Below, piece by piece: positions 1 to 58,021 of a stretch of 58,021 nt of DNA. This stretch comes from an uncultured SAR86 cluster bacterium. GTDB lineage: Bacteria; Pseudomonadota; Gammaproteobacteria; Magnimaribacterales; D2472. The translations under genes were made by a program, and so were the position numbers. Where the stretch lies: NCBI GenBank assembly GCA_902513515.1, contig CABXNE010000005.1:1-58021 (forward strand), read 5' to 3'. Numbering within the stretch: the first letter of the stretch is position 1; each line of letters starts with the position of its first letter. The notes below the pieces were generated by a model that saw only the letters and a list, made by a program, of their open reading frames with translations, was not told the origin of the DNA and made no database searches.

Positions 1-606
1 ATGAGTGCTTTGACTAAGAATATCAGAGGCATCAAGATCAAAATGTCGTAATTGATCCATAAATTCAGCGATATTGAAATTTATGTACTTGCTATTTAAG
101 CCAGAGATAGTTTTTATTATTGCCCGAAGTGTGATGTCCAGATCTCGAGATGCAACTAAGCCCAACCTATCAACAGATAATTCTTTTGCTCGAGATAATC
201 TCATGCCTTCTGGAGAAGAATCTTGTATTTCCGAGGTATGATCAAATAAAAGGTGACCTAGTTCATGGCCAATAACAAAATCTAATTCCCTCTCCTCTAA
301 GAGAGTTACTAATGCAGAGCTAAGAATGACAACAAAAACGTCTTCAACGCCTCTGTAGCATTTTGCATTAATTTCGTTGCTGGCAAAAACATATAAATGA
401 ATCTTCTCAGGAAGTATATTAAGATTTACACAAACTCTCTCTAGAGCGGAGTATATTAAAGGAGATATTGTTTTAGTTATTAAAAGACTTGAGTGAACCT
501 CTAGAATTTCATATTTTTGAGATTTAGAGACAGTATTTTTTTTTACTGATATGTCTTCTGAATATCTAAATTTTGTAACAAATTCAGCAGCCGTATCAGC
601 TTCCAT
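1..606 (-). CDS. M48-family zinc metallopeptidase, C-terminus beyond window
   Basis: The frame is open from an ATG at 606 to the first base of the window (202 codons), so the C-terminus is missing. A zinc-binding HELGH lies in the context DFVIGHELGHLLFD (about residues 114-127), followed about 27 residues later by SRAKELSVDRLG, where the Glu and Asp fit the third-ligand region of M48 peptidases. The upstream part, with a NEINAKCY segment and an exposed-strand region before the helix, also has the M48/HtpX-like layout. No membrane helix is seen in the visible part. The start overlaps the end of the upstream TerB-domain gene by 11 bp, so it is the last visible gene of the chaperone operon. I infer a soluble protease acting with the Hsp70 module; the substrate is unknown. 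An ImmA-like minigluzincin is a weaker alternative. Confidence 0.8.
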   Translation of the reverse strand, partial: MEADTAAEFVTKFRYSEDISVKKNTVSKSQKYEILEVHSSLLITKTISPLIYSALERVCVNLNILPEKIHLYVFASNEINAKCYRGVEDVFVVILSSALVTLLEERELDFVIGHELGHLLFDHTSEIQDSSPEGMRLSRAKELSVDRLGLVASRDLDITLRAIIKTISGLNSKYINFNIAEFMDQLRHFDLDASDILSQSTH

Positions 607-1771
607 GTTTCTTTTTTAATCTTGCCAAGGCATCAAGCATTCGTTGCGCATTATCTCTCTCATTTCTAGCTTGCAAAGAATTCAATCGGCCGTTCCATTT
701 TCTAAATTCTTTTTTTATAAATGCCAAGGAATCTTCTTTATTAAGATTCATATCTAAACCAATTAAAGCCTCATCACTAGTAGAGTCACTTGAAGATAAT
801 TTTGCATCAATTGATATCAATGTCTTGTCTTTCATTTTTTGAACTTCGTCATAGTCAAGATCTAATTTCGTTGAGAGTTCTTTTACGAGATTTAATTCAG
901 TTTCGTCAGCAAATCCATCAGCTGCAAGTACATCTAAGCATAATTCAAGTGCAATAAATTTATCAGTATTTGAAGCCACTAGATTAAATGCGTCAATAGT
1001 GGAATCAATGTTTTCTGATACCTTGAAGTTTTTTGGTAGACGAAGAAAAGCTTTGTAACTAGAATCAAGAGCTTCATTTAACTGTTTCTTCATTTCATTT
1101 TGTTTATCTTCAGAGATATATGTATCTAGTGTATTTGCAATCCATTTTTTAATTACCAAGCCCTCTGACTTATCAAGCGAGCCATCAGCCATGGCCATAG
1201 CCATTGCAATTGGAACGGTAGCAACCCTTGCTAAATCTCTATGCTCAGATTGATCTCTATACCCTTTATCTTCGAACTTAGTGGTAAAGGTGTTTATTGC
1301 ATATGAAATACATTTATCTTTGCTGTCAATATACCCACCTTCGAAAGATATGGGGTTATCTGATGAATAAAGGTATGCTCTTACTTCAATTACTTTACTA
1401 CCAGATCTTGGTGGAAGCATGATTTCTTTTACAAATGATGTCAGGTCTACCCAATCTGGAAAATATTGGTTTTCTTTAACAATTCCAAGATCTACTGAGT
1501 GAAGAAATACCCTTGTATCATCTTCAGTTGTTTGCTCATATAAGCTTAAAATCGGATCATCAGAACTCTTATCGAAAAAATTAATAGCGCATTCTAAGTT
1601 AGATGCATAAGATACTGAAAGAGCTCCCTTAATCTGTATTTTAAAATTTCCATCATTATTATCATAATCTCTAACTGCTTGAACTTGAAATGCCTCAGAT
1701 TGTTTTCTAGAAGACTCAGGCCAATCTGGAGGTCCTAGAAAAGCATCGACTATATCATTAAAAAATCCCAA
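596..1771 (-). CDS. TerB-domain protein with degenerate J-like C-terminus
   Basis: 391 aa. Residues about 20-170 form a predicted beta-rich domain I cannot name. Residues about 180-318 look like a TerB/DjlA-type helical domain: AMADGSLDKSEGLVIKKW and LAADGFADETELNLVKEL are paired acidic-helix repeats typical of that fold. The last about 50 residues (FIKKEFRKWNGRLNSL, then ERDNAQRMLDALARLKKKH) resemble a J domain in helix pattern but lack the HPD tripeptide. TerB plus J is the order seen in DjlA. The start is TTG at 1771, placed directly after the TAA of the Hsp70 gene and in the same frame; an AAGG eight bases upstream of the TTG is a credible ribosome site. The gene probably encodes the J-like or adaptor partner of the adjoining Hsp70; this is inference. 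No signal peptide or membrane helix is evident. Confidence 0.7.
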   Translation of the reverse strand: MGFFNDIVDAFLGPPDWPESSRKQSEAFQVQAVRDYDNNDGNFKIQIKGALSVSYASNLECAINFFDKSSDDPILSLYEQTTEDDTRVFLHSVDLGIVKENQYFPDWVDLTSFVKEIMLPPRSGSKVIEVRAYLYSSDNPISFEGGYIDSKDKCISYAINTFTTKFEDKGYRDQSEHRDLARVATVPIAMAMAMADGSLDKSEGLVIKKWIANTLDTYISEDKQNEMKKQLNEALDSSYKAFLRLPKNFKVSENIDSTIDAFNLVASNTDKFIALELCLDVLAADGFADETELNLVKELSTKLDLDYDEVQKMKDKTLISIDAKLSSSDSTSDEALIGLDMNLNKEDSLAFIKKEFRKWNGRLNSLQARNERDNAQRMLDALARLKKKHGS

Positions 1772-3280
1772 TTATTCAACCTTAAAATCATCAATATCAA
1801 TATCTGTATGAATATTTGAATTGCCTGCTGTTAGGTCAATCTCTGCCTTTCTTCCGCTCTCTACATCTAAGAACGTGCATTTCATAGTTTGATTTACATG
1901 ATATGAAAATGTTACTTCTACTTTTTGACCAGAAGGCCTACCCTCTGGTAAATCAAGAGCTCCCTCCCACATCGTATGAACATAATCAGGATCACTCTCT
2001 TCAATATTTGATTCAGTAACTCTGCAATTAATTGCTGTTTGATTATCGTGGGCTGTTTGATATTCCTTGGTAACCGAACATGGAATTTTATCTCCCTTTC
2101 TAATTAATGAATCATTTTTAAGAAGATTTTTTTGATGATGATCATCATAGCTGAGAATTATAGTTCCAAAAAATTTTGCAGTAACCTCTGCAATATTTAC
2201 TTTTGAAAGTGCTTGTTTCTGCAAAGGATTAAGCTTTGCAGGATCTGCTTTATAGGCTACATATAAAGCAGCGCCTAGAGCAACCGCTTCATCTGGGTTG
2301 CCAACAGATTTAGGAACTTTTTTAAAAATTTTCTCAACGCTAGATTGAATGCAAGGCATTCTTGTAGACCCTCCGACTAAGATTACCTCATTAATATCAG
2401 TAATTGAGAGATTGGCTTCATCGATGGCATTCTCACAAGTCATTTCAGACTTTGCAATTAGCGTAGAGATAGCATCTTCGAACTCAGCTCTAGAAATTTC
2501 AATTTTATGCCGACCTTTGGTTGTTGCAATTTTTATAGAAGTTTTCTCTTTTTCACTAAGAATTTTTTTTTGCTCTTCAGCATCATTCTTAGTGAAGTCT
2601 TCTGGCTCTAGATCTTCGCCCACTTGGTCTTTCCACTTGCTTCTAACAATTTCAATTAATTTTTCATCAAAATCATCTCCTCCGAGCAAGGTTACTCCAT
2701 CGGTATTGATAACTTCAATATCTGAGCCTTTAATTTCAATAATTGAAATATCAAAAGTTCCTCCGCCTAAATCATAAATTGCATATGTTCCATTTAACTC
2801 CTCGCCAGATGAATAGGCATAATAAAGAGCAGCGGCAGTTGGCTCATTTATTATGTATTTAATTGAAAGACCTGAAGCGTTGGCTGCAGCTAGAGTAGCT
2901 TCTCTTGCCTTATTTCCATAATTCGCTGGAATTGTTACTACTGCTTCGGAGATTTCACCAATTTGCGTTTGAGCGTCATCTTTTAATTTTTTTAAAACAA
3001 AACTTGAAAGAGATGTAGCATTATATTTTTCTCCAAAAGCTTCATACTCCTTTTCTTCCCCCATGACTCTTTTAAACCTGCCAAAACATTTACTATCTTC
3101 TCCATATACTCTTTGTGCAGTTTTTCCAACAATAACATTACCTTGATCGTCAAATAGCACAACTGAGGGGGTAATATTATCTCCCTGGCTATTAACAAGC
3201 ATTACAGGTCTTCCAGTAGCATCTAAATGGGCTATTGCTGAATAAGTGGTTCCAAGATCAATACCTACTAAATTACTCAT
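1772..3280 (-). CDS. Short Hsp70 (DnaK-like) without helical lid
   Basis: 502 aa against about 640 for DnaK. The ATPase domain is complete: GIDLGTTYSA (6-15), VTIPANYGNKAREA (115-128), DLGGGTFD (170-177), LGGDDFD (199-205) and ILVGGSTRMP (300-309). The substrate-binding part (about 380-500) holds only the beta-sandwich; the protein ends at IDIDDFKVE with no alpha-helical lid and no EEVD-like tail. The acidic-hydrophobic interdomain linker of DnaK (LLLDVTPLS) is replaced by a divergent stretch near 360-375. It overlaps the GrpE-like gene by 8 bp upstream and abuts the TerB-domain gene downstream, so co-translation is likely. This is a second, specialised Hsp70 rather than the housekeeping DnaK (no dnaJ next to it); a lidless chaperone should bind clients weakly or be run by partners. 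Confidence 0.9.
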   Translation of the reverse strand: MSNLVGIDLGTTYSAIAHLDATGRPVMLVNSQGDNITPSVVLFDDQGNVIVGKTAQRVYGEDSKCFGRFKRVMGEEKEYEAFGEKYNATSLSSFVLKKLKDDAQTQIGEISEAVVTIPANYGNKAREATLAAANASGLSIKYIINEPTAAALYYAYSSGEELNGTYAIYDLGGGTFDISIIEIKGSDIEVINTDGVTLLGGDDFDEKLIEIVRSKWKDQVGEDLEPEDFTKNDAEEQKKILSEKEKTSIKIATTKGRHKIEISRAEFEDAISTLIAKSEMTCENAIDEANLSITDINEVILVGGSTRMPCIQSSVEKIFKKVPKSVGNPDEAVALGAALYVAYKADPAKLNPLQKQALSKVNIAEVTAKFFGTIILSYDDHHQKNLLKNDSLIRKGDKIPCSVTKEYQTAHDNQTAINCRVTESNIEESDPDYVHTMWEGALDLPEGRPSGQKVEVTFSYHVNQTMKCTFLDVESGRKAEIDLTAGNSNIHTDIDIDDFKVE

Positions 3281-4205
3281 TTTTGTCTCCTTTTACGTAA
3301 ACTTCAATTTTAGGGTATTGTAAAACTTCCTTTTGTTCAGCTTCAATGTAAAAGCCTTCTTTCAGTGTTTGTTTTACTAAAAAGATTTTATCTTCATCTG
3401 ATGTTTCTATACTTACCCATTCATTTGCAGGAGGAATTCCAAATTCATCAGACTTTACTGAAGCACCCTCATTTATCGAAAATTGCTTGACTCCTATTTC
3501 ATCAATTATGTCTTGTAGATTCTCATATACAAAGATAACTTCATTTTTAGTTTCCTCTGATATGCTTTCATCCATATTAATTGTTTGGCAGATATTGGAA
3601 ACACGAATCAGCTTCTTAACAAATTTCTTAATTATCTGTAAGTCATAACCCATTTTAAGCCTGTCAATTTCCTTGTCTTTTTCATTGAGGCTTTCTTGAA
3701 GCAAGCCAAAAGATTCAAAAATCTCATCATATCTCTGCGATATATGTCCGAGAAGCTGTTGATGAGAGGTGGTTTGAGATTTTAAATTATTTGAAAAAGC
3801 ATCAAACTCATTCTTCACTCCTGAGCTAATTTTTGAAAAGCCTTTATTTAAATCAACAAACTTATCTAATAGATTTTCTGGAAAAGTGATTAATTGATTT
3901 TTATATTTTGCTCTCCATCTTAAAAGAATGTAATTAATAATAAGAGAAATAAACAACAAAATAGCAATCGAAATATAAATAATAAGCATTGAACTTTGGC
4001 TATATATAGGCTGTTGTGTTTGAGAGTATTCTCCAATGTCTGCTGCTTTTGCCTCTGCTGCAGCTTTTGCCTCTGCTGCTGCTTTTGCTAGAACTAAATC
4101 ATTTGTTGGTATTTGTTGGTCAGGTTGAATTATTTCTGCCCTAATGGAAATATTATTAAATAAAAGTAATATTGATACGAATAGAAAAAGGATAAGTTTA
4201 TACAT
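3273..4205 (-). CDS. Membrane-anchored GrpE-like nucleotide exchange factor
   Basis: 310 aa from the ATG at 4205. Residues 1-23 look like a cleavable signal peptide (MYKLILFLF...ISIRA). Residues 40-55 are a TolA-like Ala/Glu/Lys repeat (KAAAEAKAAAEAKAA). A transmembrane helix follows at about 73-95, closed by RWRAK, which places the rest in the cytoplasm. Residues 110-190 are predicted coiled coil. Residues 190-305 match the GrpE pattern: a long helix with FVKKLIRVSNICQ, then ENLQDIIDEIGVKQFS, then the beta wing LVKQTLKEGFYIE...YPKIEVYVKG. GrpE homodimerises through the coiled coil and opens the Hsp70 nucleotide cleft; here the factor would hold its Hsp70 at the inner membrane. A longer start at 4250 adds 15 hydrophobic residues and is less likely. 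It is the first large gene of the operon. The GrpE call is from pattern only. Confidence 0.68.
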   Translation of the reverse strand: MYKLILFLFVSILLLFNNISIRAEIIQPDQQIPTNDLVLAKAAAEAKAAAEAKAADIGEYSQTQQPIYSQSSMLIIYISIAILLFISLIINYILLRWRAKYKNQLITFPENLLDKFVDLNKGFSKISSGVKNEFDAFSNNLKSQTTSHQQLLGHISQRYDEIFESFGLLQESLNEKDKEIDRLKMGYDLQIIKKFVKKLIRVSNICQTINMDESISEETKNEVIFVYENLQDIIDEIGVKQFSINEGASVKSDEFGIPPANEWVSIETSDEDKIFLVKQTLKEGFYIEAEQKEVLQYPKIEVYVKGDKNE

Positions 4206-4312
4206 ACAATTTATTATGATCAGAAATGATAGGTTAATCAAATTGAGCATAACTTAGAAAATGCATCTAAGTTGAGTGGCTTATAAATGAATTTGTAACC
4301 TGCCTTAAGTTC

Positions 4313-4474
4313 TCACTTTCTATTTATGCACCTGAACAGAGTTCTTCCACTTATCTTTCCCGCTATGCGATTTATCAATCTATTGCCTACTCTTTTTTTT
4401 GCAACGCTATCAATATCACCGAGATATTTGGCGCTTTTATATAAGATATTTCTAAGTTTAGAAATTTTCATCAT
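4313..4474 (-). CDS. Small basic protein, function unknown
   Basis: 53 aa (starting MMKISKLRNILYKSAK and ending GKISGRTLFRCINRK), very rich in Lys and Arg. GGGA five bases before the ATG pair at 4474/4471 is a fair ribosome site. The pattern (short N-terminus, YKSAKYLGDID, basic patch, then a Gly-rich GKISGR end) reminds me of tiny basic proteins seen in phage and accessory regions, but I cannot name the family. It overlaps the split small gene upstream by 17 bp and lies about 107 bp before the GrpE-like gene, so it may be in that operon. An ORF on the opposite strand here translates into hydrophobic low-complexity residues and is the shadow of this gene. Confidence 0.5.
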   Translation of the reverse strand: MMKISKLRNILYKSAKYLGDIDSVAKKRVGNRLINRIAGKISGRTLFRCINRK

Positions 4475-4598
4475 CTGGTTCCCAAAGTTCTATCTGATTC
4501 CCTTTTTTATCTTTGTGAATTGCGCATTCAATAAAACAAATATTTCTGCCCTACCTATCTATCTTTGTATCGCCATATGACCAAAGTTGATTATTCAT
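4458..4598 (-). pseudogene. Small gene interrupted by an in-frame amber codon
   Basis: The frame begins MNNQLWSYGDTKIDR at 4598, meets TAG after 15 codons, and then continues open and protein-like as GRNICFIECAIHKDKK followed by GNQIELWEPDDENF to TAA at 4458. Both halves look coding (charged, no low complexity), and the second half has no ATG, GTG or TTG start of its own. The simplest reading is a 46-aa gene broken by one point mutation, or a suppressed amber codon. It lies between the 56-aa ORF upstream and the 53-aa basic protein downstream, which it overlaps. The function is unknown. Confidence 0.4.
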
Positions 4599-4617
4599 TT
4601 TATTTTTAAGACGTATC

Positions 4618-4788
4618 CTACTTTGTCATTCTTATATCCAAGGTGCTCTTTGAATTATTCTTTTCTGCTATCTGCTTTAGCTTCGCTTCGGCAAGCATCC
4701 AGTCAACTATTTTATCCTCTTGATCTTTTGTGCTTGCTTGTAAGAGCTTTTTGTGTAGAAAGTCCATTGTTCGTGAGTAACTAGCCAT
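4618..4788 (-). CDS. Small helical protein, function unknown
   Basis: 56 aa from the ATG at 4788 (MASYSRTMDFLHKKLLQA). A GTG at 4803 would add five residues, but the Met-Ala start is more natural. The sequence is charged and mostly helical, ending KSTLDIRMTK. It is the first of three consecutive small minus-strand ORFs leading to the chaperone operon and is divergent from the acyl-CoA dehydrogenase at 4849, so the 60 bp between them should hold both promoters. I do not recognise a family. Confidence 0.45.
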   Translation of the reverse strand: MASYSRTMDFLHKKLLQASTKDQEDKIVDWMLAEAKLKQIAEKNNSKSTLDIRMTK

Positions 4789-4848
4789 AGCTAAATAATA
4801 CACTAAGATATTGCCTTGAGAAATGAAGATGAGATACTAAGATCTTAA

Positions 4849-6030
4849 ATGTTAATACAGTTAAATCAAAAGCAATTAAAACTTCACAATGAGCTTCGAG
4901 AATACTTTGAGGGTCTGATTACCCCTGCTCTTAGGGCAGAGCTCAATCAACCGGAACACTTCGAAGGCGGTGGACCCGAATTCAAAAAGGCCATGAGAAC
5001 TATGGGTTCTGATGGATGGATAGGCTTAAGCTGGAAAAAAGAATTTGGCGGTAAGGAGTTGAGCCCAATTGAGCAATACATCTTTGTAGAGACGGTAATG
5101 AGAACTGGCTTCCCCTTCCCTTTTTTAACTACTGAATCTGTTGGTCCTATGATTGCAGAATATGGTTCTCCATGGGCAAAAGAAGAAATTGCAACCAAGA
5201 TTCTTAAAGGTGAGCTAATTTTTGGAATTGGATACTCAGAACCAAATTCAGGGACGGACTTAGCATCATTGCAAACAAAAGCAATTAAACAAACTGATGG
5301 ATACCTAATCAATGGTCAGAAGATGTGGACTAGTTTAGCTAATTTCTCTGACTATATTTGGCTAGCAACAAGAACTGATTTTGATGCCAAAAATCATAAA
5401 GGAATATCAATGTTCATTGTTCCAACCGATGATCCTGGATTTTCTATGTCTGCAATAAATACTTTGGGTGATGTCAGAACCAATGCAACATTTTATGACG
5501 ATATTTATGTGCCAGAAACTCACCTTGTGGGAGAGCTCAATCAAGGTTGGTCATTGATTACCAGCCAACTAAATTTAGAACGTCTAGCGCTTGTAAATCA
5601 TGGGCCCGTAGAGGAGCTTTATAAGGATGTCTTAAAAACAGCTCAATCTACAAAAATTAATAATGATCAATGTTTAAGTGATCTGTCATGGGTTCAACAT
5701 AACTTTGCTCAAGTTCATTCAGGCATTGAGGCTCTCAAACTAATTTGCTGGAAGCAAACCTGGATCATGGAATCAGGCCAGTTAAATATGGCTGAGGCAT
5801 CTGTTGCTAAAGTCTATGGGTCTGAATTTTTCATTGAAGCCTATAGACTCATGATGGAAATCATGGGGGAGCTCAGTATTCTAAAAAATGACTCAGAATT
5901 AACAATTTTAAATGCACGACTTGAACGTATGTATAGAACCGCTTCAATTTTAACCTTTGGTGGTGGGACTAACGAAGTGCAAAGAGATATTATTGCTATG
6001 GCCGGATTATTAATGCCAAGAACACGCTAA
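4849..6030 (+). CDS. Acyl-CoA dehydrogenase (first subunit of a pair)
   Basis: 393 aa, normal length for the family. Signature 1 is YSEPNSGTDLASLQTKA (about residues 127-143), with WTSLANFSDYIWL just after it in the flavin-contacting strand. Signature 2 is FGGGTNEVQRDIIAMAGLL at the C-terminus. The enzyme oxidises an acyl-CoA to the 2-enoyl-CoA and passes electrons to ETF. Its stop overlaps the start of a second, more divergent dehydrogenase (TAATG), an arrangement typical of heteromeric enzymes such as the mycobacterial FadE28/FadE29 and ChsE1/ChsE2 pairs, which act on bulky or branched acyl-CoAs. EtfA and EtfB lie immediately downstream on the other strand. Chain length cannot be read from the sequence. 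Confidence 0.9.
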   Translation: MLIQLNQKQLKLHNELREYFEGLITPALRAELNQPEHFEGGGPEFKKAMRTMGSDGWIGLSWKKEFGGKELSPIEQYIFVETVMRTGFPFPFLTTESVGPMIAEYGSPWAKEEIATKILKGELIFGIGYSEPNSGTDLASLQTKAIKQTDGYLINGQKMWTSLANFSDYIWLATRTDFDAKNHKGISMFIVPTDDPGFSMSAINTLGDVRTNATFYDDIYVPETHLVGELNQGWSLITSQLNLERLALVNHGPVEELYKDVLKTAQSTKINNDQCLSDLSWVQHNFAQVHSGIEALKLICWKQTWIMESGQLNMAEASVAKVYGSEFFIEAYRLMMEIMGELSILKNDSELTILNARLERMYRTASILTFGGGTNEVQRDIIAMAGLLMPRTR

Positions 6031-7136
6031 TGGATTTTTCTGAGCTGTCACATCAAACTGAAATCAGAGATTCTTTAGACAAGATCCTTAATGAGCATTG
6101 TTCGCAGGAACTCTTAAAAGAATATGATTCAAACTTCAAACATGATGCAAGTTTACTTTCTTTATTGTCCAGCAATGGTTATTTAGGATTAGGCTTAAAT
6201 GAAAAATACGGAGGGAGTGGCGAAGACCTCTATGATCTGGGTATATTATTTGAGCGACTGGGATATCATGCCGCCCCATTAAGTTTAAGTGGTTGTTTAG
6301 TAGATGTAGCTCAAACAATTCAGAAATTTAGCAATGAAGGATTTTGTAATGAAATACTCAGCTCAATCATTGCAGGTGAAATCTACACCTCAGCAATTTT
6401 AGAACCCTCTAACCAAGATCCTGAAAATCCAATTACTACAGCTAAAATAAAAGATGATCAGCTAGTAATTTCAGGAACTAAATATTTATCTGAAATATCC
6501 TCAATGGCTAAAAGTGTTCTCATTTCAGCTAATTCAAATGAAGGTGTTTTATTGGTGCTCGTTGAATCAGATAAAGTTAAGTTAACAGAGTTATCTAGCA
6601 CGGCCAACTCTCCTCTTTTTAAAGTAGAACTAGATTCAGTAAGAGTAGATAGAGAATCTATTATTCATAAGAAAGGCAGAGGATTAGAGGCTTTGAGGTA
6701 CCTCATTCAAGTAAACATGGTAATGAGAAGTTATGTTGCTCTGGGTGTGACTGAAAAAATGACATCATTGATAGCGGGATATACATCTGAGAGAGAGCAA
6801 TTTGGAAGAGTGATCGGGACTTTCCAAGCTGTATCACATAGAGCTGCGGATTGTTTTATAGAGCTTGAATGCTTAAGGCTTGTTAATCAACAAGCGTCTA
6901 TAAACTTAAATACTAACCTTGATTGTGAAAATGATGCCTTAGTATCTAAGATTTGGGCTGGTAATGCGTGTCATAAAATTAGTTACTCAGCCCAACACCT
7001 GCATGGAGGGATGGGAGTTGATAAAGATTATGTACTATGGAGGTACTGCTTGTTAGCTAAAGAATGTGAGCTAATTAATGGCTCAGCCAGCCAAAATATT
7101 GACAGGTTGGGCATAAATTTAACTACAAATCAGTAG
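6030..7136 (+). CDS. Acyl-CoA dehydrogenase (second subunit of a pair)
   Basis: 368 aa. The C-terminal domain carries SEREQFGRVIGTFQAVSHR (about 243-261) and LHGGMGVDKDYVLWRY, both usual acyl-CoA dehydrogenase features. The N-terminal half is divergent: the usual SEP-x-GSD signature is replaced by LEPSNQDPENP. This divergence, together with the TAATG overlap with the preceding gene, suggests a partner subunit in a heterotetramer rather than an independent enzyme. It converges with etfA, with only 1 bp between the stops. Confidence 0.87.
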   Translation: MDFSELSHQTEIRDSLDKILNEHCSQELLKEYDSNFKHDASLLSLLSSNGYLGLGLNEKYGGSGEDLYDLGILFERLGYHAAPLSLSGCLVDVAQTIQKFSNEGFCNEILSSIIAGEIYTSAILEPSNQDPENPITTAKIKDDQLVISGTKYLSEISSMAKSVLISANSNEGVLLVLVESDKVKLTELSSTANSPLFKVELDSVRVDRESIIHKKGRGLEALRYLIQVNMVMRSYVALGVTEKMTSLIAGYTSEREQFGRVIGTFQAVSHRAADCFIELECLRLVNQQASINLNTNLDCENDALVSKIWAGNACHKISYSAQHLHGGMGVDKDYVLWRYCLLAKECELINGSASQNIDRLGINLTTNQ

Positions 7137-7137
7137 G

Positions 7138-8067
7138 TTATAACTGTTCAGCTAGCTCAGGTAAAGCGTTAAACAAATCAGCAACCAGACCGTAATCAGC
7201 TACTTGAAATATAGGCGCATCCTCATCTTTGTTTATCGCAACTATAACTTTTGAGTCTTTCATTCCAGCTAAATGCTGGATAGCTCCACTAATGCCAACT
7301 GCAATATATAAGTCTGGAGCAACAATTTTTCCTGTTTGACCAACTTGATAGTCATTTGGAACAAATCCTGCATCTACAGCTGCTCTTGAAGCGCCAACTG
7401 CAGCTCCAAGTTTGTCAGCAATAGTTTCCAAGAGATGGAAATTATCTCCTGATTGCATGCCTCGTCCACCAGAAATAACAATGCTTGCTGCAGTGAGTTC
7501 TGGTCGATCACTCTGTGCAATCTCTTCATTTACAAATGTAGATAAATCAGAGACACCATCAGCTGATATTGATTCAACAGATGCAGATCCACCGCTAGCA
7601 TTTACTGGATCAAAAGCAGTAGCTCTAACAGTAATAACTTTTATTGAATCACTAGATTTAACTGTCGCTATACAACTACCAGCATATATTGGACGTTTAA
7701 AAGTATCGTCTGATACAACTTCAGTGATTTCAGAAATTTGCTGAACATCAAGCAATGCGCTTAGTCTTGGTAAAACATTCTTACCAAAAGTTGTGGCTGG
7801 AGCAAGAATATGAGAATAATTAGCAGAAATTGATTGAATTAAATTTGCTGTGCTCTCAGCTAATTGATTTTCGTATGCAGAGTCATCAGCTAAAATAACT
7901 TTTTCAACACCATCTACAGCTGCAGCTTCGTCTGCAACAGATTGACATGCATTACCAGCTACAAGTATATGAACTGGGCCACCAATTACATTTGCTGCTG
8001 CTACAGTGTTGAGTGTTGCAGGCTTTAGGTTGACATTATCGTGTTCTGCTATAACTAATGTACTCAT
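7138..8067 (-). CDS. etfA: Electron transfer flavoprotein alpha subunit
   Basis: 309 aa, the usual length. The FAD domain is unmistakable: [20 protein letters not shown] (about 198-217), [34 protein letters not shown] and [17 protein letters not shown]. With EtfB it forms the soluble heterodimer that collects electrons from acyl-CoA dehydrogenases and hands them to ETF-ubiquinone oxidoreductase. It overlaps etfB by 4 bp (ATGA), so the pair is co-translated. It converges tail to tail with the acyl-CoA dehydrogenase pair. Confidence 0.97.
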
Positions 8068-8816
8068 GAAATCACCTTTGCTTCATTTTTTAATTTGCTA
8101 ACTAATTCTTCAACGGATTCAACCTTAATGCCCTCTTGTCTTGCTGGTGGTAATTCAACCGAAAGTAGCTCTATCCGAGGTGCTGTATCTATGCCCATGG
8201 CATCAATTGGCTGTATATCTAATTCTTTCTTTTTTGCTTTCATAATATTAGGTAGCGATGCATAACGCGGTTCATTCAATCGCAGATCAGTTGTAATAAT
8301 TGTTGGAAGTGAAACTTTAATAGTTTGCAGGCCGCCATCAATTTCACGAGTGACAGATGCAGAGTCTCCATCAATAGAAATTTCTGAGGCAAAAGTTGCT
8401 TGGCCATAACTTAATAAAGCTGCAAGCATCTGGCCTGTTTGATTGTTGTCTCCATCAATGGCTTGTTTACCAAGTATTACAAGTTGAGGTGACTCAGCTT
8501 CAATTACTTTTGCTAAAGCTTTGGCAATGGCCAGTGGCTCAAGCAATGAATCTGTTTCTACTAATATAGCTCTATCTGCACCTAAGGCTAAAGCAGTTCT
8601 TAGCTGCTCCTGCGAATCTGATTTACCAACTGTTACTGCAATAACTTCAGTGGCAGTTCCAGCTTCTTTTAATCTAACAGCCTCCTCAATAGCTATTTCA
8701 CAAAAGGGATTCATTGCCATTTTGACGTTGTTAAGATCAACGTCTGATTGATCTCCAAGAGGTCTGACTTTCACGTTATAATCAACAACGCGTTTTATAG
8801 GTACTACTATTTTCAT
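8064..8816 (-). CDS. etfB: Electron transfer flavoprotein beta subunit
   Basis: 250 aa. The start [38 protein letters not shown] (about 33-51), [19 protein letters not shown] (the AMP-binding segment) and [23 protein letters not shown] (the dehydrogenase-recognition and anchor region) are classic. It is the first gene of etfBA, and the 127-bp gap to the divergent ETF-QO gene must hold both promoters; the sequence is very AT-rich, with a TATAAT-like box on this strand as well. Confidence 0.97.
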
Positions 8817-8872
8817 ATATAGGGCTCGTTTAATTTGGAAATATTATATTATCAATTTTTAATATAAAAATA

Positions 8873-8902
8873 TTCGTTTGATAGTTATGTAAGGGATATA
8901 AT
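8873..8902 (+). promoter_or_regulatory. Candidate sigma70 promoter for the ETF-QO gene
   Basis: TATAAT at 8897-8902 is a perfect -10 hexamer; TTCGTT at 8873-8878, 18 bp upstream, is a weak -35. The start codon is 42 bp downstream of the -10, with GAGGGAG as ribosome site seven bases before the ATG. The -35 is poor, so this is a moderate call; in such AT-rich DNA a TATAAT can occur by chance. Confidence 0.4.
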
Positions 8903-8943
8903 TGTAATGCTTTTTTACCACTAAAAAAAGAGGGAGCTAACTC

Positions 8944-10569
8944 ATGGAAAGAGAAGTAATGGAATATGATGTTGTCATAGTCGGAGGCGGTCCCTCTGGC
9001 TTAAGTGCAGCAATAAAACTTGCTCAACTCTCAAAAGAAAAAAATAAATCTATAGAAATATGCTTGCTTGAAAAAGGTTCTGAAATTGGAGCTCATATTC
9101 TTTCAGGCAATGTTTTTCAACCAACTGCACTGAATGAATTAATACCTGATTGGAATGAAAAAAGCTGCCCATTAAATGTTCCAGTTAAAAAAGACAAGCT
9201 AATGTTTCTCTTCAAAAAATTTGGAATATCTATCCCCTCTTTTGTTATGCCTCCTATGAATAACCATGGTAACTACGTTACAAGTTTAGGAAATCTTTGT
9301 CGCTGGCTTGCAACTCAAGCTGAGGACTTAGGAATAGAAATATTTCCTGGATTTCCTGCAAGCGAGATTCTCTACGAAAATGATAAAGTTGTTGGCGTAA
9401 GAACTGGTGATATGGGAGTTGGTCTAGATGGTGAGCAAAAGCCTGGATTTGAAGCTGGTATTGATATCAAGGCTAAATACACAATCTTTGGAGAAGGTTG
9501 TCGCGGCCATTTGGGTAAGCAGCTTATAGCTAAATATGAATTAGACAAGGATAAAGATCCCCAGCATTATGGTATTGGTTTTAAAGAGGTTTGGAAAGTT
9601 ACAGATGAGGTTCATGAGGAAGGATTAGTTATACACACCAATGGGTGGCCTAGCGCAAAAAATACTCCAGCTGGATCGTATCTCTACCACGCTGATAATA
9701 ATGAAGTTTACCTAGGTTATGTGGTCCCTCTTGATTATGAAAACCCTCATTTAAGCCCTTTTGATGAATTTCAAACCTGGAAAACACATCCATCAATTAG
9801 ACCATACTTAAAGGGTGGCGAAAGACTAACTTATGGAGCAAGAGCCTTAATCAAAGGCGGTATTCAGTCTCTTCCTAGTATGGAATTCCCAGGCGGAGTG
9901 CTAGTCGGAGATAATGCAGGCACACTTAATTTTTCAAAAATTAAAGGTTCGCATACTGCAATGAAATCTGGAATGCTAGCCGCAGAAGCAATCTTTAATA
10001 ATATTGATTCTGAAGACACCTTGCAATTTGATGAAATGATTGCAAGTAGCTGGATACATACAGAGCTTCATAAATCACGGAACTTTGGTCCAATGTTTCA
10101 TAAATTTGGTGCACTAATAGGAGCTGCTTTTAATGCCATTGATCAACTTATTTTTAGAGGCAATTTACCTTTTACTTTGCATCACACAACACCAGATTAT
10201 GCTTGCTTAAAACCTGCAGCCGATATGCCAGTGATTGAGTATCCAAAACCAGATGGAAAAATTAGCTTTGATAAATTGAGCAGTGTTTTCTTATCTAACA
10301 CCTATCATGAAGAAGACCAGCCTTGTCATTTAACATTAAAAGATTCTTCTATCCCTATCCTGCAAAATCTTCCAATGTATGCAGAGCCAGCCCAAAGATA
10401 TTGCCCTGCTGGGGTTTATGAAGTTGTTGAAAAAGACTCAGGGCCAGAATTTGTTATTAATGGGCAAAACTGTGTACATTGCAAAACGTGCGATATTAAA
10501 GACCCATCACAGAATATAACCTGGATCACACCTGAGGGAACCGGCGGCCCAAATTACCCAAATATGTAA
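8944..10569 (+). CDS. Electron transfer flavoprotein-ubiquinone oxidoreductase
   Basis: 541 aa, full length for ETF-QO. The N-terminal FAD site is DVVIVGGGPSGLSAAIKLAQ (about 9-28) with EKGSEIGAHILSG. The C-terminal ferredoxin-like domain supplies the single [4Fe-4S] cluster: CPAGVYEV and NGQNCVHCKTCDIKDPSQNI. It is a monotopic inner-membrane enzyme that reoxidises ETF and reduces ubiquinone, completing electron flow from the neighbouring acyl-CoA dehydrogenases and EtfAB. The start at 8944 has a good ribosome site; an in-frame ATG at 8961 is possible. The stop overlaps the next start (TAATG), coupling it to a DUF885 lipoprotein. Confidence 0.97.
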   Translation: MEREVMEYDVVIVGGGPSGLSAAIKLAQLSKEKNKSIEICLLEKGSEIGAHILSGNVFQPTALNELIPDWNEKSCPLNVPVKKDKLMFLFKKFGISIPSFVMPPMNNHGNYVTSLGNLCRWLATQAEDLGIEIFPGFPASEILYENDKVVGVRTGDMGVGLDGEQKPGFEAGIDIKAKYTIFGEGCRGHLGKQLIAKYELDKDKDPQHYGIGFKEVWKVTDEVHEEGLVIHTNGWPSAKNTPAGSYLYHADNNEVYLGYVVPLDYENPHLSPFDEFQTWKTHPSIRPYLKGGERLTYGARALIKGGIQSLPSMEFPGGVLVGDNAGTLNFSKIKGSHTAMKSGMLAAEAIFNNIDSEDTLQFDEMIASSWIHTELHKSRNFGPMFHKFGALIGAAFNAIDQLIFRGNLPFTLHHTTPDYACLKPAADMPVIEYPKPDGKISFDKLSSVFLSNTYHEEDQPCHLTLKDSSIPILQNLPMYAEPAQRYCPAGVYEVVEKDSGPEFVINGQNCVHCKTCDIKDPSQNITWITPEGTGGPNYPNM

Positions 10570-12308
10570 TGAACAATATTAAACTAATTGCAGTCTTAAT
10601 TTTTGTTGTAGGTTGCTCATCTGAGTCTCCGCAAAGTAAGTTTGAATCGTTGCTTGATTCAGAGTGGTCTAAAATTGTTAATGACAATCCTGTTTATGCT
10701 TCAAGCATGGGTGATCTCAGTAAAAATACTGAATGGTCTGATACTTCAGTCGAAAATATTTACTCAGATCATCAACATCAATTAGATGTTCTTAGTCAAT
10801 TAGATGAATTAGATATAAGTGATTTCTCTGATGATAATAAGGTGAATTACTTATTGTTCAAACAACAGTATGAAAATTCCATAGAATCTCATGCATATAA
10901 AACTTTTTTAATTCCATTTAGTCATAGAGGCGGTATTCAGCTGCAGCATGAAACTACCAGCATAGTACCCTTCAGAAATAAGCAACACTATTTAGATTGG
11001 ATTGAAAGGATTTCAAAAATAGATGTCTTGGTAGATGCAGCAATTGAAAAAGGAAAAATAGGTATTGCAGAAGAAATTGTCCCCCCAAGATTTCTCATGC
11101 AAAAAGTTTATAAACAGATTGAGCTTCAAGCTTTTGTAAAACCAAAAGATAGTCCTTTCTACAGAACATTTCTAGAGATGGATAGATCAATTAACAAGAT
11201 TGAGACTGAAGAGATCCAGAAAAAAGCTCTTAATGTAATTAAGTCAAAAGTTATTCCTGCTTATGTAAAACTTCATAGATTTTTTAAGGATGAGTACCTA
11301 CCAGCCTGCAGAACACCCATTGGCATTAAAGAAATTAAGAATGGTAAAGAATATTATGAATTCTTAGCTAGAAAATTTACCACTACAAACCTTACGCCAA
11401 AAGAAATACATGAAATAGGTTTAACTGAAGTGGCTAGAATAAGAGATGAAATGAATGCCATAATTAAGGAAGTTAAATGGGATGGAACATTTAAATCTTT
11501 CCTAGATGACTTGCGCACTAATCCTAAGTTCTACTATGAGACATCTGAAGAGCTTTTTGAGTCATACCTGGCAACTTCAAAAAGAATTGATCCAGAGCTA
11601 GTCAAACTCTTTAAAGTGCTCCCATCTATGCCATATGGATTAAAACCCATCCCAATGGAAAGCGCGCCTGATACAACAACAGCATACTATCAACGACCTG
11701 CAGCAGATGGATCTAGAGCAGGTTATTACTATGTAAACTTATATCGTCCTGAAGTTAGACCAAAATATGAAATAGAAGTCCTTAGTGTCCATGAGGCGAT
11801 GCCTGGGCATCATCTTCAAATAGCACTAGCAATGGAATTAGATTTACCTAATTTTAGAAAGTATGGAGGCATCACTGCCTTTGTTGAAGGCTGGGGACTC
11901 TACAGTGAAAGACTTGGTTATGATCTAGGGTTATACAAAGATCCCTATTCTAGATTTGGTCAACTAACCTATGACATGTGGAGAGCAATTAGACTCGTTG
12001 TAGATACTGGTATGCACTATTTTGATTGGAGTAGACAAGATGCAATTAATTATTTCCTGGATAATTCTGCGAAAACCAAACAAGATGTCATGAATGAAGT
12101 AGATAGATATATCAATTGGCCTGGGCAAGCTCTTGCCTACAAAATTGGTCAGCTAAAAATACTTGAACTGAGAGCAAAGGCAGAATCTGAGTTAGGTGAC
12201 AACTTTGATATCAAAGATTTTCATCATGAGGTGCTTAAAAGAGGTGCCCTGCCGCTAGATATTCTTGAGGAGTATATCAATCAATGGATTGAAGAAGAGT
12301 TGAACTAA
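10569..12308 (+). CDS. DUF885-family lipoprotein, putative metallopeptidase
   Basis: 579 aa. A lipoprotein signal, MNNIKLIAVLIFVVGCSSES, with Cys16 as the likely lipidation site, is followed by a long helical domain typical of DUF885 proteins. The putative zinc site is HEAMPGHHLQIA (near residue 410) with FVEGWGLYSERLG about 30 residues later, an HExxxGH...E arrangement resembling gluzincins. The family is usually annotated as uncharacterised; peptidase activity is a prediction. It is translationally coupled to ETF-QO (TAATG) and overlaps the end of the DUF1285 gene by 4 bp on the opposite strand. Confidence 0.85.
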   Translation: MNNIKLIAVLIFVVGCSSESPQSKFESLLDSEWSKIVNDNPVYASSMGDLSKNTEWSDTSVENIYSDHQHQLDVLSQLDELDISDFSDDNKVNYLLFKQQYENSIESHAYKTFLIPFSHRGGIQLQHETTSIVPFRNKQHYLDWIERISKIDVLVDAAIEKGKIGIAEEIVPPRFLMQKVYKQIELQAFVKPKDSPFYRTFLEMDRSINKIETEEIQKKALNVIKSKVIPAYVKLHRFFKDEYLPACRTPIGIKEIKNGKEYYEFLARKFTTTNLTPKEIHEIGLTEVARIRDEMNAIIKEVKWDGTFKSFLDDLRTNPKFYYETSEELFESYLATSKRIDPELVKLFKVLPSMPYGLKPIPMESAPDTTTAYYQRPAADGSRAGYYYVNLYRPEVRPKYEIEVLSVHEAMPGHHLQIALAMELDLPNFRKYGGITAFVEGWGLYSERLGYDLGLYKDPYSRFGQLTYDMWRAIRLVVDTGMHYFDWSRQDAINYFLDNSAKTKQDVMNEVDRYINWPGQALAYKIGQLKILELRAKAESELGDNFDIKDFHHEVLKRGALPLDILEEYINQWIEEELN

Positions 12309-12847
12309 TCGTTCATCTTGCCCAACTCAAACATACAATCAAAGCTTTTAAGAGATAACTGCTTTTCAGAAGCATGATCTTGCTTAAGAGCTATTTCTAT
12401 TAATGAATAATAAACAGAACGAGATATAAATCCTTCAATATTATTTCTCACATGAACAAAGGGAATATGCTCATCACCTATTTTCTTAAGTTCTAATTTA
12501 TGCTCATGATCTAAGGGTATGGATAGATCTAAATTTGTTTTTAAAATAATATTTTGATGGTCTGAATCAACCTCATAATCAACTATCATGTATGGAGCTA
12601 AATCCACATTTACAGGTACCTTTTCAACAGGCGTAACCAAATAATAATTACCATCCTCAAATTTTAAAATTCTAGAGAATAATATCTTTAATTTATCCCT
12701 GCCAATAATTGAGCCTTGATAAAACCAATTCCCCTCCCTATCAATTTTCATCTCGACGCCCTCACACAAATCAGGATTCCATAGATGCACGGGGGGATAC
12801 TTCTCCTCAATTGAGTTTACAGATTGCAAGAGATCAGAGAAGTCCAT
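12305..12847 (-). CDS. DUF1285 family protein
   Basis: 180 aa. The segments LWNPDLCEGVEMKIDREGNW, FYQGSIIGRDKLKILFSRIL and YYLVTPVEKVPVNVDLAPYM are the conserved core of DUF1285, a small two-domain beta-rich family common in proteobacteria, function unknown. There is no signal peptide. It overlaps the LysE-type exporter upstream by 14 bp and closes the long minus-strand gene run. Confidence 0.85.
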   Translation of the reverse strand: MDFSDLLQSVNSIEEKYPPVHLWNPDLCEGVEMKIDREGNWFYQGSIIGRDKLKILFSRILKFEDGNYYLVTPVEKVPVNVDLAPYMIVDYEVDSDHQNIILKTNLDLSIPLDHEHKLELKKIGDEHIPFVHVRNNIEGFISRSVYYSLIEIALKQDHASEKQLSLKSFDCMFELGKMND

Positions 12848-13442
12848 ATAAAGTTTGTAGTAAAATTAATAATCCTAATCCAGCAATAAACGCTGATGAA
12901 GCAAACTGGATATTATCAGAATGTTTGTTAAATATATCGCCCATTGAGTGGTGGGTTAATGCATAAGTTACAAAGGAGAACCATGCTGCAGTAATTAATG
13001 GGAAATATAACAAGTAGATGATGGACATTAATGAACTTGAATCAAGATTTATAAAAGAGAACAAAGATACAGTAAATAAAAATGCTTTTACGTTTAATAT
13101 ATTAGTTACCAATCCAATGATAAAAGGGTTCTTAAATAAGACTTTTACTTCATCAGATTTAGATGATTTTTTTGAAATAAAAAAGCTAATTCCAAGATAA
13201 AGCAGATATAAAGCTCCCAAACATTTAATAAAAAACTTAGCTTCTTCAGAGTTGTAAATTAATAATGAAATTCCGGAAATAGCAAAAAAACAGTGTATAA
13301 ATATACCAAAACCAATACCTAGGGCTGTAAGAATTCCCTGAGCTCTACCTTTAGCAAGTGATTGATGAAAAATAATAGCAGTATCTGGACCAGGTGACAT
13401 TACAGCTAACAAATGAGCTAAGGCTGCTGAAAAGAAAATCAT
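12834..13442 (-). CDS. LysE/RhtB-family amino-acid exporter
   Basis: 202 aa with about six hydrophobic segments. The N-terminal signature AVMSPGPDTAIIFHQSLAKG (about 13-32), with G-rich GILTALGIGFGIFIH after it, is diagnostic for the LysE/RhtB family of inner-membrane exporters for amino acids and homoserine lactones. The start overlaps the murB stop by 4 bp (ATGA), so it is read as part of the murB operon. The substrate cannot be predicted. Confidence 0.88.
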   Translation of the reverse strand: MIFFSAALAHLLAVMSPGPDTAIIFHQSLAKGRAQGILTALGIGFGIFIHCFFAISGISLLIYNSEEAKFFIKCLGALYLLYLGISFFISKKSSKSDEVKVLFKNPFIIGLVTNILNVKAFLFTVSLFSFINLDSSSLMSIIYLLYFPLITAAWFSFVTYALTHHSMGDIFNKHSDNIQFASSAFIAGLGLLILLQTLYGLL

Positions 13443-14401
13443 GATGAAATAATCTCAGGCTCTATTTCTAATTCTATTTTAAATTTTTCAAGTATCTTAG
13501 ACTTAATTTGATAGAGAAGATTGGTAACCTCATCAAATGATGCTCCACCATTGTTAATAAGCACAAGAGAATGATTCTCATAAAAACGTAAAGTATCAGG
13601 AATACTTAAATCAGACTTAATGAGTTCTATAAGTCTGGCTGAGCTGAGCTTGGTGTATTCGTCGTCCTGATCCCACCTATGACCATCTAAAAAAGCATGA
13701 TCAAAATCATTGGTTCTTACTATAGGGTTTTTAAAGATGCTTCCTACGTTAGGCTGGAGCTTTGGATCAGGCAATTTAGAATTTCTAATATCTTTCACCG
13801 ATTCAGAAAGGATTCTGGGCGTTAAGGATGATGCATCAATTGAGTTATCTTTAAGAAAATTACTTAATACTGGATAGCTTAGGTTAGGTTCAAAGGATTT
13901 ATTAAATATAAAATTAACCTTTAAAATAACAAAATCTTTTAATTTAAATATTGAATCTCGATATTTGAACTGACATTGATCATTATCAAGAGTTTCATAC
14001 TTTTTAGTTTTTAAATTAAAACATTCAATACTGCTAATAAAAGAACTAATTTCAACTCCATAAGCTCCAATATTTTGTACAGGTGCTGCACCAACAGATC
14101 CTGGAATATGTGTAAGATTTTCTATTCCATGGAGCTCATTTGTTAAACAATACTCAATCAAATCAGCCCAATCAAGTCCTGCCCCAACTGAAATAAAATT
14201 ATTATTTGTTTCTATGCCTTTTAAGTTAACTCCGATAACAGTCCCATTAAAATAGTCGCTTAAAATTACATTTGTGCCTGCGCCAAGTATCAATATCTCT
14301 TCATCATTAAGCGTTTCAAGAAAAGTTAAATCATCTAAGGTATTTATATGTATGTAATTTTTTGCTTTAGCCTTAAGACCAAAAGAATTAGATATCATCA
14401 T
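13439..14401 (-). CDS. murB: UDP-N-acetylenolpyruvoylglucosamine reductase
   Basis: 320 aa. FAD-binding segments LILGAGTNVILSDYFNGTVI (about 36-55), IPGSVGAAPVQNIGAYGVEI (about 103-122), CQFKYRDSIFK and NVGSIFKNPIV (the catalytic Ser region) identify MurB. The enzyme reduces the enolpyruvyl group to make UDP-MurNAc in the cytoplasm. It lies 2 bp after kdsB, as in many gammaproteobacteria. An MM start pair leaves a one-residue doubt about the initiator. Confidence 0.96.
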   Translation of the reverse strand: MMISNSFGLKAKAKNYIHINTLDDLTFLETLNDEEILILGAGTNVILSDYFNGTVIGVNLKGIETNNNFISVGAGLDWADLIEYCLTNELHGIENLTHIPGSVGAAPVQNIGAYGVEISSFISSIECFNLKTKKYETLDNDQCQFKYRDSIFKLKDFVILKVNFIFNKSFEPNLSYPVLSNFLKDNSIDASSLTPRILSESVKDIRNSKLPDPKLQPNVGSIFKNPIVRTNDFDHAFLDGHRWDQDDEYTKLSSARLIELIKSDLSIPDTLRFYENHSLVLINNGGASFDEVTNLLYQIKSKILEKFKIELEIEPEIISS

Positions 14402-14403
14402 AA

Positions 14404-15141
14404 TTAATCATTTTTATTAGCAAAGATTGTTGCAGCTTCTAAGTCTTCAGGAGTATCTATGCCTATTGGTGATTCACATTCAAAATCCTCAACAATAATA
14501 TTAAAGCCGTTATCTAAAAATCTTAATTGCTCTAATTTCTCTGATTCCTCATTTAAAGTTGGCTTTAATTTGCTTAAGGCTTGAAGAGTTTCATTGGTAT
14601 AAGCATAGATACCTAAATGCTTTAAGTAATTCTTATATTCTGCTGTAAATGAGTTGGGTATCACGGAACGCGAAAAATACATTGCTTTTTTTGATCTAGA
14701 CCTAACAACTTTAACTTCATGGGGGCTATTGAAATCCATTGTGCTTGAAAACTTAATGCATGCAGTTGATATTCGTGTATCTGTAGTTAGTAACATGGGT
14801 AATTGGTTGATAATTTGGACAGGAATAAATGGTTCATCGCCTTGAAGATTAACAATTGGAGTATCTAGATTTAAATTAAGTATTCTTGCTGCTTCAGCAA
14901 TTCTATCCATTCCAGAAATATGATTGGATGAAGTCATCACAACATTGGCACCGCATGATTCACAATGATCTTTAATCTCATCGCTATCAGTTGCAATATA
15001 TACATTAGAGGCGTTTGAGGAATTGGCTAAATCTATAATCCGAGAAATTAAAGTACGGCCATTGATCATGGCCAATGGTTTATTAGGTAAACGAGTTGAA
15101 CCAGCTCTTGCTGGGACAATAATAACGAAAGAATCAGTCAT
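14404..15141 (-). CDS. kdsB: 3-deoxy-manno-octulosonate cytidylyltransferase
   Basis: 245 aa, the usual length. The nucleotidyltransferase N-terminus FVIIVPARAGSTRLPNKPLA (about 5-24), GDEPFIPVQIINQL (about 100-113) and the C-terminal GIDTPEDLEAA are KdsB hallmarks. It makes CMP-KDO for lipid A inner-core synthesis. It overlaps the small Trm112-like gene by 8 bp; kdsB beside ycaR, lpxK and msbA is the standard gammaproteobacterial order. Confidence 0.96.
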   Translation of the reverse strand: MTDSFVIIVPARAGSTRLPNKPLAMINGRTLISRIIDLANSSNASNVYIATDSDEIKDHCESCGANVVMTSSNHISGMDRIAEAARILNLNLDTPIVNLQGDEPFIPVQIINQLPMLLTTDTRISTACIKFSSTMDFNSPHEVKVVRSRSKKAMYFSRSVIPNSFTAEYKNYLKHLGIYAYTNETLQALSKLKPTLNEESEKLEQLRFLDNGFNIIVEDFECESPIGIDTPEDLEAATIFANKND

Positions 15142-15298
15142 TCAGAGAAAAAATTCTATCCTCTAACATCCTAGGTATGTCATCCTCTATTGGATAGCCA
15201 ATGTTGCATTGATCACACTCAAGATGATCCTCCCTATCAATCAACTTTGATTTGCATCTTATGCATCCCATAATATTTAAAATATCCTTATCTATCAT
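15134..15298 (-). CDS. ycaR: Trm112/YcaR-family small zinc-ribbon protein
   Basis: 54 aa, starting MIDKDILNIMGCIRCKSKL and ending EDRIFSLND. Two CxxC pairs (CIRC and CDQC), then IGYPIEDDIPRML, are the Trm112/YcaR signature, although the first conserved core is slightly divergent. The gene is easily missed: it overlaps the lpxK domain stop by 11 bp upstream and kdsB by 8 bp downstream. Trm112-type proteins activate methyltransferases in other organisms; the role of YcaR is not established. Confidence 0.88.
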   Translation of the reverse strand: MIDKDILNIMGCIRCKSKLIDREDHLECDQCNIGYPIEDDIPRMLEDRIFSLND

Positions 15299-18044
15299 TT
15301 AACTTCTCCTCAAGTCTATCAACAAACTGAGATTCTATTTTAGACTCAATGCTAAGATACCAAATCTTTGAATTTTTAAAATGTTTACATTTAGCAGCAT
15401 CTTTTTCAGTCATTAAAATAGGAAGATGATCAAGATAATATAAGTCCCTTTTATTATATTTATGATGATCAGGAAATGGATTTTTATCAAACTCAAAACC
15501 TAGCCTTAGTAATAAATCAAAAAACCTATTCGGATTACCAACTCCTGCAATTGCATGGACTTGATTATGCATAGGCCACTTATCTACTGAGTACTCTTTG
15601 CCTGAATTTAAGTGAATAAACTTAGCGGGACTCAGAGTCATTAAAATTTCATCTCCTTCGGTTGGGCCGCCATTGTTAACAATAAAATCAACTTCGGAGA
15701 GTCTAGACTTGGGCTCCCTGAGTGGGCCTGCAGGAAATGCTAAGCCATTTCCTAGTCTTCTAGCGCCATCAATTACAGCAATTTCAACATCCCTACCCAT
15801 TGCATAATGCTGAAGACCATCATCTGAAATAATTACATCCACATCATGTTTTTCTTGCAGTTTTCTTGCAGCCCTAGATCTATTCTTATCGATAAAAAAT
15901 GGGACATTTAATTTAGCTAAAATTTGAGCTTCATCACCCGTTTGTTTATAGGTAGTTTCAGGGGTAACTTCAAGTGTTCCAGAATACTTACCACCATACC
16001 CCCTGCTTACTAATCCAGGTTTAAAGCCACGTTTAGCTAGTTCATTTGCAATAAATTTAACCAAAGGGGTTTTGCCGGTTCCGCCCATTGAAATATTACC
16101 AACAACAATAATAGGTTTAGGCGAACTCCAAACTTTTTTAGGGTTCCTTATATAAGAATTCCTTCGTGCCTTAACTAACGATGAAAATAAAAAAGTAAGG
16201 GGAGCCAAAATATACAACCAAAAGCTTTTGTTATACCAGGCATCAATTAGATACCCTTGCTGAGATGGCTCTTCGGTAAATGTTGGAAGGTACTCCTTGC
16301 CAACAGATTTCTTTGATGGCTTTTTGGGATCGCCAGAATCATTAAATTTATTTTGATATAGACTCTTGTAGATACCATCTTTGTCTAATAACTCATTATG
16401 AGTTCCTGACTCGGCAACTGAACCATTATCTAAAACTAAAATTTTGTCTGCATTTTCAATAGTTGAAAGTCTATGAGCAATAACAATGGTTGTTCTATTA
16501 TTTATTAATTGTTCTATTGCCTCTTGTACAATTAATTCAGATTCATTGTCTAGTGCTGAAGTGGCTTCATCTAAGATGATAATTGGTGAATCTTTATAAA
16601 AAGCTCTAGCTATTGCTATTCTTTGTCGTTGACCGCCAGATAACAAGACACCATCATCACCTATTTCAGATTTAAAGCCTTCTGGCAGCCTTGAAATAAA
16701 CTCATTGCAACCAGATATTTCAGCTGCCTCTTTTAATTTCGCTTGATCAATGTCGTTATCACCGTAGGCAATATTTTTTTCAATCGTGTCATTAAATAAA
16801 GTTGGAGATTGATTGACTATTGAGATAGATTTTCGGAGATGGGACAACTGATAATCTAATATACTTACATCATCTATGTAGATTGTTCCCGAGTAATCAG
16901 AATAAAATCTTGAAATCAAATTAGCAATTGTCGATTTCCCTGATCCAGATTTTCCAACAATAGCAATTGTTTCATTTTGAATAATTTCAAAATTTAAATT
17001 ATCTAGGACAGATTCTTTGGAATTATATGCAAAAGAAACATCTGAAAACCTAATATTTCCTATAATATCTGAGTCTAACTCGCCTGTGTCATCTTCTTCT
17101 TTTGCGTCCAATTGGTCAAAAATTTCTACAGCTGCTGCTAACCCTTTTTGAATTACGGCATTAATATTTGAAAGTTGCCTAATCGGTTTTGCCATTAATC
17201 CCGCTGCGGTTATAAAAGCAACAAAATCTTCAGCACTTAGCTCTATACCAAGTTGTGAGCCCAATGCAAAATAAGCAACGATAGATAATGAAACTGAAAC
17301 TAGAAGCTGGATAATAGGTGTTGCCAAATTACTGGTTGCTTCAAGTTTTAAATTTTGATTTTTATTTGAAGCATTGGCAGCGAGGAATCTATCTTTTTCA
17401 TATTTTTCAGCATTAAATGATTTAATTTCTAGATTTCCATCAACTGCCTCAGATGCAAGATGGGTTACATCTCCCATGGCTGTTTGGATTGTTTTCGCCA
17501 ACTTTCTTAATCGTCGACCAGCAACATAGACTATTAATGCTATAAATGGGGTGGTGATTAACAAGAGCAGTGTTAACTTCCAGTTTAGAGTAAGCATATA
17601 GGCTAGTAAGCCGACAAGAAGAAACCCTTCTCTTACGAAAGTCTTAATAGCGTTTGAGGCAGCTCCTGAAACTTGTGTAGTGGTAAAAGTAATTCTATTA
17701 ATCAGTTGGCCTGATTGATTTTGATCAAAGAAATTCTTAGGAAGGTTAATCAGTTTTGAGAACAGTTCAGATCTAAGGTCATGAACAATGCCAAACCCAA
17801 CCCTAGACATAAAATAGTTACCCACAAAAAAGCCTGCACCTCTTCCCAGTGCAATAAAAATTAATGCTAGGACAAGATATATGCTGAAATCATCTTGATC
17901 AGAATTGATATATTCAATAATTCTTCTAATCCATTCAACAGCAGCAATATCTGCTGATGCAAAAAGAATAAAACCAAAGATACTTAAGATAAATGAAAAT
18001 TTAAATCTAAAGGTATACGAAAATAGTCTCTTTAAGGGATTCAT
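15288..18044 (-). CDS. MsbA-LpxK fusion: lipid A flippase and lipid A 4'-kinase
   Basis: 918 aa in one uninterrupted frame. The first about 575 residues are a complete MsbA-type ABC exporter: six membrane helices, Walker A VGKSGSGKSTIANL, signature LSGGQRQRIAIARAF, Walker B IIILDEATSAL and the H-loop IVIAHRL. A linker (DSGDPKKPSKKSVGK) leads into a full LpxK from about residue 600: a single N-terminal helix (WLYILAPLTFLFSSL), its own P-loop VVGNISMGGTGKTPLVKF, SRGYGGKYSG and SDDGLQHYAMGRDVEI. MsbA flips lipid A core across the inner membrane; LpxK adds the 4'-phosphate on the cytoplasmic face. The two are normally separate adjacent genes, so fusion would tether the kinase to the flippase. Confidence 0.95.
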   Translation of the reverse strand: MNPLKRLFSYTFRFKFSFILSIFGFILFASADIAAVEWIRRIIEYINSDQDDFSIYLVLALIFIALGRGAGFFVGNYFMSRVGFGIVHDLRSELFSKLINLPKNFFDQNQSGQLINRITFTTTQVSGAASNAIKTFVREGFLLVGLLAYMLTLNWKLTLLLLITTPFIALIVYVAGRRLRKLAKTIQTAMGDVTHLASEAVDGNLEIKSFNAEKYEKDRFLAANASNKNQNLKLEATSNLATPIIQLLVSVSLSIVAYFALGSQLGIELSAEDFVAFITAAGLMAKPIRQLSNINAVIQKGLAAAVEIFDQLDAKEEDDTGELDSDIIGNIRFSDVSFAYNSKESVLDNLNFEIIQNETIAIVGKSGSGKSTIANLISRFYSDYSGTIYIDDVSILDYQLSHLRKSISIVNQSPTLFNDTIEKNIAYGDNDIDQAKLKEAAEISGCNEFISRLPEGFKSEIGDDGVLLSGGQRQRIAIARAFYKDSPIIILDEATSALDNESELIVQEAIEQLINNRTTIVIAHRLSTIENADKILVLDNGSVAESGTHNELLDKDGIYKSLYQNKFNDSGDPKKPSKKSVGKEYLPTFTEEPSQQGYLIDAWYNKSFWLYILAPLTFLFSSLVKARRNSYIRNPKKVWSSPKPIIVVGNISMGGTGKTPLVKFIANELAKRGFKPGLVSRGYGGKYSGTLEVTPETTYKQTGDEAQILAKLNVPFFIDKNRSRAARKLQEKHDVDVIISDDGLQHYAMGRDVEIAVIDGARRLGNGLAFPAGPLREPKSRLSEVDFIVNNGGPTEGDEILMTLSPAKFIHLNSGKEYSVDKWPMHNQVHAIAGVGNPNRFFDLLLRLGFEFDKNPFPDHHKYNKRDLYYLDHLPILMTEKDAAKCKHFKNSKIWYLSIESKIESQFVDRLEEKLNDR

Positions 18045-18046
18045 GA

Positions 18047-18451
18047 CTAATCAGTATAAGTTTTAATCTGTATGTTTTGAAATCCCAATTGTTGCAGACC
18101 ATCCATTAAGCTTATGACCCACTGATGATAGGCTTTGCTTTCTATAGAGAGAACAACAACTTCTGATTTAGAAAAGGATGCAGCAACTCCAGCCATTAAT
18201 TTATCAATCTCTGTCATAGAAAATTCTTGATTATTAATTATGAGCACCCCAGATTCTAATAAAATAATATTTTGAGAGTTATTTGATAGAGCTGATGTAA
18301 ATGATTTAGATTCAGGAAGGTCTAAAGTTAGATATTGGTTAGTTTCTATTTTTGATGTAACAACAAAAAAAATTACAAGAAGAAAAACAATATCTATCAA
18401 GGGAGTAATTTCGATTGAAAGAGCTCTTTCTTTATTATTATAAAATTTCAT
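18047..18451 (-). CDS. exbD: ExbD/TolR-family biopolymer transport protein
   Basis: 134 aa. A single N-terminal membrane helix, [20 protein letters not shown] (about 16-35), carries the proton-relay Asp, followed by a small periplasmic domain. It pairs with the ExbB-like protein upstream (4-bp overlap) as a proton-driven motor. Position just before msbA is the usual gammaproteobacterial cluster, where this pair is often named exbBD but is not next to tonB. It could energise TonB-dependent receptors such as the one at the end of the window. Confidence 0.92.
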
Positions 18452-19050
18452 TTTTTATATAGAAAATCTAAAAAAATTGACGTATTAGCTTGCAAGATTG
18501 ACATCAAAATTACAGTTTTTTGTTCAAAATACCTATAAAAAACAATAGCTGGTACTGCAATAATTAACCCAAAAGCAGTTGTGATTAAAGCTTCTGAAAT
18601 TCCGGCTGCAAGCAAATCTGTATTTGCAGAGCCATTTACGTCAATGTTACTAAAAACCGTTATCATCCCAACAACAGTTCCTAAAAGTCCCAGCAAAGGA
18701 CTAATGCTTGCTATTGTGCTCAGCATCGATAAATTTCGTTCAAGTAGTAATTTAATCTCTGAAGCTTTCTCTTCGGCTTTTGTCTCAACAAACTCTCTTG
18801 AATTCAATCGGTATTGATAGCAATGCTGTAGTAAATCACCTAATTGTGATGTAGCTGCAATTTCTTGCTGATTTTGAGTGTGAAAAGAATCTTTTTGAAT
18901 TAAATTTTGTGCCTGTCTTAATAATCCTTTTGGTGCAACCAACCTCCTCTGCAAAAACCAAAGTCTCTCAAGCACTATTGAAATTAGTAAGATAGAACAA
19001 ACAAGCAAAGGCCATATAAACCATCCACCAGATATTAATAAATTATTCAT
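18448..19050 (-). CDS. exbB: MotA/TolQ/ExbB-family proton channel protein
   Basis: 200 aa with three membrane segments: about 12-30, about 110-135 ([20 protein letters not shown]) and about 150-172 ([20 protein letters not shown]). These last two are the most conserved parts of ExbB/TolQ. The large cytoplasmic loop lies between segments one and two. It overlaps exbD by 4 bp and lies 1 bp after lolD. Confidence 0.93.
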
Positions 19051-19051
19051 T

Positions 19052-19729
19052 TTATGCTGACTTTAAATCTCCATTCTCAATGCGAAATACTTTATCCAGT
19101 TTAGCAGCATAATTTAAGTCATGAGTTGCGACCACAATACCTATATTATGATTTTGAGCTAATTTAATAGTTAAGTTTTGAATTACTTCAGCATTCTCAT
19201 GATCTAAGTTACCGGTTGGCTCATCCATTAATACAAACTTTGGCTCATGCACCACCGCTCTCGCAATAGCAACACGTTGTCGCTCACCCCCTGAAAGCAT
19301 ATATGGGTACTTATCTTGTAATGCAGCAATTCCAAGCTCATCAAGAATCTGTATGATTTGTTTAGAGTTTTCATCAACTTTCTTATCATTGGCAATCTTA
19401 AAAACTAGATTACAATTTTCAAATACGGTTAGATCATCTAACAAGTAATGAAATTGGTATGCATAGCCAAATAAATTACCTCTCATAGAATTAAAATTCT
19501 TTGCATTATTGGATAATAGATTGATGTCATTGAAATAAATATTGCCCTGGTCAGGCATCTCCAACCCAGCAAGAATTTGCAAAAGTGTTGTTTTGCCACT
19601 TCCAGAATAGCCAATAATCCCAATTGAATCGCCCTCGGAAATAGAAAATGAGATATTTGATAAGACCTCCGTTTTATGATCTCCCGATTGATAAGTTTTA
19701 CTAATATTTGAGGCTGTAAGTTTATTCAT
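19052..19729 (-). CDS. lolD: Lipoprotein-releasing ABC transporter ATP-binding protein
   Basis: 225 aa. Walker [19 protein letters not shown] (about 38-55), Q-loop region [17 protein letters not shown], signature [15 protein letters not shown], Walker [13 protein letters not shown] and H-loop VVATHDL are all present. The sequence type and the overlap with a LolC/E permease (8 bp) assign it to LolD, which powers release of outer-membrane lipoproteins from the inner membrane to LolA. Confidence 0.94.
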
Positions 19730-20960
19730 GGCGTAAAATAGTTACAGGCTTCAACTTAGCTGCTCTAGCTGCTGGAAAATATGAAAATATTAAACTCATT
19801 GCAAGAACAGAAAGGCATATATATATAAGTTGAGTTAATCTAAATTCATATGGAAAATAATTAATGAAGTAACTGTCCATCAAACTTCTATTACTAAAAT
19901 TTTCTATAATATTAATGAGCTGATCTATATTAGGGGTTACTGCAATCCCTATCAATAAACCAATAAATGTGCCTAAAAATCCAATAATTAAACCTAAGTT
20001 TAAAAAAATAAATGTAAGTTGAATTTTTGAACAGCCCATAGTTTTTAAGATCGCAATCTCTTTTTCCTTGGTTTTAACTGTCATTACGATGGTTGAGAGG
20101 ATATTAAAGGCGGCCACTGTGATAATTAAAAAGAGCATAAGACTTATTAATCTTTTTTCTAATTTAATGGCTTGAAATAATGTTCCATGAGTCTGTTGCC
20201 AAGAAGTAAAATAATAATAATCTTCATTTAGAAATGGTTGAGCCAGCAAATTAAAACCGAGTGAATTAGCGGCAAATAAATCATTGGTTTTAACTCTGAT
20301 GCCTTGGGTAGCATTTTTTGGAAGGTTTAAAATGTTAGCTGCTAAATCATGATGAATTAAAACAAGGGATTGATCTAATTCAGCTTTAAGTTCAAATATG
20401 CCAACAATCTCTAAAGAAATAGTCCTTGGAAAAGTTCCTATAATTGAAGAACGTAAATTAGTTGTTGTGATATTGACCTTATCTCCAAGCTCTACTCCTA
20501 GGTACCTAGCTAACCAAGAACCTACAATCACTCCTTTATTTGGAGAAATATTATCCAATGACCCACTAGTCATATACTGCGGAAGAATAGACATGGAACC
20601 TTCTAACTCAGGCTTAATTCCTGTAACAAAAATGCCTCTTGATCTATTTATGGCGCTCATTAATCCCTGAGTTTCGATATAAGGACTCGCACTGATAACA
20701 TTTTCTGCGGTGCTTATTTTAGAAATCAATTCCTCGTAATTATCAAGATTTTCATTAGATCGAATAATCAATTGAGGAACTACGCCAAGAACTCTGGTTT
20801 GCAATTCTTTTTCAAAACCATTCATGACAGATAAGACGATAACTAATGCAGCGACACCAAGTGAAAGCCCAGCAGTAGCCATCAAAGAAGTGAAGGATGC
20901 AAATGCACCCTTCTTTGATCGAAAATACTTGTAGCCCAAGTAAATAGGCAATGAGTTCAT
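19722..20960 (-). CDS. Lipoprotein-releasing ABC permease (single LolC/E-type)
   Basis: 412 aa. N-terminal helix after YLGYKYFRSKKGAFASFTSL, a large periplasmic domain (about 45-270), then three C-terminal helices; GLSLGVAALVIVLSVMNGFE and KEKEIAILKTMGCSKIQLTF are LolC/LolE signatures. E. coli has separate lolC and lolE around lolD, but here only one permease gene is present, so a homodimeric or LolF-like transporter is likely unless a second copy lies elsewhere. The gene starts 5 bp after the aldehyde dehydrogenase stop. Confidence 0.9.
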   Translation of the reverse strand: MNSLPIYLGYKYFRSKKGAFASFTSLMATAGLSLGVAALVIVLSVMNGFEKELQTRVLGVVPQLIIRSNENLDNYEELISKISTAENVISASPYIETQGLMSAINRSRGIFVTGIKPELEGSMSILPQYMTSGSLDNISPNKGVIVGSWLARYLGVELGDKVNITTTNLRSSIIGTFPRTISLEIVGIFELKAELDQSLVLIHHDLAANILNLPKNATQGIRVKTNDLFAANSLGFNLLAQPFLNEDYYYFTSWQQTHGTLFQAIKLEKRLISLMLFLIITVAAFNILSTIVMTVKTKEKEIAILKTMGCSKIQLTFIFLNLGLIIGFLGTFIGLLIGIAVTPNIDQLINIIENFSNRSLMDSYFINYFPYEFRLTQLIYICLSVLAMSLIFSYFPAARAAKLKPVTILRHE

Positions 20961-20965
20961 AGCAC

Positions 20966-22387
20966 TTAGGTTATCTGCTTGAGAACCTTTTCAATATCAC
21001 CCTTATATGGGGGACGGATTGCAGATAATAATTTGTCGAACCTTGAACCAACTTGCTTATAAACAGCTTTTGCATTACTGAAAGTCTTAAAACCTTCTTC
21101 ACCATGATAGCTTCCTATTCCAGATGGTCCAACGCCACCAAAAGGAAGATCTTCTTGCTGTATATGACCCAATACATCATTAACAGTAACGCCACCTGAT
21201 GAAGTCCTTGTAAGAACATGCTCTTCTTCATTTTTATTCGATCCAAAATAATATAAACCTAAAGGCTTATCATTTTTATTTACATAGGAGATGGTTTCAT
21301 CAATCTCAGTAAACTCTTTGATTGGTAGTAAGGGGCCAAAGATCTCCTCTTTCATAATATCCATATCATCTGTAGGATTCATAACAAGTGTTGGAGGAAT
21401 TTTGAATGCTTCTTGTTGAGAAAAATCTTCATTAGCAGGATTTATCTCATCTATAACAGCTCCCTTTTCTTTTGCATCATTTAGTAAACCCTGCAATCTA
21501 TCAAAATGTTTTTGATTAACAACAGATGTGTAATCATCGTTATGTTTTAAGTCTGGATAAAAATCTGCAACTGCATCTTTCATGCCAGATACAAGCTCAT
21601 CTTTCTTTTCTGAATGAACCATTACATAATCTGGGGCAAGACAGATCTGTCCTGCATTCATTGTTTTACCAAGCATTATTCTTTTAGCTGCAGTGACACT
21701 ATCAGCAGTATTGCTAACTATAACTGGAGATTTGCCGCCAAGCTCAAGAGTAACTGGGACCAAATTTTCTGCGGCAGCTCTCATAATGTGCTTAGCAACA
21801 GCGCCACTTCCAGTGTATAAAAGATGATCAAACTTTTGTTGAGTAAAAGTTGATCCTACTTCTGGGCCACCCAATATAGTTGCAAATTCCTCTTCGTCAA
21901 AAGCAGCATCACAAAGATCTTTTAATAAAGCTGAAGTTTGCTCAGTATACTCACTTGGCTTATGCATAATCTGATTACCAGCTGCAAAAATTGAAGCTGC
22001 CGGAGAAAAAGTTAGAAATATAGGGAAATTCCATGGAGAAATCATTCCGACTGTACCTAATGGCTCATAATCCACCGAAGCCTTTGCACCCAAGAAACCT
22101 AATGGGAAGTTTGGTTTTCTTTTTGAACCTGCCATCCATTTCTTTAGATTTTTCTTTGCATACTCAATACTTGGAATAATTGTATAAACATCCGTGGCCA
22201 TAGATTGATTTTTCGATCTAACACCAAAATCATCATTCAATGCATCTACTATCTTGTAACGATTCTCCATGATCAATGTTTTCATGCGATCCAATCGATC
22301 AATTCTTAAATCATATGATGGTGGGCCATTTTTAATAAAATAAGCTCTTTGTTTATTTAGAATATCTTTCATTTGTTGATCTTCCAT
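20966..22387 (-). CDS. Aldehyde dehydrogenase (coniferyl-aldehyde dehydrogenase type)
   Basis: 473 aa from the ATG at 22387, which has AAGGGG just upstream; a longer frame from 22456 adds 23 residues with no family support. The catalytic Cys is in MNAGQICLAPDYVMVH and the NAD-site Glu in VTLELGGKSPVIVSN. SPWNFPIFLTFSPAASIFAAGNQIMHKPSE and GGVTVNDV are class-3-like features of the coniferyl-aldehyde dehydrogenase group. The enzyme oxidises aliphatic or aromatic aldehydes to acids with NAD(P)+. It is followed 72 bp upstream by the dienoyl-CoA reductase, suggesting a lipid or aldehyde catabolic pair. Confidence 0.9.
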   Translation of the reverse strand: MEDQQMKDILNKQRAYFIKNGPPSYDLRIDRLDRMKTLIMENRYKIVDALNDDFGVRSKNQSMATDVYTIIPSIEYAKKNLKKWMAGSKRKPNFPLGFLGAKASVDYEPLGTVGMISPWNFPIFLTFSPAASIFAAGNQIMHKPSEYTEQTSALLKDLCDAAFDEEEFATILGGPEVGSTFTQQKFDHLLYTGSGAVAKHIMRAAAENLVPVTLELGGKSPVIVSNTADSVTAAKRIMLGKTMNAGQICLAPDYVMVHSEKKDELVSGMKDAVADFYPDLKHNDDYTSVVNQKHFDRLQGLLNDAKEKGAVIDEINPANEDFSQQEAFKIPPTLVMNPTDDMDIMKEEIFGPLLPIKEFTEIDETISYVNKNDKPLGLYYFGSNKNEEEHVLTRTSSGGVTVNDVLGHIQQEDLPFGGVGPSGIGSYHGEEGFKTFSNAKAVYKQVGSRFDKLLSAIRPPYKGDIEKVLKQIT

Positions 22388-22459
22388 TTTTACCCCTTTT
22401 TTTAAATTTAATATGTTTAGTCTATCAGTTAAAGAAAACTCTAAGCTAAGTAACAATCA

Positions 22460-23338
22460 TTAGGTTGATCTTTTCTGTTTATCTGAATCATTTGTTTTTT
22501 TAATCATGCTTCTAATTTCAGACCAATCATCTTCTGACATTTTTGAAAGTTGCGAGAATGTTCCTCCGCCCGAAAGGTACTGAGCGCCATCAAGTGCAAT
22601 TGTTTGTCCAGTTAAATATTCACATCCATCAGCCATTAAAAAAGTTGCTAAATTTTGCAACTCACTCATTTGGCCAACTCTACCCATTGGAATGGTGCTC
22701 ATTGAGCCCGAATCATCGAGATCCCCCTTTGGGCTAAGTCTAGCCCATGCGCCTTCAGTGGGAAATGGCCCTGGGGCAATGGCATTTATTCTTATTCCAT
22801 ATGGGCCCCATTCAACCGCTAGAGATTTTGTCATTGTATTAAGCGCAGATTTAGACATAGCTGAGGGCACAACAAATGGAGAGCCCGTCCAAACCCAGGT
22901 AGCAAGAATAGAAATAATAGATCCTTTTATTTTTTGCTCAAGCCATTTCTTTCCTACAGCATTAGTTACATAAAATGTTCCATGAAAAACAATATTTGCT
23001 ATTGCATCAAAACCTCTTGCGGACAAATCTTTTGTTGGAGAAATAAAGTTACCTGCAGCATTATTAACTAGTCCATGAAGTGGCCCTTCTTGAAAAATTG
23101 AATCTATAAAATCTTCCACATCTTGAGGAGAACGAATATCCAGCGGTTGATAACGAACATTTGCTCCATATTTATCTTTAAATTCTGCTGCTGTATCAGC
23201 GAGTACGCTTTCCCTCCTTCCGCATATTACCAAGTCAGCTCCATGCTGGACATAATGCTCTGACATCTCTTTACCTAAGCCAGTGCCTCCCCCAGTAACT
23301 AATATTTTCTTTCCTTTTAGAATATTTTCTTTAAACAT
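22460..23338 (-). CDS. 2,4-dienoyl-CoA reductase, DECR (mitochondrial) type
   Basis: 292 aa. An SDR with ILVTGGGTGLGKEMSEHYVQ (about 12-31) and NNAAGNFISPTKDLSARGF. The usual YxxxK is changed: VVPSAMSKSALNTMTKS has Ser at the Tyr position. Human DECR1 has the same VVPSAxxKA context and a similar C-terminus (LSGGGTFSQLSKMSEDDW here), so the Ser is a family trait, not damage. It reduces 2,4-dienoyl-CoA from unsaturated fatty acids with NADPH to a 3-enoyl-CoA. E. coli uses the unrelated iron-sulfur flavoenzyme FadH for this step. It fits the acyl-CoA dehydrogenase/ETF genes of the window. Confidence 0.88.
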   Translation of the reverse strand: MFKENILKGKKILVTGGGTGLGKEMSEHYVQHGADLVICGRRESVLADTAAEFKDKYGANVRYQPLDIRSPQDVEDFIDSIFQEGPLHGLVNNAAGNFISPTKDLSARGFDAIANIVFHGTFYVTNAVGKKWLEQKIKGSIISILATWVWTGSPFVVPSAMSKSALNTMTKSLAVEWGPYGIRINAIAPGPFPTEGAWARLSPKGDLDDSGSMSTIPMGRVGQMSELQNLATFLMADGCEYLTGQTIALDGAQYLSGGGTFSQLSKMSEDDWSEIRSMIKKTNDSDKQKRST

Positions 23339-23348
23339 TTAGATCCTT

Positions 23349-24356
23349 TTATTCATTAGTAATATCTATAATAGCTTGAACCCACGCATCTGAAAAATTT
23401 AATGATGGTACGTAATCTAAGGTTTGACCCCCAGCCTTGGTAAAAAGTTCTTTATATTCATCGCCAATCTCAATAACAGTTTCGAGACAATCAGCAGTAA
23501 ATGCTGGCGAAAAAATAAGCACTTTTTTAATACCCATTTTAGGGTAATTTGATAAAACAATATCAGAAAAGGGTTCTAGCCAATTATTTGTTAATCGTGA
23601 CTGAAATGTAACCTCATAATCATCTCTCTTAAGAGATAGTTTTTCAGCTATTAGTTTAGAGGTTTGATAAACTGCTGCTTTATAACAGTACAGATTCTCT
23701 TCATTAATTTCATGCTCACAATTCTTTCCATTGCATTGATGATCCTGATATACCTTATCTACTTGAGAGTTTGGTAGACCGTGATAGCTGAAAACTACCT
23801 TATCATAAGCATCAAGATTAAAGTTTTTTGCAGTATCTACCCATGCATGTATGAATGATGGATGGTCATAATATTGAGATATAAACTTAAATGAAGGAAT
23901 AACCCAGTTTTTTGAGAGCCTTTTAGTTACTTCTTTAAACACACTACCAGAGGTTGCTGAAGCATAATGAGGAAAAAGCGGCAAGACAACTAATTCAGAT
24001 GGATTGGTTTCTTCAATACGATCTAATACTTGTTGAATACTTGGGTTTTGATATCGCATTGCATAATAAACATTATATTTTTCTTGTTTTTGATTTAATT
24101 TAATTGTTAATTCTTCTGTATTTTTCAGTATTGGGGAAACTCCTCCTGAAAGATTCCAAAGTTTTTTATAGATCTTGCTTGAACTAAATGATCTAAATGG
24201 ACAAATAATTAAAGTTACAAGCACGAATCTCAGCATGTATGGAATATCAATAACTCTTCCATCCATTAAAAATTCTCTTAAATACTTAAAAACATTTAAG
24301 TACGAGGGGGAATTTGGTGTTCCTAAATTAATTAGTAATAACGCTGGTTTGTTCAT
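23349..24356 (-). CDS. hemH: Ferrochelatase
   Basis: 335 aa. NLGTPNSPSYLNVFKYLREF near the N-terminus, YAMRYQNPSIQQVLDRIEE, LPLFPHYASATSGSVF and VFSYHGLPNSQVDKV (metal-binding His) identify HemH, which inserts Fe2+ into protoporphyrin IX. LDYVPSLNFSDAWVQAI at the C-terminus completes the fold. It overlaps the MFS gene by 29 bp upstream and ends 10 bp before the dienoyl-CoA reductase. Confidence 0.95.
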   Translation of the reverse strand: MNKPALLLINLGTPNSPSYLNVFKYLREFLMDGRVIDIPYMLRFVLVTLIICPFRSFSSSKIYKKLWNLSGGVSPILKNTEELTIKLNQKQEKYNVYYAMRYQNPSIQQVLDRIEETNPSELVVLPLFPHYASATSGSVFKEVTKRLSKNWVIPSFKFISQYYDHPSFIHAWVDTAKNFNLDAYDKVVFSYHGLPNSQVDKVYQDHQCNGKNCEHEINEENLYCYKAAVYQTSKLIAEKLSLKRDDYEVTFQSRLTNNWLEPFSDIVLSNYPKMGIKKVLIFSPAFTADCLETVIEIGDEYKELFTKAGGQTLDYVPSLNFSDAWVQAIIDITNE

Positions 24357-25533
24357 GATCTCTCAGTAATGGGTGTCCTATTATAAATAATAAGGAAATA
24401 AAGCACAGAGAAGCACTAAAAAAATATAAATACTGTGGTCCAAATTGATAAATAGGCATTGCTACTATTGGAGTTAAAACGTGACCTATTGGCATTACAG
24501 AACCTAAATATCCAGCTGCCGTGCCTTGATTATCTGGTGCTTGAGCTAGAGATAAAGAGGAAGCATTAGCAGGTCTAAACATGCCTCCACCAAAACCATT
24601 AATCATCATAGCCAAATAAAATAAAGCAATTGATGATGATAATGCTGCCATTAAATAGGAAATTGTAACTAAAAAAGTGCCGTATATTAGTAACTTATTA
24701 TTAGCTATTGGTATTAGATCAGTAAAGATATATTGACTGACTACAGTGGAAATTGACAGCACAACGAAAGTTAAACTTATCACTAGGGGCAGGTCCTTCT
24801 CTCCAGAAAATACATCTGTTACAAAGAACCCTATGGACTGGAGCAATGATGCCTGACAAAGAGAGGACAATGCAGCAATTAATAAAAATGGCCACACAGA
24901 CTTATCTGTATATGAAATTTTTGAAATAATTTTTTTAACCTTTTCTATAGGAAGACTGTGTTTTGGGAAACTGATTAAAATTCCAATAGCTGCAACAAAA
25001 CCACAAAATGCAAAAACATAAAAAGGTAAGCTTTTAGAATATAAAAATAAAAAACCGCCTAACATTGGACCCATAATTGTTCCTATAAGAAAACTAGACT
25101 CCAATCTTGCAAATTTTTTCGTTCGCTTGGATCTATCCGAGATATCTGCCATATAAGCAAAAGCTGCAGGCCTTGTTGCAGATCCAATCAACCCATTAAT
25201 CAATCTACCTAAAATTAATAAAGGCAAAAGATATACAAGATCTAATATTTTTTGCTCAACAAGGAATAAAGGTGTAATTAAGGCAATGATTGAAACCGAA
25301 TAGCCCAGCAAACCAATGACTGCAATATTACGTCTTCCATACTTATCAGATGCCCTACCCCAAGACGCACTAGTAATTGCCCAAGCAACAGCAGAGATTG
25401 AGAATATTGTCGAAGTCTCGATTACAGATAAGCCCAAATCTCTTGCCAATGGAGGAACCAAAACAAAAGCAAAGGATTGACCCAGGCCTACAGCAAATAA
25501 ACCGAACTTTAACCAAGTTGTAGGTTTATACAA
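24328..25533 (-). CDS. Major facilitator superfamily transporter
   Basis: 401 aa with about 12 membrane helices. The loop 2-3 motif WGRASDKYGRRNIAVIG (about 58-74) and the FARLESSFLIGTIMGPMLGG segment place it in the drug/proton antiporter group (TetA/NorA-like). The substrate is unknown. It overlaps trpS by 8 bp and hemH by 29 bp, so all three are probably co-transcribed. Confidence 0.85.
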   Translation of the reverse strand: MYKPTTWLKFGLFAVGLGQSFAFVLVPPLARDLGLSVIETSTIFSISAVAWAITSASWGRASDKYGRRNIAVIGLLGYSVSIIALITPLFLVEQKILDLVYLLPLLILGRLINGLIGSATRPAAFAYMADISDRSKRTKKFARLESSFLIGTIMGPMLGGFLFLYSKSLPFYVFAFCGFVAAIGILISFPKHSLPIEKVKKIISKISYTDKSVWPFLLIAALSSLCQASLLQSIGFFVTDVFSGEKDLPLVISLTFVVLSISTVVSQYIFTDLIPIANNKLLIYGTFLVTISYLMAALSSSIALFYLAMMINGFGGGMFRPANASSLSLAQAPDNQGTAAGYLGSVMPIGHVLTPIVAMPIYQFGPQYLYFFSASLCFISLLFIIGHPLLRDHEQTSVITN

Positions 25534-26524
25534 TTTTGGAGATGCCTACAGCTTCACGCAATTTGCCAACAAGCTCTTGCGCTTGAGGGCGAACTTTTCG
25601 AGCACCATCAGAAAATAAGTCATTTAATAAATCTGGTTGTTCCTTTAATTCAGTATATTTTTCTCTTATAGGTAGGATTTCATTATTAATGATTGAAAAT
25701 AAATCGTTCTTAACATCGCCCCAACCAATTCCATCTGAATATGATTTCTTCATATCATCAATCTGATCTGGAGTGGCAAAAAAGGAATAAAGCTGAAAAA
25801 GAGTACATGTTTTGTAATCTTTGGGCTGACCAGGTTCTAAGGAGTTCGTAATAATTTTAGAAATAGATTTTTGCAAAACTTTCTCTGAAGATAAAAATGG
25901 AATGATGTTGTTATAGGTCTTACTCATCTTTCTACCATCATTTCCTGGCACTGATATTTCGTTTTGTATTAAAGCATCTGGAAGAGTCAGCAAATTTGAA
26001 TATGAATGATTAAATTTGCCTGCTATATCTCGCGCCATTTCCATATGTTGAGCCTGATCTGGGCCCACGGGAACGTGGGTAGCATTAAAAAGTAAAATAT
26101 CGGCAGCCATTAAAACTGGGTACGAAAAAAGACCCATATTGATTGCCCTATCCTCATCATCACCAGACTGAGTATTTTCAGCAACTATTGATTTATATGC
26201 ATGGGCACGATTCAGCAAGCCTTTTGCAGCACTACAATTTAGAATCCAGGTTAATTCATGGACCTCTGGAATATCAGATTGTCTGTAAAAGTGTGATTGC
26301 TCTGGGTCTAGTCCGGAAGAGAGCCAAGCTAATGCAACATTTTTAACACTTGCTTCAATTTCGATAGGGTCATTTTGCTTAATTAAGGCATGGTAGTCTG
26401 CAAGAAAAAAATAAGAATCATTGTCAGGGCTAACTAATTCTAAAGCAGGTTTAATGGCGCCCAAATAATTTCCAATATGGGGAGTACCAGTTGTTGTAAT
26501 TCCTGTTAAAATTCTTTTTCTCAT
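25526..26524 (-). CDS. trpS: Tryptophanyl-tRNA synthetase
   Basis: 332 aa, the usual bacterial length. The HIGH-type motif is TGTPHIGNYLG (about 12-22), the second signature is GRKMSKTYNN (KMSKS variant), and AADILLFNATHVPVGPDQAQHMEMARD is the tryptophan-site region. It is the upstream end of the long minus-strand run; a divergent DUF349 gene starts 34 bp away. Confidence 0.96.
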   Translation of the reverse strand: MRKRILTGITTTGTPHIGNYLGAIKPALELVSPDNDSYFFLADYHALIKQNDPIEIEASVKNVALAWLSSGLDPEQSHFYRQSDIPEVHELTWILNCSAAKGLLNRAHAYKSIVAENTQSGDDEDRAINMGLFSYPVLMAADILLFNATHVPVGPDQAQHMEMARDIAGKFNHSYSNLLTLPDALIQNEISVPGNDGRKMSKTYNNIIPFLSSEKVLQKSISKIITNSLEPGQPKDYKTCTLFQLYSFFATPDQIDDMKKSYSDGIGWGDVKNDLFSIINNEILPIREKYTELKEQPDLLNDLFSDGARKVRPQAQELVGKLREAVGISKIV

Positions 26525-26558
26525 TTAAGGATAATTATAAACATCAAAAGAGACTATT

Positions 26559-27989
26559 GTGGAAACTCATAAAATTTTATTTGAATCATTAGATAAAGCA
26601 GAAAAGCATTTTGAAGCTGGAGAAATTCGTTTGGCTCAAAAACTTGTTAATGAGGTCTCAAGATCCATGAAGGCTGAAGGAAAAGTATCTAATAAGCTAA
26701 GACATAGATTTAACTTTATGTCAGCTCAATCCAGATACTTCAATGATATTTCATCTTTCGCTACAAATCCAAAGAGAAATGAGATCATCAAGCAAATTGA
26801 AGACTTGATAGCTAACCCTCATGAAAGTCCTAAAAAACAAGCAAATGAAATTCATGGACTGCAAACCAAATGGCAATTATTAGACCAATCATCTAAACCT
26901 GCTGGACGTGAACAATGGAATGCTTTTAAGACCCTTACTGACAAAGCTTGGGAACCATGCGCTCAATACTATGATGAATTAAAGAAAATAAAAATCTCTA
27001 ATGCTGAAGAGAGAGAGAAAATAATTCAATCGCTTGTTCAATACACCAACAATCATTCAGACAACTGGCCTGGATTGATTGATATGAGTAGATTTTTAAG
27101 CAAGTCTTTTCAAAAATGGCAAAGCTATGCGCCAGTTTTAGATGAGGATTTTTCCACGCTAAAGACAGCATATCAAGAAGCAAGAAAACCTATCAATAAT
27201 GCAATCAAACAACAGGAAACTAAAAACTATAAAATCAAAGAATCATTAATTGAAAAAGTTCAGCAAATTAATGATGAGGATGCTCAAACTTGCATTCAAA
27301 AATTCCAAAAAATTAAACGTGAATATCAAAATGCCGGGCCAGCTGGTAAAAAGAATGAGCCCATATTGTGGAAAAAATTAAATGAGGCTGCTGATAGATT
27401 TTATGAAGCTGACAAAGCTCTGATAAATAATGAGCTTGTTATAATCAACGATCTTGCTGATCAGTTAAAAAATGATGACTGCTCAATTAAAGATATGAAA
27501 AGAAAAATTTCCGAGCTAAGCAAAACTCGAAAATCACCTGAGTTTGCCAAACTTCAAAAGGCTATTAAAAGCTATGAAAATAAAAAAATTGATGCAATCA
27601 ATGCTTTAAAGATTAGTGCCTATGAAGATCTACTGAGTTTAATAGAAACATCGGATGAAAATCATTCAATCATCAATAAAGAAATATTCAAAGCGGTAAA
27701 AAAACCACTCTACAATGCTGATGCAGACAAACTTCTTGAATGCACAGTTCAGCTGGAGCTAATAGCAAAAATTGATCCTCCTGTTTCAGATAAAGTTATT
27801 AAACAAAAACTATCTATAGAGATGCTGCAAAATAAATTCTCTGGCAAAAAAAGTACAAATGATGAGATTAAAGACTTGCTTATTGATTTTATTAACAATC
27901 TTAAATCAAATAAAATTAGTGCGAGTGAAAAGAAGCTATGGAAAAGAATTAGTGATGTTCTAGCTAAATTAGCTGATCAGCTTCCCTAG
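26559..27989 (+). CDS. DUF349 repeat protein
   Basis: 476 aa, almost entirely helical and highly charged, with no signal peptide or membrane segment. DUF349-type repeats are visible at about 95-140 (IHGLQTKWQLLDQSSKPAG, then EQWNAFKTLTDKAWEPC) and about 240-290 (IQKFQKIKREYQNAGPAGKK, then ILWKKLNEAADRFYEA). The family is broadly conserved in bacteria and of unknown function. It is divergent from trpS and its last 26 bp overlap the end of the MATE gene on the other strand. Confidence 0.8.
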   Translation: METHKILFESLDKAEKHFEAGEIRLAQKLVNEVSRSMKAEGKVSNKLRHRFNFMSAQSRYFNDISSFATNPKRNEIIKQIEDLIANPHESPKKQANEIHGLQTKWQLLDQSSKPAGREQWNAFKTLTDKAWEPCAQYYDELKKIKISNAEEREKIIQSLVQYTNNHSDNWPGLIDMSRFLSKSFQKWQSYAPVLDEDFSTLKTAYQEARKPINNAIKQQETKNYKIKESLIEKVQQINDEDAQTCIQKFQKIKREYQNAGPAGKKNEPILWKKLNEAADRFYEADKALINNELVIINDLADQLKNDDCSIKDMKRKISELSKTRKSPEFAKLQKAIKSYENKKIDAINALKISAYEDLLSLIETSDENHSIINKEIFKAVKKPLYNADADKLLECTVQLELIAKIDPPVSDKVIKQKLSIEMLQNKFSGKKSTNDEIKDLLIDFINNLKSNKISASEKKLWKRISDVLAKLADQLP

Positions 27990-29334
27990 ATTTCAAAGAA
28001 TTCATCCATCTGTCAGATCTAAATCTAGTTACGTATAGAAATCCTTTCACAACATAATCCGCAACAAGTGTTGAGAATATAATTTCAATTCTTGCATCAA
28101 GTAAGAAGAAAATTATCGCAAGAAATACTCTAATAAATAACAAACAAGTTAGCGTGATTGCGAGTGGAGTTTTTGTATCTCCAGCACCTCTCAGTGCACC
28201 ACCAAGAGAAAATTCTATTGCCATCAAGGGTTGCATTGATCCAAGCAACCAAATAAAAATAACTGTTAAACGAACTACTTCATCGTTATCAATCATAAAT
28301 CTAGCTAATGGCTCAGCAAACACAGCAATTATTATTCCAAAAAATGTCATAGAAATAATTGATAAGCGCATTGCGCCCCACCCAGCACGCTTAGCTTGAT
28401 CTTGATTTTTTGCGCCTAAATGTTGGCCAACAAGAGTTGCTCCTGCAATTGAAAAGCCAAATCCAATAACAAATGAAAAAGATAATATTTGCACTCCAAT
28501 TCCATAAGCAGCGTAAGCCTCAGTACCATAATAAGCTACTAAAATAAGAAATGCAGTTATACCTACCTGAAAAATTATTTGCTCAAGAGCTGCAGGTAAC
28601 CCAACCTGAAAAATTTCTTTAACTCTTAAAGTATCAAGATCAAATATAGAAAAATAACGAACAGGCAGTTGATTTGAAAGCCAGAACACTATTAATAATG
28701 AAGCCCCTATAACAAAAGATACGCCATTTCCAAAAGCTGCTCCAACAACACCATAATTTGGAAATCCAAGCCAACCATTTACAAAAACTAGCATAAAAAA
28801 TATAGCGAAAATATTCATTATAAGACCAATGAATAGAGGGGTTTTTACATCGCCAACTGCTCTGAGAGCTGTTATAAGACCCATCCCACATCCAAAAGCT
28901 AAATAGAATGGAGCTATGGCTTGGAGATATTGGATGGATAATGTAAGTGCTTGGCCTTTTAGACCAAAAAATCTTACCAGAGGTTCTGCAAATTGCCACA
29001 CACAAATAGCAGATACCATCGATAAAAACAGCACCAATTGAACTGTTCGGGTAAAAAATACTCCTGCTTCTAACTTATCGTTAGATCCCCAATTTCTAGC
29101 AATAAGTGCTGTTGAACCAGCCAATACACCAGTTAATACAGCCTGTAAAATAAAAGTGACCCTCTGACCTGTGACCGCTGCGGCAATTGCATCAGGCCCA
29201 AGATTACCTACAACCTTTATCGCGACAATTGAGCTTGTTGCATAAAATAGATTAGTAATAATGGAAGGCCAAGCAAGAGTCCAAACACCCATTGAACCTC
29301 TTGGGATTTTTGCTCCCTCATCTAAGATTTCCAA
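27964..29334 (-). CDS. MATE-family multidrug/toxin efflux protein
   Basis: 456 aa, about 12 helices in two similar halves. SMGVWTLAWPSIITNLFYAT (near the N-terminus), GLITALRAVGDVKTP and the second-half counterpart GGALRGAGDTKTPLAIT are hallmark MATE repeats. It exports cationic compounds using a Na+ or H+ gradient. It is 3 bp from the DUF1145-like gene upstream. Confidence 0.93.
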   Translation of the reverse strand: MEILDEGAKIPRGSMGVWTLAWPSIITNLFYATSSIVAIKVVGNLGPDAIAAAVTGQRVTFILQAVLTGVLAGSTALIARNWGSNDKLEAGVFFTRTVQLVLFLSMVSAICVWQFAEPLVRFFGLKGQALTLSIQYLQAIAPFYLAFGCGMGLITALRAVGDVKTPLFIGLIMNIFAIFFMLVFVNGWLGFPNYGVVGAAFGNGVSFVIGASLLIVFWLSNQLPVRYFSIFDLDTLRVKEIFQVGLPAALEQIIFQVGITAFLILVAYYGTEAYAAYGIGVQILSFSFVIGFGFSIAGATLVGQHLGAKNQDQAKRAGWGAMRLSIISMTFFGIIIAVFAEPLARFMIDNDEVVRLTVIFIWLLGSMQPLMAIEFSLGGALRGAGDTKTPLAITLTCLLFIRVFLAIIFFLLDARIEIIFSTLVADYVVKGFLYVTRFRSDRWMNSLKSREADQLI

Positions 29335-29337
29335 ATA

Positions 29338-29583
29338 TTAAGAGTCCTTAATTGAGCCAAGGTAGATGACTCCAAATATTAGAGTCATTGAAAATGCAAT
29401 AAATGGTGAATCTTGAGATTTAAGTATTTTATTTCTATAGATTACACATTCAATTAAATGAGCAATAAACAACAAGTAAAAAATTCCAGATGCAACATAA
29501 AAAATCCAACCATTGAATGGTTCAAGTAAATTAACAATGCCAAAAGCCCAAAGAATTAACGTAATTATATGTGGAGCCTTCAT
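29338..29583 (-). CDS. DUF1145-like small membrane protein
   Basis: 81 aa with about three membrane helices. LILWAFGIVNLLEPFNGW, then a second helix ending HLIECVIYRNKI, matches the DUF1145 pattern of small gammaproteobacterial membrane proteins, function unknown. The start ATG at 29583 overlaps the TGA of a frameshifted small ORF upstream (ATGA), hinting at translational coupling. Confidence 0.6.
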   Translation of the reverse strand: MKAPHIITLILWAFGIVNLLEPFNGWIFYVASGIFYLLFIAHLIECVIYRNKILKSQDSPFIAFSMTLIFGVIYLGSIKDS

Positions 29584-29703
29584 TGTAACCTCTGGAAGTT
29601 TGTAGAATAGATTCTATCAATCATTTTTTCAATAAGGGGTTGAATACGTGGGTACGATTGATTGTCTTTAATTGCATATGGTGTAAGTATAAAACCTTGC
29701 CAT
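29580..29703 (-). pseudogene. Frameshifted small coding sequence before the DUF1145 gene
   Basis: An ATG at 29703 opens MARF, then after the TTTT run the frame that stays open to TGA at 29580 reads FILTPYAIKDNQSYPRIQPL, then IEKMIDRIYSTNFQRLQ. The span is 124 nt, one base more than a multiple of three, so removing one T from the TTTT gives an intact 40-codon gene ending in ATGA overlap with the next gene. The product looks protein-like, but I recognise no family. It could be a one-base sequencing error, a decayed gene or ribosomal slippage on the T run. Confidence 0.4.
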
Positions 29704-29707
29704 TAAA

Positions 29708-31132
29708 TCACCTAACTTCTAACTGAGACAAAATATTTTTATGCTTTTGACGATCGATATTGTAGAAAGAAAATATTCCAAAGGGGATAATCATTAGAAC
29801 TGCAACAAATGGACCCTGAACCATTGCTAAACTAAATATTTGATCAGCATTAGGCAATACTTCAGATCCCTGAGGAAAACCAATTAATTCTAATGCTAGG
29901 CCAGCTACTAAAATTCCTAATCCAGTATTTAACTTTCCTATTAATGAACTAGATGCAAACATCAGACCTTGTTGACCAATTTTACTCTCAAGCTCAACTT
30001 CATCGCTGATATCTCCCAGCATTGATTCTCTAACTATAGCGCTTGATGATAAACAAGTATTCCCTATATATATAAATGGAGATAAAGCAAAAAATAAATT
30101 CCAAGAACCAGAGTCTGGAAGAATATCATTTAAATAAAGAATAATTGGTATTGGTGGAATTAAGGCAGCAAAAGCTATTGCAAATAACAAAATAGATCTC
30201 TTTTCGATATATAGAACTAATCTTGGTATCAACAGAAATGCAGTAAATGTCGAGATAGCGTAAATACCTAAAAATGAAGCTATCATTATAGATTTAAACT
30301 CCCAAAAATAAGTATTCATATATATTTGCAGTGAGCTATTTAAACCCCAACTTACGGCAATAAATAAATATCCAAAAAAGAAAATTAAGAATGACTTATT
30401 TTTTAGGGCAATAAAAATTTGAGAGAAAATTAATTTTAAATCAAAAGAGCTTTGATTGAATGATGAGCTATTTCGATATTTCAATGTTCCAAAATAAGTT
30501 ACAAGCACAGAAATGCACATTAAGGTTGCACCAGTCATGCCATAGTAAATCCATGGCTCTGGGTTTTGAGTGCCAGGAATATATTCTGGAGTGTCTTTAA
30601 AAAAAACGGTGTAAGCTAAGAAGGCATTAAATAACCCGCCTGCCCAACCAAACATTTCACGTGCAGCAAATATTGAGGTTCTCTCTGTATAAGAACGAGA
30701 CATTTCACTCCCCAATGATCTATGTGGCACATCAAATACAGTCATTCCCAATCTTGTCAAAATAGTAAATGTAAGCATCCAAAAAAATAATTGTTGTTGT
30801 GATAAATCCCAAGATAATTGGATTGAAAAGAGCATAAAGTAAGACAGTCCCATAGGAATTATTCCCAAAAGGAAATAAGGATGTCTTCTGCCTAAACGAT
30901 GATTTGTTCTGTCTGAGATCACCCCCATTATAGGATCGGTCAATGCATCAACCATCAAGGCTATAAAAATTGCAAGACTGGCAAGGCCGGGAGTTAAGCC
31001 TATGACATTAGAATAGAAAAATAAAAGAAAAAAAGTAAAAGCATCGCCCTTTACTCCGTTCGCAACAGCCCCAGATGCATAAAAAAATTTTTCTTTTGGT
31101 TGAATGCTCATAGCTCGATATTGTAAAGACAT
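29708..31132 (-). CDS. GPH-family (MelB-like) sodium:sugar symporter
   Basis: 474 aa, about 12 helices. DALTDPIMGVISDRTNHRLG, then RRHPYFLLGIIPMG (about 62-95), is the glycoside-pentoside-hexuronide transporter signature, and the N-terminus KFFYASGAVANGVKGDAF is typical. The substrate is likely a sugar or related compound co-transported with Na+ or H+. An internal start (Met8, 31111) is possible. About 30 bp separate it from the hydrolase gene upstream. Confidence 0.85.
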   Translation of the reverse strand: MSLQYRAMSIQPKEKFFYASGAVANGVKGDAFTFFLLFFYSNVIGLTPGLASLAIFIALMVDALTDPIMGVISDRTNHRLGRRHPYFLLGIIPMGLSYFMLFSIQLSWDLSQQQLFFWMLTFTILTRLGMTVFDVPHRSLGSEMSRSYTERTSIFAAREMFGWAGGLFNAFLAYTVFFKDTPEYIPGTQNPEPWIYYGMTGATLMCISVLVTYFGTLKYRNSSSFNQSSFDLKLIFSQIFIALKNKSFLIFFFGYLFIAVSWGLNSSLQIYMNTYFWEFKSIMIASFLGIYAISTFTAFLLIPRLVLYIEKRSILLFAIAFAALIPPIPIILYLNDILPDSGSWNLFFALSPFIYIGNTCLSSSAIVRESMLGDISDEVELESKIGQQGLMFASSSLIGKLNTGLGILVAGLALELIGFPQGSEVLPNADQIFSLAMVQGPFVAVLMIIPFGIFSFYNIDRQKHKNILSQLEVR

Positions 31133-31161
31133 TTAAGAATCATGAAATGTAATTAAAAAAA

Positions 31162-32106
31162 TTATTTTGCTAAAAATGCAATTAATTTATCTTGAAACTT
31201 AGCGTATGACTCTTCATCCAATAAATGACCCATGCCCTCAATGATCTCAAGTTTGCTTGATTGAATTAATTTCTTGGCAGAATAGGCATTTTTAACTTTA
31301 ATAAGAGGGTCAATATCGCCATGAATAATTAATGTTGGGGTATTAATTGATTTAAGAAGTTCTTTCCTGTTCTTCGATCCAATAATTGCAGCCATTTGCC
31401 TTAGAAAACCCCCGTCATCGCCGCCCCTTTTAATGTAAGCTTGCATATTTTTTCTGAATTGCGGGGTATCGTAATTCTTTCCAGGAGTACCGATAAGCTC
31501 AAATAATTTAATCGACTGATCAATTCTACCTTCAATATCATCTTTAGCTGCAGACCTTTTGAGTAACTGTTGAGTAACCTTAAACTTTGGACCATTAAAT
31601 GGATTTGGTGTTGAGGCTGTTGAGGAAATCATAGTAAATGACTTGGTTCTTTGTGGATGCTGTGCAACTAATACCTGAGAGATCATTCCACCCATCGACA
31701 TGCCCAAAATATGAGCCGAACCTATCTCTAAATGATCAAGAACAGCTATACCATCTGAAGCCATATCTTCAATGGTGTACTCAGAATTAATTGGAATAAA
31801 CATAAAATATTTTAAATAGTTTAATGTTTGAGATGGTTGAGATGAAAATCTAGTGGATAATCCAACGTCGCGGTTATCAAACACTATGGGTCTAAAATTA
31901 TTTTCCTGTAAATCATTGATTAGAAATTCTGGCCATAAGGTCAATTGGGCACCAAGACCCGTCACTAACAAAATTGGAGTAGCATTTATTGGCCCATAAT
32001 CCCTATAGGCAATATTGATTGAATTATTTTTAGCAAAGCCTTCATCAAAAGAAAACACATTGATGCAAAAAGTTAAAAGTAGTAAAAATAAACTTTTATA
32101 GCGCAT
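31162..32106 (-). CDS. Secreted alpha/beta hydrolase
   Basis: 314 aa from the ATG at 32106, where MRYKSLFLLLLTFCINVFSF is a clear export signal; a longer frame from 32211 would lie deep inside the neighbour. The nucleophile elbow is LGMSMGGMISQVLVAQHP (Ser), the acid is HGDIDPLIKV and the His is EGMGHLLDEESY. The oxyanion region is NATPILLVTGLGAQ. The fold is typical of esterases, lipases and haloperoxidase-like hydrolases; the substrate is unknown. It overlaps the DUF3089 gene by 11 bp. Confidence 0.88.
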   Translation of the reverse strand: MRYKSLFLLLLTFCINVFSFDEGFAKNNSINIAYRDYGPINATPILLVTGLGAQLTLWPEFLINDLQENNFRPIVFDNRDVGLSTRFSSQPSQTLNYLKYFMFIPINSEYTIEDMASDGIAVLDHLEIGSAHILGMSMGGMISQVLVAQHPQRTKSFTMISSTASTPNPFNGPKFKVTQQLLKRSAAKDDIEGRIDQSIKLFELIGTPGKNYDTPQFRKNMQAYIKRGGDDGGFLRQMAAIIGSKNRKELLKSINTPTLIIHGDIDPLIKVKNAYSAKKLIQSSKLEIIEGMGHLLDEESYAKFQDKLIAFLAK

Positions 32107-33202
32107 AAGCTTTTGCTCTTGAGTTAACGTTATTTCTAATAGCGCCCCAAAAAAGAGACATATCAAAATTATGCAGATCTCCTTCATTAGCAAATCGTTT
32201 AATTTTTTCAATTAATGGGCCCCTAGTTTCAACCATAGAATTGCGAGAGACCCTAGCTTCAAAGCTTAAATCAGGTATAGCCTCAATAGAAAGTTTGGAA
32301 TAAGTATTCTTTGTCGCGTAATAATCGGCAAGCGAGAGCTTATCTGATTTTAATCTAATCGAAATATTATCAGGATCATCTACCCAATCGTGTTGAGCAT
32401 TCCAAGAAAATGGATTTTGGCATACTAGTGATTGGTCCATTCGTTCTAGCGTCCAACCATTTGGAGTCCAAAACAAGGATTTTGCCCTGCTTCGGCTAAA
32501 TCCCTCTATACCAGTGCACCACGAAATGATTGATTTTTGATCAATACAAGATTCAGAAATAGATAGATCTGGATAAAGTTGATCAAAATATTTTGTAGGC
32601 AATATGTACCCAATTAAATATGCTGCTATAAAGTTTTTTTGAGCATCGGTGTTGGATATATACTCATTTATCAATCTTTGACCATGCAAAGCTCCTTGGC
32701 TATGCCCTGCTACAAAAAATGGCTTGCCATCATTGTGCTCTTGCAAAAATACTTCAAAGGCATTCGATAAATCTGAGTAAGCTAAATCGAGTGCATTAAA
32801 TCCATTTTTAGATTTAGTATCAAAAAAGGAAAAATAGGTTGCTTGTCGATAGTATGGAGCATAGACATTGCAAGTTTCCGAAAATGCTGATGCTTGTGTT
32901 GCTAAATGACTGCCAGTCCTTTCATATGCAGCTGATGTCATATCAATAGGTGAATTCCATTGCTTTTCAAAATATCCTGTTGGATGAATAAAAAAAACGT
33001 CGACCTCTTTACCGTTAAATATTGGCGGATTGTCAGGCGATAAATTTTGAAATCCCTCTTTACCAGGAAATGCTGCCCAACTTGAGGCTTCTAAATAATT
33101 TGGTTCTTTTGGATGATTGCTAGAATTAAAATCAGTTTCAGGCTTAAGACTTAGTATAAATTCTAAATTATTGTTCCATGGGCTAGGTTTTTTTTTAGTC
33201 AT
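32096..33202 (-). CDS. DUF3089-family alpha/beta hydrolase-like protein
   Basis: 368 aa. DVFFIHPTGYFEKQWNSPID (about 69-88), CNVYAPYYRQATYFSF and FFVAGHSQGALHGQRLI (GxSxG with a nucleophile-type Ser) are the DUF3089 core, a family of predicted hydrolases of unknown substrate. I see no export signal. It is coupled to the downstream secreted hydrolase by overlap, and lies 3 bp after the thioesterase gene, so three hydrolases form a small operon. Confidence 0.88.
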   Translation of the reverse strand: MTKKKPSPWNNNLEFILSLKPETDFNSSNHPKEPNYLEASSWAAFPGKEGFQNLSPDNPPIFNGKEVDVFFIHPTGYFEKQWNSPIDMTSAAYERTGSHLATQASAFSETCNVYAPYYRQATYFSFFDTKSKNGFNALDLAYSDLSNAFEVFLQEHNDGKPFFVAGHSQGALHGQRLINEYISNTDAQKNFIAAYLIGYILPTKYFDQLYPDLSISESCIDQKSIISWCTGIEGFSRSRAKSLFWTPNGWTLERMDQSLVCQNPFSWNAQHDWVDDPDNISIRLKSDKLSLADYYATKNTYSKLSIEAIPDLSFEARVSRNSMVETRGPLIEKIKRFANEGDLHNFDMSLFWGAIRNNVNSRAKAYAL

Positions 33203-33206
33203 GGAA

Positions 33207-33611
33207 TTATAGTTTTAGAAATTTATTAGTTGCAGAAGCTGTTGCAACCAATGTTTCGCCTTGATGCAATTCAGCAGAAGTATAAGAAATACTTTTACCT
33301 GTCTTGTTAATGGTTGCTGATGAAGTAAATTGACCAGGCGTACCTGGGGCTAGAAAATTAACATTAATATTTAAGGTTAATGGGTTGTATGCGCCATTAG
33401 TCTTGAAGATTAATAGATGTGCCATAGAGGTATCAAGCATGGCTGTTATGAAACCACCTTGCACAAAAGCTCCATCTGAATGAGTTAGCTCTTCTCCTAT
33501 ATTAAAACCCATAGTAATTGTTTCTTTTTTTTCATCAAAATAAACATCATCAGCTCCAAGAATGGAAAGAAATTTTGGTGGTTGGCGTAGGTCTATTTTT
33601 GAGGATGTCAT
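33207..33611 (-). CDS. PaaI-type hotdog-fold thioesterase
   Basis: 134 aa from the ATG at 33611 (MTSSKIDLRQPPKFLSILGA); the longer frame upstream is low-complexity and enters the divergent beta-lactamase gene. HSDGAFVQGGFITAMLDTSM is the hotdog helix with its active-site Asp, and LTLNINVNFLAPGTPGQFTS the following strand, as in PaaI/4HBT thioesterases of acyl-CoA. It is the first gene of the three-hydrolase operon and divergent from the serine hydrolase, with 49 bp between the start codons. Confidence 0.85.
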   Translation of the reverse strand: MTSSKIDLRQPPKFLSILGADDVYFDEKKETITMGFNIGEELTHSDGAFVQGGFITAMLDTSMAHLLIFKTNGAYNPLTLNINVNFLAPGTPGQFTSSATINKTGKSISYTSAELHQGETLVATASATNKFLKL

Positions 33612-33660
33612 TGGATGGTTAGTGTAATAGAATAATTGATATAAATTATAGGGGAAATAT

Positions 33661-34983
33661 ATGAGAATCTTTATATCAATATTAGTATTTTTTTTCATTT
33701 CCGCACAAATAAATGCGAGCTCACTTGAAACAAGTGATAAAAATAAAATAACAAAACATTTCAACACATATATTGATAATGGAAGTCTCCCAAATATTTC
33801 AATTTTAATTAAAAAGGATAATAAAGAAATTTATCGTCACTCTCACGGGTTCGCCGATATAGAGAAAAAGATCAAAGTTAACGAAAAAACAATTTATAGA
33901 ATTTATTCAATGACAAAACCCGTTACTGGTGTTGCAATTATGCAATTAGTGGAAAATGGACAACTAAGACTTAATGATAAAGTTTCCAAGTACATTCCAG
34001 CATTTAAAAATACAAAAGTTATCAATCTTGAGTTTCAGGACTATGTTGTAAAACCAAAAAGAGAAATTACCATTAGAGATCTGTTAACTCATACAAGTGG
34101 TTTGACTTATAGCTGGGCTGGCGAAGGTCCTGTTAACCAAATTTATAGAAAATATAATATTCGCCCTTATTATTTTGGAGAACTTGACTCTGAGTTAAAT
34201 AAATTTCCTGGCAATACCTGTCAATTTGCTGCAGCTGCAGCAGCTGCCCCCCTTTTACATAATCCAGGTGAAAAATGGTCATATGGAATAAATATGGATA
34301 TTTTAGGCTGTGTGGTAGAGGTTATTTCAAAGATAACATTTGCTGATTATTTACAAAAAAATATTTTTGATCCTCTTAATCTTAAAAGCATTGGTTTTTC
34401 AGTAAATCCAAATGATAGTGATTCATTTACAACACTTTATACTTCTGGAGCATTTTCTAGAGACGGTGAGATTGTTGCGCCTTCTGGACTGAATCAATCT
34501 GAACTTATGTTCTCTAAGGAACTTCGATCAATTGATTCATTTGATAAGTCTCCATACTTAACAAATTCATCAAAATTATTTGATGGTGGATCGGGTCTTG
34601 TTTCAAACATTGATGATTATAGTAAATTTGCTGAGATGCTTTTAAATGGCGGTGTTTTGAATGGAGTTAGAATTCTTAGCGAGGCTTCTGTGGATTTGAT
34701 GTCAAAGAATCATCTCTCGGATGAAATTCTTTCTGATGGAGCTGCATTTGGATTAAAGGGTGTTGGTATGGGATTGACAGTTGGAACAATTTTGGATCCT
34801 GGCTTAGCTGGAACTTATTCTGTTAAAGGGGAATTTTTTTGGGGAGGAGCAGCAAGCACTATTTTTTGGGTAGACAAAAAGAACAATATCACAGCTACCA
34901 TGATGACTCAGTACATGCCTTCAGATAAATATCCATTGCGAGAAGAATTAAAGACATTGCTATATTCTAGCTTGAGCAACTAA
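33661..34983 (+). CDS. Beta-lactamase-fold serine hydrolase, exported
   Basis: 440 aa. A signal peptide (MRIFISILVFFFISAQINAS) precedes a penicillin-binding domain with the SxxK motif YSMTKPVTGVAIMQ (Ser83, Lys86), a Tyr-containing second motif in EKWSYGINMDILG and a third-motif region FFWGGAASTIFW. This class-C-like fold also includes esterases (EstB) and peptidases; a true antibiotic-resistance role is not implied. An Ala run sits at about 190-200 (AAAAAAAP). It ends 3 bp before the 3' end of tRNA-Ser on the other strand. Confidence 0.88.
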   Translation: MRIFISILVFFFISAQINASSLETSDKNKITKHFNTYIDNGSLPNISILIKKDNKEIYRHSHGFADIEKKIKVNEKTIYRIYSMTKPVTGVAIMQLVENGQLRLNDKVSKYIPAFKNTKVINLEFQDYVVKPKREITIRDLLTHTSGLTYSWAGEGPVNQIYRKYNIRPYYFGELDSELNKFPGNTCQFAAAAAAAPLLHNPGEKWSYGINMDILGCVVEVISKITFADYLQKNIFDPLNLKSIGFSVNPNDSDSFTTLYTSGAFSRDGEIVAPSGLNQSELMFSKELRSIDSFDKSPYLTNSSKLFDGGSGLVSNIDDYSKFAEMLLNGGVLNGVRILSEASVDLMSKNHLSDEILSDGAAFGLKGVGMGLTVGTILDPGLAGTYSVKGEFFWGGAASTIFWVDKKNNITATMMTQYMPSDKYPLREELKTLLYSSLSN

Positions 34984-34986
34984 AAC

Positions 34987-35076
34987 TGGCGGAGAGACAG
35001 GGATTCGAACCCTGGAAACCCGCGAAGGTTTGCTGGTTTTCAAGACCAGTGCATTCAACCGCTCTGCCATCTCTCC
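34987..35076 (-). tRNA. tRNA-Ser (anticodon UGA)
   Basis: The minus strand folds as a 90-nt class II tRNA: acceptor GGAGAGA with TCTCTCC, anticodon arm CTGGT-CTTGAAA-ACCAG with TGA, a long variable arm (AACCTTCGCGGGTT), T-arm CAGGGTTCGAATCCCTG and an encoded GCCA 3' end. It is the insertion target of the element on its 5' side. Confidence 0.97.
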
Positions 35077-35130
35077 GTTCCTATTAGGTAAGGCATTTTA
35101 AAGACTTTTTGAAATAAGTAAATGTGACAT
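35038..35130. repeat. Attachment-site repeat at tRNA-Ser (end 1)
   Basis: Matches 36989-37080. The first 47 bases (35038-35084) are identical; after a one-base indel the similarity continues through GGTAAGGCATTTTAAAGAC to AATGTGACAT. The repeat begins in the anticodon loop of the intact tRNA gene and runs through its 5' end. Confidence 0.85.
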
Positions 35131-35154
35131 TACGCACTTCGTTACGCACTTTTA
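35130..35154. repeat. Putative integrase arm-type repeat (copy 1)
   Basis: TTACGCAC-TTCG-TTACGCAC, a direct repeat of an octamer with a 4-bp spacer, follows the att repeat directly and touches the stop codon of the recombinase remnant. The same 24 bases occur at 36876-36899, close to the other att repeat. Paired short repeats inside each element end are typical of recombinase arm sites. Confidence 0.5.
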
Positions 35155-35472
35155 CCCTATTTTTTCCATATATTCCTCGATCTTAACTTCCATACCTATA
35201 ACGAAGTGGCTATAGACCTTTAAGGTCACATGAGGATCTGCATGACCTAACCTGTTTGATAGCTGAATCAATGGAAAATTATTCATTAACAGGTTGCTTG
35301 CATGAGTGTGTCTAAGGTTATGAAGCGTGTGAGGGATCTGTAAACGCTTCATGCAATCAGCTATTCGATGCGACCATAAACTTACTGTGGTTAGATCTCC
35401 ATTAGGTGTTGGGAACAACCAGTCATGAACATATCTAATGCCATGCTTCAGGTCATGCTGTCTCTGGAGTTC
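35152..35472 (-). pseudogene. Truncated tyrosine recombinase (phage-type integrase), C-terminal part
   Basis: The open frame of about 106 codons begins after a TAA at 35473 and reads HGIRYVHDWLFPTPNGDLTT..., then HTLHNLRHTHASNLLMNN and QLSNRLGHADPHVTLKVYSH. The HxLRHT, LGH and Tyr active-site boxes are intact, but the N-terminal DNA-binding domains and first catalytic Arg are missing. No ATG is available (TTG at 35418 is the only start), so it is a remnant. It lies directly beside the att repeat, the usual place for the integrase of such elements. Confidence 0.75.
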
Positions 35473-35571
35473 TTACAAAAGGTTAGTGAGAATGATCCTA
35501 ATGCGATGGCGTTGCTACAAGACTTACTGGTGCAATTCCAGGAGAGATCAAGTCAGATGGTTAAGCATTAA
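35425..35571 (+). pseudogene. Small ORF, likely C-terminal fragment of an unknown gene
   Basis: 48 codons from the ATG at 35425; the convincing part is the last 38 residues (MLSLEFLQKVSENDPNAMAL, then LQDLLVQFQERSSQMVKH), helical and charged. Its first part overlaps the recombinase remnant antisense, and the two change from good to poor coding quality near 35470. The spot therefore looks like a deletion junction joining two gene pieces. No family recognised. Confidence 0.3.
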
Positions 35572-35574
35572 GGG

Positions 35575-35889
35575 TTAACCGAAATATTTTTTAAGATCAT
35601 CCCAATGCATTTTTGCTTTTCCCTGTGGTGTGTAACCTATAGCAACCATGCACTCTATTAGATAGTCAGATCTATTAATAACATTGCCATGAATTAGAAC
35701 AACATCTCGTTTACAACTTCTAAAATCGTTGAGCCTTTTTTCATTTGTAGTTCCATATCTAACAAAGTCAATATGAGATGAGTTTTCCCATAAATATAAT
35801 CTTTCACCATAAGGATCAGCCGCAACATATCTAGCAACTGAGCAACTTTCTATGAATAGGAAGGAAATAATTATAATTAATATTTTCAT
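35575..35889 (-). CDS. Small lipoprotein, function unknown
   Basis: 104 aa. MKILIIIISFLFIESCSVAR is a lipoprotein signal with the lipidated Cys at residue 16. The mature part is short, with Arg, Tyr and three Cys residues. No family recognised. It is cargo of the tRNA-Ser element, divergent from the next gene, with 96 bp between start codons. Confidence 0.6.
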   Translation of the reverse strand: MKILIIIISFLFIESCSVARYVAADPYGERLYLWENSSHIDFVRYGTTNEKRLNDFRSCKRDVVLIHGNVINRSDYLIECMVAIGYTPQGKAKMHWDDLKKYFG

Positions 35890-35985
35890 AGGTTCTTACT
35901 ATAGCAAATACACATCGAGGGTTGCGAGCGTAATTTTTTTCTAGATCAAGTAAGATTAAATCAAACTTATTTTTTAGGAGAGGTT

Positions 35986-36357
35986 ATGAATAAACTAACA
36001 ATACTAATAACAATGCTTATGGCCACAAGTGCTTGGGCATCGAAGGTATGTGTGATAGAAACGGCTGAAGGGAATTACAAAACCTTTCCACCCTTAACAT
36101 TATCAAAATTAAAAGATTGTAAAGAGGGTGATATTTTATCAATCAATCCTTTTAGTTATGCTGATCTTAATCAAATCATTGCCCAAGTGTGCTCTCATGA
36201 GAAGGAAATAACTCGAGGTCAGGCCACTAATTCAACATGCGTTTATACAGGAAAAGTTCTGCCACTCAAAAGTATTATTTATTTTAAAAAAATTGATTAT
36301 GATGCTACCAAAATTCCAAATTACACACCTATTGAGATTCCAGATTGGAAAAACTAA
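35986..36357 (+). CDS. Small exported protein, function unknown
   Basis: 123 aa. Signal peptide MNKLTILITMLMATSAWASK, with a likely cut after WAS or WA, then a compact domain with four Cys residues that could form two disulfides in the periplasm (CVIE, KDCKEGD, QVCSHEK, STCVYTG). AGGAGAGG lies six bases before the ATG. It is coupled to the next gene by a 13-bp overlap. No family recognised. Confidence 0.65.
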   Translation: MNKLTILITMLMATSAWASKVCVIETAEGNYKTFPPLTLSKLKDCKEGDILSINPFSYADLNQIIAQVCSHEKEITRGQATNSTCVYTGKVLPLKSIIYFKKIDYDATKIPNYTPIEIPDWKN

Positions 36358-36785
36358 TCGCCCTACTCCTGCTATCGCCTTTGGCTTTTGGTGAGGTTGA
36401 TAACGAATCAGACAATGCAACATATCTAGACTGTAAGCATGAGCGTCAGATAGTTCATTTCGACACATCATTATCAAAGGAACTAGAGAGGATGGAAGAC
36501 CAGTCTTTGGTTATAAAAATGTTGGATGAAACCCGAGCTATTGTTGAGATATATGGCTACCCATTTTTCGTTGTACAAAAAATGAATAAATTTATATGGA
36601 CTACAGGCGAAGATCAAGCAGTAAGAAAATTTGTACATACCCTTGACACCATCAGTGGAAGATTAGTTGCGACTAGATATGATTCAATAGCAGCTGATTT
36701 CTCTTTGGACAGAGATGAGAATGGGATGTTTAAGGCCTACTCCCACTATTTTCAATGCTCTAAAATTGAGCCAATATTAAAATAA
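36345..36785 (+). CDS. Small exported protein, TTG start, function unknown
   Basis: 146 aa starting at TTG 36345, which gives a perfect signal peptide (MEKLIALLLLSPLAFGEVD); any later start loses it. The start lies within the last codons of the preceding exported protein (13-bp overlap), so translation is probably coupled. The mature part has two Cys residues (LDCKHE and FQCSK) that could pair. No family recognised; it is cargo of the tRNA-Ser element. Confidence 0.6.
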   Translation: MEKLIALLLLSPLAFGEVDNESDNATYLDCKHERQIVHFDTSLSKELERMEDQSLVIKMLDETRAIVEIYGYPFFVVQKMNKFIWTTGEDQAVRKFVHTLDTISGRLVATRYDSIAADFSLDRDENGMFKAYSHYFQCSKIEPILK

Positions 36786-36875
36786 GTAGGTTCTTAATCA
36801 ACTTTCACTGTGGGTAATTCGCACGATCAGTCTTTTTCTAGAGTCACCCTCTTTCAATTAAGGTAATTAAAAAAG

Positions 36876-36899
36876 TTACGCACTTCGTTACGCACTTTA
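36876..36899. repeat. Putative integrase arm-type repeat (copy 2)
   Basis: TTACGCACTTCGTTACGCAC followed by TTTA, identical over 24 bases to 35130-35153. It lies 89 bp inside the second attachment repeat. Confidence 0.5.
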
Positions 36900-36988
36900 C
36901 TAGACATTATGACTCGTTAAGAAATCTTAAGTATTGATTTAGTGGGGTTTTAAGAAGCAGTAAATAGATATAAAGGGGTTATCTTGCA

Positions 36989-37080
36989 TTTCAAGACCAG
37001 TGCATTCAACCGCTCTGCCATCTCTCCGTTCCTATAGGTAAGGCATTTTAAAGACTTTTATAAATAAGTAAATGTGACAT
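36989..37080. repeat. Attachment-site repeat with partial tRNA-Ser (end 2)
   Basis: Contains only the 5' half of the tRNA-Ser gene (36989-37027) and its former upstream region. With no anticodon-stem 3' side, T-arm or acceptor 3' strand, it cannot make a tRNA. It matches 35038-35130 as described there. Confidence 0.85.
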
Positions 37081-37189
37081 GACGAAGTCCATGATAAAGA
37101 ATTACACTAATTACTAATAACCGGTATATTATCTTTAACATAGAGAGCTTGCCCCTATAAGTTGAAAAACAAATCATAAAAAGGAATTA

Positions 37190-38425
37190 ATGCAATTGAA
37201 AAAAATTGAAATAGTTAATACCACTGATCCAAAAGAAATCGAAAGAAATCGAAAGAAATTACAAGCAATAAAAAAGCGAATTGCTAAATTCTTACACCCT
37301 ATAACTAAGCATTTTTCTAATAATATCAAATTCGTTTCAGATGAAATTAGTGAGATGGCTGAAATGAAAAATTTACCAAAAGGTAGCTCTAAAGATTTTA
37401 CTTCAAAGATTGGTTATGCCATTTCTCTTGGTTTTAAAGAAAAAGAAATTTTTCTTTTTGGTATTATGCAATGGGTTTTTGTACTTTTAGCATACGTCTT
37501 ATGGTTACAGATGCTTTCATGGATACCTCAACCAGTATGGGATGAAATCGGACAATGTATTGATAGTGGCCAAGAAAATTGCACTGTGCTTGCTGATATA
37601 CCTTTAGTATTGTGGGGCTGGTTTTGTATCTTACTTGCAGCCTTTCCAATAGGTATTTTTTCATCTGCGATGGGGTCTGCACATTTCTTGCATAAACAAA
37701 AAAAAGAATCAACAACAATAAAATGTTTACAAGCATCTCTATCTAATTCATGGGCCACATGGTCTTTTCATTTTATTGATGGTTGGATTACCGTGAGACA
37801 AATAATAAGTAGACTTCCAGCAGAAGATGAATATGAAACTCCAATACAAAGAGAGGCTAGATTACTAAGGCAAGCTAAAGAAGAGGCTTTATATTATGCA
37901 TGGAAAGTAGGTACTGCAGGGGTTTTACCAAGCATGGTGCTTGGGAATAATTTATTAACTTCGGGAAAAAACTCTATTAAGTTTGTAAAAGCAAAATTTG
38001 CAGATATTCTTAAGCTTAGAGCTGCTTATTCTAGCATCTGCTGGGTTGTAGGGATTGCTGCATATATTGGCGCAATAATACTTATGTTTTTAATGGGAGA
38101 CGGAGTATATGCTAATTCAGGAAATCTAGATATTGTAAAAATTTATCAATACATGATCATTCCCATTGGTGTAGCAACTATGGTGGTAGTGATTTTTCTT
38201 AGGCCTATTTACATATTGACGCTATGTAATTTATATTCAGACTATATTGAAGCCATTGGCGAAAAGCCAATATTGCCAAATGATCCTTCAGTTGGAAGAA
38301 AAGCGTTATTTGTATTTCTTTTTATATGTTTATTGATGATCTTAGTAATTTTATTTAGAGATCAAATTGGATTAACAGAAGTTTTATCTTCAACTGAAAT
38401 TATCAAACCTTATAGAAATAAGTAA
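37190..38425 (+). CDS. Polytopic membrane protein, function unknown
   Basis: 411 aa with about six membrane segments: about 85-105 (FGIMQWVFVLLAYVLWLQML), about 135-160, about 275-297 and 310-335, then 370-392. The middle cytoplasmic stretch (about 165-260) is the best conserved-looking part: SLSNSWATWSFHFIDGWITV and PIQREARLLRQAKEEALYYA. The N-terminus is basic and probably cytoplasmic. AAGGA precedes the ATG by eight bases. I recognise no family. It lies just outside the tRNA-Ser element, and its stop codon falls inside a 17-bp copy of the attachment-repeat arm, so it may have arrived by a related insertion. Confidence 0.75.
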   Translation: MQLKKIEIVNTTDPKEIERNRKKLQAIKKRIAKFLHPITKHFSNNIKFVSDEISEMAEMKNLPKGSSKDFTSKIGYAISLGFKEKEIFLFGIMQWVFVLLAYVLWLQMLSWIPQPVWDEIGQCIDSGQENCTVLADIPLVLWGWFCILLAAFPIGIFSSAMGSAHFLHKQKKESTTIKCLQASLSNSWATWSFHFIDGWITVRQIISRLPAEDEYETPIQREARLLRQAKEEALYYAWKVGTAGVLPSMVLGNNLLTSGKNSIKFVKAKFADILKLRAAYSSICWVVGIAAYIGAIILMFLMGDGVYANSGNLDIVKIYQYMIIPIGVATMVVVIFLRPIYILTLCNLYSDYIEAIGEKPILPNDPSVGRKALFVFLFICLLMILVILFRDQIGLTEVLSSTEIIKPYRNK

Positions 38426-38431
38426 ATGTGA
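38415..38431. repeat. Third copy of attachment-repeat arm
   Basis: GAAATAAGTAAATGTGA is identical to 35111-35127 and differs by one base from 37061-37077. It is followed by GAAGTCCATGA, which also occurs just after the second copy (37084-37094). It overlaps the end of the membrane-protein gene. Confidence 0.5.
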
Positions 38432-38518
38432 GAGGAAGTCCATGACGAAGATTTACTCAAATTACTTATTATTGAGAATCAAGATAAACTAAATCAAAAT
38501 GATTATTTGGGAGAAATT

Positions 38519-38842
38519 ATGAATATGCAGCAAAATATTATTAACGGATGTTTAATACTAATTATTACCATGCTTATTTACCAAAACCAACAACTTCAAG
38601 ATAAGGTGATGAACATGAATGAATTTTCTCAATCAAGCACCGTAAAGGAAATGGATAAGCTTAAAAAAATTGAAACAGCAATAAGCAACAATGCTTCAAA
38701 TATTCAGCTAGTTATTAATAGCAGTGAAAAATTAGAAAAAAAAATAGATACGAACATAGATATTTATAGTTCTTATAAAAGTCAGATCCTAGAAAATGCA
38801 AAAACAATTAAAAATATTGAGAATTATATTATCCAGAACTAA
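38519..38842 (+). CDS. Small membrane-anchored coiled-coil protein
   Basis: 107 aa from the ATG at 38519 with GGGAGA five bases upstream. One hydrophobic segment (about 7-20, INGCLILIITMLIY) is followed by a charged, heptad-like helix rich in Asn, Lys and Ile to the end. It resembles a single-pass inner-membrane protein with a coiled coil. No family recognised; it follows the unknown membrane protein and may belong to the same accessory block. Confidence 0.55.
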   Translation: MNMQQNIINGCLILIITMLIYQNQQLQDKVMNMNEFSQSSTVKEMDKLKKIETAISNNASNIQLVINSSEKLEKKIDTNIDIYSSYKSQILENAKTIKNIENYIIQN

Positions 38843-38864
38843 TATTAATTAACTCAGAAAAATA

Positions 38865-39179
38865 TTATGAAATTTTTAACTTTGGAGCATTTGTCATTAC
38901 GCTCTTAATTCCTTTATTCATTGACGATCTATCTGCATAACTTTGAGAAGTTGCAATAACCTTATTATTAGCAGCGACCAGATTGAAGTTCCATTTTCCG
39001 GCTTTATTTTCTTTAGATTTAAAATTATCTTTCGACATTGAATTTTTGGCTACAGATCTAATACCCTTCATACAGGTTGATCTTGAAGCATAGGCTTGAG
39101 ATGAAATAATATTTTCACCATTCTTCGCTTTCAAACGAAAACGATGTTTACCTGACTTATCTTTATATATTTGAAACAA
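38865..39179 (-). CDS. DUF1508 (YegP/UPF0339) tandem-repeat protein
   Basis: 104 aa made of two similar units of about 50 residues: FQIYKDKSGKHRFRLKAKNG...YASRSTCMKGIRSV and KENKAGKWNFNLVAANNK...YADRSSMNKGIKSV. This is the YegP/DUF1508 double repeat, a small soluble fold of unknown role. It converges with the coiled-coil gene, with 22 bp between the stops. Confidence 0.9.
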   Translation of the reverse strand: MFQIYKDKSGKHRFRLKAKNGENIISSQAYASRSTCMKGIRSVAKNSMSKDNFKSKENKAGKWNFNLVAANNKVIATSQSYADRSSMNKGIKSVMTNAPKLKIS

Positions 39180-39367
39180 CTTACTTCTCCTTTTATTTTT
39201 GAACTAAAAATTATATATAAAAATGATGAAATGTCACTTCATTAGAATTAATTGACATCAATCTCCCATATTTGTTTAATATTAATATCGTTCATCCTTA
39301 TCTTGGGACGGAAGTAGGTAATAATACTGAAGGAACGCATCTTATTGCCAACCGGCAGGAGATGAAA

Positions 39368-39583
39368 ATGACTAAATGGGAATATAAAATTGTTGATCAT
39401 AGCAATTCAACTGCAATGGGTTACTCTAACGATGAAACTGAAGCATTTAAAATTGAATATAAAGATGCTGTCCATTGGAAATATGAAATGTCTAGGATTG
39501 AATTGAATAAACTTGGTCAAGAAGGCTGGGAATTAGTTACTCAAGATGGAGCAAGTCAAATATATTTAAGACGCCCAATTTAA
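39368..39583 (+). CDS. DUF4177-like small protein
   Basis: 71 aa from the ATG at 39368, with AGGAG six bases upstream. MTKWEYKIVDHSNSTAMG, then LNKLGQEGWELVTQDGAS, is the W-E-Y-K...LN-x-LG-x-EGWELV pattern of DUF4177, function unknown. A longer frame from 39272 translates a leader that looks regulatory rather than coding. It lies 4 bp before the next gene, so it is probably its operon partner. Confidence 0.75.
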   Translation: MTKWEYKIVDHSNSTAMGYSNDETEAFKIEYKDAVHWKYEMSRIELNKLGQEGWELVTQDGASQIYLRRPI

Positions 39584-39587
39584 AATA

Positions 39588-40184
39588 ATGTCATTAGAAG
39601 AATTAAGGGTGATAACAATTGTTTATGTTAGCGCCCTTGTTCCTCTAATTATTTATTTTTATAAAAAAGATAAAATCCCAATCTGGGTACCATCGATATA
39701 TTTAGGGGCATTTCTTGCCTGTGCATTAGGTTGGGAGCTTTGGTTTACCTATGGATGGATTGAAGGAGATCCAGTCAATTTACGAAGATCGGAAATTTTA
39801 AATCAATGGATTCCTATTCATACAAACTGGCTCTTAAACTCAATGGCAGATGCTGGAACAATTTCCCTTGGAGGGTTGTGGCTAATGTGGAGATACAGCG
39901 GAAAAAATTATCAGGTTTTTCAGCAATGGAATTGGGCTGCATTTAGCATTTTATTAATATGGTGCATCACACAGAACCTTCTTGTGGAACTATTTTTGTA
40001 TTACGATCAATTGTCTGAGGGAAAACTTCTTTCATGGGCCCCTTTAGCACCTACTGGACAATTTTTTAACCCGCTATTATTTGAATTCAATGGAAGAAGT
40101 GTAATGCTTCAAACACAATTACCTTGGTTGATAATGGCTCCAGTGTTATACAAAACTGTAATCATAATGGCTGGAAAATCCTAA
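39588..40184 (+). CDS. Polytopic membrane protein, function unknown
   Basis: 198 aa, rich in Trp, with about five membrane segments (about 5-22, 33-52, 85-100, 118-136 and 178-195). WVPSIYLGAFLACALGWELWF and the Trp-rich loop are distinctive, but I recognise no family. No signal peptide motif. It follows the DUF4177 gene with 4 bp between. Confidence 0.6.
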   Translation: MSLEELRVITIVYVSALVPLIIYFYKKDKIPIWVPSIYLGAFLACALGWELWFTYGWIEGDPVNLRRSEILNQWIPIHTNWLLNSMADAGTISLGGLWLMWRYSGKNYQVFQQWNWAAFSILLIWCITQNLLVELFLYYDQLSEGKLLSWAPLAPTGQFFNPLLFEFNGRSVMLQTQLPWLIMAPVLYKTVIIMAGKS

Positions 40185-40276
40185 ATAAGCCAGTCTAAAA
40201 TTTTTTACTCCCGCCGTACATTAAATACAAAATTATATGCTTAAAAAACCTTACATATTAGGTGTATTATCACTAA

Positions 40277-41563
40277 ATGAGTTCTGAACAACATAGAGTT
40301 ATAGGTTTTTGGCGAGGCTGGTCTATAGCTGTTGGTTGCGCCATAGGTTCTGGTATTTTCATGATGCCTACAATGTTGGCTCCCTACGGGATGCTTGGAT
40401 TTGGTGGGTGGATAATAGCTGGTGGAGGCTCAATTTTAGTTGCCTTAACAATGGCTAGGCTGGTAAAAAGGATTCCAAAAACTGGCGGTCCTTATGTTTA
40501 TGTAAATGAGGGGCTTGGTAATTTTTCAGGTTTTATCATTGCTTGGACCTATTGGGTAGCATGCATTTCGGCAATTGCAGGAATATCAATTGCATTTGTT
40601 GGCTACTTGAGTTTTTTTATTCCTACAATTTCAAGTACTCCAACTTATTCTTTATTTGCATCATTGATACTGGTATGGACCATTGTTATTCTAAATATCA
40701 AGAGTTTAGAAAATAGCTCTAAATTTCAACTAATCTCAACCATATTAAAAATACTTCCTCTCATATTTATTATTTTTCTTGGTGCGGCTAACTTTAATAG
40801 CAGCAATTTACCTGATCTAAATCCTAGTAATCTTCACCCAATTTCATTGCTTGCTACTGTAACAACTCTAGTAATGTGGTCATTTATTGGTATTGAGACT
40901 GCTACGGTCCCAGCAGATAATGTTATCAACCCTCAAGAAACTATCCCAAAGGTTTTAATTGCATCTGTTTTAACAATCTTAATTCTGTATATCTTAGTAA
41001 GTATTGCAATAGCCGCAATTGTTCCAGCAAACGAATTAATTAACTCTTCTGCGCCATTTGCATTGGCAGCGACAAAGATTTTAGGAGTCACGGGAGGCAT
41101 AATAATAAGCATAGGAGCCCTTATTTCTACACTTGGCTCATTAAATGCAAACACACTAACTGCAGGCAATCTTAGCCTTGCAGCAGCAAGGGATGGGTTG
41201 CTTCCTAGCAAATTTGTAATGTTAACTAAAGCTGGAACACCTGTTTTTACGTATCTGTTAACAGGAAGTTTTGTAAGCGTTCTTTTAATATTGAATTATA
41301 CAAAAGGTATCGTAAATGCGTTTGTTTTTATGGCCATGCTCTCAACACTATCAACATTAATTGCATACGCTTTCTGTGCGATTGCTGAGTTTAAGTTTGT
41401 ACAAACTGATGAGAAAAATCAGAAACGAAATAATGCTCTTTTGATATCATGTGGAACTTTTTTGTATGCATTTTTTGCTATATGGGGTGCTGGCATTGAA
41501 ATGATAATCTATTCGCTTATTCTAATTTTAATTGGAACACCTATTTACCTGCTGAAGAAATAG
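40277..41563 (+). CDS. APC-superfamily amino-acid permease
   Basis: 428 aa, about 12 helices. IAVGCAIGSGIFMMPTMLAP (about 14-33) holds the GSGIF substrate motif, followed by RIPKTGGPYVYVNEGLGN, typical of the AdiC/PotE-like branch that carries arginine, ornithine or polyamine-like substrates. GIETATVPADNVINPQETIP is the helix-6 region. It is the first gene of a tight operon with a dimethylargininase-type hydrolase and a Rieske oxygenase (gaps of 4 and 3 bp), so it is likely the uptake step for their substrate. Confidence 0.9.
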   Translation: MSSEQHRVIGFWRGWSIAVGCAIGSGIFMMPTMLAPYGMLGFGGWIIAGGGSILVALTMARLVKRIPKTGGPYVYVNEGLGNFSGFIIAWTYWVACISAIAGISIAFVGYLSFFIPTISSTPTYSLFASLILVWTIVILNIKSLENSSKFQLISTILKILPLIFIIFLGAANFNSSNLPDLNPSNLHPISLLATVTTLVMWSFIGIETATVPADNVINPQETIPKVLIASVLTILILYILVSIAIAAIVPANELINSSAPFALAATKILGVTGGIIISIGALISTLGSLNANTLTAGNLSLAAARDGLLPSKFVMLTKAGTPVFTYLLTGSFVSVLLILNYTKGIVNAFVFMAMLSTLSTLIAYAFCAIAEFKFVQTDEKNQKRNNALLISCGTFLYAFFAIWGAGIEMIIYSLILILIGTPIYLLKK

Positions 41564-41567
41564 AATC

Positions 41568-42434
41568 GTGAATATATTAAATGAGTACTCTCAAATAAAT
41601 GAAGTTGCTATAAGATCCCCGCTTTCAAGTTTTATTGATGATGAGAAAATTTTAAGTGAATGGGAGGCCCTAAGATATCATTCAAAACCTGATTTTAAAA
41701 AAGCAATTAATGAATATAAGTATTTTAGAAGTTTGCTTACAGATGATGGAATGGAAGTAATTGATTTACCCCCTTCCAACGAATTAACCCTCGATAGCAT
41801 TTATACAAGAGATAGTATTTTATTGTGTGAGAAAGGCTTAATTCTATGCAACATGGGCAGAGCAAGCAGAACGCCTGAAGCTATAGAGAATTTCAAAACA
41901 CTCTCATCAAGAGGTTATAAAATTGGGGGGCAAATAAAAGCTCCAGGAACATTAGAGGGTGGTGATTTTATATGGATTGATAATAAACATGCCGCTGTTG
42001 GGCTGGGACCAAGAACAAACGCCGAAGGTATAAGGCAACTAAAAGAAATATTAGGTCCAAATGTTGATCTGCATATTGTAAATTTACCTGATCCAGATCA
42101 TCCAGACGATGTGCTGCATTTGATGTCAATAATTTCACCACTCGATAAGGACTTGGCTCTAATATATAAACCATTCATACCAAATCCCTTCATCAAGTGG
42201 CTGAGTGATCTAGGTATAAAGTTTGTTGAAGTGTCTAATTCAGAGTATCCCTTGATGGGATGTAATGTTTTAGCAACTTCACCAAGATCAATTATCATGC
42301 TTGAACAATTACCGCAGGTTCAGTTTGAACTTGAGAATGCTGGATGTAAAATAAGATCTTATAAGGGAATTGAAATTAGTCGAAAAGGTGAAGGTGGGCC
42401 AACCTGCCTAACCAGGCCCTTAAAAAGAATTTAA
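41568..42434 (+). CDS. Dimethylarginine dimethylaminohydrolase / amidinotransferase-fold enzyme
   Basis: 288 aa with a GTG start at 41568. The guanidino-group-modifying fold shows DSIYTRDSILLCEKGLIL (about 76-93), GTLEGGDFIWIDNKHAAVG (about 127-145) and GGPTCLTRPL with the nucleophile Cys280; HPDDVLHLMSII supplies the catalytic His. Length and motif order fit dimethylargininase (citrulline plus methylamine from N-omega-methylated arginine) better than arginine deiminase (about 410 aa). It lies 4 bp after the permease and 3 bp before the Rieske gene. The exact substrate cannot be read. Confidence 0.85.
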   Translation: MNILNEYSQINEVAIRSPLSSFIDDEKILSEWEALRYHSKPDFKKAINEYKYFRSLLTDDGMEVIDLPPSNELTLDSIYTRDSILLCEKGLILCNMGRASRTPEAIENFKTLSSRGYKIGGQIKAPGTLEGGDFIWIDNKHAAVGLGPRTNAEGIRQLKEILGPNVDLHIVNLPDPDHPDDVLHLMSIISPLDKDLALIYKPFIPNPFIKWLSDLGIKFVEVSNSEYPLMGCNVLATSPRSIIMLEQLPQVQFELENAGCKIRSYKGIEISRKGEGGPTCLTRPLKRI

Positions 42435-42437
42435 AAT

Positions 42438-43598
42438 ATGAAACAACAGTTTAAAAGCTTGCCTGGATGGACATATACAAGCGAGGCATTTTTCGAGCTC
42501 GAAAAAAAAGAATTAATTCTTAAAAATTGGCAGTTAGTTTGTCATCTTTCAAACATACCTGAGCCAGGGAATTTTTTTACATTTGATATTTTTAATGAAC
42601 GAATTTTTGTTATAAGAAGCGAAGATGGATCTGTTGCAGCATTTCATAACTTTTGTTCTCACAGAGGTACTAAACTAATTGATGAGGTTTCTGGAACTTG
42701 CAATCATAAAATAACCTGTCCATATCATGCCTGGGGATATGATTTTAAGGGCAATCTAATCAAGGTTCCTTATGAGGACCAGTTCAAAGATTTCAATAAA
42801 AAAGATAATGGACTGCAAAGTGTTGAATTGGAGATTTTTCAAGGTTTTATTTTTGTTAAATTATTAGAATCAGAGATGCCAAGCGTTCAAGAGCAATTTG
42901 CGCCATATATACAAGAAATTGAGCAATATAGACTTGAAGAAATGCAGCCATTGGGTCGCGTAACAATGAGACCCAGGAATGTAAATTGGAAGCAAGTTGC
43001 TGATAACTATATCGATACTTTGCACATACCTATAGCGCATCCTGGATTATCAAATCTTGTTGGTAAGAGCTATGGAGTTGAAGTCTCAAGCAATAATGGA
43101 TACATACATAAAATGTGGGGAGACGGAGCTAATATTCGTAAAGATAACTTATCTAACAGACTCTATGATAAATACTTGCCTCATATGGATCATCTTCCAG
43201 ATGAGAAACAAAGATATTGGCTTTATTACAGATTATGGCCAAATCTTGCATTTGATATTTACCCAGAACAAATGGATTTCATGCAATTTATTCCTATCGA
43301 TGCAAACACAACAATGATACGAGAAATAGCCTATGCCCTTCCAGACGAGCGTCGGGAAACTAAGGCTGCTCAATATCTAAATTGGAGAATTAACAGACAA
43401 GTAAACAATGAAGACACTTATTTAATAAACTTGGTTCAAGAAGGAATGAATACGAATAATTTTAAATCGGGTCCTCTTGCCTCTTCTGAGGTCTGTTTAA
43501 TAGATAGCGCTAATAAGATAAGAGAAGCTATACCTATTTCAAGACAAGAGTTAAAACCCCATGAATCCGAAATACTTAAAATGAATTCAGGGATTTGA
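42438..43598 (+). CDS. Rieske non-heme iron oxygenase, large subunit
   Basis: 386 aa. The Rieske [2Fe-2S] ligands are Cys73, His75 (CSHRG) and Cys94, His97 (CPYHAWGY). The mononuclear iron site is NYIDTLHIPIAHPG, with His196 and His201 as ligands and Asp193 as the bridging residue. The size fits alpha-subunit-only oxygenases that act on quaternary amines or aromatic acids (for example GbcA- or CntA-like). No reductase gene is adjacent, so it must borrow one. Operon position after the permease and dimethylargininase suggests N-demethylation or hydroxylation of a methylated amino compound; this is inference. Confidence 0.93.
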   Translation: MKQQFKSLPGWTYTSEAFFELEKKELILKNWQLVCHLSNIPEPGNFFTFDIFNERIFVIRSEDGSVAAFHNFCSHRGTKLIDEVSGTCNHKITCPYHAWGYDFKGNLIKVPYEDQFKDFNKKDNGLQSVELEIFQGFIFVKLLESEMPSVQEQFAPYIQEIEQYRLEEMQPLGRVTMRPRNVNWKQVADNYIDTLHIPIAHPGLSNLVGKSYGVEVSSNNGYIHKMWGDGANIRKDNLSNRLYDKYLPHMDHLPDEKQRYWLYYRLWPNLAFDIYPEQMDFMQFIPIDANTTMIREIAYALPDERRETKAAQYLNWRINRQVNNEDTYLINLVQEGMNTNNFKSGPLASSEVCLIDSANKIREAIPISRQELKPHESEILKMNSGI

Positions 43599-43621
43599 AT
43601 AATCTATAAATTAAACTTCTA

Positions 43622-43918
43622 TTATTTTGGAGTCCGACCTGTTACCGGATGAATAATTTCAGTTGGTGGGCTTGTTGGGGAATCTGCTGTAATGGAGTTA
43701 GAGGCAGAAGAACCTGAGATGAATTTTTGAAAATCTAAAATTTCTTTTGCAATTAATTTACAATCTAGATCTCTTCTCAATGCCTCATCAAGCATTAACC
43801 TAAAATAGTCATCTGAAACAGATTGCTTTTTATATATCATGCTGTAGCAAAGACTTGGATTAGATTTTGATTCAATTGTTGTTTTTAGTTGAACACTCGA
43901 GCAGCCAATAAGGTGCAA
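43622..43918 (-). CDS. Small lipoprotein with uncertain start
   Basis: 98 codons from a TTG at 43918 to the stop. That start leaves only MHLIGCSS, too short for a lipoprotein signal, but the frame stays open upstream, where an ATT at 43951 would give a good signal of about 15 residues with the lipidated Cys in LIGC. Either the initiator is non-canonical or the gene is read from the upstream HD gene (its TGA is at 43958). The mature part has SASNSITADSPTSPPTE, a flexible Ser/Pro stretch near the C-terminus. No family recognised. Confidence 0.55.
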   Translation of the reverse strand: MHLIGCSSVQLKTTIESKSNPSLCYSMIYKKQSVSDDYFRLMLDEALRRDLDCKLIAKEILDFQKFISGSSASNSITADSPTSPPTEIIHPVTGRTPK

Positions 43919-43957
43919 GATTATAACTAAATTAAAATATTTAATAAGAATTTTGAA

Positions 43958-44500
43958 TCAGATAATGGTATGAGGGGCTGCAAAAAATTTATTAATTAAG
44001 GGCTCAAACGATTCCAAGGTATCAGTTTTATACTCAGGATCAAATGCAGCTTGATCCCATTCATCTGTGAATTCAGTTGCTTTTGCATACCATGATTCAT
44101 TCTCAAACTGTTTTCGTAGATCTTGGGGCTTGCCCATGTAGTGATAGTAATGTTCTCCCTGAAAATCCTGATGAGTACGAATAATATGGTAAGCATCTTC
44201 GCTAACGTAAGGTTTGATCATTTCTGCTGCAATTTGACCATGGTTAGGCACGTTAATAACTTTCCCAATATCATGTAACAAGCTTATAAGCACCATCTCG
44301 TCATCTGCACCTGCCCTCCTGGCCATTGTAGCGGTTTGCAAGGCATGATGGAGTTGATCAGTTCCAAAGCCAAGGGTTAATGACTCGGTTTGCTTGAGCA
44401 TGGAGATAATTCTTTTTGGCATATCAAAGATATGTGGCATATGCTCATCACTTATATGCTGCCATTCCTCTTCAGTGCCATGGTCCATTCTTGTAAACAT
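43958..44500 (-). CDS. PhnZ-like HD-domain protein (possible diiron oxygenase)
   Basis: 180 aa. The metal ligands line up as H51/H52, H76-D77 (LLHDIGK), H87 (NHGQ), H110 (RTHQDFQG, with H117) and D149 (DEWDQAAFDPEY). This H...HD...H...H...D set, the length and the DPEYKT tail resemble PhnZ and TmpB, HD-domain enzymes that cleave hydroxylated phosphonates with a mixed-valent diiron centre, more than ordinary HD phosphohydrolases. No PhnY-type 2-oxoglutarate partner is adjacent. It lies between a lipoprotein and a divergent OB-fold protein, opposite the Rieske operon. Confidence 0.72.
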   Translation of the reverse strand: MFTRMDHGTEEEWQHISDEHMPHIFDMPKRIISMLKQTESLTLGFGTDQLHHALQTATMARRAGADDEMVLISLLHDIGKVINVPNHGQIAAEMIKPYVSEDAYHIIRTHQDFQGEHYYHYMGKPQDLRKQFENESWYAKATEFTDEWDQAAFDPEYKTDTLESFEPLINKFFAAPHTII

Positions 44501-44580
44501 AAAATTACCTAAATCTTCATTATTAGATAATAAATTAACTTATTCAGGCCAAAAAAGGAAATTTATACTATTATTTAGTT

Positions 44581-44976
44581 ATGAAATATATTACTAACCG
44601 AATTAAAAATCTTTTTTATTTTAGTTTATTATTTTTATCTCCTTTTTATCTATATGCTCAATCAGAACAAGCTATAGAAGTTAAAGAGGCCTATAAATAT
44701 GTGGGTGAAACCAAAATTGTGTGCGGTAGAATAGTTTCAACAAAATATTTAAAAAGAGCGTCTGGGGGGCCTATATTTCTAAATTTTGGAAGAGACTACC
44801 CGAATCAGCAAATGACTGGCTTGATATGGTTTGGTAGATTTTCAGAATATTTTTCATACAAGCCAGAAAAATTTCTTAAAAGAAAAAGTGTTTGTGTTAA
44901 AGGTTATATTTCTGAGCATGAGGGAAAAACACAAATGGAAATAAGAACTGAGAAACAGATTAAAATAAGAGAATAA
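44581..44976 (+). CDS. Secreted OB-fold protein
   Basis: 131 aa with a signal peptide ending LSPFYLYAQSE (about residue 27). The domain IVCGRIVSTKYLKRASGG, then PIFLNFGRDYPNQQMTGLIW, then KSVCVKGYISEHEGKTQMEI is the nucleic-acid-binding-type OB fold of small exported proteins, common in proteobacteria. Ligand unknown. It is divergent from the HD gene with 80 bp between and ends 1 bp before the opposite-strand neighbour. Confidence 0.75.
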   Translation: MKYITNRIKNLFYFSLLFLSPFYLYAQSEQAIEVKEAYKYVGETKIVCGRIVSTKYLKRASGGPIFLNFGRDYPNQQMTGLIWFGRFSEYFSYKPEKFLKRKSVCVKGYISEHEGKTQMEIRTEKQIKIRE

Positions 44977-44977
44977 T

Positions 44978-45415
44978 TTAAGAAACTGTAAATTTTAAAA
45001 CGGTATGGAGCTTTGCAGCATTCATTAAATCATCTGTATATGGTGAGCCGTCTTTATCTAGTTTGATCTTTGCAAAATAAGCATCGACTTTATTATTAGT
45101 GACGAGATCTCTTAAAGTACTTTCAACAACCTGGTCATTATTAAATTCTATATTAATTTGCGCATCTCTTAGCTTGCCCTTAAGCCAAATTTGAGTATGA
45201 GTTATTTCTTTGAGATTTCTCCACCAAATGTTCGACCTCAGTGTGACGCATGTGTATGAGGATGCGTGTTGATGATAGCTAACTGGAACTAAGTAATTTT
45301 TTCTAGATTTCTTGCCCTCAAATTTAATAACAAGTATCTGATGACTGATAATAAAATGAAGCGGTGATCTTGCCAGCAATGCAACAAAGGGATTTATTAG
45401 AAACCATAAATTCAT
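44978..45415 (-). CDS. Nitroreductase/deazaflavin-oxidoreductase-fold small protein
   Basis: 145 aa. An N-terminal hydrophobic stretch (MNLWFLINPFVALLA) precedes the split beta-barrel part HQILVIKFEGKKSRKNYLVP, then YTCVTLRSNIWWRNLKE, a pattern of the Ddn/DUF385 family. The family binds F420 or heme-like cofactors in actinobacteria; F420 use here is uncertain. Its start overlaps the peptidase E stop by 1 bp. Confidence 0.6.
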   Translation of the reverse strand: MNLWFLINPFVALLARSPLHFIISHQILVIKFEGKKSRKNYLVPVSYHQHASSYTCVTLRSNIWWRNLKEITHTQIWLKGKLRDAQINIEFNNDQVVESTLRDLVTNNKVDAYFAKIKLDKDGSPYTDDLMNAAKLHTVLKFTVS

Positions 45416-46107
45416 TAATCTAATTCCTTTGCTTGGTATGCGCTCTCATGAATTTTATTTAATTCAAGAGTAACTCTATAAGCATTTTTATTTTTTTTAA
45501 ATCTAATGGTTGAATTAGGTTTCTCATCTATAAAATGAAGAGCAGCTCCTCCTTCTATGCCATACATAAAATCAATAGATTGATCCTCAAGAAATTTTTT
45601 AGTTGCTGGACGTCTTTCTGGCTCTTCATCATAGTGGGGGGCACAATTTCCAGGGATAAAATTCATACAATCCATCATCTTAAGTTCACTTTTCCAGGAA
45701 TCAGTTAATCCACTTTCAAACCAACAAATAGCCCCTGCACTAACACCACTCATTACAACACCTTGATCATATGCATGTTTTAAAATTGAATCTAGGCCCC
45801 AGTCTCTCCAGACAGCCAACATGCTTTTAGTATTACCTCCTCCAACAAAAATAGCATCTTGCTTTAAGATGTGATCTTCTAGATCTATAGTCCTTTTAAA
45901 AAAGCTTATATGGGTAGGTTCACAATTAAGTCTAGAAAAGACAGAGTAGTAATTAACAATATACGGATCTAAATCTCCTGTTGCTGTTGGAATAAAACAA
46001 ATTTTTGGATTTTTCTTAGATGTTTGATCTAAGATAAATTGCTCAATTAAATTTGATTCTTGAGTCCTACCGAAACCCCCTCCACCAATTGCAATTACTT
46101 GACGCAT
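45415..46107 (-). CDS. pepE: Peptidase E (S51 family)
   Basis: 230 aa, the usual length. The nucleophile Ser123 lies in VVMSGVSAGAICWFESG, preceded by IFVGGGNTKSMLAVWRDWG, the S51 hallmark. GNCAPHYDEEPERRPATK carries the His. S51 peptidases cleave N-terminal Asp dipeptides or act on cyanophycin-like polymers. It is divergent from the GMC oxidoreductase with 26 bp between the starts. Confidence 0.88.
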   Translation of the reverse strand: MRQVIAIGGGGFGRTQESNLIEQFILDQTSKKNPKICFIPTATGDLDPYIVNYYSVFSRLNCEPTHISFFKRTIDLEDHILKQDAIFVGGGNTKSMLAVWRDWGLDSILKHAYDQGVVMSGVSAGAICWFESGLTDSWKSELKMMDCMNFIPGNCAPHYDEEPERRPATKKFLEDQSIDFMYGIEGGAALHFIDEKPNSTIRFKKNKNAYRVTLELNKIHESAYQAKELD

Positions 46108-46133
46108 TTTACTCCCTGATAGATATTAGATTT

Positions 46134-47735
46134 ATGAAATTTAGTCACAAATATATCATTATTGGTGCAGGAAGTGCAGGCTGCGTTTTGGCAAATAAAC
46201 TCTCAGAAAATCTTGAAAATTCTGTTCTATTAATTGAAGCGGGTCCAATGGATAAACATTCATCAATTAAAATGCCGTTAGCTGCTAGCTCTTTATTTAA
46301 AAATAAAAAATATGGTTGGGGGTATGAAACTGAACCAGAAAAAAAATTAAACAATAGAACAATTAACTGGCCACGAGGAAAAACTCTCGGAGGAAGTAGC
46401 TCAATCAATGGGATGCTTTATATCAGAGGGCAAGCTGAAGACTATCAAGGTTGGAAAAATGAAGGAAATGAAGGTTGGGGTTATAGAGATCTAATGAAAT
46501 ACTTCGTTGCACTTGAAAATAACCAGAATCATGAAGATCAATTTCATGGAAATTTTGGTTCACTGTGGGTAGAAACTTATCAACCAATACTTGAGGCTTC
46601 TAGATCTTTTTTAAATGCTTGCAAGGAATATGGATTAACTAAAAATAATGATTTTAATGGTGAAGATCAAGAGGGATATGGTCAATATCAGGTTAATATT
46701 AAAAACGGACAAAGGTTTAGTGCATCTGATGCTTTTTTGAAACCCATACTCGATAGACCTAATCTCCAGTTATTAACAAACACTTTAGTTGAAAAAGTTA
46801 TCACGTCAAACAAAAGAGCAATAGGTGTAAAAATAAAAAATAAAAGTGGCATTCAGATTATTGGATGCACCTCTGAGATAATACTCTGCGGTGGAAGTAT
46901 AAACTCACCTCAGTTATTAATGCTGTCTGGAATAGGTCCAAAGAAACATCTCAAAGATCTCAAAATACCCTTAGTACATGATTTACCTGGTGTAGGACAA
47001 AACTTACAAGATCATCTAACGGTAAATATAAGCTACAAAATTAATAAATTAAAAACTTTTAGTGAGCTCATGAATCCTTTGGGTATGATTAAAAATTTTT
47101 TTGAATACTTCACCCAGCAAAAAGGATTAATGACCTATCCAGCTTCAGACATAGGAGTATTTTTTAAAACTAATCTGATTGAAAAAACTCCAAATGCTCA
47201 AGTTCACTTTGCACCAGGTGCTGGAAAATACAATAAAAATGGTGCCATGAAGCCTTCATCTGGAATCACAGCATCTGTCTGTAATTTAAGGCCTCAAAGT
47301 CGAGGTCATCTTGAGCTGGTTTCTTCCGATCCAAAAGATGCACCAAAAATCTATGCAAATTATCTTGATGAAACAAAAGATATGGAATCGATGATTGAAG
47401 GAGTTCAAAAGATTAGGGAAATATTTAAAACCTCTCCCATGCAAGAATTGGGAGCAAAGGAATTACAGCCCGGGAGTCAATGTATTAAAAAAACTGATAT
47501 TGAAGAATTCATCAGAAATGAGTCTTTATCAGTTTATCATCCAATAGGAACATGCAAGATGGGTAAAGGGGAGGAATGCGTAGTAGACGACGAATTGAAA
47601 ATAAAAGGTATCAAGGGGCTCAGGGTGGCTGATGCATCAATATTTCCAAATATCATTTCAGGTAATACAAATGCAACTTGCAATGTAATTGGAGCCAAGT
47701 GTGCAGATTTAATTCTAGAAAAAAATAAAACTTAG
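46134..47735 (+). CDS. GMC-family FAD oxidoreductase (choline dehydrogenase-like)
   Basis: 533 aa from the ATG at 46134; a longer frame overlaps the divergent peptidase. FAD site KYIIIGAGSAGCVLANKLSE, GMC signature 1 GKTLGGSSSINGMLYIRGQA, signature 2 CGGSINSPQLLMLSGIGP, and the catalytic HPIGTCKMG...NATCNVIG tail. The BetA-like group oxidises primary or polyfunctional alcohols to aldehydes; the substrate is not certain. It ends 4 bp into the amidohydrolase stop on the other strand. It may work with the SDRs downstream or with the aldehyde dehydrogenase of the window. Confidence 0.92.
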   Translation: MKFSHKYIIIGAGSAGCVLANKLSENLENSVLLIEAGPMDKHSSIKMPLAASSLFKNKKYGWGYETEPEKKLNNRTINWPRGKTLGGSSSINGMLYIRGQAEDYQGWKNEGNEGWGYRDLMKYFVALENNQNHEDQFHGNFGSLWVETYQPILEASRSFLNACKEYGLTKNNDFNGEDQEGYGQYQVNIKNGQRFSASDAFLKPILDRPNLQLLTNTLVEKVITSNKRAIGVKIKNKSGIQIIGCTSEIILCGGSINSPQLLMLSGIGPKKHLKDLKIPLVHDLPGVGQNLQDHLTVNISYKINKLKTFSELMNPLGMIKNFFEYFTQQKGLMTYPASDIGVFFKTNLIEKTPNAQVHFAPGAGKYNKNGAMKPSSGITASVCNLRPQSRGHLELVSSDPKDAPKIYANYLDETKDMESMIEGVQKIREIFKTSPMQELGAKELQPGSQCIKKTDIEEFIRNESLSVYHPIGTCKMGKGEECVVDDELKIKGIKGLRVADASIFPNIISGNTNATCNVIGAKCADLILEKNKT

Positions 47736-49399
47736 TCTTGATATACCACCCTGCCACCAACAACCGTGAGAATATTTTTTGATTCTAGTATTGCAAGCTC
47801 AGGAATAGTCATTAAATCTTGATCAAAAATAGAAAAATCAGCTAGCTTACCAACTTCTATTGTTCCCTTAATATTTTCCTCAAAAGAAGCAATTGCAGGC
47901 CAAATTGTAAACATTTTTAATGCCTCTAGCCTTGAGAGTCTCTGATGCAGATTCCAACCTTCTCCGTGATATCCATCCACATCCTTTCTTGTAACAGCTG
48001 CATAAAATTCAATCCTTGGGTCACCGATTTCAACAGGTGCATCAGTTCCGCCCGCAATAATTAACCCCTGGTCAATAAGATTTCTCCATGCATACGCATT
48101 ATCAATTCTTTCTAGTCCTAACCTATCTACAGCAAAGTGCAAATCACCAATAGCATGAGATGGTTGCATTGAGGGAATGACACTCAATTCAACAAAGCGA
48201 CGTTGGTCTTCAGGTTTAATATTTTGTGAATGCTCTATTCTCCATCGAGGTGATTTAAACAATTCATTATTTTTTTTAGCTTGTGTAAATGCTTCTTCAT
48301 ACCAATCTAAGACAACTCTATTACCATGATCCCCAATAGCATGAGTCCCAATCTGAATACCTTTAATTAATGCTTTGGATAATCTAGGCTTTGTTTCATC
48401 TTCAAGAAAAATAAAAACTCCTTTGCCATCATAATCACTATATTTTTCTAATAAAGCTGCTCCCCGTGAACCTAGAGCTCCATCAGCATACATTTTAATT
48501 GCCCGTACAGTTAAAAAATGTTCAGGGTCAATAATTGGTCCATTCTCAAGTAAACGATCTGCAGGTTCACCATCGCTAACCATAAAATAAACCCTTTGCA
48601 GTAACTTATTCTCAGATTTAATTTCATTTAAAATTGAAATATCGTCAAACGTGCCTCCTGGGATATGTATTTGGGTCCATCCAAGACTAACATTCCTATT
48701 TATTCCTTCTAAGAAAGCTTCCTTATCGTTATCTCTCGACAATTTAGGAATCAGATCAGCTATTAAGTTCATTGCCATATCAACCAATAAACCGGTTGGC
48801 TCTCCTGTTTGATCCTTTTCTATAAAACCGCCTTGCGGGTCTTGAGTACTCTTATTAATGCCTGCTAATTCTAAAACTACACTATTCACAACTACAGCAT
48901 GGCCATCTGCTCTTTCTAAAATTACTGGATTATCAGGAGAAAAAGAATCAAGATCCCATCTTGATGGAAATCTTTTTTCAGGCCAAACTTTATCAATCCA
49001 ACCTCGACCTATGACCCACTCACCTTCCTCCTTAGTTGATATATAACTCCTTACAACTTGAAGGGTTTCATTAAGTGAAGAAATTCCTTGTAGATTTAAG
49101 GTGAGCTCTCTATAACCAATCCCTTTAAGATGTCCGTGAGCGTCTGTAAATCCAGGAAATACATATTTACCATTTAAATTTATAACTTCTGCATCAGAAC
49201 ACGCAATCTCTGCATCTGATAAAACTTTGCCAACATATGTAATTTTTGCTCCTTGTGAAGCTATTGAACCAATAAAGGATTGATCGGTTTGCCCAGTATA
49301 GATATTGCCCCTATGAAGAATTAAATCTGCATCTATACATTGAGTGGCTTGTAATATCGCTGGAGCATATAAGCTAGCAACAATAAGAAATAATCTCAT
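47732..49399 (-). CDS. YtcJ-like amidohydrolase, exported
   Basis: 555 aa with a signal peptide MRLFLIVASLYAPAILQATQ. The metal-dependent amidohydrolase pattern is FTDAHGHLKGIG (first His pair), WVIGRGWIDKVWPEKRFPSR and the C-terminal IAGGTDAPVEIGDPR with its metal Asp, then the small beta domain GKLADFSIFD. The YtcJ branch hydrolyses N-acyl or related amides; a periplasmic location fits scavenging. It lies 12 bp after the SDR gene upstream. Confidence 0.9.
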   Translation of the reverse strand: MRLFLIVASLYAPAILQATQCIDADLILHRGNIYTGQTDQSFIGSIASQGAKITYVGKVLSDAEIACSDAEVINLNGKYVFPGFTDAHGHLKGIGYRELTLNLQGISSLNETLQVVRSYISTKEEGEWVIGRGWIDKVWPEKRFPSRWDLDSFSPDNPVILERADGHAVVVNSVVLELAGINKSTQDPQGGFIEKDQTGEPTGLLVDMAMNLIADLIPKLSRDNDKEAFLEGINRNVSLGWTQIHIPGGTFDDISILNEIKSENKLLQRVYFMVSDGEPADRLLENGPIIDPEHFLTVRAIKMYADGALGSRGAALLEKYSDYDGKGVFIFLEDETKPRLSKALIKGIQIGTHAIGDHGNRVVLDWYEEAFTQAKKNNELFKSPRWRIEHSQNIKPEDQRRFVELSVIPSMQPSHAIGDLHFAVDRLGLERIDNAYAWRNLIDQGLIIAGGTDAPVEIGDPRIEFYAAVTRKDVDGYHGEGWNLHQRLSRLEALKMFTIWPAIASFEENIKGTIEVGKLADFSIFDQDLMTIPELAILESKNILTVVGGRVVYQD

Positions 49400-49411
49400 G
49401 ATTAAAATTTA

Positions 49412-50149
49412 CTAAGCTTCTTGAGCGGTTGGTCTAATAACAATCTCATTAACAGAAACTCCTGGATCAAGCTGTAAAGCATATATTATCGATTCAGCAA
49501 CTCTTTCTGCTGGCTGTGCAATATTGCCAATACCTCTACTCATTAAAGCCTCAAGCATTGATTCATCTTTAATAGAAAAAGCTAATTCAGTTTTAAAAGC
49601 GCCGGGATAAATACAGGTAACTTGAATCTTTCCAGAAGATTCTAATCTTAAACCCTCAGAGATCGCTCTAACAGCATATTTTGTTCCAGAATAAACCGCG
49701 CTACCCGGCATTACTCTTTTTCCTGCAACAGAGGAAATATTAATTATTTGACCTGATTCTCTTTCAAGCATATGCGAGTAAACTGAATCAATGCCATACA
49801 AAACACCTTTAATATTTACATCAATCATGTGATCCCATTCATCAGTCCTACCTTTTTCAAGCAATGATAAGGGCATCACTCCCGCATTATTAACAAGCGA
49901 ATCAATTCTTCCAAAAGCATCAATGCCATGTTGAGCCAATGCATGCATCTGCTCTTTAGATGTTACATCTGTTGCTTTGCAAATTGCAGAATCAGAACCA
50001 AGTTCATCACACAACTGTTTTAATTTATCTTCTCTTCGTGCACCCAATACGACTTTTGCCCCTAAGGCAACGCACATTTTTGCTGCCTCTTTACCAAAAC
50101 CAGAGCTAGCACCTGTGATCATTACAATTCTATCTTTTAAATCATTCAT
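49412..50149 (-). CDS. Short-chain dehydrogenase/reductase
   Basis: 245 aa. Cofactor site VMITGASSGFGKEAAKMCVA (about 9-28), NNAGVMPLSLLEKGRTDEWD, catalytic Ser in IINISSVAGKRVMPG and YSGTKYAVRAISEGLR (Tyr-x3-Lys). The pattern fits NADP(H)-dependent hydroxyacid or serine-type SDRs (YMR226C/YdfG-like). It begins the minus-strand block that includes the nuclease gene, with the two stop/start junctions almost touching. Confidence 0.93.
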   Translation of the reverse strand: MNDLKDRIVMITGASSGFGKEAAKMCVALGAKVVLGARREDKLKQLCDELGSDSAICKATDVTSKEQMHALAQHGIDAFGRIDSLVNNAGVMPLSLLEKGRTDEWDHMIDVNIKGVLYGIDSVYSHMLERESGQIINISSVAGKRVMPGSAVYSGTKYAVRAISEGLRLESSGKIQVTCIYPGAFKTELAFSIKDESMLEALMSRGIGNIAQPAERVAESIIYALQLDPGVSVNEIVIRPTAQEA

Positions 50150-50839
50150 TTATTCTCTCCCTAAAATTTCATGTATTTTATAGTAACCTATAATCCTCTG
50201 TTTCCATTTATCTGTATAGCTTTCAAATTCTTTATTCTTAATTAGAAACTCTTTAAATAACAGATCTCGATCTACCATTAATATTGCAATCGATTCTATG
50301 TTAGTTTGATACATAACATTATGTGCATTGGCATAAGCTGCCCCTTGAAGAAAGTAATCCTCAATCCAATCTTTTCTTTTAATTTTTTTTGCTGTTTTAA
50401 AATCTATGATTGTAGGCTTGCCCTTAAAAATACCTATGCAATCTGCTGTTCCAGCATACAACCCATCTACAACCAACCCAGATTCAAGGCCCCAAACTTC
50501 TTCTATATCACCCAAACAATCATCAACAAATCTCTTGGCTATCTGATGCGCCATTAAGCCCAATCTGTCATCAGTAAATTGCTCCCAATCAAGTCCATGA
50601 AGATAGTTTTCAATAGCTAAGTGAACAGCGGTTCCTATTGTGGTTGCTTCATTAACAATTTCTTTTGCGGTTTTGGGGCCTACTCTTCTCTTCCAAGCAT
50701 CGATACCAGAATGATCTCCAGTTGCTGATAGAATCGTTGTAACAGATGGCACAAGATTTTCTTTAGAATCTCGATAATAACGAACGTCATTTTTTTCAAC
50801 ACGCTCAAGTTCCGGATATTCGAATAATTTTTTTATCAT
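50150..50839 (-). CDS. PD-(D/E)XK-superfamily nuclease
   Basis: 229 aa. The catalytic core is YAGTADCIGIFKGKPTIIDF (about 128-147), then KTAKKIKRKDWIEDYFLQGA, the D...D-x-K triad with the conserved Gln-helix of RecB-like exonucleases. The N-terminus PSVTTILSATGDHSGIDAWK and IGTAVHLAIENYLH with its His is the layout of phage-type exonucleases. No helicase or recombination partner is adjacent. It lies between two SDR genes, with junction gaps of 0 and 6 bp, so its transcription is shared with metabolic genes; it may be a captured phage gene. Confidence 0.85.
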   Translation of the reverse strand: MIKKLFEYPELERVEKNDVRYYRDSKENLVPSVTTILSATGDHSGIDAWKRRVGPKTAKEIVNEATTIGTAVHLAIENYLHGLDWEQFTDDRLGLMAHQIAKRFVDDCLGDIEEVWGLESGLVVDGLYAGTADCIGIFKGKPTIIDFKTAKKIKRKDWIEDYFLQGAAYANAHNVMYQTNIESIAILMVDRDLLFKEFLIKNKEFESYTDKWKQRIIGYYKIHEILGRE

Positions 50840-50845
50840 TCTATT

Positions 50846-51607
50846 TTAATTAATAGAGGAGCCGCCATCTACAGAAATAACCTGCCCAGTAATAAATGAG
50901 GATCTATCTGAAAGCAGGAATGAAACTAGCTCACCAATTTCTTCAGGCTCACCAATTCTTCTTAGCAAAGATGATTTTTCTAGCATTTCTTTTGCTTTTG
51001 GCTCAGATTCAAAATACTGCCTGACTCCTGGAGTATTGATAGTACCGGGTGAAACTGCATTTACTCTAATATCATTTCTAGCAACTTCCTTAGCAACAGA
51101 TTGAGTTAAATTATTTACTGCGGCCTTGCTAGCCGCATAAATAGAATTAAAAGCGTAACCCCTAATCGCTGAATTTGAAGAAATATTTACAATAGAAGCA
51201 GGAATTGATTGCTCTTTTAAAGACTTAATTTCAACTTGCAAGCATTTCCACAATGAGGTGAAAGTTAAATCAAGCGTAGCCTGGACATCTTCAAGTGAAT
51301 AATTTTCAACTGGGCCCAAACCTTTTGATGCAGCTGCGTTATTACAGATGCAATCTAGTTTTGTAAACGTTGATAAAGTAGTATCAATCATTGAGTGAAT
51401 TGCCTTAGAATCAGTTAGATCTGCCTCAAAGAAAGCTGCAGAGTTCGGATAAAGTGAGTTTATTTCCTTCGCCACTTTCTCAGCCGATTTACTATTTAAA
51501 TCCACAATCATTACCTTGGATCCATGCGAGGCTAAAACTTTAGCAATACCCTCTCCTATACCTTGGCCACCTCCAGTAACAAGAGATACCTTATTTTCTA
51601 AATCCAA
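50846..51607 (-). CDS. Short-chain dehydrogenase/reductase
   Basis: 253 aa. VSLVTGGGQGIGEGIAKVLA (about 8-27), NNAAASKGLGPVENYSLEDV, NISSNSAIRGYAFNSIYAAS and KAAVNNLTQ give Ser-Tyr-Lys; the C-terminal GQVISVDGGSSIN is typical. This resembles FabG-type or steroid/alcohol dehydrogenases. It lies 6 bp before the nuclease gene and 1 bp after the hydrolase gene. Confidence 0.93.
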   Translation of the reverse strand: MDLENKVSLVTGGGQGIGEGIAKVLASHGSKVMIVDLNSKSAEKVAKEINSLYPNSAAFFEADLTDSKAIHSMIDTTLSTFTKLDCICNNAAASKGLGPVENYSLEDVQATLDLTFTSLWKCLQVEIKSLKEQSIPASIVNISSNSAIRGYAFNSIYAASKAAVNNLTQSVAKEVARNDIRVNAVSPGTINTPGVRQYFESEPKAKEMLEKSSLLRRIGEPEEIGELVSFLLSDRSSFITGQVISVDGGSSIN

Positions 51608-51608
51608 T

Positions 51609-52529
51609 TCAAGCTCCTTTTAAATTATTCATCAAAAATGTTAAAACATAATTATAAGTTGTCATCCTATTGGTTTCATTAAGAGTTTCATGTCTAGCTT
51701 CATCAACAAGGTAAAGCTCTGATATACAGTCATTCTCAATTAAACATTCATGTAATCTTGTTGTTCCTTTTCCCATAGCCCCAACAGGATCATGGGTACC
51801 AGAGAAAACTAGAATGGGGATATTCTTATTTATCAATGCTAAATTTTGTGAATCAAAAACTGACTTAATTCCCTCTATAACATCTGCCCAGAGTTGATTA
51901 GAAACAATAAAACCACATAAAGGATCCTTTGTGTAATTATCTACTCTATCTGAGTCATTTGATAACCAATCATTTGGAGTTTGGGTGTTTTTAAATTTAT
52001 TATTAAAGCCTCCAAAAATTGTTTTATGTAGTGGATGACTATATCCCTTTTTTCCAAGCCTAAACATTTCTATTTTAAGGAATAATTTTTGCAAAAAAGT
52101 CTCAGAGGAATTTGGATAGCTTGAACCAGAAAGCAGAACAGCATCAAAACTATTGTTTTGCTGAAGTGCTGACAAACCAATCCAAGAACCCATGCTATGA
52201 CCTAATAGAATTTTAGATAAGCCAGGGAAAAGTTTATTAGTCTCCGAGTGGATAGCAAGCAAATCTTCTACCACTAAATTCCATCCATCATCATTATCAA
52301 AAAATCCAATTTGATTATCTAGTATATTATCTCCATGACCTCTATGATCATGAATTGCGACATGAAAACCATTCATATTTAAAAAATTTGTAAACTCTTG
52401 ATATCTCCCTTTATGCTCTGCCATACCATGAGAAATTTGAACCAAACCGTGAGTTGATTCAACCTTTGATTGGCAAAGATCAAAGTGCAAATTAGAGTCA
52501 GAGGGAGTATCTAATGATATTTTTTCCAT
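51609..52529 (-). CDS. Alpha/beta hydrolase (lysophospholipase/monoglyceride-lipase type)
   Basis: 306 aa from the ATG at 52529; a longer frame from 52622 would enter the divergent KAS III gene. LVQISHGMAEHKGRYQEFTN (about 29-48), IHDHRGHGDN, the nucleophile ILLGHSMGSWIGLSAL, ILVFSGTHDPVGAMGKG (acid) and EARHETLNE (His) match the monoglyceride-lipase/lysophospholipase group, probably acting on lipids in the cytoplasm or at the inner membrane. It is the first gene of the minus-strand SDR block. Confidence 0.9.
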   Translation of the reverse strand: MEKISLDTPSDSNLHFDLCQSKVESTHGLVQISHGMAEHKGRYQEFTNFLNMNGFHVAIHDHRGHGDNILDNQIGFFDNDDGWNLVVEDLLAIHSETNKLFPGLSKILLGHSMGSWIGLSALQQNNSFDAVLLSGSSYPNSSETFLQKLFLKIEMFRLGKKGYSHPLHKTIFGGFNNKFKNTQTPNDWLSNDSDRVDNYTKDPLCGFIVSNQLWADVIEGIKSVFDSQNLALINKNIPILVFSGTHDPVGAMGKGTTRLHECLIENDCISELYLVDEARHETLNETNRMTTYNYVLTFLMNNLKGA

Positions 52530-52563
52530 ATGACTATAAAATAACATGTAATAGGGTAAACGC

Positions 52564-53676
52564 ATGCAAGATATATATATTTCTGGAACAGGGGTTTGGA
52601 CTCCTCCCCATAAAATATCCAATGAAGAACTTGTTGAATCATTTAACAGCTATGTTGAGCTTTATAATGTTGAGCATGCCAAAGAAATAGAATCTGGCAC
52701 TCTAATAGCCTTAGAGCCCTCTTCTGAAGAATTTATAGTCAAAGCCTCGGGAATAAAGAATAGATATGTGATAGAAAAAGAATCCTTGCTTGATCCAAAA
52801 TGCATGAAACCGCAGATAAAAGCAAGAGACGATGACGCACTATCACTTTGCGCAGAAATAAGTGTCATTGCAGCAAAGCAAGCACTTGATAATGCTGAAT
52901 TAAGACCTGCTGATATTGACGCAGTGATTGTTTCAACTGCAAACCTTCAAAGGGCTTATCCAGCAATAGCCATTGAGGTTCAAAACGAATTAGGTATTGA
53001 AGGTTATGCATATGACATGATGGTAGGTTGCTCATCAACTACGTTTGGAATAAGCAATGCCTATTCAGATATAGCATCGGGGAAAGCCTCAAAAGTATTG
53101 GTCATAAATCCAGAAATTACCACTGCACACAATAATCTTAAAAACAGAGATAGTCATTTTATTTTCGGTGATGTTTGCACGGCAGCTGTCATCGAAAAAG
53201 ATTCCAAATCGCCAAATAAATTTAAAATACTTAATGCTAAATTAAAAACTCATTTTTCAAATAATATAAGAAATAATTTTGGTTTTATGAATGCCATAGA
53301 AGATAAAGATTACACAGAAGAAGAGCTGTTGTTTGTACAAAATGGTAGAAGTGTCTTCAAAGAAGTAATGCCTATGGTTGCATCACTAATTACTGATCAT
53401 CTGGAAGAAAATAGCTTATTGCCAGATGAGGTTGAGCAGTACTGGCTACATCAAGCCAATATAAATATGAATACATATGTTGTAAAAAAATTATTAGGAG
53501 ATGACTTTCCGCCAGAGCGGGCTCCAAATGTCCTCGATGAATATGCCAACACCGGTTCAGCAGGATCCCTAATTTCATTTCATAAATATAATCATCTAAC
53601 CAAAGGTCAAAAGGGAATAATCTGCTCTTTTGGAGCTGGGTACTCAATTTGCTCTATCTTAGTAGAAAAAGCATAA
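52564..53676 (+). CDS. Beta-ketoacyl-ACP synthase III-family enzyme
   Basis: 370 aa, longer than standard FabH (about 317). Catalytic Cys156 in MMVGCSSTTFG, His296 in YWLHQANINMNTYV and Asn329 in YANTGSAGSLISFHKY form the KAS III triad. The N-terminus GTGVWTPPHKISNEELVESF and the insertion after it (LEPSSEEFIVKASGIKNR) match the PA3286-like branch of Pseudomonas, which makes beta-keto acids from medium-chain acyl-CoA. This suggests a shunt feeding fatty-acid breakdown products into synthesis. It is divergent from the alpha/beta hydrolase, with 34 bp between the starts. Confidence 0.9.
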   Translation: MQDIYISGTGVWTPPHKISNEELVESFNSYVELYNVEHAKEIESGTLIALEPSSEEFIVKASGIKNRYVIEKESLLDPKCMKPQIKARDDDALSLCAEISVIAAKQALDNAELRPADIDAVIVSTANLQRAYPAIAIEVQNELGIEGYAYDMMVGCSSTTFGISNAYSDIASGKASKVLVINPEITTAHNNLKNRDSHFIFGDVCTAAVIEKDSKSPNKFKILNAKLKTHFSNNIRNNFGFMNAIEDKDYTEEELLFVQNGRSVFKEVMPMVASLITDHLEENSLLPDEVEQYWLHQANINMNTYVVKKLLGDDFPPERAPNVLDEYANTGSAGSLISFHKYNHLTKGQKGIICSFGAGYSICSILVEKA

Positions 53677-53677
53677 A

Positions 53678-54112
53678 TTGATGAAGTACATTTTGCCTAT
53701 ATTGGTAATTTTAACTTCTATAATTGGCTCTCTTGCAAATATCTACATCAATTCTGATGGTTGGTATGCAGAGTTGGTTAAGAGTCCGTTAAATCCACCA
53801 AGTTATGTTTTTGGGATTGTTTGGCCCATCCTGTATGCAATCATGGCGTTTGTGTCATTCAGGATGGCTGAAAAAATTTCAGGGCTCTTTATGATGCAAT
53901 TAGCTGCTAATGCTGCATGGTCATGGATATTTTTTTATTTTCACGCCCCTCTAATAGCTCTTATAGATATAAGCATACTAATATTTCTTAATCAGAAAAT
54001 TATTAAAATATTAAGAGGTGAATCAAGAATATTATTTTATCTATATCTGCCATATATTTTATGGCTATCATTTGCAGCATTTTTAAATGCTTCAATTGTT
54101 TTCTTGAACTAA
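53678..54112 (+). CDS. tspO: TspO/MBR-family membrane protein
   Basis: 144 aa, five membrane helices. WYAELVKSPLNPPSYVFGIV, then WPILYAIMAFVSF (about 28-60), is the TspO signature, and AANAAWSWIFFYFHAPLIAL carries the fourth-helix motif. The family binds tetrapyrroles and affects stress responses in bacteria. It lies 1 bp after the KAS III stop and overlaps the nupC stop by 4 bp on the other strand. Confidence 0.9.
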   Translation: MMKYILPILVILTSIIGSLANIYINSDGWYAELVKSPLNPPSYVFGIVWPILYAIMAFVSFRMAEKISGLFMMQLAANAAWSWIFFYFHAPLIALIDISILIFLNQKIIKILRGESRILFYLYLPYILWLSFAAFLNASIVFLN

Positions 54113-55371
54113 AAAATACCTATAACCAATCCTGTCATACAAGAGGCAAGTGTTGCTCCAACCAATGCTTTTATAGAAACCTTAATTAGATCATTTTTTC
54201 TTTCTGGAGCCATGGCACTTATACCTGAAACAAGAATTCCAACTGAGGAGAAATTGGCAAAACCACACAAAGCATACAAGGTAATCAATTTTGATCTATC
54301 CGATAGAATTCCAGGTTCTAGATTTGCAAGGGCACCATAAGCCACAAATTCATTTAGCGCAGTTTTCAAACCTAATAACTCAGCTGAGGCTAAAGTCTCA
54401 GATAAAGGAACCCCCATAAGCCATACAATTGGAAAGAAAATATAACCAAGAATTAATTGCAAGGAAAGGTCTGATATTCCAACCCAACCACCGAAAATAC
54501 CGAGCAAAGAATTAAATAATGAAACCAGTGCTATAAATGCAATCAAAATTGCACCAACATTTAAACAGATATCTAATCCATCTCTTGTGCCTCTTGTAAT
54601 TGCATCCATGGAACTGTCATATACTTTAGGCACAGAATTACCATCAAAATTGGTAACTTCTGATGATGGAATCATAATATTTGCATACATGATGGCAGCA
54701 GGAATAGACAAAATAGAGGCTGATACAAGGTGTTGAATCAAATTGATATCTGGGAATTGTGGTGTGAGCATTGAGACTAACGCAATCATAATAGAGCCAG
54801 AAACAGTCGACATCCCAGCAGTCATAAGAATTAATAACTCTTTTTCACTCATCTTTGATAGGTATGGCCTTACTAATAAAGGAGCTTCAACCTGACCCAT
54901 AATGATATTAGCAGTTGCGCCCAATCCAATGGGGCCACCAATATTAAAGAGCTTTTCAAATATTTTAGATATGGCTCTAATAATTAATGGCAAGATATTC
55001 CAAAACCACAGCAATGCAGACAGACTTGAGATTACTATAATTAAAGGCAGTATTTGAAAAGCAAAAATCATTGAGTTACCAGTACCAGAGTTTTGAAATG
55101 GCGATATTGAGCTATTACTTAGATAACCAAAAACAAACTCAGCTCCCTCTTGAGTTGCTGCTTGCAAGGCAGTTACACCTTCGGAGAGATAGGCAAAAAT
55201 TTGAACTATGAAGGGTATTTTTAATAGGGCAAAAGCTAAAATAATCTGCAGTATTATGGCTGCGATAATATGTCGGTAATTTATAGTCGATCTATTTTGA
55301 GAAAATGGAATAGCAATACAAACCAAGCCAATAAAGCCAATAATAATTTGAAATAACGAGGTGATTGTCAT
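54109..55371 (-). CDS. nupC: CNT-family nucleoside transporter
   Basis: 420 aa, about ten helices. GATANIIMGQVEAPLLVRPY, then LSKMSEKELLILMTAGMSTV (about 148-190), is the concentrative nucleoside transporter signature, and VGAILIAFIALVSLFNSLLG follows. It takes up nucleosides with H+ or Na+. It is 3 bp from the 2-oxoglutarate oxygenase gene, suggesting one transcript. Confidence 0.92.
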   Translation of the reverse strand: MTITSLFQIIIGFIGLVCIAIPFSQNRSTINYRHIIAAIILQIILAFALLKIPFIVQIFAYLSEGVTALQAATQEGAEFVFGYLSNSSISPFQNSGTGNSMIFAFQILPLIIVISSLSALLWFWNILPLIIRAISKIFEKLFNIGGPIGLGATANIIMGQVEAPLLVRPYLSKMSEKELLILMTAGMSTVSGSIMIALVSMLTPQFPDINLIQHLVSASILSIPAAIMYANIMIPSSEVTNFDGNSVPKVYDSSMDAITRGTRDGLDICLNVGAILIAFIALVSLFNSLLGIFGGWVGISDLSLQLILGYIFFPIVWLMGVPLSETLASAELLGLKTALNEFVAYGALANLEPGILSDRSKLITLYALCGFANFSSVGILVSGISAMAPERKNDLIKVSIKALVGATLASCMTGLVIGIF

Positions 55372-55374
55372 GGC

Positions 55375-56280
55375 TTAGTATAACTTAATTGCTCTAAGTC
55401 TTTCCTCTAAAAAATCATGTGCGCTAATAGATTCAGTTGAATCATCAACTATAGAACAAAGCTCAACTTCTGGGGAAGGATGTAGAAAAAAAGGCATGCT
55501 ATATCGAGATGCAGATGAGCCGGCGTTCATATCTACAACCCTGTGGCTGGTGCTTTTAAGTTGAGAGCGTGTAACTAATTGCATCATATCTCCAATATTA
55601 CAAACAATAGATTTGCTTTTTGCTGCAATTGGAATCCAATCACCCTCAGGATTTTGTACTTCCAATCCAGATTCTTCTGCGCCAACTAATAGAGTAATTA
55701 AATTTATATCTTCATGAGCTCGTGCACGTAAGATATTTGAAGAATCATTAACAGGAGGGTAATGAATTAAACGTAAGATAGAATTTCCTTTAAATGCCCA
55801 GTCATCAAAAAAAGAAGGTTCTTTGCCTAAAATTACAGCTATTGCACTTAAAACTTTCATGCCAAGTAAGTTCAGTTGATTGAATAAAATATCAAACTGA
55901 TCATTAAAATCTGGAATCTCTGAAACTGAAATATTTTCAGATATTCTGGAATCATACGAATCATCAATTGTGGGGCCATGATGCCAAAATTCTTTTAAAT
56001 CAGGAGTTGTTTCACCAACGGCAGTTTCTTTGCCATATGGGGTATAACCTCTTGCTCCAGCTTTTTCAGGATGAGCGTAATTATTTTTTATTGACTCAGG
56101 AAGTAAAAAAAAATCTTTACTAACCTTGTAACTTTCTTGCAAGACCTCATCAGATATCCCGTGATCAGTAATAGTAAAGAAGCCATGCGTAGTTAATGCT
56201 AATTTTAGCTCGGCAATTGTGTCAGCATCCATTTTCTGGATATCAGGCATAGAAAATGCAGGGATAGTATTAAATGACAT
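55375..56280 (-). CDS. 2-oxoglutarate/Fe(II)-dependent oxygenase (IPNS family)
   Basis: 301 aa from the ATG at 56280 (MSFNTIPAF); a start five codons earlier is possible. The iron ligands are His189 and Asp191 (HEDINLITLL) and His246 (STSHRV); Arg259 and Ser261 (SRYSMPFFLH) bind 2-oxoglutarate. The N-terminal DIOX_N domain shows LTTHGFFTITDHGI. Substrates of this branch vary widely; co-transcription with nupC hints at a nucleoside or nucleobase, which is weak inference. Confidence 0.9.
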   Translation of the reverse strand: MSFNTIPAFSMPDIQKMDADTIAELKLALTTHGFFTITDHGISDEVLQESYKVSKDFFLLPESIKNNYAHPEKAGARGYTPYGKETAVGETTPDLKEFWHHGPTIDDSYDSRISENISVSEIPDFNDQFDILFNQLNLLGMKVLSAIAVILGKEPSFFDDWAFKGNSILRLIHYPPVNDSSNILRARAHEDINLITLLVGAEESGLEVQNPEGDWIPIAAKSKSIVCNIGDMMQLVTRSQLKSTSHRVVDMNAGSSASRYSMPFFLHPSPEVELCSIVDDSTESISAHDFLEERLRAIKLY

Positions 56281-56293
56281 AATTAATTTTAAC

Positions 56294-56318
56294 AAAAAAA
56301 GGGCGGTAAAAACCGCCC
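56294..56318 (-). terminator. Rho-independent terminator of the TonB-dependent receptor gene
   Basis: GGGCGGT-AAAA-ACCGCCC (56301-56318 on the plus strand) folds into a 7-bp GC-rich stem that can extend by A-T pairs. Read on the minus strand it is followed by seven Ts (56300-56294), 21 bp after the receptor stop. The next minus-strand gene starts at 56280, just beyond, so its promoter must lie within or beyond the hairpin or transcription must read through. Confidence 0.85.
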
Positions 56319-56338
56319 TTTTAAAATATTAGACTTTC

Positions 56339-58021
56339 TTAGAAAGAAAACTTATATGTGAACCCAAGTTGAGCTCTCCATATACTGTTTACAGCTGATT
56401 TTCTAATACCCTTAGGATTACTTTGATTGAAGCCATAAGCCCAATCTGGGTAGCCTCTTCCTTTGTAGTTAGGATAAATGTATTTAGAGAAATCATCGTT
56501 CATAAACATGTCAAGAACGGCCATTTTTCCGTTATATGGACCGTATTCGATAACACCTTTATCGGAATCAATTAAATTCAATAGATTCTCTATTCCTAGA
56601 CTAATAACAAACTCATCTTCAGCTCTAAAGCCGGGAAGGATCTGAGTTATTTTAAGATCTAAGGTTGTTTGCCATGGGTATTCATAAACACCATTAGGAA
56701 CAATCTGACCCGCATAAGATGCTAAGCCTAACTGGTTATGAAGCATATCAAGCACTTGGTTAGCAATTGCTAAATCAGGCGCTCCAGAACATGAACCCCA
56801 ACACACATTTGGATCTGTGAGGCCAGTCGGAACATATATTAAATGCGAGCTATCATCATTAAGGTTTTTCTCATAGCCAAAAGCTTGCTGTTGGTATGCA
56901 GTTCCACCATAGTTTCTTGAAGTATAAGTGTCCCAAGAATAGGTACCTGGTAAACCAGACTTTCTTTCAAAGAATAGATTGAAAGTTGTAGGTTTATCAG
57001 CGCCAAAGAAATAATGTGTTGATGATAAAGTTGCAAACAATCTATGCTCTGTTTCATATATTGAACGTTGTGCAGTTCTGTTGTTGTAATCAGAGGCTGC
57101 ATATTTACCATAGCTAGAGTTAGCAGTTGTGGATGCCATGCCGCTTAACTCATTAATATTTTGGTTAGTGTAACCAACGGTAAAGGAACCATCACCATCA
57201 TTAAAGAATCTTGAGAAGGCAACTGATAAGACTTCTCTTTCACCGCCACTTTCATTATAAAGACCTCCCTTGTAAGTATTTCTACCTAGCTGGTTATATA
57301 TAGGTCTGCCATCAGGAGCTTTTAATGTTGGTACCTGTGGTTGATCGCCAATTAACGGGGAACCATCAATAATTTTATACAATGCTTCTTCTTGATCAGA
57401 ATGCAAGTATGTAGCTGTCATCATCCAATCTCCAATCTGTCTGTCATAAGTCAGATTAAGAGTTTTGGTTTCAGGCCATTCAAAACTTGGTGCTATGAAG
57501 TTAATCACTGCATCGGTTAAAGGCGCATTCTGGATTGCTGTTCCAACACATGCCGGGAGACTTCCTGTAACACCGGTTGTTGGATCACACCCAGGAGCAT
57601 TTGCTCCATTGTATGCAGCAATTCTCACCCCATCATTTGTGTAAGCATTTGAAATCCACACTGTAGGCAATTTAGATGAGAAAGTTCCATATAGACCCTT
57701 TAAAGAGCTTACATCATCAATCTCATACTCAAAACTAAATCTATAATTAAATAAATCAGTGCCAGCAATACCGCTATTAGCAAAACCATAGGCATCTTTA
57801 AAGCCTTGGTTTAAAGAAGGAGCATCATCTGAATCAAATTCGTCATATCTCAAACCAACCAGAACATTTAATTTGTCAGAAATTTCAATCTCATCCTGCA
57901 AATACAATGAGGTTAAGTCATATTTAAATATAGCTGCACCACCTGCTTCAGTTAAATCTCTTGAGTTGTTATGGAAGAACCCAGTAGCTTTTTGGCTTTC
58001 ATAGCCTGAAATTCCATCAAA
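56339..58021 (-). CDS. TonB-dependent receptor, N-terminal part beyond window
   Basis: 560 residues to the window edge, where the frame is still open (FDGISGYESQKATGFF at the edge); an apparent TTG start at 57907 is internal. Repeated outward beta-strand patterns (LYLQDEIEISDKLNVLVGLRYD, LATLSSTHYFFG, DEFVISLGIENLLNLID) and the aromatic C-terminal end WRAQLGFTYKFSF with terminal Phe mark an outer-membrane beta-barrel. The plug domain and TonB box are outside. FVISLGIENLLNL is the late-barrel motif of large (about 900-1000 aa) receptors that import glycans, lipids or peptides. The exbBD pair could energise it. Confidence 0.9.
   Translation of the reverse strand, partial: FDGISGYESQKATGFFHNNSRDLTEAGGAAIFKYDLTSLYLQDEIEISDKLNVLVGLRYDEFDSDDAPSLNQGFKDAYGFANSGIAGTDLFNYRFSFEYEIDDVSSLKGLYGTFSSKLPTVWISNAYTNDGVRIAAYNGANAPGCDPTTGVTGSLPACVGTAIQNAPLTDAVINFIAPSFEWPETKTLNLTYDRQIGDWMMTATYLHSDQEEALYKIIDGSPLIGDQPQVPTLKAPDGRPIYNQLGRNTYKGGLYNESGGEREVLSVAFSRFFNDGDGSFTVGYTNQNINELSGMASTTANSSYGKYAASDYNNRTAQRSIYETEHRLFATLSSTHYFFGADKPTTFNLFFERKSGLPGTYSWDTYTSRNYGGTAYQQQAFGYEKNLNDDSSHLIYVPTGLTDPNVCWGSCSGAPDLAIANQVLDMLHNQLGLASYAGQIVPNGVYEYPWQTTLDLKITQILPGFRAEDEFVISLGIENLLNLIDSDKGVIEYGPYNGKMAVLDMFMNDDFSKYIYPNYKGRGYPDWAYGFNQSNPKGIRKSAVNSIWRAQLGFTYKFSF

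Follow-up and report, generated by a model that had tools for sequence, protein, structure and literature searches.

A four-gene module with a lidless Hsp70 that lacks both HPD-aspartate contacts, a membrane-anchored GrpE-like protein, a TerB-domain protein and an M48 peptidase

The module and its four genes

The stretch of DNA analysed, referred to as the window, is an entire contig of 58,021 bases (C5 of genome G000). Within positions 1–4250 its minus strand encodes a membrane protein whose predicted fold is in part that of GrpE, a lidless Hsp70, a protein with a TerB domain and an M48 peptidase, the gene of the last being open at the contig end. The features are as follows.

3273..4250, minus strand: membrane-anchored GrpE-like protein (ORF; 325 aa from the ATG at 4250, 310 aa from the ATG at 4205)
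3915..4001, minus strand: its second transmembrane stretch, residues 69–97, with the basic run RWRAKYK at its end (hydropathy, sequence)
3291..3878, minus strand: predicted GrpE architecture of a ~100-residue helix, a short helix and a C-terminal beta domain, residues 110–305 of the 310-aa form (AlphaFold2 model, Foldseek)
1772..3280, minus strand: lidless Hsp70, 502 aa, NBD and SBD-beta (Pfam HSP70, 2.4e-92)
2855..2857, minus strand: codon of Tyr142 in place of DnaK Arg167, an HPD-Asp contact (alignment)
2261..2263, minus strand: codon of Tyr340 in place of DnaK Gln378, an HPD-Asp contact (alignment)
596..1771, minus strand: TerB-domain protein, 391 aa, with beta-sandwich, TerB domain and helical tail (Pfam TerB, 4.5e-6; model)
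1274..1687, minus strand: predicted N-terminal beta-sandwich, residues 29–166 (model; beta-sandwich neighbours at Z about 7–8, weak)
812..1261, minus strand: TerB helical domain, residues 171–320 (model; 2ou3 at Z 10.7, 2h5n at Z 9.6)
602..775, minus strand: predicted three-helix tail, residues 333–390, with a conserved E[FY]-x-KWN-x-R motif and no HPD, J-like at most (model, sequences)
1..606, minus strand: M48-type metallopeptidase, first 202 aa of a gene truncated at the contig end (Pfam Peptidase_M48, 2.7e-12)
253..267, minus strand: HELGH zinc motif, residues 114–118, with RAKELSVDRLGL further downstream (both motifs in 6/6 members)

A Pfam search with the four proteins placed the Hsp70 (310.5 bits against a cut-off of 20.6 for PF00012), the TerB protein (27.4 against 24.4 for PF05099) and the peptidase (47.3 against 20.3 for PF01435) over their cut-offs, and the membrane protein matched no family over cut-off. 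The TerB match recurs in all seven members and the M48 match in all six, so that both domain assignments of the first-pass annotation are borne out. Its description of four overlapping genes holds for two of the three junctions, which overlap by 8 and 11 bases, and fails for the Hsp70/TerB junction, where the TerB ORF (start codon TTG) abuts the Hsp70 stop in the same frame without overlap. Simple hydropathy gave a membrane stretch in 7/7 GrpE-like proteins, in 5/7 TerB proteins (the window's being without one) and in 0/6 peptidases (the window's being partial).

The same acyl-CoA dehydrogenase gene is preceded by other genes in the three congeners examined. The trmA-like gene of congeners was not found in the window's incomplete genome, an empty result that proves little. 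The position of the module at the contig end, together with the different upstream genes of the congeners, would fit an assembly artefact that wrongly joined it to this contig, but this is highly improbable given its GC content (0.337 compared with 0.350 for the rest of the contig) and the presence of the same module in other public contigs.

An Hsp70 clade without the HPD-aspartate contacts

The absence of the helical lid (SBD-alpha), noted at first pass, is confirmed by the best Pfam stretch of the window Hsp70, which stops at position 507 of 599, and by the lengths of the module Hsp70s (474–502 aa in 7/7). The window protein lies far below the equivalog cut-offs for DnaK (TIGR02350, 306.4 versus 822.55 bits) and HscA (TIGR01991, 280.5 versus 708.55 bits). 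The alignment shows the ATPase residues D8, T11, K70, E171, D194, T199 and D201 kept in all seven module Hsp70s. R167 and Q378, the NBD residues that form hydrogen bonds with the HPD aspartate according to passages of PMC8215388 and PMC7289447, occur in 0/7 module Hsp70s, compared with 88/88 comparators as well as E. coli DnaK, HscA and HscC. The comparators comprise 80 viral Hsp70s and those of 8 relative loci, with one ORF each (80 of the 88 sequences being distinct), and all 88 loci passed a filter for the presence of two Hsp70 motifs and for a 450-aa length.

Further positions of the J dock and the interdomain path, D477, D148, L390 and L392, are also lost in the module Hsp70s, D477 being found in none of the seven versus 86/88 comparators. 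Among 80 near-invariant NBD positions, 48 are kept in all seven proteins and 11 are lost in all seven, R167 and Q378 included. Other J contacts are retained (P419 in 7/7, E217 in 6/7, a hydrophobic residue at L391), and D393 is changed only mildly, mostly to Glu. Two candidate losses were discarded as distinctive features: T199 proved intact in 7/7 proteins in the full alignment, and position 481, where DnaK has Asp, is Asn in 85/88 comparators. In a tree of the NBD parts, which included 13 of the 88 comparators (every seventh), the window Hsp70 and the other seven module Hsp70s form one clade with 100/100 support, apart from DnaK, HscA and HscC. What is new in the comparison is a separate Hsp70 clade that lacks both partners of the HPD aspartate and has intact ATPase residues.

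A predicted GrpE fold on a membrane protein

Two hydrophobic stretches, residues 1–19 and 69–97 of the 310-aa form, are indicated by hydropathy, and the positive-inside rule would place the GrpE part in the cytosol. With the AlphaFold2 model of this protein, Foldseek returned GrpE or GrpEL1 at all of ranks 1–8 with probability 1.00, and VIA returned GrpE at ranks 1–6 with Z 8.1–11.3, values to be read with VIA's caution that a Z under about 13 can reflect a common helical arrangement. The overall confidence of the model is low (pLDDT 66.7, pTM 0.35). A profile comparison by hhalign against GrpE gave 94% (E 1.2e-7), and the PF01025 profile matched 3/7 members (best 3.2e-4), the window's not being among the matches listed. 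A PDB profile search returned no GrpE chain, and the chains that it did return were of other proteins, at E 0.14 or higher. The predicted fold supports the assignment of the C-terminal part of the membrane protein to GrpE, and the membrane-anchored GrpE-like protein of the first-pass annotation stands on this fold and the hhalign profile.

The front parts of these proteins vary in length among module members, and locus L014 has, upstream, a separate gene that encodes a second copy of residues 1–245 (52% identity) without the GrpE part, a duplication that fits a receptor-like front part.

The TerB-domain protein and its tail

The N-terminal beta-sandwich of the TerB protein had been overlooked at first pass. 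Foldseek with the model of the protein returned mainly beta-sandwich proteins, none at 0.001, and a PDB profile search gave weak EF-hand and TerB matches. The tail had been described as a J-like stretch without HPD. The absence of HPD holds in 7/7 proteins, the one HPD string, in the L014 protein, being located inside the TerB domain. The J identity fared less well. Pfam returned no DnaJ match for the seven tails alone or for the full TerB proteins, and an hhalign comparison of the tail with 30 J domains from relatives of the window reached P 0.0041, its match confined to the initial 20 columns. In a sliding-window hhalign control, from which windows with fewer than four usable rows were dropped, tail windows ranked first of 114 against the whole and the canonical J-domain sets with a weak P of 0.003–0.009 (best 0.0033), and coiled-coil windows of the GrpE-like protein ranked first against seven DjlA-like J domains. 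A J domain in the tail is thus unproven, and the claim that each standard Hsp70 partner has an altered counterpart is supported for the exchange factor and not for the J protein.

The lack of HPD in all seven tails, the weak profile similarity and the Hsp70 without HPD-answering residues make a standard J partner unlikely. If the module were an ordinary accessory DnaK set, its tail would be a working divergent J domain and the Hsp70 changes would be drift. The first rank of the tail windows against two of the three J-domain sets, the three predicted tail helices and the largely kept P419 and E217 are consistent with such a set. It is nonetheless improbable, as the tails lack both HPD and a Pfam DnaJ match, windows of the GrpE-like protein outscore the tail against the DjlA-like set, and R167 and Q378 are lost in 7/7 Hsp70s though 48/80 near-invariant positions are kept in all seven.

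The distances of the TerB protein and the Hsp70 are correlated (Spearman 0.82), and the other correlations are weak (GrpE–Hsp70 0.29, GrpE–TerB 0.21, GrpE–M48 0.40, Hsp70–M48 0.51, TerB–M48 0.14).

The M48 peptidase

Complete relatives of the peptidase have 340–363 aa (n = 5), and HExxH and the downstream Glu are present in 6/6 members. The window protein scores far below the HtpX equivalog cut-offs (18.6–18.7 bits versus 369 and 275), and a PDB profile search gave weak matches to HtpX and BepA chains, the best being HtpX at 0.0082. A TerB-like C-terminal domain suspected by eye in the M48 protein was ruled out by hhalign (P 0.14).

Conservation, spread and neighbours

The order GrpE-like, Hsp70, TerB is identical in all six related loci retrieved through the TerB protein, and the M48 gene comes next in five of the six, an agreement that exceeds chance; the conserved co-occurrence that the first-pass annotation asked for is found, six being a lower bound on the number of such loci. 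Their hosts are, by title, four alphaproteobacterial, one gammaproteobacterial and one Bacteroidetes, the Bacteroidetes genome having an additional Hsp70 and TerB pair elsewhere. A seventh related locus, L175, has Hsp70 and TerB only, and one locus retrieved several times (G144:C158; L007, L009 and L017) is the same as L014 and was counted once. Since M48 is missing beside 2/8 loci and GrpE beside 1/8, the core of the module may be the Hsp70 with the TerB protein. The GrpE match and the co-occurrence both stand, where the first-pass annotation would have been overturned by the joint lack of a GrpE or J-type match and of conserved co-occurrence.

The TerB protein is rare, with 0/39 among relatives, 1/368 among other genomes of the class and 0/397 among others in the phylum draw. 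Canonical dnaK is over cut-off in 5/6 module genomes, and grpE, dnaK and dnaJ are each present in 23/25 genomes of the window's group, the window's own included, indicating that the module is an extra. We conclude that it is an accessory four-gene module that has probably spread horizontally.

Viral contigs yielded no confirmed TerB relative and no relative of the window Hsp70 as judged by its own patterns. In these contigs 585 stretches encode Hsp70 relatives by alignment, and among the best 80 of the 585, taken as loci, none of the ORFs had a match at 0.01 to the profiles of the GrpE-like, TerB or M48 proteins. A phage origin of the module was rejected on the lack of a confirmed TerB relative and of partner genes at these best 80 loci. 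In plasmid (265) and phage (38) records the Hsp70 matches were below 60% identity in every record and at most 39.5% among the matches listed. The plasmids gave no match for the window TerB protein or the L012 GrpE-like protein; the L012 TerB protein found 26 plasmid records with TerB-domain matches (E 0.02–0.08 among the matches listed) and two weak TerB matches in phages.

A search of the flanks with 10 proteins chosen from six loci identified, next to L175, a restriction endonuclease of type II with a methyltransferase and, next to L011, a candidate for a defence protein by the PDC-M34B/M55C models; an IS200-type transposase adjoins L012. These neighbours and the very sporadic distribution of the TerB protein are what an anti-phage or conflict system would predict, in which the periplasmic part or TerB would sense infection and the Hsp70 cycle would free or activate the M48 peptidase, cleaving phage or host proteins. 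We consider this rather doubtful, because the four window proteins have no match in PADLOC-DB 2.0.0 at 0.001 (best E 0.0029), defence-like neighbours occur at only 2/7 related loci in a search without the L013 flanks, and viral contigs contain no confirmed TerB relative. This alternative concerns purpose, and the alternatives are partly compatible with the explanation preferred below. Signal transduction in place of quality control would make the module a receptor-linked switch, in which the GrpE-bound Hsp70 controls the cutting of one regulator by M48. Signalling agrees with the receptor-like layout, in which the front parts vary in length, with the duplicated front part in L014 and with an Hsp70 that is intact but rewired. 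It is nevertheless unlikely: in the loci compared (L175 not among them) no regulator or target gene turns up repeatedly in the flanks, and a DUF2167-type protein, present at L010 and L013, is their sole recurrent neighbour.

Comparison with known systems

The module resembles DnaK-DnaJ-GrpE in that its Hsp70 keeps the ATPase residues and SBD-beta and has a GrpE-fold partner. It differs in that its Hsp70 lacks the lid, R167, Q378, D148 and D477 and scores below the DnaK equivalog cut-off, its GrpE part is on a membrane protein and no HPD partner is present. HscC with DjlB/DjlC of E. coli is likewise an extra Hsp70 beside partner genes, but HscC keeps R167, Q378 and D148, and no GrpE, TerB or M48 is annotated in the neighbouring stretch. 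In YegD of E. coli, R167, Q378 and D148 are absent (V, W and T), as in the module, in an alignment made uncertain by its very long branch in the tree. Unlike the module Hsp70, YegD has no SBD and has K70 replaced, and no module genes are annotated beside yegD.

DjlA combines TerB and a J domain in a membrane protein. It shares with the module TerB protein the TerB domain, a C-terminal helical tail and, for most module members, a membrane stretch, whereas the module tail is without HPD, the beta-sandwich is extra and no Hsp70 gene lies beside djlA in the stretch read. HtpX/BepA-type peptidases share HExxH and the Pfam M48 match, but the module M48 has no membrane stretch and falls far short of the HtpX equivalog cut-offs. 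The Rhodococcus plasmid Hsp70-TPR-GrpE-FtsK operon (L008) also encodes an accessory Hsp70 together with a GrpE of its own, and its Hsp70 joins the module clade at 89/84 on long branches; in contrast to the module, it keeps R167, Q378 and D148, and no TerB or M48 is annotated beside the operon. The first-pass annotation knew of no described system of this make-up, and none was found in the open-licence literature, which is weak evidence since subscription literature was mostly outside.

Discussion

The explanation we prefer, with a probability of roughly one in two, is an accessory machine that is built around a soluble Hsp70 from a subfamily of its own, is tethered to the inner membrane and operates without the HPD switch and with a cytosolic protease. 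Its likely role is a triage, at the inner membrane, of proteins that are damaged or foreign. In this machine the ATPase cycle would not be triggered by a standard J domain, and the TerB protein, whose divergence tracks that of the Hsp70 best, would replace the J partner as an adaptor. The membrane GrpE, judged from its predicted fold, would place nucleotide release, and hence client release, at the membrane, and it could be responsive to its periplasmic part, which is variable. The M48 peptidase would cut the clients. In the absence of a lid, client binding is expected to be fast and short, which would suit such a hand-over. The suggestion of the first-pass annotation that unfolding and cleavage are coupled at the inner membrane is a possible one. 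Triage, signalling and phage defence are all purposes that such a cycle might serve.

A bolder form of the explanation is tentative and stands below even odds. Here, the module would represent an additional, HPD-switch-free class of Hsp70 machine in bacteria, in which chaperone and partner lost both halves of the contact together, the TerB adaptor drives the ATPase, the receptor-like GrpE sets client release at the inner membrane and clients are handed over to the metalloprotease, possibly in an anti-phage response.

According to a passage of the review PMC8215388, J domains ceased to stimulate Hsp70 in all systems tested once the His or Asp of HPD was replaced. The module provides a natural Hsp70 whose catalytic residues are intact and which lacks both partners of the HPD aspartate, beside a conserved partner without HPD and a GrpE part carried by a membrane protein, making it directly testable whether and how a cycle can be HPD-free. 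It also bears on how chaperones may join a protease at a membrane.

Gene layout of the module

Four minus-strand genes, listed here in transcription order, occupy window positions 1-4250.

3273-4250, minus strand: ORF of the GrpE-like membrane protein, first
1772-3280, minus strand: ORF of the Hsp70, second
596-1771, minus strand: ORF of the TerB-domain protein, third
1-606, minus strand: ORF of the M48 peptidase (first 202 residues), fourth

The window is one entire contig of the SAR86 genome G000 (1.09 Mb, 63.6% complete), so the M48 gene is truncated at the contig end. The four genes had been described in the first-pass annotation as overlapping, which holds for two junctions (8 and 11 bases), whereas the TerB frame only abuts the Hsp70 gene, its first codon (TTG) lying immediately after the Hsp70 TAA in the same reading frame. 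The start at 4205 proposed there for the membrane protein is an internal ATG of the longer ORF. Read-through of the Hsp70 TAA (window 1766-1780, minus strand) would yield a single Hsp70-TerB chain.

Distribution of the module and its neighbors

With the TerB protein alone as query, 39 related genomes yielded no relative and 368 further genomes of the class a single one, in G144, where the same four genes surround the TerB gene. A two-row TerB profile gave no matches in 397 other genomes of a phylum draw, the draws overlapping, and no Hsp70 matched that of the window at E 1e-60 in 99 other genomes. Queried with both TerB proteins, a collection of 84,980 species contained at least six loci, by title from four alphaproteobacterial MAGs, Gammaproteobacteria AqS3 (the same locus as in G144), and one Bacteroidetes MAG. 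Among the matches listed, the GrpE-like, Hsp70, and TerB genes have identical order and strand in all six loci and M48 is next in five, the gene contents also being checked with profiles. Because the loci were chosen by the TerB gene alone, the other three genes are independent evidence. A search of the module genomes for canonical DnaK also surfaced an extra short Hsp70 in the Bacteroidetes genome, adjoined by another TerB protein that shares the tail motif; this 11-kb contig has neither a GrpE-like nor an M48 gene. Counting the window and this reduced locus (L175), the eight loci contain Hsp70 and TerB in 8, the GrpE-like gene in 7, and M48 in 6, again among the matches listed. This second copy (G848:C27, 2827-5568) lies in the same genome as the Bacteroidetes module locus L015 and has type II restriction-modification genes nearby.

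The GrpE, DnaK (over cut-off), and DnaJ families each occur in 23/25 genomes of the window's group, none of the three being found in the incomplete assembly of G000, and dnaK exceeds the cut-off in 5/6 module genomes, the exception being that of locus L011. At least where these canonical families are found, the module is thus an addition and not the cell's only set. In three congeners other genes occupy the site upstream of the acyl-CoA dehydrogenase gene. Ten flanking proteins were tested, yielding defense-type matches at L175 and L011 and a transposase beside L012. Two of the six loci have a gene for a DUF2167 protein or its relative close to the module, on opposite sides (L010 3019-3900, Pfam PF09935, tested in L010; the relative at L013 9821-10546), and an ADP-ribosylglycohydrolase gene (Pfam; L015 2955-3746) immediately precedes the Bacteroidetes module in the same orientation.

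HPD-contact residues in the Hsp70

The window Hsp70 terminates after the SBD-beta. A 27-row tree built on NBD parts places the eight module Hsp70s in a single clade, separate from DnaK, HscA, and HscC, with 100/100 support, for which the program's own notice reports an unsettled bootstrap and meeting long branches. These three are the prokaryotic types counted in a review (PMC8215388). Comparison was made with 88 Hsp70s (80 from viral contigs and 8 from G000 relatives; 80 distinct sequences) and with E. coli DnaK, HscA, and HscC. In the alignment, residues D8, T11, K70, E171, D194, T199, and D201 (DnaK numbering) are retained in 7/7 module Hsp70s, and among the 80 NBD positions that are near-invariant, all seven retain 48 and have lost 11. 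The 11 include R167 (Y/N/Q) and Q378 (Y/F), both retained in 88/88 comparators; D148 is likewise replaced in 7/7 and retained in 87/88. In the DnaK-DnaJ structure, as described in PMC8215388, Asp-35 of the HPD motif hydrogen-bonds R167 and Q378, R167 also being named in PMC7289447. The L175 Hsp70 has Tyr at both places.

The same description of the structure has H33 touching L391, P34 touching P419, and basic residues of the J domain meeting E206, D211, E217, and D477 (PMC8215388). D477 is lost in 7/7 module Hsp70s (retained in 86/88 comparators) and E206 in 5/7; the D211 position is an alignment gap, as it is in 23/88 comparators. P419 is retained in 7/7 and E217 in 6/7, and position 391 is I, V, or L. 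At linker positions L390 and L392 the module residues are polar, small, or charged, and D393 is Glu in 6/7. YegD likewise lacks R167, Q378, and D148 in the alignment, and has no SBD. Unlike the module Hsp70s, a Rhodococcus plasmid Hsp70 retains all three residues; it belongs to another accessory operon (R. pseudokoreensis, NZ_CP070617.1; L008 5601-11989) encoding a hypothetical protein, the 510-aa Hsp70, a TPR protein, GrpE, and an FtsK/SpoIIIE protein. A similar short C-terminal tail, I-[DE]-[DK]-F-[KL]-V-[ES], is present in 5/7 module Hsp70s and could be a docking signal.

The TerB, GrpE-like, and M48 proteins

The TerB family was matched in 7/7 members. The model of the TerB protein (pLDDT 81.9) comprises a beta-sandwich, TerB helices resembling 2ou3 (Z 10.7) and 2h5n (Z 9.6), and three C-terminal helices. 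The tail bears a weak likeness to a J domain and carries the signature E[FY]-x-KWN-x-R in 7/7 members, with HPD absent from all seven. By simple hydropathy, an N-terminal membrane stretch is present in five of the seven, those of the window and L015 having none. TerB distances track Hsp70 distances (Spearman 0.82, 21 non-independent pairs); for the remaining five protein pairs the values are 0.14 to 0.51.

The window GrpE-like protein matched zero Pfam families above cut-off; among the first 25 of 36 families, sorted by number of members, GrpE was the sole family with more than one module member (3/7, best 3.2e-4). With hhalign, the C-terminal part aligned to 24 GrpE sequences (23 from G000 relatives and one from the Rhodococcus plasmid) at 94%, E 1.2e-7, over 131 columns, compared with 0.1% for each of two TerB-protein parts against the same set. 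In the AlphaFold2 model (pLDDT 66.7, pTM 0.35), a helix of 100 residues is accompanied by a short helix and a beta domain; pLDDT is mostly 79-87 for residues 191-300 and lower in the initial half of the long helix. Foldseek ranks 1-8 are without exception GrpE or GrpEL1 (probability 1.00), with E from 4e-5 to 2e-3, and the match that follows them has E 0.53. In VIA, ranks 1-6 are GrpE (Z 8.1-11.3), the first unrelated row is at Z 7.5 and another GrpE at rank 31 (Z 6.5), values in the range below about 13 where caution applies for helical proteins. By simple hydropathy, a transmembrane stretch precedes the long helix in 7/7 members and an additional N-terminal one is present in 5/7; the parts preceding the transmembrane stretch are longer in L014 and L015. 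Just upstream of the L014 GrpE-like gene, a neighbor (3137-3904) duplicates residues 1-245 at 52% identity without the GrpE part, as if a separate sensor copy.

All six M48 proteins match Pfam M48 and carry HExxH and E[IL]SxDR; simple hydropathy found a membrane stretch in none, the window copy being partial.

Proposed working of the module

Among the open-licence papers listed by a literature search, none concerned a comparable module, and PMC11019930, which treats DnaK duplication, does not contain the word TerB. The strongest clue that the cycle is run differently is the missing HPD motif, combined with replacement of both NBD partners of its aspartate. The lidless Hsp70 would bind clients in an ATP-driven manner, its partner being the TerB protein in place of a J protein with HPD. 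The anchored GrpE would bring about nucleotide exchange at the membrane, and M48 would cleave the clients. Such a module may serve membrane quality control, signaling, or phage defense.
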